Of a DNA stretch of 46,835 nucleotides, positions 1 through 46,835 are shown one piece after another. Source of the DNA: Methylococcaceae bacterium (GTDB lineage: Bacteria > Pseudomonadota > Gammaproteobacteria > Methylococcales > Methylomonadaceae); NCBI GenBank assembly GCA_030627265.1, contig DAOUSK010000003.1, forward strand, positions 1-46,835. Reading direction: 5' to 3'. Each line of letters opens with the position of its first letter. Within the stretch, counting starts at the first letter, position 1. The notes under the pieces are model-generated. The model was not told the DNA's origin, searched no databases, and saw nothing but the letters and a program-made list of their open reading frames with translations. The translations under genes and the position numbers were made by a program.

Positions 1-650
1 AAAATGTTTTTACTGAAGGCATTACTGAAATCACTCGTGAAGATGTCGAATATGCAGGCGAACTAGGCTACCGTATTAAACATTTAGGAATTGCTAGAAA
101 AACCGACAAAGGCATTGAATTAAGAGTACACCCTACTCTGATCCCTGAACGTCGTTTAATTGCTAATGTTGATGGCGTTATGAATGCGGTCCTTGTTCAA
201 GCTGATGCAGTAGGCCCTACTTTATATTATGGTGCTGGTGCTGGTGCTGAAGCAACTGCTTCTGCTGTTGTCGCTGATGTTGTTGATGTCGTGCGCGCTT
301 TATCTTTAGATTCAAGTAATCGCATTCCTGCTCTTGGCTTTCAAGAGTCAGCAATTGTTGATACACCTATTCTAGCGCCTGAAGAAATACAAACTGCTTA
401 TTACCTTCGGTTAACAGTTGAAGATAAACCAGGCGCATTGGCTGACATCACCAATATTTTAGCTAAACAAAATATCAGCATTGAAGCGATCATTCAAAAA
501 GAACCGCGTCATGGAGAAACAAATCTTCCTGTTATTATGCTGACTCAACGCACAGTAGAAAAAGAAATGAATACCGCTATTTCTGCTATCGAAAAATTAT
601 CATCTGTTACTGGACAAGTAACACGTATCCGTCTTGAAACATTAGGTTAA
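1..650 (+). CDS. hom: Homoserine dehydrogenase, C-terminal part (5' end outside window)
   Basis: This is the NAD(P)-dependent enzyme that reduces aspartate semialdehyde to homoserine, the branch point to threonine and methionine. The reading frame is open from base 3 to the TAA at 648-650, so the gene enters from the left and about 215 C-terminal residues are seen. The visible part holds the end of the catalytic domain (ITREDVEYAGELGYRIK, then the PTLIP and VDGVMNAV segments and the glycine-rich YYGAGAGAEATASAV stretch). A C-terminal ACT domain follows (YYLRLTVEDKPGALADI), the usual threonine-sensing module of the roughly 435-residue bacterial form. thrC starts 5 bp downstream, so the two form a hom-thrC operon. 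An ATG at 180 is internal and is not a start. Confidence 0.95.
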   Translation, partial: NVFTEGITEITREDVEYAGELGYRIKHLGIARKTDKGIELRVHPTLIPERRLIANVDGVMNAVLVQADAVGPTLYYGAGAGAEATASAVVADVVDVVRALSLDSSNRIPALGFQESAIVDTPILAPEEIQTAYYLRLTVEDKPGALADITNILAKQNISIEAIIQKEPRHGETNLPVIMLTQRTVEKEMNTAISAIEKLSSVTGQVTRIRLETLG

Positions 651-655
651 ATATC

Positions 656-1750
656 ATGGCAACTCATAAACGCTACACTGGATTAATTGAACACTACAGG
701 GATCGTCTTCCTGTTAGCGATTCAACTCGTATTATCAGCTTAGGTGAAGGTAACACTCCCCTTATTAAACTAGAAAACATCCCTAGATTAATTGGCAAAA
801 ATGTTGAAATTTACGTTAAATATGAAGGCTTAAACCCAACCGGCTCTTTTAAAGATCGCGGCATGAGCATGGCAGTTACCAAAGCAGTAGAAGATGGTAG
901 CCAAGCTATTATTTGCGCCTCTACAGGTAATACATCAGCAGCAGCGGCAGCTTATGCTGTACGTGCTGGAATCCGAGCTTTCGTGCTTATTCCTGAAGGC
1001 AAGATTGCGCAAGGGAAATTAGCCCAAACGCTTATGTATGGCGCTGAAATCATTCAAATCAAAGGTAACTTTGACGAAGGCATGAGTTTAGTTAAACAAG
1101 TCGCTGAACATGCGCCCGTTACTATTGTTAACTCAATTAACCCTTTTAGAATTGAAGGCCAAAAAACAGCCGCTTTTGAAATTGTTGATGAACTAGGTAA
1201 AGCACCTGATTTTCATTGCTTACCGGTTGGAAATGCTGGAAATATCACGGCTTATTGGAAAGGTTACAGCGAGTATGCAACAGAAACAAATGGCCTAGCC
1301 GCTGTTTCTAATAACCGCCCTGTCATGTGTGGCTATCAAGCCGCCGGTTCCGCTCCTTTTACCGCTGGAAAAATGATTGATAACCCTGAAACAGTTGCCA
1401 CTGCAATTCGTATTGGGCATCCTCAATCTTGGGATTTAGCTTGGAATGTACATAAAGAATCAGGTGGTTGGTTTGATAGCTTTGCTGATGAGAAAATCTT
1501 AGCAGCACAAAAAATGCTCTCTGCTTACGAAGGTATTTTCTGCGAGCCAGCTTCTGCAACCTCACTAGCAGGTGCTATTAGCGATATCGCTTCTGGAAAA
1601 ATTCCTGAAGGCAGTACGATTGTTTGCACCTTAACTGGAAATGGATTAAAAGATCCTGATACAGCAATTAGCCAGTGCACTGATGAACACCCTGTTTCAA
1701 TTGACGCATCATTAGATGCGGTTAAAAAAGCTATTTTAGACAATATGTAA
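656..1750 (+). CDS. thrC: Threonine synthase
   Basis: Pyridoxal-phosphate enzyme that turns O-phosphohomoserine into threonine, the last step of the pathway whose earlier enzyme is encoded just upstream. The 364-residue length matches the short bacterial class. The PLP lysine lies in the NPTGSFKDRGM motif near residue 60. The ASTGNTSAAAAAYA phosphate-binding segment and the LPVGNAGNITAYWKGY segment are both typical of fold-type II enzymes. The ATG at 656 follows the hom stop by 5 bp without a clear Shine-Dalgarno sequence, so translational coupling is likely. A hairpin at 1785-1808 lies 35 bp after the stop. Confidence 0.96.
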   Translation: MATHKRYTGLIEHYRDRLPVSDSTRIISLGEGNTPLIKLENIPRLIGKNVEIYVKYEGLNPTGSFKDRGMSMAVTKAVEDGSQAIICASTGNTSAAAAAYAVRAGIRAFVLIPEGKIAQGKLAQTLMYGAEIIQIKGNFDEGMSLVKQVAEHAPVTIVNSINPFRIEGQKTAAFEIVDELGKAPDFHCLPVGNAGNITAYWKGYSEYATETNGLAAVSNNRPVMCGYQAAGSAPFTAGKMIDNPETVATAIRIGHPQSWDLAWNVHKESGGWFDSFADEKILAAQKMLSAYEGIFCEPASATSLAGAISDIASGKIPEGSTIVCTLTGNGLKDPDTAISQCTDEHPVSIDASLDAVKKAILDNM

Positions 1751-1784
1751 TAAATAGGCTTTAGAGTCGATAATTTAGTCAGAT

Positions 1785-1808
1785 TTATTCCTGCTTACGC
1801 AGGAATAA
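1785..1808. repeat. Short palindrome downstream of thrC
   Basis: A perfect 10-bp inverted repeat (TTATTCCTGC and GCAGGAATAA) surrounds a TTAC loop. It lies between thrC (+) and the convergent DUF389 gene (-). No T-run follows on either strand, so it is a weak candidate for an intrinsic terminator. It looks more like the short REP-type palindromes scattered in intergenic regions of many proteobacteria. Only this copy was seen in the window. Confidence 0.55.
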
Positions 1809-1946
1809 GTCGCGATTAACATCAGCTCATTTACCTACTAAACAATTTATAAAACTCCAGTTCGTCCTCTACCTCGTCAATAATTTAACGACTGTCTAGA
1901 TAAAATCTATCGCACTACTTTTCAGGCAAGCCCTAACAGCTTTTCT

Positions 1947-3878
1947 TTACTGTTTAAAATATCCTTCCGTTACCAGTCGCACCGAAAAATCAACAACCAC
2001 CGTTTGACCCAGTTTTTTAGCAATATGCTGTTCAAATAATGACAACATTTTTTGGTCAGGCAACCGCGTACTAACCAACTCACCACTGATTTTTAATGGA
2101 TCCCCTAAGCCTACTTTAATATTACGTAATTTTTGCTGTTGATTATTAATATGATAAGTATGGCTCAGTAGTTGTTGCTGAACAGCAGCGATTTTTTGCA
2201 TGTTTGAAAATGATAAAAATAACGGCACAGAAATAATAGAGACCATTAAAACTGAAATGACAATGCCTTTTTTTGCCCGTGAAAAAGGGGCAAAACCAAT
2301 AAACATAAATGACACGCCCGCTGCCATAATGATGCCTGTTAAGTTGGTTAAAAACAGCAGCATAGCACCATAAAATATTTCATAATTCAACCAACCAATG
2401 CCAATACCAGAAACGCATAAAGGCGGCACTAACGCCACTGCGATTGCAACTCCCGGCAAACTTTTAGCAATATTTTCTCTAGCATTAGCAAATGCGCCAG
2501 CCACACCAGAAAGCAACGCCACCAACAAATCAAGCGTCGACGGGTGCAAGCGCCCCTCTATTTCGTTAGTCACATCTTGAAATGGCAACAAATAGGCCAT
2601 CAAAGCGGATAATGAAAGTGCAATGAACATGCCTATCAACAAGGTAGCAATTGAACGCCGACTTAAATCATCATCCGAACGTAAGACCCCCATAGATAAT
2701 GCGATAATCGGTGCCATTAGTGGAGCTAATACCATTGCACCTATCACAATAGAAGGGCTATTTAAAAACAAACCAAGTGTTGCCAGCAATACACTTAATA
2801 TCATCAACAAAATATAGGTACTACTGGTACTAGCACTTTCTTTGAGCGACAAGAATAAGTCTTTAAAATCAGACTCCAGCGCACGAGGGAAAAATGGCAA
2901 GGTCTTACTTAGGTATTTTATTCGACTATCCTGTTGTGGCAATTGCTCACAACTAACATTTTCTTTATCATCGGTAAATTTCTGACTTTCTCTAAAGCTA
3001 TCACCCGCATTCACCTGTACTCCGTCACTGATTGTTTCTATCAATAACTCACGCGCAGTCAATGGCTTATCATTCACTAAATAATGCGTATCATCGGGCG
3101 TTTTAATCGTTAATGCGGCTGTGCGAATATAACCCAACTGCTGAGGTAAGGTTTTATTTTGGGATGGAATTAATGACCACGATGAAAACCGCAGATAAGA
3201 CAAAATAGAGTGTGGTGCAAATAATGCCACGGAAATTCGCCGATCTCTTAAAGAAACAGACTCTTTAAATAAGTCAGTCAGCGCCCCACTTTTATGAAAA
3301 TCCAACAGCACCATGCCTGTAATCGCCGTAGAGACCGTTTTTCCTTTTTCTGTTATTAAGGTGACAGGATGTGGAGCTAAAGAAAAGGCATGAATAAAAC
3401 GCTTTAGCTTAAATTCAATTTTATGCCAGCCCTTGCATTCATTACTATCGTCGATAAACTCGGTCATAGTGGTCTGGTTTTCCAAGTTAACACCATTGGT
3501 GATCACTTCACCATTACACATGATAATGTCTATAAACAATGGTTCATCATGCAAAGCAACTTCAAAACATTCATCAAAGTCAGAAGGTAAATCCAGTGTC
3601 TTAAAAAACTGACTAAACGTATCATTCTTTATCGGTAAAAACCCCAATGACAGTTTTTGCTGCTCTGCAAACAACAAGACCTGCGGGTAGTCTTTTTGCT
3701 CTACCCATAACAATGCATGATTAAAATCATTACCCGGATGAATAGATGACAACTCGGCCAATTTAATGACACTTAATTCTATTCCATTCTCAGTAATGAG
3801 CGCATGAGATACAACATGATCTAACTGATTTTCCTGACTTGGCGAGTAAATCAGATATATTTTCTTGAATACAGTCAT
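1947..3878 (-). CDS. DUF389 (TIGR00341-type) membrane protein with lipid-kinase-like N-terminal region
   Basis: Protein of 643 residues and unknown function. The C-terminal half (about 340-580) has several hydrophobic segments with the DUF389 pattern: a helix around LLMILSVLLATLGLF, then the conserved NSPSIVIGAMVLAPLMAPI stretch, a helix around LLIGMFIALSLSALMAYLL, and the segment beginning AIAVALVPPLCVSGIG. The N-terminal half resembles the diacylglycerol-kinase/YegS fold: GFLPIKNDTFSQFFKTLDLP near residues 79-98 lines up with the family's PLGTGNDFAR...GIP, followed by FIDIIMCNGEVITN, which parallels the IDLG-VNG-FLN strand. The classic GGDGT nucleotide loop is not visible, so the kinase-like part may be inactive. 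It stands alone, with a terminator (3987-4027) separating it from tatD. The kinase relationship is my reading of motifs, not a search result. Confidence 0.8.
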   Translation of the reverse strand: MTVFKKIYLIYSPSQENQLDHVVSHALITENGIELSVIKLAELSSIHPGNDFNHALLWVEQKDYPQVLLFAEQQKLSLGFLPIKNDTFSQFFKTLDLPSDFDECFEVALHDEPLFIDIIMCNGEVITNGVNLENQTTMTEFIDDSNECKGWHKIEFKLKRFIHAFSLAPHPVTLITEKGKTVSTAITGMVLLDFHKSGALTDLFKESVSLRDRRISVALFAPHSILSYLRFSSWSLIPSQNKTLPQQLGYIRTAALTIKTPDDTHYLVNDKPLTARELLIETISDGVQVNAGDSFRESQKFTDDKENVSCEQLPQQDSRIKYLSKTLPFFPRALESDFKDLFLSLKESASTSSTYILLMILSVLLATLGLFLNSPSIVIGAMVLAPLMAPIIALSMGVLRSDDDLSRRSIATLLIGMFIALSLSALMAYLLPFQDVTNEIEGRLHPSTLDLLVALLSGVAGAFANARENIAKSLPGVAIAVALVPPLCVSGIGIGWLNYEIFYGAMLLFLTNLTGIIMAAGVSFMFIGFAPFSRAKKGIVISVLMVSIISVPLFLSFSNMQKIAAVQQQLLSHTYHINNQQQKLRNIKVGLGDPLKISGELVSTRLPDQKMLSLFEQHIAKKLGQTVVVDFSVRLVTEGYFKQ

Positions 3879-3986
3879 ATAGGAATATTAGCGCTGGCAT
3901 TAAAGCTCTTAAGTTTACAGGAATATTACATTTAGGCACACCCTGTCATACTTCTTGGTATTGTTAAACTCACATTACTTCTCGAC

Positions 3987-4027
3987 AAAAAAAAGGGAAA
4001 ATAACTCATGTTATTTTCCCTTTTTTT
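3987..4027 (-). terminator. Rho-independent terminator after tatD
   Basis: An A-rich/T-rich hairpin: AGGGAAAATAA pairs with TTATTTTCCCT around the loop CTCATG, and runs of seven to eight A or T flank both sides. It works in either direction by sequence. Its position 34 bp after the tatD stop fits termination of tatD on the minus strand. Confidence 0.85.
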
Positions 4028-4060
4028 ATCATTTGAAAGCAATCCTAATGACTTTTTAGG

Positions 4061-4834
4061 CTAAGCCCCTTTAAATAAGCGCTTAAAATTTTCATTAGCT
4101 TGCTTTTCTACCACCTCAACAGACACCCCTCTTAAATCGGCTACATGCTGAGCAACCTGCTTTACATACATAGGATAGTTAGGTTTACCTCTAAATGGCA
4201 CAGGCGCTAAATAAGGTGAGTCTGTTTCTATTAAATATCGGTCGCTAGGTACTTTTTTCGCTGCATCATGCACTGCGTGTGCATTTTTAAAGCTGACAAT
4301 CCCTGAAAAAGAAATATAAAAATTCAAATCCATTGCTTGCTGAGCAAAATCCCAGTCTTCAGTAAAGCAGTGAATCACACCGCCCACTTCTTGCGCATTC
4401 TGTTCTTTTAAAATTCTAAGCGTATCTTCCTTTGCTTCTCTGGTATGAACAATCAAAGGTTTTTGTGTTTGTTTAGCAGCTTGGATATGATTAGCAAAAC
4501 GCTCATGCTGCCATGTTAAATCACCCTCACTACGAAAATAATCTAAACCTGTTTCCCCAATTGCAATAACGCGTGGGTTCGCAGCTAGTTCAATTAATTC
4601 ATCTGCACTAGGGTCTTGCCCTTCAGTGACATTTGGGTGAACACCCACAGATAAAGAAATATTCTTATAGGGCTCAATTAACTCAAACATAGCTGGGTAG
4701 GCTTCTAAATCAATGCTAATGCATAACATTTGCTCAATGTTTTGCTCTGTTGCTGCCTGCATAAATTTTGAGAAATCATTTTGATAAGGCGTGAGATCAA
4801 TTTTGTCTAAATGACAGTGTGAGTCTATTAGCAT
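4061..4834 (-). CDS. tatD: TatD-family metal-dependent hydrolase (DNase)
   Basis: A 257-residue TIM-barrel metallohydrolase of the TatD/YcfH/YjjV family; characterised members are Mg-dependent deoxyribonucleases. The N-terminal metal-binding motif is DSHCHLD (residues 4-10). The catalytic Glu lies in AIGETGLDYFR, further metal ligands in IVHTREA and VIHCF, and the last Asp in LIETDSPYLAP. Length and motif order are normal. The gene starts 47 bp after the last tRNA of the upstream cluster on the same strand, so read-through from the tRNA promoter is possible. In many gammaproteobacteria a tatD paralogue (YcfH) is near holB; here it is next to tRNA genes, so the exact paralogue is uncertain. 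Confidence 0.9.
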   Translation of the reverse strand: MLIDSHCHLDKIDLTPYQNDFSKFMQAATEQNIEQMLCISIDLEAYPAMFELIEPYKNISLSVGVHPNVTEGQDPSADELIELAANPRVIAIGETGLDYFRSEGDLTWQHERFANHIQAAKQTQKPLIVHTREAKEDTLRILKEQNAQEVGGVIHCFTEDWDFAQQAMDLNFYISFSGIVSFKNAHAVHDAAKKVPSDRYLIETDSPYLAPVPFRGKPNYPMYVKQVAQHVADLRGVSVEVVEKQANENFKRLFKGA

Positions 4835-4881
4835 TTTATATCGTGAGGATTAGTCTTGAGAGTTATCTAGGTAATAAATTA

Positions 4882-4956
4882 TGGAGCGGGAAACGAGGTT
4901 CGAACTCGCGACCCCAACCTTGGCAAGGTTGTGCTCTACCGCTGAGCTATTCCCGC
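4882..4956 (-). tRNA. tRNA-Gly (GCC), copy 1
   Basis: A 75-nt cloverleaf with an encoded CCA end. The acceptor stem is GCGGGAA/TTCCCGC with discriminator T, the anticodon loop is TTGCCAA (anticodon GCC), and the T-arm contains GTTCGAAC. It is identical to the copy at 5094-5168. It is the last gene of the Gly-Cys-Gly cluster, 47 bp before tatD. Confidence 0.97.
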
Positions 4957-4969
4957 ATATAATTTTTTT

Positions 4970-5043
4970 TGGAGGCTACTGGCGGAATCGAACCGCCCTA
5001 GATGGATTTGCAATCCACTGCATAACCGATTTGCTAAGTAGCC
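4970..5043 (-). tRNA. tRNA-Cys (GCA)
   Basis: A 74-nt cloverleaf with encoded CCA. The acceptor stem is GGCTACT/AGTAGCC with discriminator T, as expected for tRNA-Cys (U73). The anticodon loop TTGCAAA carries GCA and the T-arm has GGTTCGATTCC. It lies between two identical tRNA-Gly genes; only 13 bp separate it from the Gly copy at 4882-4956. Confidence 0.97.
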
Positions 5044-5056
5044 TTTTCTAATACAT

Positions 5057-5083
5057 AAAAAAGCCGCGAATAATCGCGGCTTT
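5057..5083 (-). terminator. Terminator-like hairpin inside the tRNA cluster
   Basis: On the minus strand AAAGCCGCG pairs perfectly with CGCGGCTTT around the loop ATTATT, and the stem ends in a run of T. It lies 10 bp after the first tRNA-Gly and 13 bp before tRNA-Cys. It has the form of an intrinsic terminator, yet two tRNAs lie beyond it. It may be a partial terminator or a processing signal. Confidence 0.75.
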
Positions 5084-5093
5084 CAGTATTTTT

Positions 5094-5168
5094 TGGAGCG
5101 GGAAACGAGGTTCGAACTCGCGACCCCAACCTTGGCAAGGTTGTGCTCTACCGCTGAGCTATTCCCGC
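5094..5168 (-). tRNA. tRNA-Gly (GCC), copy 2 (promoter-proximal)
   Basis: A 75-nt tRNA identical in sequence to the copy at 4882-4956, with anticodon GCC and encoded CCA. It is the first gene of the cluster. The promoter at 5184-5211 would start transcription only a few bases before the mature 5' end, so the 5' leader for RNase P must be very short. Confidence 0.97.
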
Positions 5169-5183
5169 TCTGAAAGAAACCCC

Positions 5184-5211
5184 ATTATAGGGGATTTCAG
5201 AATACTGTCAA
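5184..5211 (-). promoter_or_regulatory. Strong sigma70 promoter of the tRNA cluster
   Basis: Reading the minus strand, a perfect -35 TTGACA (5206-5211) and a perfect -10 TATAAT (5184-5189) are separated by 16 bp. Start of transcription is expected near 5176-5178, about 8-10 nt before the first tRNA-Gly. Both hexamers match consensus exactly, as is usual for stable RNA genes. Confidence 0.88.
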
Positions 5212-5223
5212 CAAATAACTAAC

Positions 5224-5730
5224 CTAGTTTAAGTTATTTTTAAGTGTCCAGCCTTTAACACCTTGACGACAATCAGCAATTTCTTGATTTATTTCAACTT
5301 GAACAAACATTTGCGGTGTTCCGAAGGCATCTTGAAATCCACGCACAGTCACTGAAGTTCCCACAGGTGCATTACAAGTCACATCATCATCATTATCAAA
5401 TGCCGACATTTGACCAGGAATTTTTAAAATTTTAAGTGATATATCAATGGCCTCTAATGAATTAGGTGCTTGTAAAGTATGAATACTTCCTAAAGACATG
5501 TCCGCTTGTTTATGCTGACCTACCTCACCCTCATCACCAGATAACATAAATAAAACTATCGTGACGATAACTCCAGCAATTCCACCAAAAAATAGAGTTG
5601 GATTTTCATTTTTTAACTTTAATAAAAAGGGGACTGAATTTTCTATCGCTTCTTCCACTACTTCTACAGCTTCCTCAGCAACTTTCTCTACTGTCTCAGC
5701 GATTGTTTCATTTTCTTTTTCTTCACTCAT
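5224..5730 (-). CDS. Single-helix envelope protein of unknown function
   Basis: A 168-residue protein I do not recognise. Residues 1-35 are acidic and repetitive (runs such as VEKVAEEAVEVVEEAIE), probably an amphipathic or coiled helix. One membrane segment follows (FFGGIAGVIVTIVLFML, about 48-64). The rest, about 65-168, is predicted to lie outside the membrane and has two cysteines (VTCNAPVG and IADCRQG) that could form a disulfide. The tail GTSVTVRGFQDAFGTPQMFVQVEI ending in GVKGWTL resembles a small SH3-like beta domain. A strong Shine-Dalgarno (GAGGAG) precedes the ATG at 5730. It seems to be a single-gene unit. Confidence 0.75.
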   Translation of the reverse strand: MSEEKENETIAETVEKVAEEAVEVVEEAIENSVPFLLKLKNENPTLFFGGIAGVIVTIVLFMLSGDEGEVGQHKQADMSLGSIHTLQAPNSLEAIDISLKILKIPGQMSAFDNDDDVTCNAPVGTSVTVRGFQDAFGTPQMFVQVEINQEIADCRQGVKGWTLKNNLN

Positions 5731-5865
5731 TGGAACTCCTCAATTTATTTTTCAATTTTTTATTATTATCATTAGCTAAGGATCGATAATTCAGCTAAAC
5801 CACCCACTATTTTACTGCTTTTTTCATTCTTTATCTTATATTTTAAATAACAAAAAATAAAGCAA

Positions 5866-6657
5866 CTAGCCTTTTCTCTTCATCATCCCTTTAGATGGGT
5901 TATACCCTATGATAGCAATGATTAAAAATATCGCAAATGCTAATATTGTCGCCAATGCCGCTTCTTGGTTTATTTGCCCATAAAGTGCAAATCGTAAAAA
6001 TTCTACTGCTTGCGTGAAGGGATTGTACTTCGCTATCGAATATAATATTTGACTTGATTCTTGTAATTTCCACAAAGGGTAAAGCGCACTAGACATAAAA
6101 AACATAGGGAAAATCACAAAATTCATTACCCCTGCAAAATTTTCCAGCTGTTTAATAAAGGCAGACAATAACAAACCCAATGCACCCAGCATTAAACCTG
6201 TCAAAATTAAGGCAGGTAATATCCACAAATACCCTTCTACCGGGGGCTGAATATCATAAAACCAGGCAATCGCTAAAAAAACATAAACTTGCAAGATAGA
6301 AACGAACACACCTGCCAACAGCTTACTGACTAAAAGAAACCAACGCGGCAACGGGCTCACTAACAAAATACGCATACTGCCCATCTCTCGATCATAAACC
6401 ATTGATAAGGAGCTTTGCATGCCATTAAATAGTTGAATCATACCGATTAGACCGGGGGTAATATAAACCTCGTACATAATATAGGTATCGTACGGTGGAA
6501 TAATGGCAATCCCTAAAGCCGCTCTAAAACCGGCAGCAAAAACAAATAACCAAACAAGGGGACGTACTAATGCCGACAAAAAACGTTCTTTTTGTTTTAC
6601 AAAACGGAATAATTCACGAAAAACAATTCCCCACAAAGCAAACCAATAATGAGCCAC
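5866..6657 (-). CDS. ABC-2 type permease of the PQQ-associated ABC set
   Basis: A 263-residue integral membrane protein with about six hydrophobic segments, typical of ABC-2 type permeases (NodJ/YadH-like). The stretch PLPRWFLLVSKLLAGVFVSI is the conserved ABC-2 motif between the second and third helices. The start codon lies 1 bp after the stop of the ATPase gene upstream, so both are made from one message. It closes the operon substrate-binding protein, beta-propeller, ATPase, permease. In known genomes this four-gene set accompanies PQQ-dependent alcohol dehydrogenases (pedABC-like annotation), but its substrate is not established. No terminator was seen in 5731-5865. Confidence 0.88.
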   Translation of the reverse strand: MAHYWFALWGIVFRELFRFVKQKERFLSALVRPLVWLFVFAAGFRAALGIAIIPPYDTYIMYEVYITPGLIGMIQLFNGMQSSLSMVYDREMGSMRILLVSPLPRWFLLVSKLLAGVFVSILQVYVFLAIAWFYDIQPPVEGYLWILPALILTGLMLGALGLLLSAFIKQLENFAGVMNFVIFPMFFMSSALYPLWKLQESSQILYSIAKYNPFTQAVEFLRFALYGQINQEAALATILAFAIFLIIAIIGYNPSKGMMKRKG

Positions 6658-6658
6658 G

Positions 6659-7396
6659 CTATTTACCTCGACTATTTGTTAATGTAATAAATGCTTGGCT
6701 GAGTGATTCTGTTGCTGTTTTTTGTATAATTTCAGCTCTCGTTCCCTCTGCCTTAACCCTACCTTGGTGAATCAGAATGATTTTATCGTTTTCCAGCACT
6801 TCATCCATTAAATGCGTTGCCCAAAGCACAGCCAAACCTGTTTGCTTACATAATTCATGTACATGCGTAACAATAGACTCTCGACTTGCTATATCCAAAC
6901 CGACCGTCGGCTCATCCAATAAAAGTAATTTAGGTTGATGCATCAATGCGCGTGCAATTTCTACTCGCCGCCGATGCCCCCCATTAAGCAATCGCACCAA
7001 TTCATTTTGGCGCTCAAACATATCAAGCTGCTCTAGCTGCTGCTGAATTAAAATTTTAGCTTTTTTACGTGATATCCCTTGCAGCGCAGCATGGTAAAGT
7101 AAATTTTGCTTAACACTTAAATCTAAATCTAAAGTCGTCTGTTGAAAAACAACCCCTAATTGAGCTAGCGCTTTTAAAGGCTGGGCTTTAATATCAATAC
7201 CCGCCAATCTAATATTATTTTTATCTTGGTCATACAAGCGCGTTATTAATGAAAAAAGTGTCGATTTTCCCGCACCGTTAGGCCCCAATAAAAAACTACA
7301 CTGCCCCACCTCTACATTAAAAGTTAAGCCATGTAAGACTTGCTTCTTTCCATAAGAGAAATCAAGTTGATTAATTTCCAAAGCCGCTATAGTCAT
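6659..7396 (-). CDS. ABC transporter ATPase of the PQQ-associated set
   Basis: A 245-residue nucleotide-binding subunit. Walker A is GPNGAGKST (about 38-46), the Q-loop is VVFQQTTLD, Walker B is LLLLDEPTVGLD and the switch histidine is in WATHLMDE. The signature motif reads LNGGHRRRVEIARAL, not LSGGQ; a His instead of Gln is characteristic of this subfamily, while Asn instead of Ser is unusual. The ATG overlaps the stop of the beta-propeller gene (ATGA). It powers the adjacent permease. Confidence 0.9.
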   Translation of the reverse strand: MTIAALEINQLDFSYGKKQVLHGLTFNVEVGQCSFLLGPNGAGKSTLFSLITRLYDQDKNNIRLAGIDIKAQPLKALAQLGVVFQQTTLDLDLSVKQNLLYHAALQGISRKKAKILIQQQLEQLDMFERQNELVRLLNGGHRRRVEIARALMHQPKLLLLDEPTVGLDIASRESIVTHVHELCKQTGLAVLWATHLMDEVLENDKIILIHQGRVKAEGTRAEIIQKTATESLSQAFITLTNSRGK

Positions 7397-8355
7397 TTTT
7401 TAACCGCCAAACCCCAAGGGTAACGTCCAACAGCAATCGACTTGGTCACTTTATGAGTCTGCGTATCAATCAGTGAAATATCATGACTGACACCATTTGT
7501 TGTATATAAGCGCTCTTGCTTTGGTGAAAAAGCTAAATTCCACACTCGTGCACCCACCAATAAATATTTTTCAACTTCATAGGTTTGTGCATTAACAACC
7601 GCGACTCGATTGGCAGGGCCTAACGCAACATAAGCCCAGTTTTGCTCTGCATCTATCACCACTCCAACAGGTTGAATTTTTTCTTGCCCTACCGCCGGAA
7701 TTGCAAAGCGTATGGTTTGTGTGATTTCTTTTGTCGCAACATCAATCACCATTGCGGTACTATTCATTTCTGATGTAACCCACAGCTGCTTGCCATCTGC
7801 CGTAAAACTAAGCGCACGAGGTCGAGGGTCGACTAATGTATTGGCTTTTATCTCTAATGTTTTTGCATCAATCCAGTGCACCATATTGGTTGTTTCTGAA
7901 GCACTAACAATCCATTCATTATTCGGGCTAACCGCTATTCCTTCAGGCTCCACACCAACAGGGACTGTTTTTTCTGCTTTATTCTCAGCCAAATTGATGA
8001 CTGTAATTTGATTGTCATCCTCATTAGACACATACATCCTTGTTCCTTCAGAATTAATGGCAAACGTTTCTGGGTCTTCTCCTGACGGTAACCTAGCGAC
8101 CACCTTTAAAGTCTCTGTATCCACGACAATAACAGTATCATCATCACTCGTTGCAATATAAAGGTGTTTTTGATCAGGGCTCAATGCAATCCCGCGTGGT
8201 CTTTGCCCAATTTCAACCGTTTTAACTAACTTCCCTGCAATAGGATCAACAATAGCAATGGCATTATCTTTCTCCAGGGTAACAAAAATAGTTTCTGAAT
8301 AACTTATGCTGGAACACAAAAGCAAGCCGATGCTTAAACTAAATCTCAATTTCAT
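7393..8355 (-). CDS. PQQ-catabolism-associated YVTN beta-propeller protein
   Basis: A 320-residue periplasmic protein. It starts at the ATG at 8355 (an AGGAAA ribosome site lies 5 bp upstream), with a signal peptide (MKLRFSLSIGLLLCSSISYS). The mature part is a seven-bladed beta-propeller built of roughly 42-residue repeats of YVTN type: TVEIGQRPRGIALSPDQKHL, then ARLPSGEDPETFAINSEG, TVPVGVEPEGIAVSPNNEW and later copies to KSIAVGRYPWGLAVKK. The family (TIGR03866-type) occurs with the ABC set next to PQQ alcohol dehydrogenase loci. Its role is unproven; a periplasmic sensing or docking part is plausible. An upstream in-frame TTG at 8373 is less likely. Confidence 0.88.
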   Translation of the reverse strand: MKLRFSLSIGLLLCSSISYSETIFVTLEKDNAIAIVDPIAGKLVKTVEIGQRPRGIALSPDQKHLYIATSDDDTVIVVDTETLKVVARLPSGEDPETFAINSEGTRMYVSNEDDNQITVINLAENKAEKTVPVGVEPEGIAVSPNNEWIVSASETTNMVHWIDAKTLEIKANTLVDPRPRALSFTADGKQLWVTSEMNSTAMVIDVATKEITQTIRFAIPAVGQEKIQPVGVVIDAEQNWAYVALGPANRVAVVNAQTYEVEKYLLVGARVWNLAFSPKQERLYTTNGVSHDISLIDTQTHKVTKSIAVGRYPWGLAVKK

Positions 8356-8363
8356 AATGTTTC

Positions 8364-9536
8364 CTATTGGCAATGCACTTCTGGCTGGTCATAGCCTAAA
8401 GTATCAAGTTCATTTTTAGGGTGTAAATACCCTTCTAATGGAGGAGTAGCAACAATGGATGTCGGGGCGGCTAATAAAACTGCTTGACGTAATTGACCAT
8501 TCCACGGACGAAAACTTAGCGGCCTTCCTTTATAACCTTGTAATTTAAATTTTTCACTTAATAAAAAAGTCTTCACCGAATCTGCGCTGATTTCTTTTGT
8601 CCGAGTCACGGCCTCACCAATAGACCTCAACGCTAAATAAGCCGCGTAATCTTCTTCTACCATTGGCCTACCCGCTAACGCTTTAAACCTATTTTGAATT
8701 TGTACCGCCCCCCACTGCTCATGAGTTTTATGCCACACCGTTGCTTTTAAACCTTGCGTGCCAATCACGGGTCTAGGTAACCAACTCCGATAACTCAAAT
8801 ATTCGCCAAATAAGCCCTGCTCATCCGCAACAACAAGCACATCATAATCACCCACTTGGGAAAATACAGGGACATCTGATTGCGCCGTTCTTCGTGCATC
8901 AAAACTATGCGTCCAAGTTTTTTCAGCAACAATTTTCATAGCAAACCTCTTAGCCGAGCGTTTTATTGCCTGCGCATATAACCGATCCTCAGCTGTATTC
9001 CCTACCACTAAAAACCATTTATTCCAGCGTTTTTTACGCATGTATTGCGCTAAAGCATCCGCTCGCATTGCCCGACTTGGTAGCATATGCAAGACATCCG
9101 ATAAACAATTTGTACTGCGCAGTGAATCGGTATCAGTTGCCACATCAAATAATAAAGCCTGCTGATTATTTAATGCGCTAATTTCAACTAACTGCTGTGC
9201 GGGTAAATTAACGATAATCAATTGATATTTATCTTTTAATAAACTTAAAAATACTGGTTTAATATCCGCATCTACCGGAACAATTTTTTGCTCTAAACGA
9301 TAAGCCTGCCCTGTGAATTTCCCGGTGGTATTATTATCATTTAAAGCAAGCTTAGCACCTTGCCAGCCTTTATCTTTAACAAACTCTTCCAAATTCGATA
9401 ACGCTGCGGCAGGCCTCTTTTCTTGAGTTAAATAAGCAACCTTGATCTCTTGTACGGGAGCTGAAAAAGCATTTTGATTAATGCCCAAAAACAATAGTAA
9501 TAAAAAAAAACTATAAAACTGAGAGGAACTAAACAT
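8364..9536 (-). CDS. ABC substrate-binding protein, PQQ-associated set
   Basis: A 390-residue periplasmic binding protein (branched-chain amino-acid-binding-like fold). An N-terminal signal peptide (FFLLLLFLGINQNAFSA) is followed by VQEIKVAYLTQ. The segment RKKRWNKWFLVVGNTAEDR is the cleft strand typical of these proteins, and PVIGTQGLKATVWHKTHEQW is a marked family stretch near residue 255. It is the first gene of the operon; the beta-propeller start lies 9 bp beyond its stop. The family (TIGR03863-type) is named for its link to PQQ-dependent alcohol dehydrogenase systems, common in methylotrophs. The ligand is not known. No PQQ dehydrogenase is in this window. Confidence 0.87.
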   Translation of the reverse strand: MFSSSQFYSFFLLLLFLGINQNAFSAPVQEIKVAYLTQEKRPAAALSNLEEFVKDKGWQGAKLALNDNNTTGKFTGQAYRLEQKIVPVDADIKPVFLSLLKDKYQLIIVNLPAQQLVEISALNNQQALLFDVATDTDSLRSTNCLSDVLHMLPSRAMRADALAQYMRKKRWNKWFLVVGNTAEDRLYAQAIKRSAKRFAMKIVAEKTWTHSFDARRTAQSDVPVFSQVGDYDVLVVADEQGLFGEYLSYRSWLPRPVIGTQGLKATVWHKTHEQWGAVQIQNRFKALAGRPMVEEDYAAYLALRSIGEAVTRTKEISADSVKTFLLSEKFKLQGYKGRPLSFRPWNGQLRQAVLLAAPTSIVATPPLEGYLHPKNELDTLGYDQPEVHCQ

Positions 9537-9720
9537 TTTTGAAACCTTAAAATCTCACTAGAATAAAAATCAATTACAGTCAGCAACTGGTTACACTAGC
9601 TTAGGGCGATTAATTGTAATAACTATCCTTATAATTCTGACTCTTATAAAAATAAGCCATAGATTCTTACATAAAGAAGCGTTATTATTACATTGAACTT
9701 ATTGTTTAGTGAGGTTTATC

Positions 9721-10122
9721 ATGGAAATAAATGCAAATTCATCCGTAGGCAGTGCTTCTAGCCAAGAGTACTTGGTTGGTCAAGCGACCCAAGAAGCAAA
9801 TAAAGAAAAGCCTAGTACCACACAGGAACAAGCTCCCTCTTCTCCAAGTAACGAGGATGTCATTATTTCATCTACTGGGGCTCAATTATCAGCTCGTGCA
9901 GAAGCCAGCGAAGAAAGTAATTCTGAAAATGATTCCGAACAAAGCCGTGAAGCCAATAAAACAGCAGATGCAACCCGACTAGAGAGCGACCAATCAACAG
10001 AAGAGTTTTCGACTGAAGAGCGCCTAAATAAACTCAATGACGCAGTACAAGAAAGCCCTGACGATGTTTACTCGGCCCAAGCGAATGTAACAGGAAGTGC
10101 AGTAGAGGCTTTATTCGTTTAA
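9721..10122 (+). CDS. Acidic low-complexity protein, unknown
   Basis: A 133-residue protein I do not recognise. The ATG at 9721 has a GAGG ribosome site 6 bp before it; an in-frame upstream ATG at 9709 lacks one. There is no signal peptide or membrane helix. The body is rich in Ser, Glu, Gln and Asn and is probably disordered. An ordered motif may lie at DVIISSTGAQLSARAEA, and the end is DVYSAQANVTGSAVEALF. It is followed 5 bp later by the MOSC gene, so the two are likely cotranscribed, though no functional link is evident. It is divergent from the PQQ-associated ABC operon. Confidence 0.65.
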   Translation: MEINANSSVGSASSQEYLVGQATQEANKEKPSTTQEQAPSSPSNEDVIISSTGAQLSARAEASEESNSENDSEQSREANKTADATRLESDQSTEEFSTEERLNKLNDAVQESPDDVYSAQANVTGSAVEALFV

Positions 10123-10127
10123 TATAG

Positions 10128-10946
10128 ATGAGCAAAATCAGCGCCATTTATATATACCCTGTTAAGTCGCTTTCTGGCATTCAATTAACTGAATCCAAAA
10201 TTATTGAAACAGGCTTTAAATATGACCGCCAATGGATGCTGGTTGATCAAAATAAGCAATTTTTATCACAGCGCCGCTTACCCAAAATGGCACTGATCAA
10301 AACCAAAATTAATAAGCAATCGCTTATTATTTCGGCACCCAACAAATCAGATTTAGTTTTATCCCTAACACCAAAAACTCAGCACTCAATTCATATCAAT
10401 ATTTGGGGTGAATACTGCGCTGCCGAAACCATCAGTCAACAGGCCAATCAATGGTTTAGTGATTTCTTAGATCAGCCATGCCAATTGGTTTATCAAGCAA
10501 AGAATAGTATTCGTCAAGTAGATCAAAATTTTTCCTCCCCTGATGACCGCGCAGCTTTTAGTGATGGCTTTCCATTTTTAATTACCTCAGAAGCCTCTCT
10601 TGCTCTTCTTAACAAACAAATGGGGCTCAATCTATCTATGGAGCGCTTTCGACCTAATATTGTCATTTCTGACTGTACAAGCTATGAAGAAGATACATGG
10701 CGTAAAATCAGGATTGGCTCAATAGACTTTAGACTGCCCAAACCCTGCTCACGCTGCTCTGTTCCCCAAATCGACCCAGCGACAGCAATAAGCGATAAAG
10801 AACCTTTGCGCACTTTATCCCAAACACGAAAATGGAATAATAAAGTATTTTTTGGGCAGAATGCTTTACATGATTCAACAGGTTTATTAAGAGTTGGCGA
10901 AACTATTAACATTATTGAAAGTGGTCTAGCTAACCCACCTCTGTAA
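10128..10946 (+). CDS. MOSC domain-containing protein
   Basis: A 272-residue protein with an N-terminal MOSC beta-barrel (ISAIYIYPVKSLSGIQL through FKYDRQWMLVD) and a C-terminal MOSC domain. The conserved segments are RFRPNIVISDC and the cysteine-bearing PKPCSRCSVPQIDP near residues 203-216. MOSC proteins act with the molybdenum cofactor (sulfur or molybdenum transfer, or N-hydroxylated base reduction in YcbX/YiiM). Unlike E. coli YcbX (about 370 residues), it lacks the C-terminal 2Fe-2S ferredoxin domain, so it is the short form also seen in mitochondrial MARC-like proteins. It is downstream of the acidic unknown at 9721. Confidence 0.9.
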   Translation: MSKISAIYIYPVKSLSGIQLTESKIIETGFKYDRQWMLVDQNKQFLSQRRLPKMALIKTKINKQSLIISAPNKSDLVLSLTPKTQHSIHINIWGEYCAAETISQQANQWFSDFLDQPCQLVYQAKNSIRQVDQNFSSPDDRAAFSDGFPFLITSEASLALLNKQMGLNLSMERFRPNIVISDCTSYEEDTWRKIRIGSIDFRLPKPCSRCSVPQIDPATAISDKEPLRTLSQTRKWNNKVFFGQNALHDSTGLLRVGETINIIESGLANPPL

Positions 10947-11353
10947 GTGAGTTATTCCCTTAAACTTCATACACAATCCTGAAGGTCCGAGTATACCTTT
11001 TCACAAACAATAATTTTCTGAATACTGGTTTATGAGCAAGTTTTTTGATCATTTTTTATTTATCTGATTTTTTCATGCAGAATTTTGCAATCAATAAAAG
11101 AAAACATATATCACTCTATACCTATTTTCTGCTACCATTTACCGCATTGCAATAAGGCTTATTTAATCACTAACATTTAAATCCAACACTTATCTCACCA
11201 CCATCAGGTAAAGCTCTGATTTAAAAAACACACCCCATAAACCATGAAAATCAGATGATTACTTACAACCAATATTTGCGGTAAATTTTCGATTTTGCAT
11301 CGCCTCATTTGTTATAAATAAAACCCCTCATTCCTTAATATCTCCAATCAACT
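10947..11353. other. 407-bp region without a gene
   Basis: No ORF with a ribosome site, tRNA or classic terminator is visible. A long-range inverted repeat joins 11062-11077 (ATCTGATTTTTTCATG) and 11243-11256 (CATGAAAATCAGAT); the arms differ by two extra T and are 165 bp apart. A TATAAA at 11313-11318 may be part of a pyrF promoter, but no good -35 sits at the right distance. Confidence 0.5.
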
Positions 11354-12076
11354 ATGACTCAAAATTTTATCTCTCAAAAAAACATACCAACGCCTGAACG
11401 CTTAATTATGGCATTAGACTTTCCTAGCATTGACGAAGCTAAAGCGATGGTTGAAGAGCTCGGGGACTCCGTTATATTTTATAAAGTCGGCATGGAAATT
11501 TTTATGTCAGGCGATTATTTTGCATTTATTGAGTGGCTAAAAGCACGTAATAAGAAAATTTTTGTCGATCTTAAGTTTTTTGATATTCCAGCTACCGTTG
11601 GACGTGCAATTAAGGCGTTAAGTAGTAAAGGCGTTGATATGGCAACCATTCATGGTAATGATTCTATTATGGAAGCTGCCGCCAAGGATAAAGGGGATTT
11701 AAAAGTCCTTGCCGTTACCGCTTTAACTAGCTTAGACCGAGGGGATTTAGATGACCTAGGCTTTCAATGTGATGTGCAAAATTTAGTCTTATCTCGCGCT
11801 AAACGAGCTTTATCTATTGGCTGTGACGGCATTGTTTCTTCGGGCTTAGAAGTGCCCATGCTACGTGAACAGTTAGATCATAAACTACTGGTTATTACAC
11901 CTGGCGTTCGTCCTGTTGATAATCGCGTAGAGGATGACCAAAAACGAGTGGTTACCGTTGAGCAGGCTTTTCAAAATGGGGCGGATTATATTGTTATTGG
12001 CCGCCCGGTTCGCGATGCTAACGATAGCAAAGCAATGGCTGAAAAAATTCAGCGTCAAATTGCTTCACAGTTTTAA
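11354..12076 (+). CDS. pyrF: Orotidine 5'-phosphate decarboxylase
   Basis: Converts orotidine monophosphate to UMP, the final step of de novo pyrimidine synthesis in the cytoplasm. A 240-residue TIM-barrel protein of the usual size. The catalytic Lys/Asp motif is VDLKFFDIPATV (about 72-83), the substrate Lys is in FYKVGMEIF, and the phosphate-binding end is IVIGRPVRDAND. It is monocistronic: 407 bp of non-coding DNA precede it, and a dispersed repeat (12109-12150) follows. Confidence 0.96.
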   Translation: MTQNFISQKNIPTPERLIMALDFPSIDEAKAMVEELGDSVIFYKVGMEIFMSGDYFAFIEWLKARNKKIFVDLKFFDIPATVGRAIKALSSKGVDMATIHGNDSIMEAAAKDKGDLKVLAVTALTSLDRGDLDDLGFQCDVQNLVLSRAKRALSIGCDGIVSSGLEVPMLREQLDHKLLVITPGVRPVDNRVEDDQKRVVTVEQAFQNGADYIVIGRPVRDANDSKAMAEKIQRQIASQF

Positions 12077-12108
12077 TCACGACTAATGATGAGCTGAACA
12101 ATGCTGTT

Positions 12109-12150
12109 GATGGGTTTTGCAAAAAGACGCTTTACCCACCCCGCATAAAA
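12109..12150 (+). repeat. Dispersed palindromic repeat, copy A
   Basis: A palindromic unit beginning GATGGGTTTTGC and continuing through ACGCTTTACCCACC to GCATAA. It matches, in opposite orientation, the unit at 38626-38664 with a few substitutions, including the flanking GCATAA. The outer arms GGGT/ACCC and inner GC-rich arms can form a hairpin. It lies between the convergent pyrF and HIT genes. It resembles the REP-like GATGGGT...ACCCATC elements of many proteobacterial genomes. Confidence 0.75.
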
Positions 12151-12201
12151 CCTTGCACACAATATGCATCAGGGTTTAAGCATCAATCTATTGAGATGGG
12201 A

Positions 12202-12540
12202 TTAGCCTGGCGGCCATTGCATCTGTCTTTTTGCTAATAAATGAAGGTGTAAATGCCCTACTTCTTGCCCACCGTCTTTATTGCAATTGATAACCGTGCG
12301 GTATCCTGATTCTTCAACACCTTCAAGCTTGGCTATTTTAACGACTGTTTGCAATAAAATACCTGCTATATCATTTTCACCACATTCATTTAAAGTAGCA
12401 ATATGCTGCTTGGGAATGACCAAAATATGAACGGGAGCTTGTGGGTTAATATCTCTAAAAGCTAATACCCTCTCATCTTCATAAACAATATCTGGTATTA
12501 TTTCTTTTTCTACCATCTTACAAAATAAACAATCACTCAT
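12202..12540 (-). CDS. hinT: HIT-family nucleotide hydrolase (HinT-like)
   Basis: A 112-residue histidine-triad protein; HinT-type enzymes split purine nucleoside phosphoramidates such as AMP-lysine. The N-terminus carries CLFCKM, the conserved VYEDERVLAFRDINPQAPVH segment follows, and the active-site triad is HLHLHLL near residue 97. Length and motif order are typical of the bacterial HinT branch. The gene follows recR by 9 bp and ends the dnaX-ybaB-recR operon. No terminator is obvious; the dispersed repeat lies about 50 bp beyond. Confidence 0.93.
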   Translation of the reverse strand: MSDCLFCKMVEKEIIPDIVYEDERVLAFRDINPQAPVHILVIPKQHIATLNECGENDIAGILLQTVVKIAKLEGVEESGYRTVINCNKDGGQEVGHLHLHLLAKRQMQWPPG

Positions 12541-12549
12541 AATTTATTC

Positions 12550-13152
12550 TCACTCAATAATTCGTCTACCCGAAAATGCATGGGCTAATGTAGAGCTATC
12601 TAAAAATTCAAGTTCGCCACCAACAGGCACCCCTTGTGCTAGTCGACTTACTTTAATTTTATATTGTTGTGCAATTTGTGCAATAAAATGCGCAGTAGCC
12701 TCACCCTCAACCGTTGCATTGGTTGCCAAAATAAGTTCCGTCACTCCATTACTCTCTAATTGCTGCTCTAAAATATCTAGGCCAATTTCTTCAGGACCAA
12801 TACCGTCTAAAGGTGATAGCCGTCCATTTAAGACAAAAAATTGCCCATTATAATCATTTGCTTGGCTAATAACCCAAACATCTGCTGGGCTCTCAACAAC
12901 GCAGATAGTTTTCTCATTACGTTTAGGGCTACGACAAAGCTCACATAACTCATATTCCGATAGTGTTCTGCATTGTTTACAATATTGAAGCTTATCAACA
13001 GCAACTTGTAATACTTTAGCTAAATTACCTGCACCACCTCGATCACGCTGAAATAAATGCAATGCCATGCGCTGTGCCGATTTAGGCCCTACGCCTGGTA
13101 AGCAACATAGCGCATCAATAACATCGGTTAATAAGCCTTGTTTTTGTAGCAT
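12550..13152 (-). CDS. recR: Recombination mediator protein RecR
   Basis: A 200-residue protein of the RecFOR pathway that helps load RecA at single-strand gaps. An N-terminal helix-hairpin-helix (LCCLPGVGPKSAQRMA) is followed by a four-cysteine zinc finger (CKQCRTLSEYELCELC, about 57-72), a Toprim domain (ICVVESPADVWVI to ATVEGEATA) and a C-terminal Walker-B-like end (RLAQGVPVGGELEFLD). The start overlaps the ybaB stop (TAATG), so translation is coupled. The dnaX-ybaB-recR order is the standard gammaproteobacterial one. Confidence 0.97.
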   Translation of the reverse strand: MLQKQGLLTDVIDALCCLPGVGPKSAQRMALHLFQRDRGGAGNLAKVLQVAVDKLQYCKQCRTLSEYELCELCRSPKRNEKTICVVESPADVWVISQANDYNGQFFVLNGRLSPLDGIGPEEIGLDILEQQLESNGVTELILATNATVEGEATAHFIAQIAQQYKIKVSRLAQGVPVGGELEFLDSSTLAHAFSGRRIIE

Positions 13153-13475
13153 TAGAATGGCATCTGAAAACCAGGAGGTAGCGGCATACCAGAAGTAACC
13201 TCGGTCATTTTTTCTTTTTTAATTTTAGAAACTTTATGAACCGCATCATTAATAGCTGCTGCCACTAAATCTTCTAGCATTTCTTTATCATCACCTACTA
13301 GAGCATCATCAATAGAAACTTTGCGAACTTCTCTCGTTCCAGTCATTAAAATACTGACCATACCGCCGCCTGATTCACCGGTTACCTCGATCGCTGCAAG
13401 TTCTTTTTTAACATTCTGCATATCTTCTTGCATTTTTTGTGCTTGCTGCATAATGTTACCTAATGCACCTTTCAT
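13152..13475 (-). CDS. ybaB: YbaB/EbfC nucleoid-associated protein
   Basis: A small dimeric DNA-binding protein of 107 residues from the ATG at 13475. That start sits 6 bp after AGAGGA; an in-frame ATG at 13481 overlaps the dnaX stop but has no spacing from the ribosome site. The pattern [19 protein letters not shown], then [19 protein letters not shown] and the C-terminal [10 protein letters not shown] is the family signature. It is encoded between dnaX and recR as in most gammaproteobacteria. Confidence 0.95.
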
Positions 13476-13477
13476 AC

Positions 13478-15076
13478 TCATTCCTCTTTATGTTCTACAG
13501 GCTCTACTGAACCCGGAATTATTCGGGCATCAAAATTTGTTTTTAATGCTTGTATATTTTCACTCGCATCAATTGCTTCCACCGCTTCTTGTTGCCGGTT
13601 GATTTTTGCTTGCTGTATTTTTACAGCCGGGGTGTCTAATGAAACTTTTTCGGCTTTAATTAATAACTTTATCGGCTTAGAAAAATAGCTTTGTAACGCA
13701 GCTTCTAATTTTTCTTCTTGTCGCGGCGTTCTTACTTGTTTAGGATCCAGAATTAACTGACACTTTTTGTCATCGACACTTTCAAGAATGCAGTTATTTG
13801 CTAACTCTCGTGTTAAGCCTGAAAGATTAAGCGCCTGCACAATGTCACTCCATTCATGCCCTGAACTTTGCTTAGCAGGCTTTACGGGGGGAGGAGTAAC
13901 AACAGTTACTGGGTTTACAGTCTTAAGTTTAGCTGGTTGCAACTGTGCTTTTATTGGTTGACCGCTAGGGATAACCCCATTTTTTTCCACTCCCTTTTTT
14001 ACAGGAGTAAAGGTAAGCATTCTTAACATAAGCATCTCAAACCCAGATTTAGGGTTTGGTGCTAAATTTAAATCCTTTTGGCCCAATAAAGCAATCTGAT
14101 AATACAACTGCAACTCTTCTGCAGAAAATAAAGCACTTAACTCTGCCAACAACTCTTGATCATCAGCACCTGAAAAATTAGGAACCATTTTCACCAATGA
14201 TAGCTGATGTATCATTTCTATTATTTGTTGTAATAATTTTAAAAAATCTGGTGATAGCTCGGAGATGTCTTGTACTTGCTGTAAAATCGCTTCGGCATCC
14301 GCATCAGCAAGGGATCGTAATAACTGCTCTACCGGCTGTTGCGCCATGGTACCAAGCATGCTGTTGACGACATCACTATTAACATCGCCATCACCAAAAA
14401 CAATTGCCTGATCTAATAAGCTAAGACCATCACGCATACTTCCATCAGCACTTCGTGCTAATAATTTAATTGCCGAATCAGTGAATGTAATCTTTTCTTC
14501 GCCCAATATATAGGCCATTTGCTGAGTAATTTGACTAATGCTAAGGCGTTTTAAATTGAACTGTAAACAGCGTGATAAAACAGTGACAGGAATTTTTTGT
14601 GGGTCGGTAGTCGCTAATAAGAATTTCACATGTTCCGGTGGCTCTTCTAACGTTTTAAGTAACGCATTAAAACTATGGCCCGATAACATATGCACCTCAT
14701 CAATGAGATACACTTTAAATTTAGCTTGGTTTGGTGCGTATTGCGCGTTATCTAAAAGATCTCTGGTGTCTTCTACTTTTGTGCGTGATGCAGCATCCAC
14801 TTCTATTAAATCTAAAAATCGCCCTTCATCGAGTGCTAAGCAATTATCACATTGACCACAGGGGTTAAAGTTTTGTAGGTTTTCACAATTGATCGCTTTG
14901 GCAAGAATTCTAGCAATGCTGGTTTTACCAACACCTCTTGTTCCTGTAAATAAATAAGCGTGATGTAATCGGTCATGCTGTAAAGCATTAATTAGGGATG
15001 TACTGACGTGTTCTTGACCAACAATTTCAGTGAAATTATGGGGGCGCCATTTTCTGGCAAGTACCTGATGACTCAT
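13478..15076 (-). CDS. dnaX: DNA polymerase III subunits tau and gamma
   Basis: The clamp-loader ATPase that assembles the replisome; 532 residues from the ATG at 15076 ([12 protein letters not shown]). A longer in-frame extension to 15133 would run through the SRP RNA gene and is not used. Walker A is GTRGVGKTS, the four-cysteine zinc site is around [16 protein letters not shown], Walker B is LIDEVHML and the sensor segment is [18 protein letters not shown]. After about residue 360 comes the tau linker and C-terminal domain. At 13994-14000 the message carries the slippery heptamer A-AAA-AAG in the frame used in E. coli dnaX; a -1 shift adds GSGKKWGYP and stops at TAG 13965-13967, giving a gamma-like product of about 370 residues. 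Confidence 0.96.
13965..14000 (-). promoter_or_regulatory. Candidate programmed -1 frameshift site in dnaX
   Basis: On the minus strand the heptamer A AAA AAG (14000 to 13994) is read GTA-AAA-AAG in the tau frame (V359-K360-K361). After slippage the next codons are GGG AGT GGA, ending at TAG (13967-13965). G-rich GGGAGTGG and GGGGTT can pair with the downstream TCCC to form a modest stem. No strong Shine-Dalgarno-like stimulator is seen upstream, unlike E. coli. Confidence 0.7.
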
Positions 15077-15105
15077 GACAGAGTAGTGGAATTTAAGATT
15101 TGGGC

Positions 15106-15215
15106 GGAAACCATGCCAGCCACATCTCGGCACACGAGTTTTCTGCTACCGTTGCTCCCTTCCAGGCCTGGCGGAGTTGACAGAATATCGTTGCGAGAGG
15201 ACCGACACAGTAACC
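15106..15215 (-). ncRNA. ffs: Signal recognition particle 4.5S RNA
   Basis: A bacterial small SRP RNA that binds Ffh and targets membrane proteins. On the minus strand the apical region reads GGCCTGGAAGGGAGCA, the conserved GGAAG tetraloop context, flanked by CTCTCGCAACG and CGTGTGCCGAGATG as in E. coli ffs. The ends GGTTACTGTGTC and GGCATGGTTTCC pair, with a few mismatches, to close the long stem, which sets the limits at about 15106 and 15215. It lies just upstream of dnaX on the same strand, and only 29 bp separate it from the dnaX start. Confidence 0.94.
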
Positions 15216-15249
15216 ATAATGTCGACAACCAATGCGTTGAAGAACAGCT

Positions 15250-15278
15250 ATTATGTGTGATTTGGACATTCAATTCAA
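15250..15278 (-). promoter_or_regulatory. Sigma70 promoter of the SRP RNA (and dnaX)
   Basis: Minus-strand -35 TTGAAT (15273-15278) and -10 CATAAT (15250-15255) are spaced 17 bp apart. Transcription should begin near 15243, giving a short leader before the mature 4.5S RNA. The dnaX start is 139 bp beyond the start site, and no terminator lies between, so this promoter may also feed dnaX. Confidence 0.7.
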
Positions 15279-15335
15279 GGAAAAAATAGTATATTTTTAA
15301 AAAAAATACCTCAAAAATAAAAAAGTCTAATTAAA

Positions 15336-16538
15336 TCAAAAAGGAAAGCTCAAAATAATTCGCCTATTCATTGCGCGCCCCTCTCTTGTTCGGTTCGTTG
15401 CAAGCGGTCTGCTAGTCCCATAAGCACGAACAATTATTTTTTCTGGAGCAAGCCCTTGTGCTAATAAATATTTTTTAACTACGTCCCCTCGTTGCTGAGA
15501 AAGCCTTTTATAATTCTTTCGGCTTGCCGTTCTATCACTGTGAGCATTAATAATTAAAGGCTTTTTCTGTACCAGCATGTATTTAGCGGCAAGGTTTAAG
15601 CGTAACTTAGCCTCTTTCGTTAAATAAAACCGTCCTTCTGCATATTTATATGTTTTGAGTACATCAGGGCCAAAAATATGAGATCGAATAGTATTCACTT
15701 GTGTTTTTATATTGGGCACAAAAAAACTAGGCTTAACCGAAATTCGACTTTTTTTAACCCCTTTTTGCTTTAAATACTCTATGACAGATTGTGCTCTGCG
15801 GTTATAAAGCTTACCATCTACCTTTCCTGTCGTAGAGGTCTCACTCACCAGGACTAATTTAGATTTTGGTAATACTGTTAAATAAAATGCTATTTTATCT
15901 AGCGCTGACTGAGCACCTTTCAGCACGGATGAGCTGCCTTCAGGGTAATAAAAGACTTTATCCTGAAAAGATTTCAGCGCATAAGGGATTAATTTTTCTC
16001 TACATAACAAAAAATCTTCATAACTCGATGAAAATTTAATAGCAGATGAGATAACTTTCACATACTCTTCTTTGCCTGTGCCATCCAGCTGAGCATAAGT
16101 AAACACGGGAAATTGCTTAGCCAACAAAGCGACAGCTAGATTTTCAGCATTTTTTTCAAAAATAGAAAAATATTTAGATTTTTTTCGACGATCTATATAA
16201 AGGGGGTAATTATGTAAAGAGGGATATTCATGCATCCAAGGACCAGGGAGAACGGAAAGATTCCCTTTAGATACCGGAGTTAAAGTAGAGTTTTTATGAT
16301 ACAAGCCGAACTGCAATACCTCTTCAGGTTTAATGGAAAAAAACACTTCCCCATAATTCTCTATTGCTTGAGTTAGCTCACATTGTAAACGACTGCTTTT
16401 TGCTTGCCAGGTTTCTTCTAAAGTAAAGGTTGCTGTATATTCAACCGCTACAGCTTGTGTACTATAAAAAACAACCCAACAAATAAATAGGACTTTATAT
16501 CGCTTAAATACAGTAGAGACTTTAAATAAAGACAACAA
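15336..16538 (-). CDS. motY: MotY-like flagellar ring protein with two OmpA-like domains
   Basis: A 400-residue exported protein. After an N-terminal signal segment (VLFICWVVFYSTQAVA) comes a region typical of the MotY N-domain (TWQAKSSRLQCELTQAIENYGEVFF in two parts, about 44-68), which in Vibrio binds the basal-body T ring. Two OmpA-like peptidoglycan-binding modules follow: about 193-270 (ending LYNRRAQSVIEYLKQKGV) and about 300-398 (INAHSDRTASRKNYKRLSQQ, then RAYGTSRPL and NRRI). Known MotY proteins are near 290 residues with one such domain. The start is a TTG 1 bp after the DUF2802 stop; no ATG is available. It is the last gene of the flagellar run. Confidence 0.82.
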   Translation of the reverse strand: MLSLFKVSTVFKRYKVLFICWVVFYSTQAVAVEYTATFTLEETWQAKSSRLQCELTQAIENYGEVFFSIKPEEVLQFGLYHKNSTLTPVSKGNLSVLPGPWMHEYPSLHNYPLYIDRRKKSKYFSIFEKNAENLAVALLAKQFPVFTYAQLDGTGKEEYVKVISSAIKFSSSYEDFLLCREKLIPYALKSFQDKVFYYPEGSSSVLKGAQSALDKIAFYLTVLPKSKLVLVSETSTTGKVDGKLYNRRAQSVIEYLKQKGVKKSRISVKPSFFVPNIKTQVNTIRSHIFGPDVLKTYKYAEGRFYLTKEAKLRLNLAAKYMLVQKKPLIINAHSDRTASRKNYKRLSQQRGDVVKKYLLAQGLAPEKIIVRAYGTSRPLATNRTREGRAMNRRIILSFPF

Positions 16539-16539
16539 C

Positions 16540-16938
16540 TTAGCCGTGTAACTTAATTAATAACGCTGCTTCTTCGCGACTTAAACCACATTCTTTGATA
16601 ATATCTTGCTCACTAAAGCCTTCTTGAACCTTATCAATCACAGCTTGGTAGGCAGAGGAAACAATATCATCTCCACCATAGTTATCTATACGCTCAACAA
16701 GCTCATTAACTTGCTCACAACTTCGAGCTACTCGAGAGTCCACTTGCACAGCCGCCGCACACAAGCCCGAAACATCTTTATTCATGCTAGATATTTCTTC
16801 TAGTAATTTAGCATAGTCTTTTTTTAACTTGTAATGAGAAAAAAACAGCCACAGCATACCGACAAACAAGACCAGGAAACAGCCAATAACTATCATCAAC
16901 TGAGTAGAGTTAAACACGTTCATCAATATGTTGTACAT
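16540..16938 (-). CDS. DUF2802 membrane protein of the chemotaxis cluster
   Basis: About 132 residues from the ATG at 16938. One N-terminal membrane helix (LMIVIGCFLVLFVGMLWLFF) is followed by a cytoplasmic coiled-coil-like part and the conserved end DKVQEGFSEQDIIKECGLSREEAALLIKL, the DUF2802 signature with a helix-turn-helix-like look. Such proteins are encoded next to cheW in Pseudomonas-type flagellar loci; their function is unknown. Several in-frame starts exist (17019, 16950, 16938, 16923); 16938 has a GAAGAAG stretch upstream. It overlaps the end of the small ORF at 16910-17077 by 29 bp in another frame. Confidence 0.78.
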   Translation of the reverse strand: MYNILMNVFNSTQLMIVIGCFLVLFVGMLWLFFSHYKLKKDYAKLLEEISSMNKDVSGLCAAAVQVDSRVARSCEQVNELVERIDNYGGDDIVSSAYQAVIDKVQEGFSEQDIIKECGLSREEAALLIKLHG

Positions 16939-17077
16939 CTGCTTCTTCATCTTGTTGTTGTTCAGTATTATTGGACGGTTTTTGTGTTGCAGGCTGCTTT
17001 TTTTGCTGACTGTCATCACGGTGAATTTTTTTTAGTCTTTTTATTTCATTTACGTGTGAAATAGGTTGAATATCCAT
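16910..17077 (-). CDS. Small hydrophilic protein of the chemotaxis cluster (55 residues)
   Basis: A short gene between cheW and the DUF2802 gene. The ATG at 17077 has a strong GAGGGGG ribosome site 5 bp upstream, and the frame runs to TAA at 16910-16912. The product begins MDIQPISHVNEIKRLKKIHR, continues with a Gln/Lys-rich middle and ends in the acidic DEEADVQHIDERV. It has no membrane segment and is probably unstructured. I do not know its function. Its position in the operon, its ribosome site and its overlap with the next gene argue that it is real. Confidence 0.72.
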   Translation of the reverse strand: MDIQPISHVNEIKRLKKIHRDDSQQKKQPATQKPSNNTEQQQDEEADVQHIDERV

Positions 17078-17117
17078 AAGTCCCCCTCAATAGTCAGCCT
17101 CAAAAATAAAAAATAAT

Positions 17118-17591
17118 TTAAAACATATCTAGCTCAGAATTTTCTTCATCACTTAAAAATTTATTTAAGTCGACAAGTATTAGCAAATCATTATCCCTAC
17201 TTGTTACACCTTGTATATATTTAGAACTTTCGGCATTACCGACATTAGGTGCAGTTTCTATTTCTGAAGCACGTAAATCAACTACTTCAGCAACGCTATC
17301 GACCATTATGCCAATAATATGTGCATCCGTTTCTATAATAACAATTCGTGTGGCATCATTCTGCTCTATAGACATTAAACCAAAGCGATTGCGGGTATCA
17401 ATCACAGTAACCACATTTCCCCGCAAATTAATAATACCTAGAACATAAGTCGGTGCGCCTGGTACGGGAGCAATTTCAGAAACTCTTAATACTTCCTGAA
17501 CTTGCATTACATTAATACCGTATTTTTCTTCACCTAACCTAAAAGTAACCCATTGCATTAAAGGATCATTTTGATTACTGTCATCACTCAT
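17118..17591 (-). CDS. cheW: Chemotaxis coupling protein CheW
   Basis: A 157-residue CheW-domain protein that links chemoreceptors to CheA. The features are QWVTFRLGEEKYGINVMQV at the start, PVPGAPTYVLGIINLRGNVV in the core (family signature), then VVDLRASEIETAPNVG and ILVDLNKFL. It is normal in length. It has its own promoter-like sequence at 17634-17661 in the 111-bp gap after parP. The small ORF and the DUF2802 gene follow on the same strand. Confidence 0.95.
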   Translation of the reverse strand: MSDDSNQNDPLMQWVTFRLGEEKYGINVMQVQEVLRVSEIAPVPGAPTYVLGIINLRGNVVTVIDTRNRFGLMSIEQNDATRIVIIETDAHIIGIMVDSVAEVVDLRASEIETAPNVGNAESSKYIQGVTSRDNDLLILVDLNKFLSDEENSELDMF

Positions 17592-17633
17592 GTTGAATCG
17601 CCTAATTTTTTAATACCAAAATCTTGAGTAATG

Positions 17634-17661
17634 ATTATATACCATAGGATATACCATTCAA
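17634..17661 (-). promoter_or_regulatory. Sigma70-like promoter before cheW
   Basis: Minus strand: -35 TTGAAT (17656-17661), 16-bp spacer, perfect -10 TATAAT (17634-17639). Three GGTATA hexamers lie in and around it. This could give cheW and the genes after it expression independent of the long flagellar operon. Confidence 0.65.
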
Positions 17662-17702
17662 GAAGTATACCTATAGATATAACCCCATTAAAATAGCTAT
17701 CC

Positions 17703-18401
17703 TTATTTGTTCTTTTCTGTACGCTTTGGAACTAACTCATTTATATCAACAAGAACAACTAACTCTTCAATAATAGTACCCACTAACCACGCCCTTTTTT
17801 TACGATCAGTTCGCCACCTTACTTGATTTGGCGTTATTTTTTTAATCGATAAAATTTCATCACACGCAAAACCCCAGTTAGTGTCTTCAGTTAAAATAAT
17901 ATTTTTAAAGGGCTGCTCTGCATAGCTTCTCTTTTCAGCCTTACTACGACCATGAATTAAGTATGCCATATTCAACACACCTATTTTTTTATTTTGATCT
18001 AGTTTCAGCCCCATAAACCAAATGGGCTGCTGAGGAATACTGGTTAATTTAGAGTCAAATCTTACCGTTCGTCCTAAGTCGATTAACGGTACCGCTAAAA
18101 TAAGGTGCCCTACTTTAAAAAACAAGGCAGAAAACTCTTCTTTTGCATATCGCGGCATGATGGCAAGAGAACTTAGGGCTAAAGATTCTTCTGTCTCTGC
18201 AGGCAATATTTCTTTTGCTTCTACTTGTTCAGTAGGTGCATCAACATTGATCGATGACTCCTTAACTAATACCTCCTGCTCTTTAGTATTAATTTTAGCG
18301 AGTGTTTCAATGGAAATATTAGTTAATAAGGTGGATAAATAAGCATCTAACGCCTTTTCTGGCTCCATAAAAGGCTTATTAACCGATTGTCCCTTACTCA
18401 T
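17703..18401 (-). CDS. parP: CheW-domain protein, ParP-type
   Basis: A 232-residue protein. An N-terminal part of about 95 residues, rich in Glu and Ser (KEQEVLVKESSINV, KEILPAETEESL), is followed by a CheW-like domain (about 100-225: FSALFFKVGHLILAVPLIDL to GTIIEELVVLVDINELV). In Vibrio, ParP has an N-terminal ParC-binding region and a CheW-like C-terminal part that enters the receptor array and binds CheA. Here its start overlaps the parC stop by 4 bp, which supports that assignment. The name rests on this context and architecture; CheW2 is an alternative label. Confidence 0.8.
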   Translation of the reverse strand: MSKGQSVNKPFMEPEKALDAYLSTLLTNISIETLAKINTKEQEVLVKESSINVDAPTEQVEAKEILPAETEESLALSSLAIMPRYAKEEFSALFFKVGHLILAVPLIDLGRTVRFDSKLTSIPQQPIWFMGLKLDQNKKIGVLNMAYLIHGRSKAEKRSYAEQPFKNIILTEDTNWGFACDEILSIKKITPNQVRWRTDRKKRAWLVGTIIEELVVLVDINELVPKRTEKNK

Positions 18402-19192
18402 CTCTTATGCTTTTTTTCTAGCAATTCATCTAATAAATTCGAGTAACTCGCCACAGCCTTAGAGGTAGAATCATAAATTGAAGCAGGAATACCTAAACTG
18501 CTAGCTTCTCTTAACTTAGTATCTATAGGTATAAATTGATCCCAAGCATAATCAGGGTATTTTTCCAATACCGTCGCGCGGCACTCCATTGCAGCTTTTG
18601 TGCGCTTATCAAACATAGTTGGAATAATTTTAAACCCAGGCGGTGCTTTTCTGGACTTAAAAACCATTTTAATGGTATTAATCATTCTATCTAAGCCCTG
18701 TAAAGCTAAGTATTCCGTTATCACCGGAACCAACAAATAATCACATGCAGCTAATGCATTTACCATTAAGACACCCAGCATAGGCGGGCTATCAATAATG
18801 ACATAATCATAGTCATCCGCTACATCTGCTAATGCATTTGAAATAACCAAGCCCATTCCACCCAGTGAAGCAACTTGTCTGTCTAAAGTTGCAATAGCCG
18901 TTGAGGCAGGCAAGATAGATAATTCCGGAAAATCTGTTTTTAAAATATAAGGACGAGGATTGAAGTCTTTATGCTTTCTACTTGCGTTTTGAAAAACATT
19001 ATAAACAGACCCTTCGATAGTATCAGGGTTGTGCTTAAAATAGCTAGTCAACGACCCATGAGGATCTAAGTCAACTAATAAAGTCTTATAGCCCCATGAA
19101 GATAAAAGCCCCCCCAATGAAACGACTGTTGTCGTTTTACCGACACCACCTTTTTGATTAGATACCGCCCATATTTTCATTTTTTTACTCAT
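18398..19192 (-). CDS. parC: ParA-family ATPase for polar chemotaxis arrays (ParC-type)
   Basis: A 264-residue deviant-Walker ATPase. Walker A is KGGVGKTTTVVSLGG (about 14-28), the switch region is LLVDLDPHGSLTS and Walker B is YDYVIIDSPPMLGVL. ParA-like proteins encoded between cheA and cheW place chemoreceptor arrays at cell poles and pass them to daughter cells in Vibrio. It is not the chromosomal ParA, since no parB accompanies it. In relatives cheB and motCD often lie between cheA and this gene; here the cheA stop is only 69 bp away. Confidence 0.9.
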   Translation of the reverse strand: MSKKMKIWAVSNQKGGVGKTTTVVSLGGLLSSWGYKTLLVDLDPHGSLTSYFKHNPDTIEGSVYNVFQNASRKHKDFNPRPYILKTDFPELSILPASTAIATLDRQVASLGGMGLVISNALADVADDYDYVIIDSPPMLGVLMVNALAACDYLLVPVITEYLALQGLDRMINTIKMVFKSRKAPPGFKIIPTMFDKRTKAAMECRATVLEKYPDYAWDQFIPIDTKLREASSLGIPASIYDSTSKAVASYSNLLDELLEKKHKR

Positions 19193-19261
19193 AATATATG
19201 GATTTTTAGATCAAATGGCTGGTAACAAGTCTGCTACAAAAATATGACAATAGTACATGAG

Positions 19262-21487
19262 CTATCCGGCATATCTTTTCATTAAACCAGGCACATCTAA
19301 TATTAATGCAATTTGCCCATTGCCTGTAATTGTCGCACCAGCCAAACCATCAAGCCCTTGAAGTTTAGCCCCTAAAGCTTTAATAACAACCTCTTCTTGC
19401 CCAATTAACTGATCGACTACAAAACCAATTTGACGTCCACCAGAGTTGACCACAACAACATGCGCATGCTCCGATTTATCGGTAACGTAAGCAGGGTCAT
19501 GAACCAACCATTCACTTAAATAGAATAACGGCAAGGCACTATTTCTCACCATAATAACCATTTGCCCATCAACAACTTTGGTTTTCCTTAAATCTAAGTC
19601 TAAAATCTCTAAAACACTCGCTAAAGGGAGTGCAAAAAATTGATTATTCAGTTTGACCATTAATGTCGGCATAATTGCCAGCGTCAATGGGACTTTAATA
19701 ATAATGACACTTCCGACGCCTTCTTCGGAGTTAATCTCCACCGTTCCATTTAATTGACTGATGCGAGTTTTAACCACATCCATTCCCACGCCACGACCAG
19801 ATACATCGGATATTTCAGTTTTAGTTGAAAAACCAGGTGCAAAAATTAAGTTATAACATTCTTTATCTTCAAGTCGGGCAGCAGATTCCTCATCCATTAG
19901 CCCTTTGCTAACAGCAACTCCCCGTAAATGATCGGCATTCATTCCTTTACCGTTATCTTGAATGGTTAACTCTATATGATCACCCTCTTGAGAAGCAGAT
20001 AAAATAACCCTACCTTCTCTTGATTTTCCTGCTGCTTCACGGTCATCAGGCAACTCAATACCATGATCAACAGCATTTCTAATTAAATGCACTAATGGAT
20101 CAGCTAAGGCTTCAACTAAATTTTTATCTAAATCTGTTTCTTCACCAACTAATTCGAGTGCAATTTCCTTTTTTAAACTTCGCGCTAAATCCCTGACAAC
20201 ACGAGGAAATCGACCAAAAACTTTTTTAATTGGCTGCATTCTTGTTTTCATCACAGCAAGTTGCAAATCGGCAGTCACAACGTCTAAATTACCCACTGCT
20301 TTAGCAACATTCTCATCTTCACTTTCAGCCGCCAACGTTTGAAAGCGGTTTCTAACGAGAACCAACTCCCCGACCATATTCATAATATTGTCGAGAGTTT
20401 GTGTATCAACTCGAACAGTTGCTTCGCTTTTAGGTGCTGCTTTTGCAGGTGTTGATTTTTTTTCTACCGCTACCTTTTTCTCTAAAGGCTCAATTTCAGT
20501 TTTCTTTACTTCAGGAACTGGAACCGGTTTCGGCTCAGGAATAATTTCAGAGACTTCTTCGACAGATGCCACTACGTCATCTTTTTCTGACACCGCACCA
20601 ACCGCGCCTAATGAAAACTTCCCTTTGCCATGTAAATCATCCATGACTTTGTCAAACTCTTCATCAGTAATATCACCTGAACTAACTTCAGCAACAGATT
20701 CAGCAGTTTTTTCTTCTTTAGCACCTGGAATATTTGCAATATCAAAGCTGCCCTTTCCATGCAGCTCATCCAATAAACTATCAAACTCTTCTTCTGTAAT
20801 ATCACCTGAAGGATCTAGTTCTTCTGCCGTTTTTTCTGACTTTACAGGTGTTGGTGACCCGCCTTCGCCATGTAAGGTATCTAATAAATCATCAAATTCA
20901 GATTCTGTAATTTCATCACTATCAACCACATCAGCGTCAACAGAACCAAGCATTAATTCAAATTCTTGCTCCACCGCATGACTTGCATCAGCAAGCTCTA
21001 CCACTTCATCCGAATTTTCAGTCGTATTAATAGGCTCTTCACTTCGAGTATCAACTACCACCGGTACTGATTCGACAACAATAGCAGGAGCTGTAGACTT
21101 CGGTTCCGTAAAGCTTTGTAATTTATCAAGTAATGACTGCTCAACATGCCTAGGAAATTGCCCTGAGTGAACAGCAGCAAACATTTCATTTAAGTGATCG
21201 ACAACTTGTAAAATAACATCCATCAACTCTGTATCGACAACTCTATCGCCTTGACGAAGAATATTAAATACATCTTCTGCTTTATGACAAACGCCCACCA
21301 TTGCATCTAAAGCTAAAAACCCCGCACCTCCCTTTATAGTATGGAAGCCACGAAAAATAGCATTTAATAACTCACTGTCTTCAGGTGCATTTTCTAATTC
21401 TACTAATTGCTCACCTAGTTGCTCTAGAATCTCTCCAGCTTCAACTAAAAAATCTTGTAAAATTTCATCTTCAAGGTCAATCGCCAT
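19262..21487 (-). CDS. cheA: Chemotaxis histidine kinase CheA
   Basis: A 741-residue sensor kinase. The P1 phosphotransfer domain has its histidine in FRGFHTIKGGAGF (about residue 49). The middle region (about 195-330) carries three repeats of the form DI-EEFD-LL-LHGKG separated by acidic linkers, in place of a recognisable P2. Dimerisation begins near VRVDTQTLDNIMNMVGELV. The ATPase domain has the N box HLIRNAVDHGIE and G boxes DNGKGM and SGRGVGMDVVK. A CheW-like P5 ends the protein (GNGQIALILDVPGLM). A GAGGA site precedes the ATG, 10 bp after cheZ. The repeats may correspond to the CheA region that contacts ParP/ParC in Vibrio; this is inference. Confidence 0.96.
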   Translation of the reverse strand: MAIDLEDEILQDFLVEAGEILEQLGEQLVELENAPEDSELLNAIFRGFHTIKGGAGFLALDAMVGVCHKAEDVFNILRQGDRVVDTELMDVILQVVDHLNEMFAAVHSGQFPRHVEQSLLDKLQSFTEPKSTAPAIVVESVPVVVDTRSEEPINTTENSDEVVELADASHAVEQEFELMLGSVDADVVDSDEITESEFDDLLDTLHGEGGSPTPVKSEKTAEELDPSGDITEEEFDSLLDELHGKGSFDIANIPGAKEEKTAESVAEVSSGDITDEEFDKVMDDLHGKGKFSLGAVGAVSEKDDVVASVEEVSEIIPEPKPVPVPEVKKTEIEPLEKKVAVEKKSTPAKAAPKSEATVRVDTQTLDNIMNMVGELVLVRNRFQTLAAESEDENVAKAVGNLDVVTADLQLAVMKTRMQPIKKVFGRFPRVVRDLARSLKKEIALELVGEETDLDKNLVEALADPLVHLIRNAVDHGIELPDDREAAGKSREGRVILSASQEGDHIELTIQDNGKGMNADHLRGVAVSKGLMDEESAARLEDKECYNLIFAPGFSTKTEISDVSGRGVGMDVVKTRISQLNGTVEINSEEGVGSVIIIKVPLTLAIMPTLMVKLNNQFFALPLASVLEILDLDLRKTKVVDGQMVIMVRNSALPLFYLSEWLVHDPAYVTDKSEHAHVVVVNSGGRQIGFVVDQLIGQEEVVIKALGAKLQGLDGLAGATITGNGQIALILDVPGLMKRYAG

Positions 21488-21497
21488 ATTATTGTCC

Positions 21498-22232
21498 TCA
21501 GAAACCTAAACTAGATAAAAGATCATCAACATCATCTTGTTTTTTTGCGACATCATTAGCCTTATCATCAACACCTGGAACAACAGGCCCTGGTAATGCA
21601 GTATCAGAGCTGGCTGTTTTTTCTGGTTTCGCTGTCCCCCCTGAAATCCTCACTAATGCGACCATTCCTTGCTCTAAATCTTCGACTAAAGTAATTACTT
21701 TTTTAATGATTTGCCCTGTTATATCTTGAAAGCTTTGCGCCATTAAAATATCAGTCAATCCAGTTTGAACACTATTTAAATCATTTTTGGTTTGTGAAAA
21801 ATACGCAGTAATATCAGTACTCATCATTTTAAATTCTTCAAATGGCATATCTTTCGCTAAAAACCGATCCCACTTACCTGATAATTCAACTGCCTGCTCA
21901 TTGAGCACTTTCGAAACCGGTAGCAAATCTTCTACAACACCTAAAGTACTATTCGCAGCTTGTTCTGTCATGGAAATAACATAATGTAATCGCTCTTTAG
22001 CATCAGGAATATCATTTGCTGTTAATTCAGCCATTTTGGCATCTAAAGAAAAATTATTCATTGAATCATGAAGCTGCCTTGTTAACCGCCCTACTTCTTG
22101 GAATAACGTCGACTCACGTAAAGCGGCAATTTCATCTAAAATCTTATCTGCTGCGACCTCATCACTGCTCTCTAACGCTTGTATTAAATTTTTAGCAAGC
22201 AAAAGCTGTGCTTCCTGATCTTGTTCAGTCAT
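21498..22232 (-). CDS. cheZ: CheY-P phosphatase CheZ
   Basis: A 244-residue protein that ends the chemotaxis signal by dephosphorylating CheY. The long helical hairpin is evident, and the catalytic Gln lies in MAQSFQDITGQIIKKV (about residue 170-185). The C-terminal peptide DVDDLLSSLGF is the CheY-binding tail, joined by an Ala/Pro/Asp-rich linker. It is encoded between cheY and cheA as in other polarly flagellated gammaproteobacteria. Confidence 0.95.
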   Translation of the reverse strand: MTEQDQEAQLLLAKNLIQALESSDEVAADKILDEIAALRESTLFQEVGRLTRQLHDSMNNFSLDAKMAELTANDIPDAKERLHYVISMTEQAANSTLGVVEDLLPVSKVLNEQAVELSGKWDRFLAKDMPFEEFKMMSTDITAYFSQTKNDLNSVQTGLTDILMAQSFQDITGQIIKKVITLVEDLEQGMVALVRISGGTAKPEKTASSDTALPGPVVPGVDDKANDVAKKQDDVDDLLSSLGF

Positions 22233-22250
22233 TGAGAAATACCTTTTAAA

Positions 22251-22625
22251 TTAACCTTCTATACGCTCAAAAATCTTACCAATCTTTTCTTTTAGTGTTA
22301 TCGCTGTAAAGGGTTTAATAACATAACCATTGACCCCCGTTTGAGCGGCAAGAATAATTTGCTCACGTTTAGCTTCTGCCGTCACCATTAAAACAGGTAA
22401 CTTAGCGAGCTTAGGATCCGCCCGCACTGCTTTCAATAACTCAATGCCTGTCATTCCCGGCATATTCCAATCAGTAACAAGAAAATCAAAATTTCCTGTT
22501 TGCAGCATAGGCAACGCTGTTTTTCCATCATCAGCTTCAAAAGTATTCGTAAACCCCAGATCTCTCAATAAGTTTTTTACAATACGTCTCATCGTTGAAA
22601 AATCATCAACTACAAGAATCTTCAT
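22251..22625 (-). CDS. cheY: Chemotaxis response regulator CheY
   Basis: A single receiver domain of about 124 residues that carries the signal from CheA to FliM. The acidic pair is in [12 protein letters not shown], the phosphoacceptor Asp in [12 protein letters not shown], and the conserved Thr and Lys are in MVTAEAK and VIKPFTA. I chose the ATG at 22625 because Pseudomonas CheY begins MKILIVDDFS; an ATG at 22643 with GGAG directly before it would add six residues. It lies 18 bp before cheZ. Confidence 0.95.
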
Positions 22626-22698
22626 ATTTCTATCCAAGACCATTCTCCATCTTATCTTTAAGTCTATAACTATTTAATTTATTGAGCAAAATAATACA

Positions 22699-23457
22699 TC
22701 ACTCTCTATTTAACAATAGCTCAGTATCTTCATCAACCCATTCTGCAAGCTTCGCCCTTAATCTTAACATAGCCTGACTACTTATTTGGCTAACTCGCGA
22801 TTCACTTACATTTAAAACTTCACCAATTTCTTTTAAATTTAGTTCTTCATTATAATAAAGTGAAATAACTAACTTTTCACGCTCCGGCAATTGCTCAATT
22901 GCCGCCGCAAGTGCTTGCTGAAAATCTTCACCGGTTAATCTTTCAACAGGGTTATGGCTACTATCGGCACACTCATCAAGAAATGAATCCCCAGATTGCG
23001 CTAACTCCTCAACACTAAAGAATCGGCTACTGGCAGAATCCTGTAATACATGGTGATATTCGTCCAACGATATACCTAAGTGACTAGCAATATCACTCGG
23101 CCTTGCATTTTCTGAGGTTTTATCTTCAATCTCTTTAATCGCTTTAGAAACTTCTCGCGATTTTTTATGCACAGACCGTGGCGTCCAATCTGAATGCCTT
23201 ACTTCATCAAGCATTGCTCCTCTAATTCGTATGCCTGCATAAGTTTCAAAACTTGCTCCTTGCGTAGGATCGTAATTTTTTAAAGCATCCAATAAACCTA
23301 ACATACCGGCCTGAATTAAATCATCAATTAAGATAGATGAGGGAAGTTTATTTGATAAATGATAAGCAATACGCTTAACTAAAGGGGCATATTCAATAAT
23401 TTGGGCATCTGCAGCACCAGATGCCTGCACTTTATTATACATTGCTACGCCGCTCAT
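22699..23457 (-). CDS. fliA: Flagellar sigma factor sigma28
   Basis: An RNA polymerase sigma factor for late flagellar and chemotaxis genes; 252 residues. Region 2 runs from YAPLVKRIAYHLSNKLP through LIQAGMLGLLDALKNYD and FETYAGIRIRGAMLDEVR. Region 4 holds LPEREKLVISLYYNEELNLKEIGEVLNVSESRVSQI (given here as one conserved block in several pieces: LPEREKLVISLYY, ELNLKEIGEVL, SESRVSQI). The ATG overlaps the flhG stop (ATGA). Its neighbours are those of the FlhF-FlhG-FliA module of polar flagellates. Confidence 0.95.
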   Translation of the reverse strand: MSGVAMYNKVQASGAADAQIIEYAPLVKRIAYHLSNKLPSSILIDDLIQAGMLGLLDALKNYDPTQGASFETYAGIRIRGAMLDEVRHSDWTPRSVHKKSREVSKAIKEIEDKTSENARPSDIASHLGISLDEYHHVLQDSASSRFFSVEELAQSGDSFLDECADSSHNPVERLTGEDFQQALAAAIEQLPEREKLVISLYYNEELNLKEIGEVLNVSESRVSQISSQAMLRLRAKLAEWVDEDTELLLNRE

Positions 23458-24326
23458 GCAGCGTGCTCTTGTGTTTCATACTGAATCATTCGTTCAACAA
23501 AAAACTCTAAATGCCCGCCAATTTGAGATTTGACTGGCCAGCCCATAATTCGCTGAGCAATCGCTTTAAATGCATGGGATGCACGTGACCGAGGAAAGCT
23601 CTCAACAACAGCAGACTGTTTTTGCACTGCTTTACGCAAGGATTCATCAAAAGGAATAGCGCCAGCATAGCTTAATACAACATCTAAATAGTCATCTGTT
23701 ACATTAGATAACTTTTTAAATAAACGCTGTCCATGCTGAGGAGATTGAACCATATTTGCCAAAATATGAAATTGAAATAAGCCATAGTCTCGGTTAAGTA
23801 ATTTAATAAAGGCATAAGCATCAGTTAAAGAAGTCGGCTCATCAGAAACAATAACCATCACTTCCTGACAGGCTCTTGCAAAGCTAACGACATTACCTGC
23901 TATGCCTGCTGCCGTATCAACAATTAAAACATCAATCTCATCGCTCAAATTACTAAACGCATGAATCACTTCTGATTGCTCAGAAGCATTTAACTCTGAC
24001 ATATGTTGTAACCCAGAAGAAGCTGGGATTACTTTTAAATCAAAAGGCCCTGTTTCAATAATATCTAACATGGTCTTTTCGCCACTTAAGACATGAGATA
24101 AATTAAATTTCGGCTGCATACCTAATAAAATATCAACATTGGCCAGCCCCATATCAGCATCAAAAAGAGCAACTCGCTGCCCTTGTTGTGCTAAAGAGAC
24201 ACCTAGATTAACGGCTATATTAGTTTTCCCAACCCCGCCTTTACCACTAATAACAGCAATGACTCTGACAGGATTTACGCGTTTTAACTTTCTAATACCT
24301 GCCGCTTGATCTTGTAATTTACGCAT
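23454..24326 (-). CDS. flhG: Flagellar number regulator FlhG (FleN)
   Basis: A MinD/ParA-like ATPase that limits flagella to the right number, acting against FlhF. It has about 290 residues from the ATG at 24326, which overlaps the flhF stop by 8 bp; an in-frame ATG at 24359 is less likely. Walker A is GKGGVGKTNIAVNLG, switch I is LFDADMGLANVDILLG, and Walker B is IDVLIVDTAAGI. A C-terminal amphipathic stretch (GGHLEFFVERMI) could bind the membrane. The gene is co-translated with fliA downstream. Confidence 0.94.
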   Translation of the reverse strand: MRKLQDQAAGIRKLKRVNPVRVIAVISGKGGVGKTNIAVNLGVSLAQQGQRVALFDADMGLANVDILLGMQPKFNLSHVLSGEKTMLDIIETGPFDLKVIPASSGLQHMSELNASEQSEVIHAFSNLSDEIDVLIVDTAAGIAGNVVSFARACQEVMVIVSDEPTSLTDAYAFIKLLNRDYGLFQFHILANMVQSPQHGQRLFKKLSNVTDDYLDVVLSYAGAIPFDESLRKAVQKQSAVVESFPRSRASHAFKAIAQRIMGWPVKSQIGGHLEFFVERMIQYETQEHAA

Positions 24327-25770
24327 AGCCAGCCGCCAACCATTCGTCATCATCTTCAATGGTATCGGTATTCATTTCTGACTCCGTAATGCATTTATCA
24401 ATTAATACCTCGGCGCTCGCCTCATGAATATCTTCGGGGACTTGCTGCCCATCGGTAATAAAAGCAATGGGCAGCTGATATTCAATTAAGGTCGAGACAG
24501 CATTGCCCGTTTCAGCCGTTTCATCCATTTTAGTTAAAATACACGCTCGTGCATCAAAAATTGCAAAGCCTTCTATAATTTCAGCCATCGCTTTAATTTG
24601 CGTTGTTGCTGACATCACTAAATATGAGGTCACTGTAATGCCAGATTCATGCAGACTACTCATTTGCTCTAGCATACGCTGGTCTTTCTGGCTCACACCT
24701 GCAGTGTCAATCAATACTAATCGTTTATTACTAAAACTTTCCACTAATGAATACAGTTCTTGTGAATTTGAAGCAACACGAACGGGAATGCCTAGAATGC
24801 GGCCATAGATACTTAACTGCTCATGCGCCCCAATTCGGTAATTATCCATGGTAATAAGAGCAATATCTCGACTTGACCCATAATGCAAAATAAACTGTGC
24901 AGCAAGCTTAGCCACCGTGGTTGTTTTACCAACCCCCGTAGGCCCCACTAAAGCAACAACTCCCCCCTTTTTTAAAATATCTCCCCCAGCAACAGGTAAG
25001 ACTTTTCTTAACATCTCCAGCGCTTTATTCCATATAACCTCTGAATCTTTATGGCTTTCTAAGCGATTTGCAATTTTTATACTTAACTTTTTAGATAAAC
25101 CTATATTGGATAACCGCCGTAATAAGTCTAGGCGTACAGGTGATTTAGTCAATTGCTCGTTGCTGACCACGTCAGTACGTGGAGCTTCTTCTAATGCTGA
25201 TTTTATATTATTAACTTCTTTGCGCATTTCCACGCGCATTTCTTGCAACATATCATTCGTTGCACTCGTCATGCTTTCTTTTATTTGCTGTAACGCCTGC
25301 TGCAACCCATTCGCTTGAGGTTTTTTAAGTAATTTTTTAGGTGGTTGAGTTACTTTAGCTTTTTGTTTAACCGCTTTTTTTAGTGATTCTATTGAATCCT
25401 TACGTGTAAAATCAACTTTTTCAGCATAACCAACATATTCATCTAATTTATTTCTTGTTTGCGTATTCTGCAATATTTTACGTGGTGAACTCTGCTCTCT
25501 ACGTGGACTCTTTAAAAGCCGTGCATTAGCTCCCTCTACTTCAAGATTTGCCATCTCAGCTGATTTTCTTGCTGCTTCTGTTCTTTTTTGTTGTTGCTGT
25601 TTTTTTAAGTTCTCATGGACAAGTTGCTCATCAAAGTCCTGCGCTGCAACAATCTCTACGCCTCCTTCTACGGAGCGATTAGACATAATAACAGCATCAT
25701 TACCTAATTCATCTTTCACCATACGCATTGCCTGACGTATGTCGTCAGCAAAAAAACGCTTTATTTTCAT
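24319..25770 (-). CDS. flhF: Flagellar placement GTPase FlhF
   Basis: A 483-residue SRP-type GTPase that marks the cell pole for flagellum assembly. The N-terminal basic region (MKIKRFFADDIRQAMRMVK) and a Gln/Lys-rich B domain precede the NG domain. The G1 motif is GPTGVGKTTTVAKLAAQ (about 273-289), followed by ITMDNYRIGAHEQL, the G3 motif LIDTAGVSQKD and the G4 motif LTKMDE. A clear AGAGGAAA ribosome site is upstream. It lies 20 bp after flhA. Confidence 0.95.
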   Translation of the reverse strand: MKIKRFFADDIRQAMRMVKDELGNDAVIMSNRSVEGGVEIVAAQDFDEQLVHENLKKQQQQKRTEAARKSAEMANLEVEGANARLLKSPRREQSSPRKILQNTQTRNKLDEYVGYAEKVDFTRKDSIESLKKAVKQKAKVTQPPKKLLKKPQANGLQQALQQIKESMTSATNDMLQEMRVEMRKEVNNIKSALEEAPRTDVVSNEQLTKSPVRLDLLRRLSNIGLSKKLSIKIANRLESHKDSEVIWNKALEMLRKVLPVAGGDILKKGGVVALVGPTGVGKTTTVAKLAAQFILHYGSSRDIALITMDNYRIGAHEQLSIYGRILGIPVRVASNSQELYSLVESFSNKRLVLIDTAGVSQKDQRMLEQMSSLHESGITVTSYLVMSATTQIKAMAEIIEGFAIFDARACILTKMDETAETGNAVSTLIEYQLPIAFITDGQQVPEDIHEASAEVLIDKCITESEMNTDTIEDDDEWLAAGYA

Positions 25771-25790
25771 CGAGTTTCCTCTTTATTAAC

Positions 25791-27893
25791 TCAATTAGTT
25801 CGTTGTCCAACCGTAGAAACCACTTTGATCTGACGATCTTCAGGAATCTCAGTATAAGCTAAGACACGCAAACTAGGAATAGAATGACGCACAAACCGGG
25901 AAAGCCAAGGCCTAACAAAGGCAGAAACTAATAATATAGCAGCTTGACCTTCTATCTCCATTTTTTGCGCACTCTCTTCAAGAGACTGGTGCATTTGCTC
26001 AGCCAACCCTGGCTCTAAACCTGCCCCCGACTCATTTGCTGTCTGTAATGTTTTATGCAATAACTGTTCCAAGTCTTGCTCTAAGGTAATAACAGGGACA
26101 TCTGACTGTATGCCCACTATTTCTTGTAATATTAAGCGCCCTAAACTAACTCTAACTGCGGATGTTAATATGTCAGGATCTTGACTCTTCACCCCATATT
26201 CCGCCAAAGTTTCGGCGATGCTACGCACATCCCTAATAGATACCCCTTCTTGCAGTAAATTTTGTAATACTTTAACAAAAATACCCAAAGGCAAAACAGT
26301 AGGCACTAAATCTTCAACTAACTTAGGTGCAACTGAGCTTAAATTATCCAAAAGCTTCTGCGCCTCTTCATAGCCGAATAATTCATGCGCATTACTTTGT
26401 AAGATGTGACTTAAATGTGTTGCCACGACGGTACCTGGATCGACCACAGTATACCCCAATGTTTGTGCGTAATCTTTTTGGTCTGATTCAATCCACACAG
26501 CCTCCAACCCAAAAGCAGGGTCTTTGCACGGCGCCCCCTCTAAAGTCCCAAATACTTGCCCTGGATTAATAGCCATTTCCTTATCAGGCATAATGTCCGA
26601 CTCCCCAACCATAACGCCCATTAAAGAAATCTGGTAGTTAGTCGGGCTTAACTCAAGATTATCCCGTATGTGTACCGTAGGAATTAAAAACCCTAATTCT
26701 TGTGACAGTTTTTTACGCACGCCTTTAATACGCGCCATCAACTGCCCACCTTGCCCTTTGTCAACCAATGGAATTAACCGATAGCCTACTTCTAAGCCGA
26801 TAATATCGACAGGCATCACATCATCCCAACTTAAGTCTTTTGTTTCTGGTTCTTGCGCCACTACCGGCGACATAGCAGCTTGATCGGCTTCTTTTTTCTG
26901 CGTCAATTTACTTTGCTGTTTAATCCAGTAGGCCATCGCCGCTAAGGCACCCGCAATAAGAATAAAAACTAAGTTAGGCATGCCTGGAATAATACCCAGC
27001 GTGATCATAATACCTGCGGTAATATTCAATGCCTTAGGGTTAGCAAATAATTGCGACGTTATCTGCGCACCCACCGTAGCATCACTTCCTCTTACCCGAG
27101 AAACAACCATGGCTGCTGCCGTTGAAAGTAATAATGAAGGAATCTGTGCAACTAAGCCATCGCCAATCGTCAATAATACATAAATTTCACCAGCGGCAGC
27201 AAACGTCATGTCATGCTGTCCCACACCAATAATTAAACCACCGACAATATTCACTGCTAGGATAATCATCCCAGCAATCGCATCTCCTTTTACAAATTTG
27301 CTAGCACCATCCATGGAACCATAAAAATCGGCTTCTTCAGCAATTTCAGCTCGCCTTTCTTTCGCCTCTTCCTGAGTAATCACACCGGCATTTAAATCTG
27401 CATCGATTGCCATTTGCTTACCAGGCATTGCATCCAACGTGAATCGCGCACCTACTTCTGCAATTCTACCCGCCCCCTTGGTGACAACGCTAAAATTAAT
27501 GACCATTAAAATACCAAAGACCACTAAACCAACAGCAAAATTCCCCCCAATAACAAACTCACCAAAAGCTTCAATAACCTTACCTGCCGCATCCCCTCCA
27601 TTTTGTCCATTTAATAAAACGATACGTGTCGACGCAACATTTAACGCAAGCCTTAATAGGGTTGCAATTAAAATAACACTAGGAAATGCGGCAAAATCAA
27701 GTGGTCTGACGGTATAAATTACAACCAGTAAAATAATCAGTGAAAAAGCAATATTAAAGGTAAAAAACAAATCTAGTATAAAGGGCGGCAAAGGAATAAC
27801 AATAAGCGCCAGCATCATTATGATGACAAAGGGAGCCCCTAACTTTGCTTCGCCCAAAAAACCCAGAGCCTTTTTAACTTGCGTAAAATCCAT
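25791..27893 (-). CDS. flhA: Flagellar export gate protein FlhA
   Basis: A 700-residue component of the flagellar type III export gate. Eight membrane segments occupy about residues 20-315, and the conserved FHIPEP cytoplasmic loop region includes RFTLDAMPGKQMAIDADLNAG. The cytoplasmic C-terminal domain (about 350-700) docks export chaperones; VIPITLE-type and IRDVRSIAETLAEYG segments are visible. The length is normal. It lies 20 bp downstream of flhB. Confidence 0.97.
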   Translation of the reverse strand: MDFTQVKKALGFLGEAKLGAPFVIIMMLALIVIPLPPFILDLFFTFNIAFSLIILLVVIYTVRPLDFAAFPSVILIATLLRLALNVASTRIVLLNGQNGGDAAGKVIEAFGEFVIGGNFAVGLVVFGILMVINFSVVTKGAGRIAEVGARFTLDAMPGKQMAIDADLNAGVITQEEAKERRAEIAEEADFYGSMDGASKFVKGDAIAGMIILAVNIVGGLIIGVGQHDMTFAAAGEIYVLLTIGDGLVAQIPSLLLSTAAAMVVSRVRGSDATVGAQITSQLFANPKALNITAGIMITLGIIPGMPNLVFILIAGALAAMAYWIKQQSKLTQKKEADQAAMSPVVAQEPETKDLSWDDVMPVDIIGLEVGYRLIPLVDKGQGGQLMARIKGVRKKLSQELGFLIPTVHIRDNLELSPTNYQISLMGVMVGESDIMPDKEMAINPGQVFGTLEGAPCKDPAFGLEAVWIESDQKDYAQTLGYTVVDPGTVVATHLSHILQSNAHELFGYEEAQKLLDNLSSVAPKLVEDLVPTVLPLGIFVKVLQNLLQEGVSIRDVRSIAETLAEYGVKSQDPDILTSAVRVSLGRLILQEIVGIQSDVPVITLEQDLEQLLHKTLQTANESGAGLEPGLAEQMHQSLEESAQKMEIEGQAAILLVSAFVRPWLSRFVRHSIPSLRVLAYTEIPEDRQIKVVSTVGQRTN

Positions 27894-27913
27894 ATTATTT
27901 ACTCTACTAAACT

Positions 27914-29044
27914 TTATTGCGTTCTAAATTCATTCGGGACTTCTAAATTCTCAGGAAATCTAGGTTTCATGCTGTGCTTTTTTTCTGCAATCTTTAATTG
28001 ATACACATAGGCTAACACTTGCGCTACCACCTGAAATAAACCTGAAGGTATTTCATCGCCCACTTCAGTTGAATAAAATAAAGCCCTCGCTAAAGTAGGT
28101 ACTGCAACTAATGGTACATCAGCACCCGTGCCTATATTCCTAATATGTGCAGCAACTAAATCAGTTCCTTTAGCGAGTAATATAGGCGCTCCTGCATTTG
28201 ATTGATCATATTTTAAAGCAACTGCAAAATGCGTCGGGTTAGTGACGATAACGTCCGCTTCAAGCACATCATTCATCATTCGCCCTTGCGCCATCTCCAT
28301 TTGCATTTGGCGCATACGCCCTTTCACTAAAGGATCCCCCTCTGATTGTTTGTGCTCATCCTTTACTTCCTGTTTAGTCATCATCATATCTTTTTTATAT
28401 TTCCATAATTGGTAAGGAACATCAACGATGACTAATAAAATTAATGTAGAACTTAAGATAATCACACATAGCATAATAATATCAGCCGCATGAAATATAG
28501 CTGATTTAATAGGTTCATCCATTAAGCCCATAAACTCAGGCCAATAGATATTAAATAAAATTTTAGCAACAAATAAAATAAGCGTCGTTTTTAAAACTGC
28601 TTTAAATAATTCAACAATTCCCTGCAGGCCAAACATTCGTTTAACCCCTTTTATGATGCTAAATTTGGATAATTTAGGCTGCATAGATTCCATACTAAAA
28701 TTCCAGCCTCCCATTAACATAGGGCGTAATAAAGCCGTTAAAGTCAGAATTAAAGCAAAAGGAATAATAAGCAGCATTCCATCCATTAATACCTGTGCAA
28801 AATAAATAGTAATACTTTTATTAGAAAAAATGATCTCACGGCTCAATTGAAACTGCTGTTGCATAAGCCCTACTAAGCCATCAACAATACCTCGCCCTAA
28901 AAAAAACAGCATGATGGCTGCAACCATTAAGGATACAAAGGTATCCAGCTCTTTCGAGCGTGGAATTTGGCCTTTTTTACGCGCATCCGCAATACGCTTA
29001 TCTGTCGGGTCTTCCGTTTTATCTAAGCCAGAATCATCAGCCAT
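27914..29044 (-). CDS. flhB: Flagellar export switch protein FlhB
   Basis: A 376-residue membrane protein that switches export from rod/hook to filament substrates. The N-terminus (DKTEDPTDKRIADARKKGQI) is typical, four membrane helices follow, and the autocleavage site NPTH is in VIVTNPTHFAVALKY near residue 265. The ATG directly follows the fliR stop (TAGATG). All key residues are present. Confidence 0.97.
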   Translation of the reverse strand: MADDSGLDKTEDPTDKRIADARKKGQIPRSKELDTFVSLMVAAIMLFFLGRGIVDGLVGLMQQQFQLSREIIFSNKSITIYFAQVLMDGMLLIIPFALILTLTALLRPMLMGGWNFSMESMQPKLSKFSIIKGVKRMFGLQGIVELFKAVLKTTLILFVAKILFNIYWPEFMGLMDEPIKSAIFHAADIIMLCVIILSSTLILLVIVDVPYQLWKYKKDMMMTKQEVKDEHKQSEGDPLVKGRMRQMQMEMAQGRMMNDVLEADVIVTNPTHFAVALKYDQSNAGAPILLAKGTDLVAAHIRNIGTGADVPLVAVPTLARALFYSTEVGDEIPSGLFQVVAQVLAYVYQLKIAEKKHSMKPRFPENLEVPNEFRTQ

Positions 29045-29818
29045 CTAAACCTTCAAAACCTGTTTAATTAACTGAAACCCATCACTTAATATTAGTGAAA
29101 AACCATGCACTAAGTTAGGAATCATGATCCAAATAAGAATCAACCCCAGCATAATCGTAATCGGAAAGCCCACACCAAAAATTTGTAATTGAGGGGCCGC
29201 CTTAGAAGCAACGCCAAAACTCACATTAATAAATAAAATGGTTGTCATAATCGGTAATGCAAGTAACACGCCGCCAGCAAACATTTCTGCACTCCAAATA
29301 ATAACACCCCATAAATCAGTCATTGTTAGCCCGACCAAACCAATAGGTAAGGTAATGAAACTTTGTATTAATAATTCCAGCGCCAATAAATGACCATTCA
29401 TACTAATAAAAAATAAACTTGCTGAAATAACAAAAATTTGCGCAACAACAGGAACCTGCACACCAGAAGCAGGATCTACCATAGAAGCAAAACCTAAGCC
29501 CATACTATAAGCAATAGACTGCCCTGCAATTAACATAACGGAAAAGACCATTTGTAAAATAAAAGCACTAATTAAGCCAATTGCCATTTGCTGGATAGTC
29601 ACTAAAACGCCGTAGTAACTCATCAATTCAACATCAGGCAATGCAGGTAAAAAAGGCATTACAATAAGCGTGGTAAAAAAGGAAATCATGACTCGAATTT
29701 TAACCGGCGCAGATCGTGCGCTAAAAACGGGGATAGCCATGAATAAAGAACTGATACGTACCATTGGCCAGAAAAAAAGGGCTATTTTTTCAAGAATCTC
29801 TTGCTCAGTAAATTCCAC
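29045..29818 (-). CDS. fliR: Flagellar export gate protein FliR
   Basis: A membrane subunit of the FliPQR export pore. The open frame extends to an ATG at 29893 inside fliQ, but homologues begin just before the first helix. The GTG at 29818 (VEFTEQEILEKIALFFWP) gives 257 residues, near the E. coli length of 261, and lies 5 bp after the fliQ stop. Visible family segments are RISSLFMAIPVFSARSAPVKIR and GLGFASMVDPASGVQVP. No ribosome site is obvious, so coupling with fliQ is likely. Confidence 0.92.
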   Translation of the reverse strand: MEFTEQEILEKIALFFWPMVRISSLFMAIPVFSARSAPVKIRVMISFFTTLIVMPFLPALPDVELMSYYGVLVTIQQMAIGLISAFILQMVFSVMLIAGQSIAYSMGLGFASMVDPASGVQVPVVAQIFVISASLFFISMNGHLLALELLIQSFITLPIGLVGLTMTDLWGVIIWSAEMFAGGVLLALPIMTTILFINVSFGVASKAAPQLQIFGVGFPITIMLGLILIWIMIPNLVHGFSLILSDGFQLIKQVLKV

Positions 29819-29823
29819 AAAAG

Positions 29824-30093
29824 CTAGCCAATTAAACTGGGAATTTGATGCATTAAATCTCGAAAGAAATCGACTATGGTCTGTAACATCCAAGGGCCTA
29901 ATATCATTAAAACAATAATAATAGTCGCCAGCTTAGGAATAAAGGTGAGTGTTTGTTCATTAATCGAGGTAGCCGCTTGAAACATGGATACAATTAGTCC
30001 CACAGCTAAAGAGGCGAGCAAAATAGGCCCGACTAGTTTTACTGCCACCACGACGGTATCTTGTGCAACCATAGTAATCATATCAGGCGTCAT
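29824..30093 (-). CDS. fliQ: Flagellar export gate protein FliQ
   Basis: An 89-residue protein with two membrane helices and a charged loop. LLASLAVGLIVSMFQAATSI followed by NEQTLTFIPK is the hallmark of FliQ/SctS. It lies 12 bp after fliP and 5 bp before the chosen fliR start. Confidence 0.96.
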   Translation of the reverse strand: MTPDMITMVAQDTVVVAVKLVGPILLASLAVGLIVSMFQAATSINEQTLTFIPKLATIIIVLMILGPWMLQTIVDFFRDLMHQIPSLIG

Positions 30094-30105
30094 ATTTTTG
30101 ACTCT

Positions 30106-30846
30106 TCAAACATAGAAGCTTGCTGCCAGCATCTCTAAAACAAGTGCCCAGCCATCTGCTAATACAAATAACATAATTTTAAAGGGTAGAGAAATAATCA
30201 TAGGTGATAGCATCATCATTCCCATTGACATCAAAACACTAGCGACCACCAAATCAATGACTAAAAAAGGTAAGAAAATAAGAAAACCAATTTGAAAGGC
30301 TGTCTTCAACTCACTGGTAACATACGCAGGCACTAACATAGAAAAAGGAATGTCTTCTGGGCTATTAATATCATCTCGATTAGCAATACGCATAAATAAT
30401 TCTAAATCTGCTTCACGCGTTTGTTTAAGCATAAAGGTACGAAAAGGCCCAGAAGCTTTCTCTATTGCCACTAAAGCATCAATCTTTTCTTCCATATAAG
30501 GCTTAAAGGCAACTTCATTTACCTCGTCAAAGACAGGCATCATAATAAAGGCGGTTAAAAACAGCGTTAAACCTAACAAAACCTGATTACTGGGCGCTTG
30601 AGCGGTACCGATCGCTTGCCTTAATAATCCAAGGACAATCATAATCCTGGTAAAGGAAGTCATGGCCAATAAAAGTGACGGCAGTAATGTCATTAAGGTC
30701 ATTAATGCTAATATCTGAATAGTAACCGTATAAGTTTGCCCCCCGTCAGGATTAGAGACCACCTTAATGGCATCAATACCAGGTACTGCAAAGCTAGGCT
30801 GACTATAAAATAGAGCGCAACCTAATAGTAACAACAGTTTATTCAC
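30106..30846 (-). CDS. fliP: Flagellar export gate protein FliP
   Basis: A 246-residue core subunit of the export pore with a cleavable signal peptide ([20 protein letters not shown]). The conserved [20 protein letters not shown] and [18 protein letters not shown] segments, the periplasmic loop with [18 protein letters not shown], and the C-terminal helices ([18 protein letters not shown]) are all present. The start overlaps the end of fliO. Confidence 0.97.
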
Positions 30847-31267
30847 TAGCCTGCCCAGTTATTGCGTCATTCAGCTTTTTAGCAAAATTTTCTTGCTTGT
30901 TTTCTTGATTAGCAAGTAAACACTCTTCCCCTTCTAGTATATGCAATGTTTCTATCCGCCCCGGACAGACACCTAATACCAATTGTTTAGCGCCTAACTG
31001 AACTAATACGATTCTCTCTTTTGCTCCAATCGATAGCCCACCTACCACACGCATTTGCTGATTGTTGCTTAGGTTAAATAAGCTCGATTTACGCACTGCC
31101 CAAATACAAATAAAAAACACAACTAAAACAATAACTAACGCACCTAACCAGCGCATAACATCAACACTATCAACAGCACTACCAGTAACAGCTGAATTAA
31201 CGTCTAAGGCAGCAAACAGTGTTTGGCTATATAAAGACAAGGCGCTTAAAAGTATAAATAAGCGCAT
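30839..31267 (-). CDS. fliO: Flagellar assembly protein FliO
   Basis: A 142-residue single-pass protein that helps assemble the FliP ring. An N-terminal signal-like segment ([17 protein letters not shown]) is followed by one membrane helix ([19 protein letters not shown]) and a cytoplasmic domain with the conserved pattern [19 protein letters not shown] and [13 protein letters not shown]. It overlaps fliN by 1 bp and fliP by 8 bp. Confidence 0.93.
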
Positions 31268-31707
31268 TAAGTCAGCTGTTTTACACGTTCAGCAGGACTA
31301 ATCACATCCGTTAAGCGTATACCAAATTTATCATTAACCACAACGACTTCTCCATGCGCTACCAAAGTGCCATTAACCAGAACATCCATTGGCTCTCCCG
31401 CAAGGCGATCCAATTCAACAACAGACCCTTGGTTAAGCTGCAATAAATTTCTAATATTAATTTGTGTGCGTCCAATTTCCATGGAGATAGTAACTGGAAC
31501 ATCCAAGATCACATCTAAGTTAATATCATCATCAATATCACTACCTAACATGTCATCTTCTAATTCTTGAAACTGCATCGCCTCCGTTGTTTCCTGCTCT
31601 TCCATTGCAGCGCCCCAATCAGCACCAATATCATCACCAGACTCTGCATCGCCTTGCTCTTCCATTGCTGCAGCCCAGTCATCCCCTATGTTGTCATCTT
31701 CACTCAT
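31267..31707 (-). CDS. fliN: Flagellar motor switch protein FliN
   Basis: A 146-residue C-ring protein. The C-terminal SpoA domain is complete: LDVPVTISMEIGRTQINIRN, then LNQGSVVELDRLAGEPMDVLVNG in parts and VVVNDKFGIRLTDVIS. The acidic N-terminus contains a duplicated unit, DDIGxDWxAAMEEQ, at about residues 4-18 and 24-38. It lies between fliM (34 bp upstream) and fliO. Confidence 0.95.
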   Translation of the reverse strand: MSEDDNIGDDWAAAMEEQGDAESGDDIGADWGAAMEEQETTEAMQFQELEDDMLGSDIDDDINLDVILDVPVTISMEIGRTQINIRNLLQLNQGSVVELDRLAGEPMDVLVNGTLVAHGEVVVVNDKFGIRLTDVISPAERVKQLT

Positions 31708-31741
31708 TGCTTTATCCCTGCCTGGGTTATTAGGTTCATTA

Positions 31742-32725
31742 TTATTTTTTGTTTCTTATAATCTTTTCATCTACTTTAATTGCATAATTACCCGCAGATA
31801 ACCCTACTTTTCCTGTATAAATAGGGACAGATTCAGCTCTCAATAAAACTTCTTCCGGTAATGTAATGGGAATCACATCACCCACCTTAAAATTTAGAAC
31901 ATCACCTAATTTTATCTCTTTTTCAGCTAGAATACTTTTCATTTCAATTTCTGCTCGCATAACTTCCCCCCGCAAAGACATCTGCCAGCGGTTATTATCA
32001 GAATCACCTTGGTCGCTAGAAATACCTGCATCTAATAAATCTCTAATAGGTTCTATCATGCTATACGGTAGTGCAATGCTAATATCACCACCACCGCCTT
32101 CTAATTCTATGTGTACTGTTGAAACAACCACAATTTCAACAGGGCTGACAATGTTTGCAAAGGCTGGGTTAACCTCTGAACTCATGTACTCTAATTTTAA
32201 GTCTAAAACAGGCCGCCATGCTTCTTCTAAATCTTTAAAAATCATTTCCAGAATGATTTTAATAATGCGCATTTCTGTTGGCGTAAATTCTCGCCCTTCA
32301 ATTTTATTATAAAATTCTCCGCCACCACCAAAATAATTATCAACAGCGGTAAAAACTAACCCCGGCTCAATAACAATTAAAGCACGACCTCGCAGTGGCT
32401 TAAGTCGAATAATATTTAAATTTGTAGGGACAAAAAGCCCTTGTACATATTCAGAAAATTTTTGAATTTTAATACCGGAAACTGAAATTTCGGCAGAACG
32501 TCGTAAAAAATTAAACAGTGAAACACGGAAATAACGTGTAAAACGCTCGTTAACCATTTCTAAGGTCGGCATCCGCCCACGGACAATACGTTCTTGGTTA
32601 TTAAAATCAAATGTTTTAGATTCTAAACCATCATCACCATCAGATTCCGTTTCAACATCACCATCATCGACACCGTGTAACAACGCATCAATTTCATCTT
32701 GGGAAAGTAAATCAGCTGTTGCCAT
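31742..32725 (-). CDS. fliM: Flagellar motor switch protein FliM
   Basis: A 327-residue C-ring protein that binds CheY-P. The N-terminal CheY-binding peptide is LLSQDEIDALLHGV. The middle CheC-like domain includes SGIKIQKFSEYVQGLFVPTN and ALIVIEPGLVFTAVDNYFGG, and the C-terminal SpoA domain ends in GNYAIKVDEKI. The start is 2 bp after the fliL stop. Confidence 0.97.
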   Translation of the reverse strand: MATADLLSQDEIDALLHGVDDGDVETESDGDDGLESKTFDFNNQERIVRGRMPTLEMVNERFTRYFRVSLFNFLRRSAEISVSGIKIQKFSEYVQGLFVPTNLNIIRLKPLRGRALIVIEPGLVFTAVDNYFGGGGEFYNKIEGREFTPTEMRIIKIILEMIFKDLEEAWRPVLDLKLEYMSSEVNPAFANIVSPVEIVVVSTVHIELEGGGGDISIALPYSMIEPIRDLLDAGISSDQGDSDNNRWQMSLRGEVMRAEIEMKSILAEKEIKLGDVLNFKVGDVIPITLPEEVLLRAESVPIYTGKVGLSAGNYAIKVDEKIIRNKK

Positions 32726-32727
32726 TG

Positions 32728-33168
32728 TTATTGCATAACGAAAGAAGTGAAAAAGACATTTTCTATTTTTGTTTTAACTTTAACTTTTTCCATCATCTTA
32801 TTTGCCTCTTTTAACAATGCGGCTTGTAATGCCATTTTACCTTCACTATGCCTCAATTTTTCAGGCTCTTGGTTACGAATAAGCATTAAGAAATAATTTC
32901 TAATCATCGGTTCATGCTTTTTTAATTCAGCCAAATCATCCGTGCTCCCCTTAACTGCTAAAGAAACATTAACTTGAAGCAAACGCATTCCTGCTTCTTT
33001 TGCAAAATCGACAACTAAAGGCTTATTCATGGTGAAATATAATGTCTCTTGAGCTTCTTCTTCATCCTCAGCAAAAGCATAATTCCCATTAACTAACAAA
33101 GCTATAAAAATAATAAATAACATTATTATTTTGGAAAATTCATTTTTACACTTAATCACTTCAAGCAT
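32728..33168 (-). CDS. fliL: Flagellar basal-body protein FliL
   Basis: A 146-residue protein near the stator that supports motor torque. The ATG at 33168 has a good GAGGTG site 4 bp upstream; an ATG at 33192 is less likely. A hydrophobic N-terminal segment (IIMLFIIFIALLVNGNYAFA) reads as a membrane anchor or signal sequence. The periplasmic FliL domain has the characteristic MRLLQVNVSLAVKG, HEPMIRNYFLMLIRNQ and KVKTKIENVFFTSFVMQ. It is the first gene of the flagellar run; no fliK precedes it. A TATAAT lies 60-65 bp upstream, at 33228-33233, without a good -35. Confidence 0.9.
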   Translation of the reverse strand: MLEVIKCKNEFSKIIMLFIIFIALLVNGNYAFAEDEEEAQETLYFTMNKPLVVDFAKEAGMRLLQVNVSLAVKGSTDDLAELKKHEPMIRNYFLMLIRNQEPEKLRHSEGKMALQAALLKEANKMMEKVKVKTKIENVFFTSFVMQ

Positions 33169-33283
33169 AGAGCACCTCATCAAACATGACAAAAATCAAT
33201 CTAACAGATAAATATTGGTCCATTATAGAATAAGCGCAAAAAAAGTGGATAGATACTTATCTATATTGTTGACTGACTTGCAT

Positions 33284-33321
33284 AAAAAAAGGGCTTTTAC
33301 TTTCGTAAAGCCCTTTTTTTT
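33284..33321 (-). terminator. Rho-independent terminator after the sqr-DUF2892 unit
   Basis: GGGCTTT (33291-33297) pairs with AAAGCCC (33307-33313) around a small loop that can pair further with a bulge; seven to eight A and T flank the two arms. On the minus strand it follows the DUF2892 stop by 18 bp. It insulates the fliL operon from the sqr unit. Confidence 0.88.
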
Positions 33322-33338
33322 AAACAACACAAATAATC

Positions 33339-33542
33339 TTATTTAAAGGCACAGCCCGGTTTAGCTCCCAATTTTTTTAAAACCATCGCTAACGGACAAA
33401 AACCCGTAAATGCAGATTGCAGTAAATTCGCACCCACAAACGCAGTTAGCCAGAGCCACTCAACTGCGTGGTATTGTGATAAAGCTAAGCTTGTTAAAAT
33501 AACTGTGCCTGCAAATGCAAAAACAATTCTATCTATACTCAT
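33339..33542 (-). CDS. DUF2892 (YgaP-type) small membrane protein, copy 1
   Basis: A 67-residue protein with two membrane helices. The family pattern is [17 protein letters not shown], then [21 protein letters not shown] and the C-terminal [10 protein letters not shown]. The two cysteines (FCPL and GCAF) are conserved in the family. DUF2892 domains are often fused or linked to rhodanese and sulfur-handling proteins. It lies 8 bp after sqr, and a second family member is at 40941-41123. Confidence 0.9.
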
Positions 33543-33550
33543 TTTTTTTC

Positions 33551-34825
33551 CTATTTTAAACGGACAACGCCCATAATTTTAAGCATCATTCTTTCATAAA
33601 ATGGCTCACTAATGCCCTTTCGAATTTTGCGCATAAAGTACTTTTCAAAACCAATTTTAGCCCAATGCACCCAACGCCCTTGTGCCGCCCAAGTAGTATT
33701 ACGCGGTGGAATCTGAGGAACCGCCATAAATGCAATTCCAGTATCACCCATATCAGCAAGGCATAAAGCACTTAAACTAGGCACCTCGGTTGGCTCTTTT
33801 CCTGCTAGCTCAGCCGCTATATTATGTGCTGTCGCTGTTACCATAGACTCAATCATATAACCTGTTTTAGGCGTACCAACGGGTACCGGTGTTTTTTCTA
33901 CAGGCGGTAATGCAACACAAACCCCAACTGAATAAATATTTTTAAACGTAGGGTTCCTCTGATGCTTATCAACAAGAATAAAGCCACGCGGGTTGATTAA
34001 GCCCTTCGCTTTTGTATGTCGTACTGCATCAATACCTGTAAAGGCAGGTAACATCATTGAATGTTTGAAAGATAATTCATGTTTTTTCTTATCAACCCCC
34101 TCTTCATCGACTTCAGTGACATACATCATGCCTTCTTCAATTTTATCAACTTTAGCATTAGTAACCCATTTGATAGTTTTATCGCGCAAGGCACTTTCTA
34201 ACAAACCTTTGGTATCTCCTACCCCACCTAACCCTAGATGCCCCACATAAGGCTCTGAAGTCACTAAAGTCATGGGAACTTGGTCACGAATTTTACGTTT
34301 TCTAAGTTCTGTTTCTAATATCATTAGATATTCATACGCTGGACCAAAACAAGATGCCCCTTGAACAGCACCAACAATTATCGGACCTGGGGTTGCCATG
34401 AATTTTTCCCAGTCTTGTGCAGCCATTGCAGCGTGATCAACATGACAAACTGAAGAGGTATAGCCGTCAGGACCCAACCCTTCAACTTCATCAAAAGCTA
34501 ATCGCGGGCCGGTTGCAATAATCAAATAATCATATTCAACTTCTGAATCGTCAGCTAATTGAATTTTGTTATTTTCAGGATCAACTTTTGTTGCTGCTTT
34601 TTGAATAAAAGTAATTCCTTTTTTCTTAAAAATAGGAGCAAGTTCAATTTTTAATTCCTCTGGTGTTCGCCATTTTGGTGGAACCCACGGGTTAGACGGA
34701 ACAAAATGAAAAGTGGGTGAATCAGAAATAACAAGCACCTCATGCTCGCTACCAACCGTTTCTTTCATTTCATAAGCCATTGGCACACCGCCAATTCCTG
34801 CACCTAAAACAACAATCTTAGCCAT
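33551..34825 (-). CDS. sqr: Sulfide:quinone oxidoreductase (SQR-type flavoprotein)
   Basis: A 424-residue FAD enzyme that would oxidise sulfide and pass electrons to the quinone pool from the inner face of the membrane. The FAD motif is [16 protein letters not shown] (about 5-20). Cysteines at about 127 (SSVCHVD), 159 ([11 protein letters not shown]) and 355 (SALCLADMG) match the positions of the three catalytic cysteines of classical SQR (about 127, 159, 353). The second dinucleotide region is [14 protein letters not shown], and the end [15 protein letters not shown] is amphipathic, as in membrane-bound SQR. The ATG at 34825 follows GGAG by 6 bp; earlier in-frame starts have no spacing. It is cotranscribed with DUF2892. 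Confidence 0.86.
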
Positions 34826-34924
34826 TTCCATCTCCACATTAGTTATTATTTTTATTATCGTTATCTATAACTCACATTGCATTGCATAAATTGAAGAATT
34901 AAATATAACTTGCTTTTATATTAG

Positions 34925-34962
34925 CATTCTCTAAAATAGCTATCAAGTTATTTTAGAGAATG
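34925..34962. promoter_or_regulatory. 14-bp perfect inverted repeat in the sqr/RND divergent region
   Basis: CATTCTCTAAAATA (34925-34938) and TATTTTAGAGAATG (34949-34962) are perfect inverse complements around a 10-nt spacer. The element lies 100 bp from the sqr start and 82 bp from the RND start, so it could be an operator controlling both, or a hairpin in one 5' leader. No terminator function makes sense between two divergent genes. Confidence 0.6.
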
Positions 34963-35043
34963 TTTTAAACCCTACGTCTTTAACTTACATGTTGAATAAT
35001 ACCACCTTAATAATTCGCTTTTACCATTAATACTGAGATATTT

Positions 35044-37734
35044 ATGAGCAAACATACCAACGATACGGAAACCGTTAACCCCATTATTTTATTTTCGATT
35101 AATCATCCTAAATTTATTACTCGACTAATGACGGTGATTACATTAACCCTCATTACTATCGCTGCTTTACCTAATTTTTTCCCTGAACAGCTACCCTTTT
35201 TAAACACCTTGCAGGTCGATACCGATCCTGAAAACATGTTATCTGCGGATGAGGATGCGCGTGTTTATAATGCAAAAATGAAAAAGGAATTTTCATTGAG
35301 CGATATTGTTGTCGTTGGTATTACTAATGATTTTAATAATAATGGTGTATTTAACCCTAAAACATTAAATAATATTCACCAACTTACTCAATTTGCATTA
35401 GGTTTGCATTGGGCTGATGAAAAAACAGGAAAACAAGCTGGGGTCATCGGTATTGATTTATTATCTCCTTCGACGGTTGATAATATTGAACAAGGCGGCT
35501 TAGGTTCCGTTAATTTCAGCTGGTTAATGCCTAGTGCACCCAAAACTCAAGAGGAAGCTTTGAAGGTACGCGAGCGTGCTAAAAAAATCCCTTTCTTGGA
35601 TGGCACATTAATTAGTGATGACGGCCAAGCATTGGCGATTTATATTCCCATCACAGATAAACATTTAAGCTATGAAATTCGTGAGAAATTATTAGCGCGT
35701 ATTGCAGAGTTCGGTGAAATAGAAGAAGACTATTATATTACTGGCTTACCGGTTGCAGAAGATACCTTTGGTGTCGAAATGTTCAAACAAATGGCGATTT
35801 CTGCACCTATCGCTATGTTAGTGATCTTTTTAATGCTTTGGTGGTTTTTTAAACGCTTAATATTTGTTACCTCACCCATGATTTTAGCCATGGTTTGCGC
35901 CTTATCAACGATGGCCATTTTGATTATTACAGGTAATACTATTCATATTATGAGCTCGATGATCCCTATCTTCATCATGCCCATTGCTATTTTAGATGCC
36001 GTACATATCTTGTCTGACTTTTTTGACAAATATAATAAAATTCAAGATAAACGTAAAACTATCATTCATGTGATGAATGAATTATTTACACCGATGTTAA
36101 TCACAACATTAACCACCATTGCTGGTTTTGCATCACTCGCATTAACCCCTATCCCACCAGTACAAACTTTTGGGATTTTTATTGCTATCGGCGTATTTTT
36201 AGCATGGCTTTGGTCTATTACTTTTATCCCAGCTTTTATTGTTAGTATTCCTGATGAAAAATTAGCAGGGTTTATTACCGCTGATACTGGCACAAAAAGC
36301 GACCATAAAACATTGATGGGGCGCTTATTAGAGAAAGCAGGAAACTTTACCTATAACCATGCATTAATCGTTGTTTTAATTTCTATGAGTACCATTGGCA
36401 TTGCTGCTTATGGTATTAGTAAAATTAATGTTAATGATAACCCAATAAAATGGTTTAATGCAGACCACCCTATCCGCGTTGCTGACCGTGTACTTAATGA
36501 GCACTTTGGCGGTACCTATATGGCTTATTTAGCTTTAGAAGTTGATACAGAAAACGCAACTAATATTGATTTCAAACCCGCTATGCTTGAACGCCTAGCA
36601 ATGGCAGAAAACAATGCAATTGAATTGCAATTAACACATGCTAAAAATATATTTACTCAAGTCCAATCTAAAATTCAAAACCATATTGGCTCAGAACAAT
36701 TATTAGCAACAAATTTATTAGAGTTTCTTGATAAAGGCTTTGAAACTTCCGCTGATAATGAATTTGATACTTGGGATCAAGTACAGTTATTTATTGATAG
36801 CGAAAGTCAGCGTAAAGAAATTTTCAAACAACCTGATGCCTTACTTTACCTTGCCGATTTACAAAAATTTATTAATAACTTAGAAGTCGTTGGTAAATCA
36901 AATAGTCTTTCTGATGTCATTAAAACCGTACATCGTGAATTATTATTAGGCAAAGCCGAGGAGTTTAGAATTCCTGATTCATCAAATGCCGTTGCACAAA
37001 CTTTAATTACTTATCAAAATAGCCACAGGCCTCATGATTTATGGCACTTTGTCACCCCTGACTACCGTAAAACTAGCCTTTGGGTACAATTAACCAGTGG
37101 TGACAACCAAGATATGTCAGTTGTTGAGCAAGAGGTGGCTAACTACATTAGCTCTCACCCGATGCCACACAATTTAAAGGCAAAATGGTTCGGTTTAACG
37201 CATATTAATGTTGTTTGGCAAGAAAAAATGGTGACGGGCATGTTTGAGTCTTTCACAGGAAGCTTTATTGTTGTATTGATTATGATGATCTTATTATTTA
37301 GATCATTTTTCTGGGGACTTTTATCAATGATTCCTCTTACATTAACCGTTGGTTTGATTTATGGCTTTATCGGCTTAATTGGTAAGGATTATGATATGCC
37401 TGTTGCTGTGCTTAGCTCTTTAAGTATTGGTTTGGCCGTCGATTACGCCATTCATTTTTTGAGTCGAGCGCGTGAATACACCGCTCACCATGGCTCTTGG
37501 GAAAAAGCAATCGGACCATTATTTAGCGAACCAGCTATGGCTATTTCACGTAATGCTATTGTTGTTGGTGTTGGGTTTTTACCCTTATTAGCCGCTCCCT
37601 TAGTGCCTTACCAAACAGTTGGTTTCTTTATCGCATCTATCTTATTTTTAGCAGGTATCACATCCCTGTTATTATTACCGGCAATCATTAGTCTGATGCC
37701 TAATCTATTTTTTAGAAACCTAAAAAACAATTAA
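35044..37734 (+). CDS. RND/MMPL-family exporter
   Basis: An 896-residue inner-membrane transporter of the RND superfamily (sterol-sensing-domain, MMPL-like branch), with the expected two halves. Helix 1 is near residues 20-40, then a large periplasmic loop (DTDPENMLSADEDARVYNAK). Helices 2-6 lie about 240-410 and include MIPIFIMPIAILDAVHILSDF. The second half has a loop, then helices 8-12 from about 735 with SLSIGLAVDYAIHFLSRARE. The acidic residues in these helices (D-H in DAVHIL, D-Y-A in AVDYAIH) are the proton-relay type. Such proteins export lipids or hydrophobic compounds; no periplasmic adaptor is encoded, but a LolA-like protein and a barrel follow, which suggests lipid transfer. Confidence 0.9.
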   Translation: MSKHTNDTETVNPIILFSINHPKFITRLMTVITLTLITIAALPNFFPEQLPFLNTLQVDTDPENMLSADEDARVYNAKMKKEFSLSDIVVVGITNDFNNNGVFNPKTLNNIHQLTQFALGLHWADEKTGKQAGVIGIDLLSPSTVDNIEQGGLGSVNFSWLMPSAPKTQEEALKVRERAKKIPFLDGTLISDDGQALAIYIPITDKHLSYEIREKLLARIAEFGEIEEDYYITGLPVAEDTFGVEMFKQMAISAPIAMLVIFLMLWWFFKRLIFVTSPMILAMVCALSTMAILIITGNTIHIMSSMIPIFIMPIAILDAVHILSDFFDKYNKIQDKRKTIIHVMNELFTPMLITTLTTIAGFASLALTPIPPVQTFGIFIAIGVFLAWLWSITFIPAFIVSIPDEKLAGFITADTGTKSDHKTLMGRLLEKAGNFTYNHALIVVLISMSTIGIAAYGISKINVNDNPIKWFNADHPIRVADRVLNEHFGGTYMAYLALEVDTENATNIDFKPAMLERLAMAENNAIELQLTHAKNIFTQVQSKIQNHIGSEQLLATNLLEFLDKGFETSADNEFDTWDQVQLFIDSESQRKEIFKQPDALLYLADLQKFINNLEVVGKSNSLSDVIKTVHRELLLGKAEEFRIPDSSNAVAQTLITYQNSHRPHDLWHFVTPDYRKTSLWVQLTSGDNQDMSVVEQEVANYISSHPMPHNLKAKWFGLTHINVVWQEKMVTGMFESFTGSFIVVLIMMILLFRSFFWGLLSMIPLTLTVGLIYGFIGLIGKDYDMPVAVLSSLSIGLAVDYAIHFLSRAREYTAHHGSWEKAIGPLFSEPAMAISRNAIVVGVGFLPLLAAPLVPYQTVGFFIASILFLAGITSLLLLPAIISLMPNLFFRNLKNN

Positions 37735-37743
37735 CATAGCTGG

Positions 37744-37774
37744 TATGGTTCACTTTTTTACAAAGTGAACCATA
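37744..37774. promoter_or_regulatory. Intercistronic hairpin between the RND and LolA-like genes
   Basis: TATGGTTCACTTT (37744-37756) and AAAGTGAACCATA (37762-37774) form a perfect 13-bp stem around TTTAC. No T-run follows, so it is not a standard terminator. It begins 9 bp after the RND stop and ends 30 bp before the next ATG; it could stabilise RNA ends or tune expression between the genes. Confidence 0.7.
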
Positions 37775-37804
37775 CAATCACCAAATGACTACGGAGAATT
37801 TAGT

Positions 37805-38617
37805 ATGAATTTAAAACACATAATTTTAGCGTTAAGCTGTTCCCTTAGCAGTTACGCAGCATTAGCAGCACCTACTGTTGATGAAATTATTCATAAAACT
37901 AACTACACAAGCTATTACAAAGGCCAAGATGGTAAAGCAAAAGTAAAAATGACCATTACTGATGCGCAAAACCGCATACGGTCTCGTGAATTTGTTATTT
38001 TACGTAAAGATGTACCAACAACAGATGACTTGACTAACCACGCCTACCAAGGCGACCAAAAAATGTATGTTTACTTTACGCGCCCAGCGGATGTTAACAA
38101 AATGGTCTTTATGGTTTTAAAGCATATCCAATCTGATGATGATCGCTGGTTATACTTACCTGCCTTAGATTTAGTGAAACGTATTGCCGCATCTGATCAG
38201 CGCACTAGCTTTGTCGGCTCTGATTTTTTATATGAAGATGTTTCTGGTCGTAGTTTAGCGGCAGATAAACATGTTTTAATTAGTGAAGATGCTAACTATT
38301 ATGTTGTTGAAAATACACCCATTGATGCAGACTCTGTTGAGTTTTCTAAATATGTTATGTACATACACAAAACAACATTTTTGCCGATTCAAACAGAATA
38401 TTTTGATAAGCAAGGCGCTAAATATAAAGTTTATACTGCACTTAATGTAGAAAACATTCAAGGCCATCAAACCATTACAAAATCAGAAGCTAAAAACCTT
38501 CAAACCGGTGGCAGCACTATCTTAGAATATACATCAGTTGCTTATGATACAGGCTTCCCTGATGAAATTTTTTCTGAACGTTTTTTACGTAAAGCACCAA
38601 GAAAATATTTACGTTAA
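37805..38617 (+). CDS. LolA-like outer-membrane lipoprotein-sorting protein
   Basis: A 270-residue periplasmic protein of the COG2834 type. It has a signal peptide (MNLKHIILALSCSLSSYAALA with cleavage near AAP) and a half-barrel fold like LolA/LolB: KVKMTITDAQNRIRSREFVI, MYVYFTRPADVNKMVFMVLK and DRWLYLPALDLVKRIAAS, then GSDFLYEDVSGR, a highly conserved family stretch. Genes of this family regularly stand beside RND/MMPL exporters and are thought to carry lipids or lipoproteins across the periplasm. GGAG lies 8 bp before the ATG. It is not the canonical LolA, which is shorter (about 200 residues). Confidence 0.88.
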   Translation: MNLKHIILALSCSLSSYAALAAPTVDEIIHKTNYTSYYKGQDGKAKVKMTITDAQNRIRSREFVILRKDVPTTDDLTNHAYQGDQKMYVYFTRPADVNKMVFMVLKHIQSDDDRWLYLPALDLVKRIAASDQRTSFVGSDFLYEDVSGRSLAADKHVLISEDANYYVVENTPIDADSVEFSKYVMYIHKTTFLPIQTEYFDKQGAKYKVYTALNVENIQGHQTITKSEAKNLQTGGSTILEYTSVAYDTGFPDEIFSERFLRKAPRKYLR

Positions 38618-38625
38618 TATACCTT

Positions 38626-38664
38626 ATGCGTAGGATGGGTAGAGCGCCTTTTGCGAAACCCATC
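38626..38664 (-). repeat. Dispersed palindromic repeat, copy B
   Basis: GATGGGT (38634-38640) and ACCCATC (38658-38664) frame an inner GCGC/GCG pair, forming a hairpin; GCGTAGG lies just outside. The reverse complement matches copy A at 12109-12150, including the GCATAA flank. It sits 9-47 bp after the LolA-like stop, inside the RND operon, and could affect expression of the barrel gene. Confidence 0.75.
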
Positions 38665-38745
38665 ATTTTACCTAGGGTTGGCGGAGATTGATTTTTCCCC
38701 TAAATATCAGCTGCCTTTTTTCATCGCCTTTACCGAAATTATCTC

Positions 38746-40212
38746 ATGCGAATTTTTTCACTCTTATCTACCTCATTACTTCTCCTCAGTTGCGCAAATG
38801 CTTTTGCTGCCCCGCCTCTACCCACAGGACTTGCACCAAAAACTAATGCACCTGCTTTGCCAGCTGGACTAACAACTAGCCCTACTTTACCTGCAGGCTT
38901 AAACAGTAGCAGCCCCTCATTGCCTACCGGTCTAGGTTCAGCACCACAACTTCCAAGCGGACTAGAGTTAACAGCAACACAACAAGTCGAAATAGTTCCC
39001 GAGGACAGCGAACCTTTTATTAATATCAATGGTTTTTTTGATATGCGTGGCGGCATACGCACACAAGATGACCCGTATGAAAATCAAATGTCTTTAGGCG
39101 AAATTCGCTTACAGCTTGCATTACAAAAAGATATTGGCATGTTTTCATTCAACCTAGTCACTGATTTCCTTTACGATGCAAATGTTGATTCTTATGACAT
39201 CGCCCTCGATAAAGGTAAGGGCTGGATTGATTTACGCGAAGCCAGTGTTGCCTTTAGTCCATTGGATTCATTAGATATAAAAATAGGTCGGCAAATCTTA
39301 ACCTGGGGAACGGGAGATTTAATCTTTATTAATGACCTTTTTCCCAAAGATTGGCAGGCATTTTTTACCGGTCGTGACTTAAAATACCTAAAAGCACCAT
39401 CAGATTCCGTTAAATCGTCTTTTTTTAGCAAGTATGTTAATGTGGATTTTGTTTTTACCCCATGGTTTGATCAAGACCGTAGCATTTCAGGTGAAAAAAT
39501 ATCCTATTACAACCCTATGCAAGGATCATTAGCTGGACAAAATGCCATTATTGATGCTGAAACACCTTATTCTGAAGAATATGCACTACGACTTTATCAG
39601 AATTTTGGCGTTAATGAAGTGGCCTTGTATGGGTATCATGGCTTCTGGAAAAGCCCTTTTGGTTTTAACCAAGATACAGGCAGAGCCCGCTACCCAAAGA
39701 TGCGTTCAATTGGTGCAAGTATCCGTCGCCCATTAGGTAAAGGAATCGTTAATTTTGAAGCGGGATACAATGATTCATTTGAAAGTAATAGCAGCACAGA
39801 CCCTTTTATACCTAATAGCGAATCACGATTCCTTATTGGTTATGAACAAGAAATTGTTAAAAACTTTTCTATTGGGTTGCAATATTATATTGAATGGTTA
39901 CATGACTACGATCAATACGTAAGCAGTAACCAACAAATAGGTTCACCCTCCTACCGCAAAGAAGTCAGGCATTTATTAACCAACCGCCTTACTTTAATGA
40001 CTCATCAACAAAATGTGACTTGGTCATTATTCACCTTCTTTTCACCCTCGGATTTAGATGCTTATTTCAGACCTAATATAAACTATAAAGTCACCGATGC
40101 ATGGCAAGTAGAAGCGGGCGCTAATTTCTTTGTAGGAAAAAATGATTATTCATTCTTCGGGCAGTTTGCATTGAATAATAATGTCTATGGCTCTGTCCGT
40201 TATAGTTTTTAA
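38746..40212 (+). CDS. Outer-membrane beta-barrel protein with LPxGL repeats (DUF1302-like)
   Basis: A 488-residue protein. A signal peptide (MRIFSLLSTSLLLLSCANAFA) is followed by five copies of LP[ATS]GL at about residues 25-72, each 9-12 residues apart. The remainder has the alternating, aromatic-rich beta pattern of an outer-membrane barrel: FININGFFDMRGGIR, SLGEIRLQLALQKDIGMF, LDIKIGRQILTWGTGDLIFI (a DUF1302-like signature), ending NNNVYGSVRYSF with the C-terminal Phe usual for Bam-assembled porins. With the RND pump and LolA-like protein it could form a trans-envelope export route. The sequence LLSC near the signal end also fits a lipobox, but a barrel is more likely. Confidence 0.82.
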   Translation: MRIFSLLSTSLLLLSCANAFAAPPLPTGLAPKTNAPALPAGLTTSPTLPAGLNSSSPSLPTGLGSAPQLPSGLELTATQQVEIVPEDSEPFININGFFDMRGGIRTQDDPYENQMSLGEIRLQLALQKDIGMFSFNLVTDFLYDANVDSYDIALDKGKGWIDLREASVAFSPLDSLDIKIGRQILTWGTGDLIFINDLFPKDWQAFFTGRDLKYLKAPSDSVKSSFFSKYVNVDFVFTPWFDQDRSISGEKISYYNPMQGSLAGQNAIIDAETPYSEEYALRLYQNFGVNEVALYGYHGFWKSPFGFNQDTGRARYPKMRSIGASIRRPLGKGIVNFEAGYNDSFESNSSTDPFIPNSESRFLIGYEQEIVKNFSIGLQYYIEWLHDYDQYVSSNQQIGSPSYRKEVRHLLTNRLTLMTHQQNVTWSLFTFFSPSDLDAYFRPNINYKVTDAWQVEAGANFFVGKNDYSFFGQFALNNNVYGSVRYSF

Positions 40213-40220
40213 AACTACTT

Positions 40221-40852
40221 ATGAAAATTCAGCCGCCACTTGAGTTTTTATTACAGCAAGATTCTGTCACAAAAATTAAAGCCCCACAAAAACGACTATT
40301 TGCCAGTCAGGTGACAGCTGTCAAAATTTAATTATTATCCAAACTGGCCTAGTCAGAGTTTCTCATATTGCCCCAGATGGTCGCAGCATTACCTTGTATC
40401 ATATTGGAGCAAATGAAAGCTGTATATTGACTGCGTCTTGTATTATTAATCACACGGCATTTCCAGCTATTGCTGAAACGGAAACAGACGTCACTGGGTA
40501 TGCTATCCCTGCCCAAAAAGTTCAACAATGGATGCAATCAGAAATACAATGGCAGCAATACTTATTTTCCCTGCTATCTCAACGCATGGCCTCACTCATT
40601 AACTTGGTTAACTCTCTTGCGTTTAAGCAGCTTGATAAGCGCTTAGCAACATGGCTACTGCAACAATCAAAATTAGAAAATACGCTAACACTAAAAACCA
40701 CCCACCAATTTATTGCTGGTGAACTCGCGAGTTCTCGTGAAGTCATCAGTCGCTTGCTCAAAGACTTGGAGCATCAACAGATTATTACCTTAAGCCGCGG
40801 TTATATTCAGATACATAACCCATCTCACTTAAGTATCTATTCCGAAAAATAA
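40221..40852 (+). pseudogene. Crp/Fnr-family regulator broken by a one-base frameshift
   Basis: A cAMP-receptor-type regulator split between two frames. The first frame starts at the ATG at 40221 (MKIQPPLEFLLQQDS) and reaches KRLFASQ before ending at TAA 40329-40331. The second frame, open from about 40280, carries the expected continuation from GDSCQNLIIIQTGLVRVSH at 40310 to TAA at 40852. Joining them with one base added near 40305-40309 gives a normal protein of about 210 residues: cyclic-nucleotide-binding fold (GRSITLYHIGANESCILTAS), dimer helix and a Crp helix-turn-helix (QFIAGELASSREVISRLLKDL). Cysteines are notable (DSC, ESC, ASC). It starts 8 bp after the barrel stop. It may be a true pseudogene, a sequencing error or a recoded gene; an ATG at 40394 could start only a truncated form. 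Confidence 0.8.
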
Positions 40853-40940
40853 CGACTACTTATATGTGACTTACCTTACATACCTAACCTATCAATCCCT
40901 TTAGACTACAAACTCATTATTATTAACTAAGGAGATTTAT

Positions 40941-41123
40941 ATGCAAAATGTAGGTGGAATCGATCGAATTATCAGAATTATTGTTGGACTTGCTGTTATT
41001 GCTTGGGGTGTTTATGCAGAGAACTGGCTAGGCGCTATTGGCCTTGTACCTTTATTAACTGGCACGATTCGCTGGTGTCCTGCTTATCTTCCTTTCGGGT
41101 TTAAAACTTGTAACAAAGATTAA
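40941..41123 (+). CDS. DUF2892 small membrane protein, copy 2
   Basis: A 60-residue protein with the standard DUF2892 pattern: NVGGIDRIIRIIVGLAVIAWG, then LGAIGLVPLLTGTIRWCPAYLP, with the conserved CPAY and a last Cys in FKTCNKD. Two helices are predicted. AAGGAG lies 8 bp before the ATG. It follows the Crp-family gene by 88 bp and mirrors the copy at 33339-33542 in the neighbouring sqr unit. Confidence 0.92.
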   Translation: MQNVGGIDRIIRIIVGLAVIAWGVYAENWLGAIGLVPLLTGTIRWCPAYLPFGFKTCNKD

Positions 41124-41197
41124 CAAAAGCACAGTTACTGCACAGGCAAAAGTCGCCACCTAACAAGTAACTTTCTAAAATAAATAGAATATTAAAA

Positions 41198-41227
41198 TCA
41201 GGATTAAGCAGTATTGCTTAACCCTGA
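41198..41227 (-). terminator. Terminator hairpin between DUF2892 and the TRL-like gene
   Basis: TCAGGATTAAGC pairs with GCTTAACCCTGA (one mismatch) around AGTATT. On the minus strand the stem is followed by TTTT and an AT-rich tail, so it fits termination of the TRL-like gene, whose stop is 22 bp away. On the plus strand no T-run follows. Confidence 0.6.
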
Positions 41228-41249
41228 CCTAGTACTAAAAACAACTAAA

Positions 41250-41564
41250 TTATTTACCGTGTACAGTAACTTTGTAGTTATTAACAATACCCAGAATAGT
41301 ATCGTAATGCCAATCAACACTTGTCACAGTGGTAATATTACCATTCTTTTTAGCCGCCTCAATGCTACAGTCACCTTTAGCAATCATGCTCAAGTAGCTT
41401 ATACAACTTGCTTCACCAGTTTTCGTACCCACGCTATTTACCGATGTTACAGCAATAGGTAGGTTAACATCAGTTATGATTGCTCCCACAGGAAGCGTTG
41501 ATCCACAGCCTGTTAATACCATCACTGCACCAGCAATACTTGCTACTTTGAATTTATTCTTCAT
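41250..41564 (-). CDS. TRL-like family lipoprotein
   Basis: A 104-residue exported lipoprotein. The signal sequence ends in a lipobox (MVLTGCGS), and the body has the TRL-domain pattern TKTGEASCISYLSMIAKGDCSIEAAKKNG followed in pieces by ITTVTSVDWHYDTILGIVNNY. TRL-like proteins are small envelope proteins of unknown role, first noted next to tRNA loci. A strong AAGGA site precedes the ATG. It appears monocistronic, ending at the hairpin at 41198-41227. Confidence 0.85.
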   Translation of the reverse strand: MKNKFKVASIAGAVMVLTGCGSTLPVGAIITDVNLPIAVTSVNSVGTKTGEASCISYLSMIAKGDCSIEAAKKNGNITTVTSVDWHYDTILGIVNNYKVTVHGK

Positions 41565-41639
41565 TCTACATCCTTTTCTTTATAAATAATGGAATTGACA
41601 TTATAGACTAGCTCTCGCCATGATGCTTATAAATTATAA

Positions 41640-41822
41640 CTATAAGAACCGGTAAGCCACCGCTAAAAAAATCAGCTGAATAAAATTTAATAGCCAAAAA
41701 TAAAGCACAAAAAGCGCCCACTTTACCTGAGTTGCTTTTTCATTATCTTTATACTTAATAAGCACCCAACTACCTAAAATAGCCACGGTTAGCATGACAA
41801 CAGCAAATACCCCATAATTCAT
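41640..41822 (-). CDS. Small two-helix membrane protein, unknown
   Basis: A 60-residue protein with two hydrophobic segments (VFAVVMLTVAILGSWVLI and WALFVLYFWLLNFIQLIFLAV) and a charged loop KYKDNEKATQVK between them. I do not recognise the family. The ATG overlaps the ftsK stop (TAATG), so it is probably translated with ftsK. In many gammaproteobacteria lolA occupies this place after ftsK; here it does not. Confidence 0.6.
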   Translation of the reverse strand: MNYGVFAVVMLTVAILGSWVLIKYKDNEKATQVKWALFVLYFWLLNFIQLIFLAVAYRFL

Positions 41823-44185
41823 TAATAATCCTCTTTAATTGGTGCAGGTGCTAATACTTGTCGTGTACCATTACCTTCTGCAGCACCAATAACGCCCGCC
41901 GCTTCCATTGCCTCAATAATAGTTGCCGCACGATTATAGCCCACTCTAAATTTTCGCTGCACACTAGAAATAGATGCTTTTCGTGATTCTGTCACAAACA
42001 TGACCACTTGATCATATAATTCATCTTGCTCTGCATCAGCCGCTTCATCCGAGGAAACATAAGAGCCATCGCCACTCTCACTATATTCTTGCGTAATTTC
42101 ACTCAAATAATTAGTCGGAGCTGTTTTTTTAATAAACTCTACAACGTGATGTACTTCATGATCATCAACAAAAGCACCATGTGCTCGAATAGGAATGTTA
42201 GTTCCCGTGGGCATAAATAACATATCACCATTACCTAGCAAATATTCTGCTCCACCTTGATCTAATACGGTACGTGAATCAATCCTAGAAGAGACTTGAA
42301 AAGAAAGCCTTGATGGAACATTGGCTTTAATTAGCCCCGTTAAGACATCGACCGAAGGTCTTTGTGTCGCCAAAATAAGATGTATTCCAGCAGCTCGTGC
42401 TTTTTGCGCTAAACGAGCAATTAATTCTTCAACTTTTTTACCAACAATCATCATCATGTCAGCTAGCTCATCTACAACAATCACTATATTAGGTAGGGCT
42501 GACAAAACAGGATAACTTTCACCCTCTGCTAATTCGGTTTCATAAGTGTACATAGGGTCTTTTATTGGCTCTCCTTTAGCCGCCGCTTCCTCAACTAGCT
42601 TATTAAACCCCGCTAAATTTCTTACTCCGACTTTAGACATTAATTTATAACGCCTTTCCATTTCAGCTACCGCCCAGCGCAATGCATTAGCGGCATCTTT
42701 CATATCCGTAACAACTGGGGTTAATAAATGCGGAATACCTTCATAAACTGATAATTCAAGCATTTTAGGGTCAATCATGATCATTCTGACTTCATCAGGT
42801 GTTGATTTGTACAGCATACTGAGAATCATGGTATTGATAGCGACTGACTTCCCCGAACCCGTCGTCCCTGCTACCAGTAAATGCGGCATTTTAGCAAGGT
42901 CAGCCACAACGGGATCCCCAGCAATATCTTTACCAAATAAGAGACTTAATGCTGATTTTGACTGTTTGAATTTTTCTGACTCTAAGCCCTCTCGGAATGA
43001 AACCATTTCCCGTTCACGATTAGGAATTTCTAAGCCTATCACTGATTTACCAGCAATAACCTCAACAACTCTGACACTAGTAACCGATAATGCGCGCGCT
43101 AAATCTTTTGCTAGCCCTGTAATTCGGCTGACTTTCACACCGGCTGCAAGTTGTAATTCAAACCGTGTAATAACCGGCCCAGGTAATACCCCTGTGACTT
43201 CAACAACGACATTAAAATCTTGAAGGGCTTTTTCCACTAGTCGCGACATGTCAGTAAGCTGCTTTTTAGTATAGCCTTTAACATCATTAATAATGATGTC
43301 TAGTAAATCTGGCTTAGGTAACTCATTAACTTCAGGTGCTTTATCTTTGAAAATATCCGCTTGAATTTTTTTTGCTATTTTCGGTTCAAAATCATCGACA
43401 CTATCTTTTATTTCAATCTCAACATTTTTTATTGGAACCTCTTCTTTTGCAGTAATAAAAGGAACAACATCCTCACTATCAATCCCTTCACTTCCAAGTT
43501 TTTTTTCTTCAAATTCACTACGCTCAAGCTCACCCTGAAAACTATTAGCCTCTTTATACTTGCTCTCTATTGACCTATTACTTATTAATTTTTTAATTTT
43601 GGCTATAACCACTTCAACCGTCGTTACTATCCCACCGCCTAAAACATCAAGTACTTTTCCCCATGAAATATTTTCGTATAAGGTAATTCCTGTAAAAAAT
43701 GCAACAAATAATAATAAGGTTGCCCCTGAATTACCAAATGAAACAATTAAAAACTCCCCTAGGTCTTGCCCAAAAACACCCCCTGTTTCTCTTGGCAGTG
43801 GCATTAAAAACGTCAAAATATATAAATAACAAAAAACGGTTAATGAACTAACGGTTAGCCCTAAGCCAAAGCAACGTAACAATTTATGTAAAATTTTATC
43901 GCTGCCTTGCTTAAAAAAGAAAAAAACTAAACTATGCCTGAGAATAATAAAAGGAAAAACAAAAGCAACAATACCAAAAAAAGTGAATGACAAGTCTGAC
44001 AACCAAGCACCAACAACGCCGCCTGCGTTCAAAATTTCCACATTAGCACCTTGGTGCCGCCAAGCATCATCAACTTGCTCAAATGAAATAAGCGCAATCA
44101 AATAAAAAAGTGCAATGACCACAAAACTGATCACTGCAATCTCTTTTAATCCACGAATTTCTTTAGCTTCACTCTCTTCGGCCAT
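41822..44185 (-). CDS. ftsK: DNA translocase FtsK
   Basis: About 787 residues from the ATG at 44185 (MAEESEAKEIRGLKE), which has AGGA 6 bp upstream; earlier in-frame ATGs at 44188 and 44257 are possible. It clears chromosome ends from the closing septum and activates XerCD at dif. Four membrane helices occupy about 20-175, then a short acidic linker (about 215-330). The motor domain has Walker A VAGTTGSGKSVAINT, the segment MIDPKMLELSVYEGIPHL, Walker B IVVDELADMM and LATQRPSVDVLTGLIKANVP. The C-terminal gamma domain (VQRKFRVGYNRAATIIEAME) reads KOPS. The linker is much shorter than in E. coli (1329 residues), as is usual for most other bacteria. Confidence 0.96.
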   Translation of the reverse strand: MAEESEAKEIRGLKEIAVISFVVIALFYLIALISFEQVDDAWRHQGANVEILNAGGVVGAWLSDLSFTFFGIVAFVFPFIILRHSLVFFFFKQGSDKILHKLLRCFGLGLTVSSLTVFCYLYILTFLMPLPRETGGVFGQDLGEFLIVSFGNSGATLLLFVAFFTGITLYENISWGKVLDVLGGGIVTTVEVVIAKIKKLISNRSIESKYKEANSFQGELERSEFEEKKLGSEGIDSEDVVPFITAKEEVPIKNVEIEIKDSVDDFEPKIAKKIQADIFKDKAPEVNELPKPDLLDIIINDVKGYTKKQLTDMSRLVEKALQDFNVVVEVTGVLPGPVITRFELQLAAGVKVSRITGLAKDLARALSVTSVRVVEVIAGKSVIGLEIPNREREMVSFREGLESEKFKQSKSALSLLFGKDIAGDPVVADLAKMPHLLVAGTTGSGKSVAINTMILSMLYKSTPDEVRMIMIDPKMLELSVYEGIPHLLTPVVTDMKDAANALRWAVAEMERRYKLMSKVGVRNLAGFNKLVEEAAAKGEPIKDPMYTYETELAEGESYPVLSALPNIVIVVDELADMMMIVGKKVEELIARLAQKARAAGIHLILATQRPSVDVLTGLIKANVPSRLSFQVSSRIDSRTVLDQGGAEYLLGNGDMLFMPTGTNIPIRAHGAFVDDHEVHHVVEFIKKTAPTNYLSEITQEYSESGDGSYVSSDEAADAEQDELYDQVVMFVTESRKASISSVQRKFRVGYNRAATIIEAMEAAGVIGAAEGNGTRQVLAPAPIKEDY

Positions 44186-44371
44186 CATTTGTCCTGCACT
44201 ATCTGAATAATTAATGGGTATTATATAGTTTGAATTAGATAAAAAGAAATGAGACAAGAAAGCTCATTGAGCATAAGCGGATAAATCATCATTGTTTTAT
44301 ACTAGTCTATGGTATTATTCTCACCTTAAATTAAAGTAAAATAAAATAATAATAAATTATTGGAGATGGCT

Positions 44372-45376
44372 ATGCCTCAAATTCGTACTATTATTTCAGC
44401 TGTCATACTTGCTGGGTCTACTACGCTTGCTTCTGCTTGGGATGCACTTCCCACTAAAGCACCCGCCCCCGCAAACAACCCGACTACGACGGAAAAAATA
44501 GAATTAGGTCGTAACCTATTTCATGACCCTCGTTTATCTTCTACAGGCACTGTTTCCTGTGCTTCTTGCCATAACACGATGGCAGGTGGTGAAGATAACC
44601 GCCCTAACTCTATGGGCGTTCACGGGCAAACAGGTGGTCGTAGCGCTCCAACAGTCTGGAATGCAGCTTTTAGTGAAGTACAATTTTGGGATGGTCGCGC
44701 TGCAAGCTTAGAAGCACAAGCTGCAGGTCCTGTTACTAATCCTATCGAAATGGGTATGAAAAACTGGGATGATGTCGTTGTCCGTTTAAAAGCAATTGAA
44801 GGTTATCGCGTTGCCTTTAAAAAAGCATTTCCTGATGAAGCAATCTCAGAAGATACAGCAACCAAGGCCATTGCCGCTTATGAGCGAACTTTAATTACGC
44901 CTAACAGTGCGTATGATAAATATGCAAAAGGTCAAAAATCTGCTTTAACAGCTCAGGAAGAACGTGGATTAAAGAAAATGGCAAAAATTGGTTGCTTAAG
45001 CTGCCATAGCGGTGCTGCTTTCAATGGTAATGGTGGTTTCAGAGAGTTTCCTGCTATTTATAATTCTTATTTAGAAAAACAATACCAATTTTCTAATGAT
45101 AAAGGCTTATTTGAGGTCACGAAAAATCAAGAAGATGAACATTTCTTTAAAATACCTACCTTACGTAATATTGCTTTAACAGCCCCTTATTTTCATAATG
45201 GTTCCGTTAAAACACTAGAAAAAGCAGTAAAAGTAATGGCAACAGTGCAATTAGGTAAAAAATTATCTAGTAGTGAAGTTGAAGACATCGTTGCTTTCTT
45301 AAACGCATTAACTGGAGAATTTCCAGAGCAAGCAATGCCTACTCTGCCTACGACTCCTGGTAAAACGTTTAACTAA
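44372..45376 (+). CDS. ccpA: Di-haem cytochrome c peroxidase (CcpA/MauG family)
   Basis: A periplasmic enzyme of 334 residues that reduces hydrogen peroxide with electrons from cytochrome c. The ATG at 44372 lies 6 bp after TGGAG; upstream in-frame codons at 44360 (TTG) and 44366 do not fit the site. The signal peptide is MPQIRTIISAVILAGSTTLA. The two haem motifs are CASCH (about residue 61) and CLSCH (about 207). Typical segments are IELGRNLFHDPRLS, GRSAPTVWNAAF, FWDGRAASLEAQA and FKIPTLRNIALTAPYFHNG, the last holding a C-terminal haem ligand region. It is divergent from ftsK. Confidence 0.93.
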   Translation: MPQIRTIISAVILAGSTTLASAWDALPTKAPAPANNPTTTEKIELGRNLFHDPRLSSTGTVSCASCHNTMAGGEDNRPNSMGVHGQTGGRSAPTVWNAAFSEVQFWDGRAASLEAQAAGPVTNPIEMGMKNWDDVVVRLKAIEGYRVAFKKAFPDEAISEDTATKAIAAYERTLITPNSAYDKYAKGQKSALTAQEERGLKKMAKIGCLSCHSGAAFNGNGGFREFPAIYNSYLEKQYQFSNDKGLFEVTKNQEDEHFFKIPTLRNIALTAPYFHNGSVKTLEKAVKVMATVQLGKKLSSSEVEDIVAFLNALTGEFPEQAMPTLPTTPGKTFN

Positions 45377-45461
45377 ATTTATAAATTTATTTATGCCTTG
45401 CTCTATGCTTTAAGTTTCTAACATGGGGTAAGGCTAACCTATTTCATATTTCACTATACTT

Positions 45462-46835
45462 ATGCCTACTTTTGCTAAAAATTTAAGTTTTACCTTTTTA
45501 ATTTTCTTACTTTTTAGCGCTTCACCTTTCCTAAAGGCTGAAGAAAGCATCACCTTAAATTTTGTTGATGCTGATATCCGTTCTGTCATTGCTACCATAA
45601 GCAAAGAAACAGGAAAAAATTTCTTAGTTGACCCGAGAGTAAAAGGCAAGTTTACTATTTACTCTGCAACTCCCGTCGATGCAAATGCTCTCTATGAAGT
45701 TTTCATCAGCGCTCTTCGCACCCATGGTTATACTGCCATAGAGCAAAACAATATTACCCACATTGTGCCTCTTATGCAGGCGAAACAAAGCCCTTCCCCC
45801 GTCAATCCTCACAAGCCATCTAATTTAGGCGCTCAACAAGTCACTCAAGTGATTAAAATACAACATATTTCTGCAGTAAAATTAATTCCTGTTCTTCGGC
45901 CTTTAATGCCAAAAGAAGGTTATATTGCCGCTTATGCATCAACCAATTTAATTATCCTTTCTGATAGCAAAAATAATATTGCTCGCTTAAGAAAACTAAT
46001 CCAATCCATGGATAAGGTATCTAGTAATGGTATTGAAATTATCCCTTTGACAAAGGCAGATGCTAATCAGGTTTTAAAAATACTAAAAAGCATGCTGCCC
46101 AAAACGAACGGCAAATCAAATACCCATATCAGCGTTGATAACCGCACCAACAGCATTTTGCTCAGTGGAGATGCAAGTGAGCAAAGCCGCTTAAAAAATA
46201 TCATTCATCAACTGGATTCGCCAGTAAAAACAAATTCATCGCACCATGTCATTTATTTAAAACATGCATCAGCCATTGAGCTAGCCCCTATTTTAGATAA
46301 AATCATTAGTGCTGAAGAAAAAAACAAAGTTAAAAAGAAAGTATCCAAAACCAAATCATCGATTATTGCTGATGAAGCGACTAACTCACTTATTATCTCT
46401 GCTGAACTAGATTCATACCGCTCTTTATCAGACGTTATTAGCAAGCTTGATATTCCACGCACCCAAGTCCTGATTGAAGCCATTATTGCTGAAGTCTCTC
46501 TTGATTCATCTACCCAACTAGGGGTTGAATGGGCTATTGCTGGTGCAAAAAATGGCTGGACAGGCATAGGTTCAAGCACCAATACAGGTAGTTTATTATC
46601 CTCACTTGGTTCGCTTGCAAATAGCGATATAGCACAAGCGGCAGCTTCTGCTGCTGCATCAGGTGGTTTTTCTGGATTAATTGCCAACGATAATTTTGGT
46701 GTACTAATAAATGCTTTACAGGGAAACTCTGATTTTAATATCGTTTCTGCACCCAAAATATTGACAGTGGACAATAAAGAGGCTGAAATCATCGTTGCTG
46801 AAAATGTCCCATTTATCACAGGCTCATTCACACAA
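45462..46835 (+). CDS. gspD: Type II secretion secretin GspD, N-terminal part (3' end outside window)
   Basis: The outer-membrane pore of type II secretion. The frame starts at the ATG at 45462 and is open to the window edge, giving about 458 residues. A signal peptide (NLSFTFLIFLLFSASPFLKA) is followed by the N0 domain (ITLNFVDADIRSVIATISKE, then VKGKFTIYSATPVD). Three or more N1-N3 repeats come next (VIKIQHISAVKLIPVLRPLM; NTHISVDNRTNSILLSG; TKSSIIADEATNSLIIS). The secretin domain begins at QVLIEAIIAEVSLDSSTQLGVEW and reaches the VPFITGSFTQ motif. No gspC precedes it; the upstream gene is the cytochrome c peroxidase. An opposite-strand ORF across 46253-46831 is a shadow. Confidence 0.93.
   Translation, partial: MPTFAKNLSFTFLIFLLFSASPFLKAEESITLNFVDADIRSVIATISKETGKNFLVDPRVKGKFTIYSATPVDANALYEVFISALRTHGYTAIEQNNITHIVPLMQAKQSPSPVNPHKPSNLGAQQVTQVIKIQHISAVKLIPVLRPLMPKEGYIAAYASTNLIILSDSKNNIARLRKLIQSMDKVSSNGIEIIPLTKADANQVLKILKSMLPKTNGKSNTHISVDNRTNSILLSGDASEQSRLKNIIHQLDSPVKTNSSHHVIYLKHASAIELAPILDKIISAEEKNKVKKKVSKTKSSIIADEATNSLIISAELDSYRSLSDVISKLDIPRTQVLIEAIIAEVSLDSSTQLGVEWAIAGAKNGWTGIGSSTNTGSLLSSLGSLANSDIAQAAASAAASGGFSGLIANDNFGVLINALQGNSDFNIVSAPKILTVDNKEAEIIVAENVPFITGSFTQ

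What the first reader, a model, noticed from the sequence alone, without database searches (positions are those of the whole stretch)
33339..41123. Candidate system: SQR-DUF2892 divergent from RND-LolA-barrel-Crp-DUF2892
Two oppositely oriented units share a 218-bp control region. One has sulfide:quinone oxidoreductase plus a DUF2892 protein. The other has an MMPL-type exporter, a LolA-like carrier, an outer-membrane barrel, a cysteine-rich Crp regulator and a second DUF2892 protein. The two DUF2892 genes at the outer edges tie the units together. One idea is that sulfide or polysulfide is sensed by cysteines of the Crp protein, and that the export route remodels or protects the envelope, or exports a hydrophobic sulfur product. 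This functional link is my hypothesis; neighbourhood alone supports it.
Basis: inference. Interest (0 to 1): 0.65.

Follow-up and report, generated by a model that had tools for sequence, protein, structure and literature searches.

The report
Sulfide-linked envelope export gene cluster
In what appears to be a methane-eating symbiont of deep-sea mussels, a sulfide-oxidising enzyme sits back to back with a pump, carrier and outer-membrane pore that keep sulfide-related neighbours in many unrelated bacteria, which suggests an export route for a greasy sulfur product.

Summary
The arrangement changes about 21 times on a 62-row pump tree. SQR-DUF2892 is a common independent pair; the pump is an optional partner. 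Most likely mechanism: a proton-driven RND pump loads a hydrophobic product of sulfide oxidation (S8 or polysulfane) onto a LolA-like carrier, which delivers it to a porin-like barrel. The sulfide link is well supported, the substrate inferred. Also seen: LPxGL repeats in the barrel's disordered tail (52 of 57 close barrels; absent from a deeper branch). Verdict: new variant of a known kind.

The parts
33339..33542 (-). DUF2892 (YgaP-like_TM, PF11127) small membrane protein 'a', downstream of SQR
   Evidence: 54.2 bits, cut-off 25.3; Cys49 in 23 of 23 aligned copies
33551..34837 (-). sulfide:quinone oxidoreductase, Acidithiobacillus-like; start at ATG 34825 or GTG 34837
   Evidence: 3sz0, E 5.6e-151; Cys131, 163 and 359 in 16 of 16 aligned copies
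34826..35043 (.). divergent control region; 34903-34968 (66 bp) is identical in L012; a minus-strand sigma-70-like match (34946-34918) falls in the part kept in L008 and L007
   Evidence: one promoter-like match is no more than shuffles give, mean 1.6
34925..34962 (.). inverted repeat, 17-nt arms (94% complementary) with a 4-nt centre, one place in the genome; candidate operator
   Evidence: second arm not kept in L007 and L008
35044..37734 (+). MMPL/HAE3-like RND transporter, 896 aa
   Evidence: conserved charged residues include D318, H321, D800, H804
37805..38617 (+). LolA-like periplasmic carrier (PF17131), 270 aa
   Evidence: model pLDDT 87; Foldseek to P. gingivalis LolA3 9tp6, TMq 0.77
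38746..40212 (+). outer-membrane barrel with a disordered N-terminal tail holding five LPxGL repeats (38818-38964)
40221..40852 (+). Crp/Fnr-type regulator gene, frameshifted in this assembly (gap at about 40,291)
40941..41123 (+). DUF2892 (YgaP-like_TM) small membrane protein 'b', partner of the Crp
   Evidence: 83.8 bits; DUF2892 within the flank of 22 of 29 Crp loci

Best explanation
The locus joins three sulfide-linked modules: SQR with DUF2892a, the RND-LolA-barrel exporter, and Crp with DUF2892b. SQR oxidises sulfide and passes electrons to quinone, leaving zero-valent sulfur (polysulfide or S8) at the inner membrane. The small DUF2892 membrane proteins, each with a conserved cysteine, help hold or hand on that sulfur. 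The proton-driven RND pump takes the hydrophobic product from the outer leaflet of the inner membrane and loads it without covalent bonds onto the LolA-like carrier, which crosses the periplasm and unloads at the porin-like barrel. The barrel's LPxGL-repeat tail may tether the carrier or the pump. Shown here: gene identities, predicted folds, repeated linkage, conserved residues. Inferred: every transport step, the substrate, the role of DUF2892 and the regulation. My probability is about 0.75 that the exporter serves reactive-sulfur physiology at all, and about 0.37 that the cargo is zero-valent sulfur as stated.
For: Linkage of DUF2892, SQR, ArsR and Crp to the pump falls sharply beyond 2 kb (DUF2892a 44 in 259 kb within 2 kb, 2 in 610 kb beyond). 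It occurs in several orders: divergent, upstream and downstream co-directional; about 21 changes of arrangement on the tree. The linked ArsR has both cysteines in 8 of 11 aligned copies and the one tested is HlyU-like; HlyU reacts with persulfides (PMC10509353, passages). Some loci without DUF2892 have thiol or sulfur genes beside the pump: thioredoxin and DUF302 (L035), thioredoxin-DUF6132 and OsmC with a sub-threshold DUF302 (L038), a disulfide oxidoreductase with a rhodanese domain (L071) (neighbours picked by eye), an FCSD-like flavoprotein (L136) and a thioredoxin (L133). In Ilyobacter the set follows FAD oxidoreductase, selD, yedF and DUF3343 genes. No cysteine is conserved in pump, carrier or barrel, which fits non-covalent carriage of a nonpolar cargo. 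LolA-type carrier fold. In Azospira suillum an SQR operon with RND efflux genes and a separate DUF2892 gene are strongly expressed under sulfide oxidation (PMC5358917, passages).
Against: No expression, transport or substrate data. SQR is mostly found without the pump in this family. The genome encodes a persulfide dioxygenase (L195, closest to 4ysb, also ETHE1) and seven rhodanese-domain places, so SQR's sulfur has another way out. 11 of 45 flanked pump loci, and 5 of 15 in the even draws, have none of the counted partners. Other neighbours I scanned look unrelated to sulfur: TPR protein (L019), TonB receptor (L022), PhoU (L059), no family (L055, L036). In L125 a LolA-barrel pair sits with a different MMPL pump among AMP-ligase, carrier-protein and reductase genes, which points to a lipid-type cargo for that relative. 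An MMPL-LolA fusion plus porin in Thalassolituus is induced by a long-chain alkane (PMC6304351, passages). The neighbour profiles were built from the same loci in which they were then counted, which favours finding them near the pump. In Azospira, deleting the SQR operon or the DUF2892 gene did not change the rate of sulfide oxidation.
Confidence: 0.37

Rival explanations
1. The exporter moves a membrane or storage lipid (or a sulfide-damaged lipid) that the cell must remodel when sulfide is present; sulfide genes are neighbours because the stress is shared, not because sulfur is the cargo.
For: MMPL/HAE3 pumps and LolA folds usually handle lipids (general knowledge; for the fold); the L125 relative lies in an acyl-type gene run; Thalassolituus MMPL-LolA fusion and porin induced on n-C28 alkane (PMC6304351, passages).
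Against: The recurring linked genes that I counted are sulfide-related. But I annotated only a hand-picked part of the neighbours, so recurring lipid genes are not excluded.
Confidence: 0.3
2. The pump works as a general detoxifier under sulfide: it removes thiol-reactive or metal-sulfide compounds, as proposed for other RND pumps in Azospira.
For: Azospira authors propose export of metal sulfides by efflux pumps (PMC5358917, passages); Li et al. 2025 note RND efflux pumps near sulfane-sulfur-sensing ArsR regulators (PMC12423496, section 2.1 read).
Against: The triad has a LolA-type carrier and no MFP gene among the window genes scanned; no conserved Cys in the pump.
Confidence: 0.13
3. The route runs inward: hydrophobic sulfur from outside is taken up through barrel and carrier to feed persulfide metabolism.
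For: A barrel plus periplasmic carrier could serve uptake as well as export; the genome holds a persulfide dioxygenase that could use imported sulfur.
Against: RND pumps characterised so far move substrate outward (general knowledge).
Confidence: 0.08
4. The neighbourhood is coincidental: SQR-DUF2892, the exporter and Crp-DUF2892 each have their own role and merely ended up together in this lineage.
For: SQR-DUF2892a and Crp-DUF2892b pairs occur without the exporter; in-family co-occurrence of SQR and pump is not significant (Fisher p 0.27).
Against: Repeated linkage in different orders and phyla; same trend in even genome draws (DUF2892a 9 in 72 kb near, 1 in 174 kb far).
Confidence: 0.12

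Closest known systems
Sulfide:quinone oxidoreductase of the 3sz0/3kpk kind (Acidithiobacillus ferrooxidans, organism recalled)
   Same: Full-length match E 5.6e-151, catalytic-type cysteines kept
   Different: Paired with DUF2892 and, here, an RND-LolA-barrel exporter
Azospira suillum SQR-RND operon Dsui_3440-3443 and DUF2892 gene Dsui_0042 (PMC5358917)
   Same: SQR next to RND efflux genes; DUF2892 about 10-fold up under sulfide oxidation (passages)
   Different: That operon has an MFP subunit; no LolA-like carrier or barrel is named in the passages read; the DUF2892 gene lies elsewhere
MMPL-LolA fusion TOL_3187 and porin TOL_3188 of Thalassolituus oleivorans (PMC6304351)
   Same: MMPL pump, LolA-like domain and porin-like partner together (passages)
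   Different: Fused pump and carrier, alkane-induced; no sulfide genes described in the passages read
RSS-sensing ArsR regulators (HlyU, BigR, YgaV, SqrR) and their RND neighbours (PMC12423496, PMC10509353)
   Same: ArsR regulators sit beside 14 of 45 flanked exporter loci, the one tested being HlyU-like; RND pumps near such regulators are already remarked in print
   Different: The section and passages I read do not describe the LolA-barrel-DUF2892 set; the window itself has a Crp-type regulator
HpnN, BstA and other HAE3/MMPL lipid exporters
   Same: Same superfamily
   Different: Scores far below the curated family cut-offs

Membership tests
SQR of the A. ferrooxidans kind | Full-length homology to solved SQR | tested here: met
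   residues 6-428 of 428, E 5.6e-151
SQR of the A. ferrooxidans kind | Three catalytic cysteines (numbering 128/160/356 recalled) | tested here: met
   Cys131, 163, 359 in 16 of 16, aligned with Cys of the solved chain
SQR of the A. ferrooxidans kind | Oxidises sulfide with quinone | not testable with these tools
   needs an enzyme assay
MMPL/RND superfamily | MMPL domain twice | tested here: met
   PF03176, 2 stretches, 118.6 bits over cut-off 20.5
HAE3 subfamily TIGR00921 | Score over curated cut-off | tested here: not met
   180.6 bits against 351.9
HpnN hopanoid transporter | Score over curated cut-off | tested here: not met
   53.1 against 751.85 and 25.9 against 1100
BstA sterol transporter | Score over curated cut-off | tested here: not met
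   17.1 against 1400
LolA-like PF17131 | Domain score and fold | tested here: met
   193.4 bits over 30; TMq 0.77 to 9tp6
Canonical LolA lipoprotein carrier | Works with LolCDE and LolB | not tested
   partner gene here is an RND pump; lower structural similarity to LolA proper (TMq about 0.4)
YgaP | Rhodanese domain fused to the TM domain | tested here: not met
   both DUF2892 proteins are the TM part alone, 67 and 60 aa
YgaP-like_TM PF11127 | Score over cut-off | tested here: met
   54.2 and 83.8 bits over 25.3
Crp/Fnr regulator | Crp-type HTH | tested here: met
   PF13545 54.1 bits over 27
Crp/Fnr regulator | One intact frame with sensor domain | tested here: not met
   frames split in this assembly; intact in L012

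The most novel reading that the evidence does not exclude
The RND-LolA-barrel set is a dedicated export machine for zero-valent sulfur (S8 or polysulfanes), used by unrelated bacteria from several phyla to move the product of sulfide oxidation across the whole envelope, with the LPxGL tail of one large branch of barrels as a docking strip for carrier or pump and DUF2892 proteins as the membrane hand-over point.
Probability: 0.28. Interest if true: 0.85.

Novelty: new variant of a known kind. Interest (0 to 1): 0.6.

Why it matters
How insoluble sulfur from sulfide oxidation leaves a Gram-negative cell is, as far as I know (recalled, not searched exhaustively), not settled. My full-text searches of an open-access library on this point returned nothing or papers in which I saw no such gene set (one paper seen only in the listing, eight listed, one read in passages). 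The set gives a concrete, knock-out-ready candidate in organisms named as strains, such as Hahella sp. HN01, Marinobacter bryozoorum and Marinicaulis flavus. It also gives DUF2892, a widespread family of unknown role, a testable partner.

Tried and rejected
Known lipid-exporter families (HpnN, BstA, HAE3) were tested and fail their cut-offs. A Fnr-type box (TTGAT-N4-ATCAA, recalled) as the Crp site: in 300 bp upstream of eight Crp genes one site with 2 mismatches (L064); between Crp and pump, six of the eight loci have sites with 1 or 2 mismatches at differing places; not claimed. In-family co-occurrence of SQR and pump: not significant. The inverted repeat as a genome-wide repeat element: only one place in the genome at up to 3 mismatches; its second arm is not kept in L007 or L008, so a general operator is not claimed. 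Promoter-like matches in the control region are no more than shuffles give. Barrel relatives in the PDB by sequence: none at E<=0.1; by fold, porins and AlgE-type barrels, TM 0.5 or less over the model's length. SoxB: not found in this 91.5% complete genome (best 43.5 bits against a cut-off of 550). Persulfide dioxygenase: present, which counts against 'export is the only way out'. Of nine Lactamase_B places my motif script gave an open frame for four, and one of those was compared with solved structures.

Dropped or selected before counting: 35 of 80 loci lack 2 kb of flank on one side and are not in the 34-of-45 figure. Of 23 even-draw loci I gave 22 to (L127, a barrel fragment at a contig end, was not given); 20 had a pump over my 800-bit limit (L125 and L151 did not), 15 of these had both flanks. 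L136's FCSD-like flavoprotein scored under my SQR limit and counts as none; L124's DUF2892 and ArsR lie beyond 3 kb and were not counted. The ArsR count uses a profile limit only and includes copies without the two cysteines. In one search five loci (L001, L083, L138, L126, L124) were left out as duplicates; the window row bore a label of its own, which adds one change to the printed 22. The neighbours scanned were picked by eye, mostly because they looked redox- or sulfur-related: from 20 loci without DUF2892 listed, neighbours of five (L035, L036, L038, L071, L059) were scanned.
Full report
What is there. The window lies in an unnamed 2.3-Mb, 182-contig genome (G000, contig C42). The nearest pump in named contigs is from a Bathymodiolus brooksi methanotrophic gill symbiont, 90% identical (L012); that the window's host is such a symbiont is inference. 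The two units run apart from a 206- or 218-bp control region, depending on the SQR start. Pfam and PDB comparisons give YgaP-like_TM/DUF2892, SQR, MMPL/RND, LolA_like, a barrel without a Pfam match, a Crp-type HTH protein and a second DUF2892. All seven genes show purifying selection against L012, dN/dS 0.045-0.065, including the post-shift part of Crp (0.058), so the shift is recent or an error.

Is the link real? I fetched the 80 best pump loci from GTDB genomes (470 stretches encoded a relative, 80 were kept) and searched their neighbourhoods with profiles. In the clustering, LolA-like and barrel genes each occur in 62 of the 82 loci held then; many loci are cut by contig ends. Of 45 loci with at least 2 kb of flank on both sides, 34 carry at least one of DUF2892, SQR, ArsR or Crp within 3 kb (DUF2892 28, SQR 12, ArsR 14, Crp 6) and 11 carry none. 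Density falls sharply beyond 2 kb: DUF2892a 44 in 259 kb against 2 in 610 kb; SQR 16 against 1; ArsR 17 against 4; Crp 9 against 0. In even class and phylum draws the barrel is in 14 of 369 and 12 of 398 genomes (three genomes in both); there 10 of 15 flanked loci have a partner, and DUF2892a gives 9 in 72 kb near against 1 in 174 kb far. A bias remains: the neighbour profiles came from the first set, and two loci are shared. On a 62-row FastTree of the pump the DUF2892 label changes 13 times, SQR 10, ArsR 12, Crp 3 and arrangement 22 (21 without an artefact of my own labelling). All four partner labels change less often than in shuffles on average, as expected for inherited neighbourhoods that are also rebuilt. 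Orders include SQR-DUF2892 divergent from the pump (window and kin), DUF2892 upstream with SQR downstream (Marinicaulis, Parvularcula), Crp-DUF2892b-DUF2892a-pump (Emcibacter and other Alphaproteobacteria) and DUF2892 downstream of the barrel (family f141).

In 121 genomes of the window's family a pump orthologue (at least 66% identity; the next matches are near 29%) is in 7 and SQR in 60, both in 5, Fisher p 0.27. In two of the five, SQR and pump are on different contigs, so adjacency cannot be judged. In 7 of 7 fetched SQR loci from genomes without the pump orthologue a DUF2892 sits beside SQR. So SQR-DUF2892 is a common unit and the exporter an optional partner.

Regulators. 8 of 11 aligned ArsR copies beside the exporter have both cysteine positions. 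The one compared with solved structures, L039, is closest to HlyU (E 1.7e-20), then YgaV and BigR, with SqrR-type chains at about 1.6e-8 (the label SqrR for those chains is recalled). HlyU falls in the RSS-sensing ArsR cluster and reacts with persulfides (PMC10509353, passages). The Crp group has three invariant cysteines in nine sequences. In a 299-genome draw 74 genomes had a match; of the 29 best loci other than the window's own, 22 have a DUF2892 and 6 an SQR within the flank of up to 1.5 kb, and 28 of the 29 keep a C-x2-T-like-x2-C motif. In the control region 66 bp (34903-34968) are identical in window and L012 while the rest diverges; ATATTAGCATTC, CTAAAATA and ATCAA within it are also kept in L008 and L007.

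How it would work. Pump, carrier and barrel have no conserved cysteine, the carrier model has the LolA-like fold, and the barrel model is porin-like. Non-covalent carriage of a nonpolar cargo fits. The barrel's disordered tail holds LPxGL repeats: of 57 full-length barrels's loci, 52 have at least one LPxGL, 35 at least two, 140 in all against 1.26 expected from residue shuffles; nearly all lie in the N-terminal region. The motif is not universal: among the 23 even-draw loci 8 have it and 15 do not (two of these are fragments), among them the five of family f141. I read it as a docking strip of one branch (inference). Each DUF2892 type has a conserved cysteine (23 of 23 and 6 of 6); in YgaP the TM region near Cys159 responds to thiocyanate (PMC4730233, passages).

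Against. The genome has a persulfide dioxygenase; SoxB was not found. L125 shows a LolA-barrel pair with another MMPL pump in a lipid-type gene run, and a Thalassolituus MMPL-LolA fusion with porin is alkane-induced (PMC6304351, passages). These say the chassis carries hydrophobic cargo, not necessarily sulfur. Neighbours scanned in L019, L022, L055 and L059 show no sulfur link, and my choice of neighbours to scan was by eye.

Prior art. Li et al. 2025 already note RND efflux pumps near sulfane-sulfur-sensing ArsR genes (PMC12423496, section 2.1 read), and Azospira suillum has a sulfide-induced SQR-RND operon and DUF2892 gene (PMC5358917, passages). In searches I saw no paper that describes the RND-LolA-barrel-DUF2892 set; the library is open-access only, and most listed papers were seen as titles and abstract starts. 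Hence: new variant of a known kind, with a testable and more novel reading (zero-valent sulfur exporter) that the evidence does not exclude.

Noticed in passing
window 40221-40852: Crp gene split over two frames by a one-base gap against L012, though the rest is under purifying selection.
   Followed up: yes
window 38818-38964: Five LPxGL repeats in the disordered tail of the barrel after the signal peptide; repeats recur in barrels from several phyla but not in the deeper branch.
   Followed up: partly
L125 1333-11394: LPxGL barrel and LolA-like carrier with a different MMPL pump beside AMP-ligase, carrier-protein and reductase genes; looks like a lipid-type product.
   Followed up: partly
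L129 5512-9204 (-): Pump fused to cyclic-nucleotide-binding domains; a rhodanese gene lies about 7 kb away.
   Followed up: partly
L161 3092-11490 (Ilyobacter polytropus plasmid pILYOP01): LolA-barrel-pump set on a 0.96-Mb plasmid of a Fusobacteriota species, downstream of FAD oxidoreductase, selD, yedF and DUF3343 genes: a possible selenium or sulfur link.
   Followed up: partly
L139 11027-12208: A gene that looks transposase-like to me (not scanned) lies between the LolA-like and barrel genes in a relative.
   Followed up: no
L016 8253-8837 (-): Tll0287-like (PF11845) gene near the divergent DUF2892; the same cluster is found in L015, L018 and L074.
   Followed up: no
window 44360-45376: MauG/MbnH-like di-haem protein gene further downstream, kept in L012 too.
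   Followed up: no
L163-L191: Crp-DUF2892 pair as a widespread module in the phylum, sometimes with SQR.
   Followed up: partly
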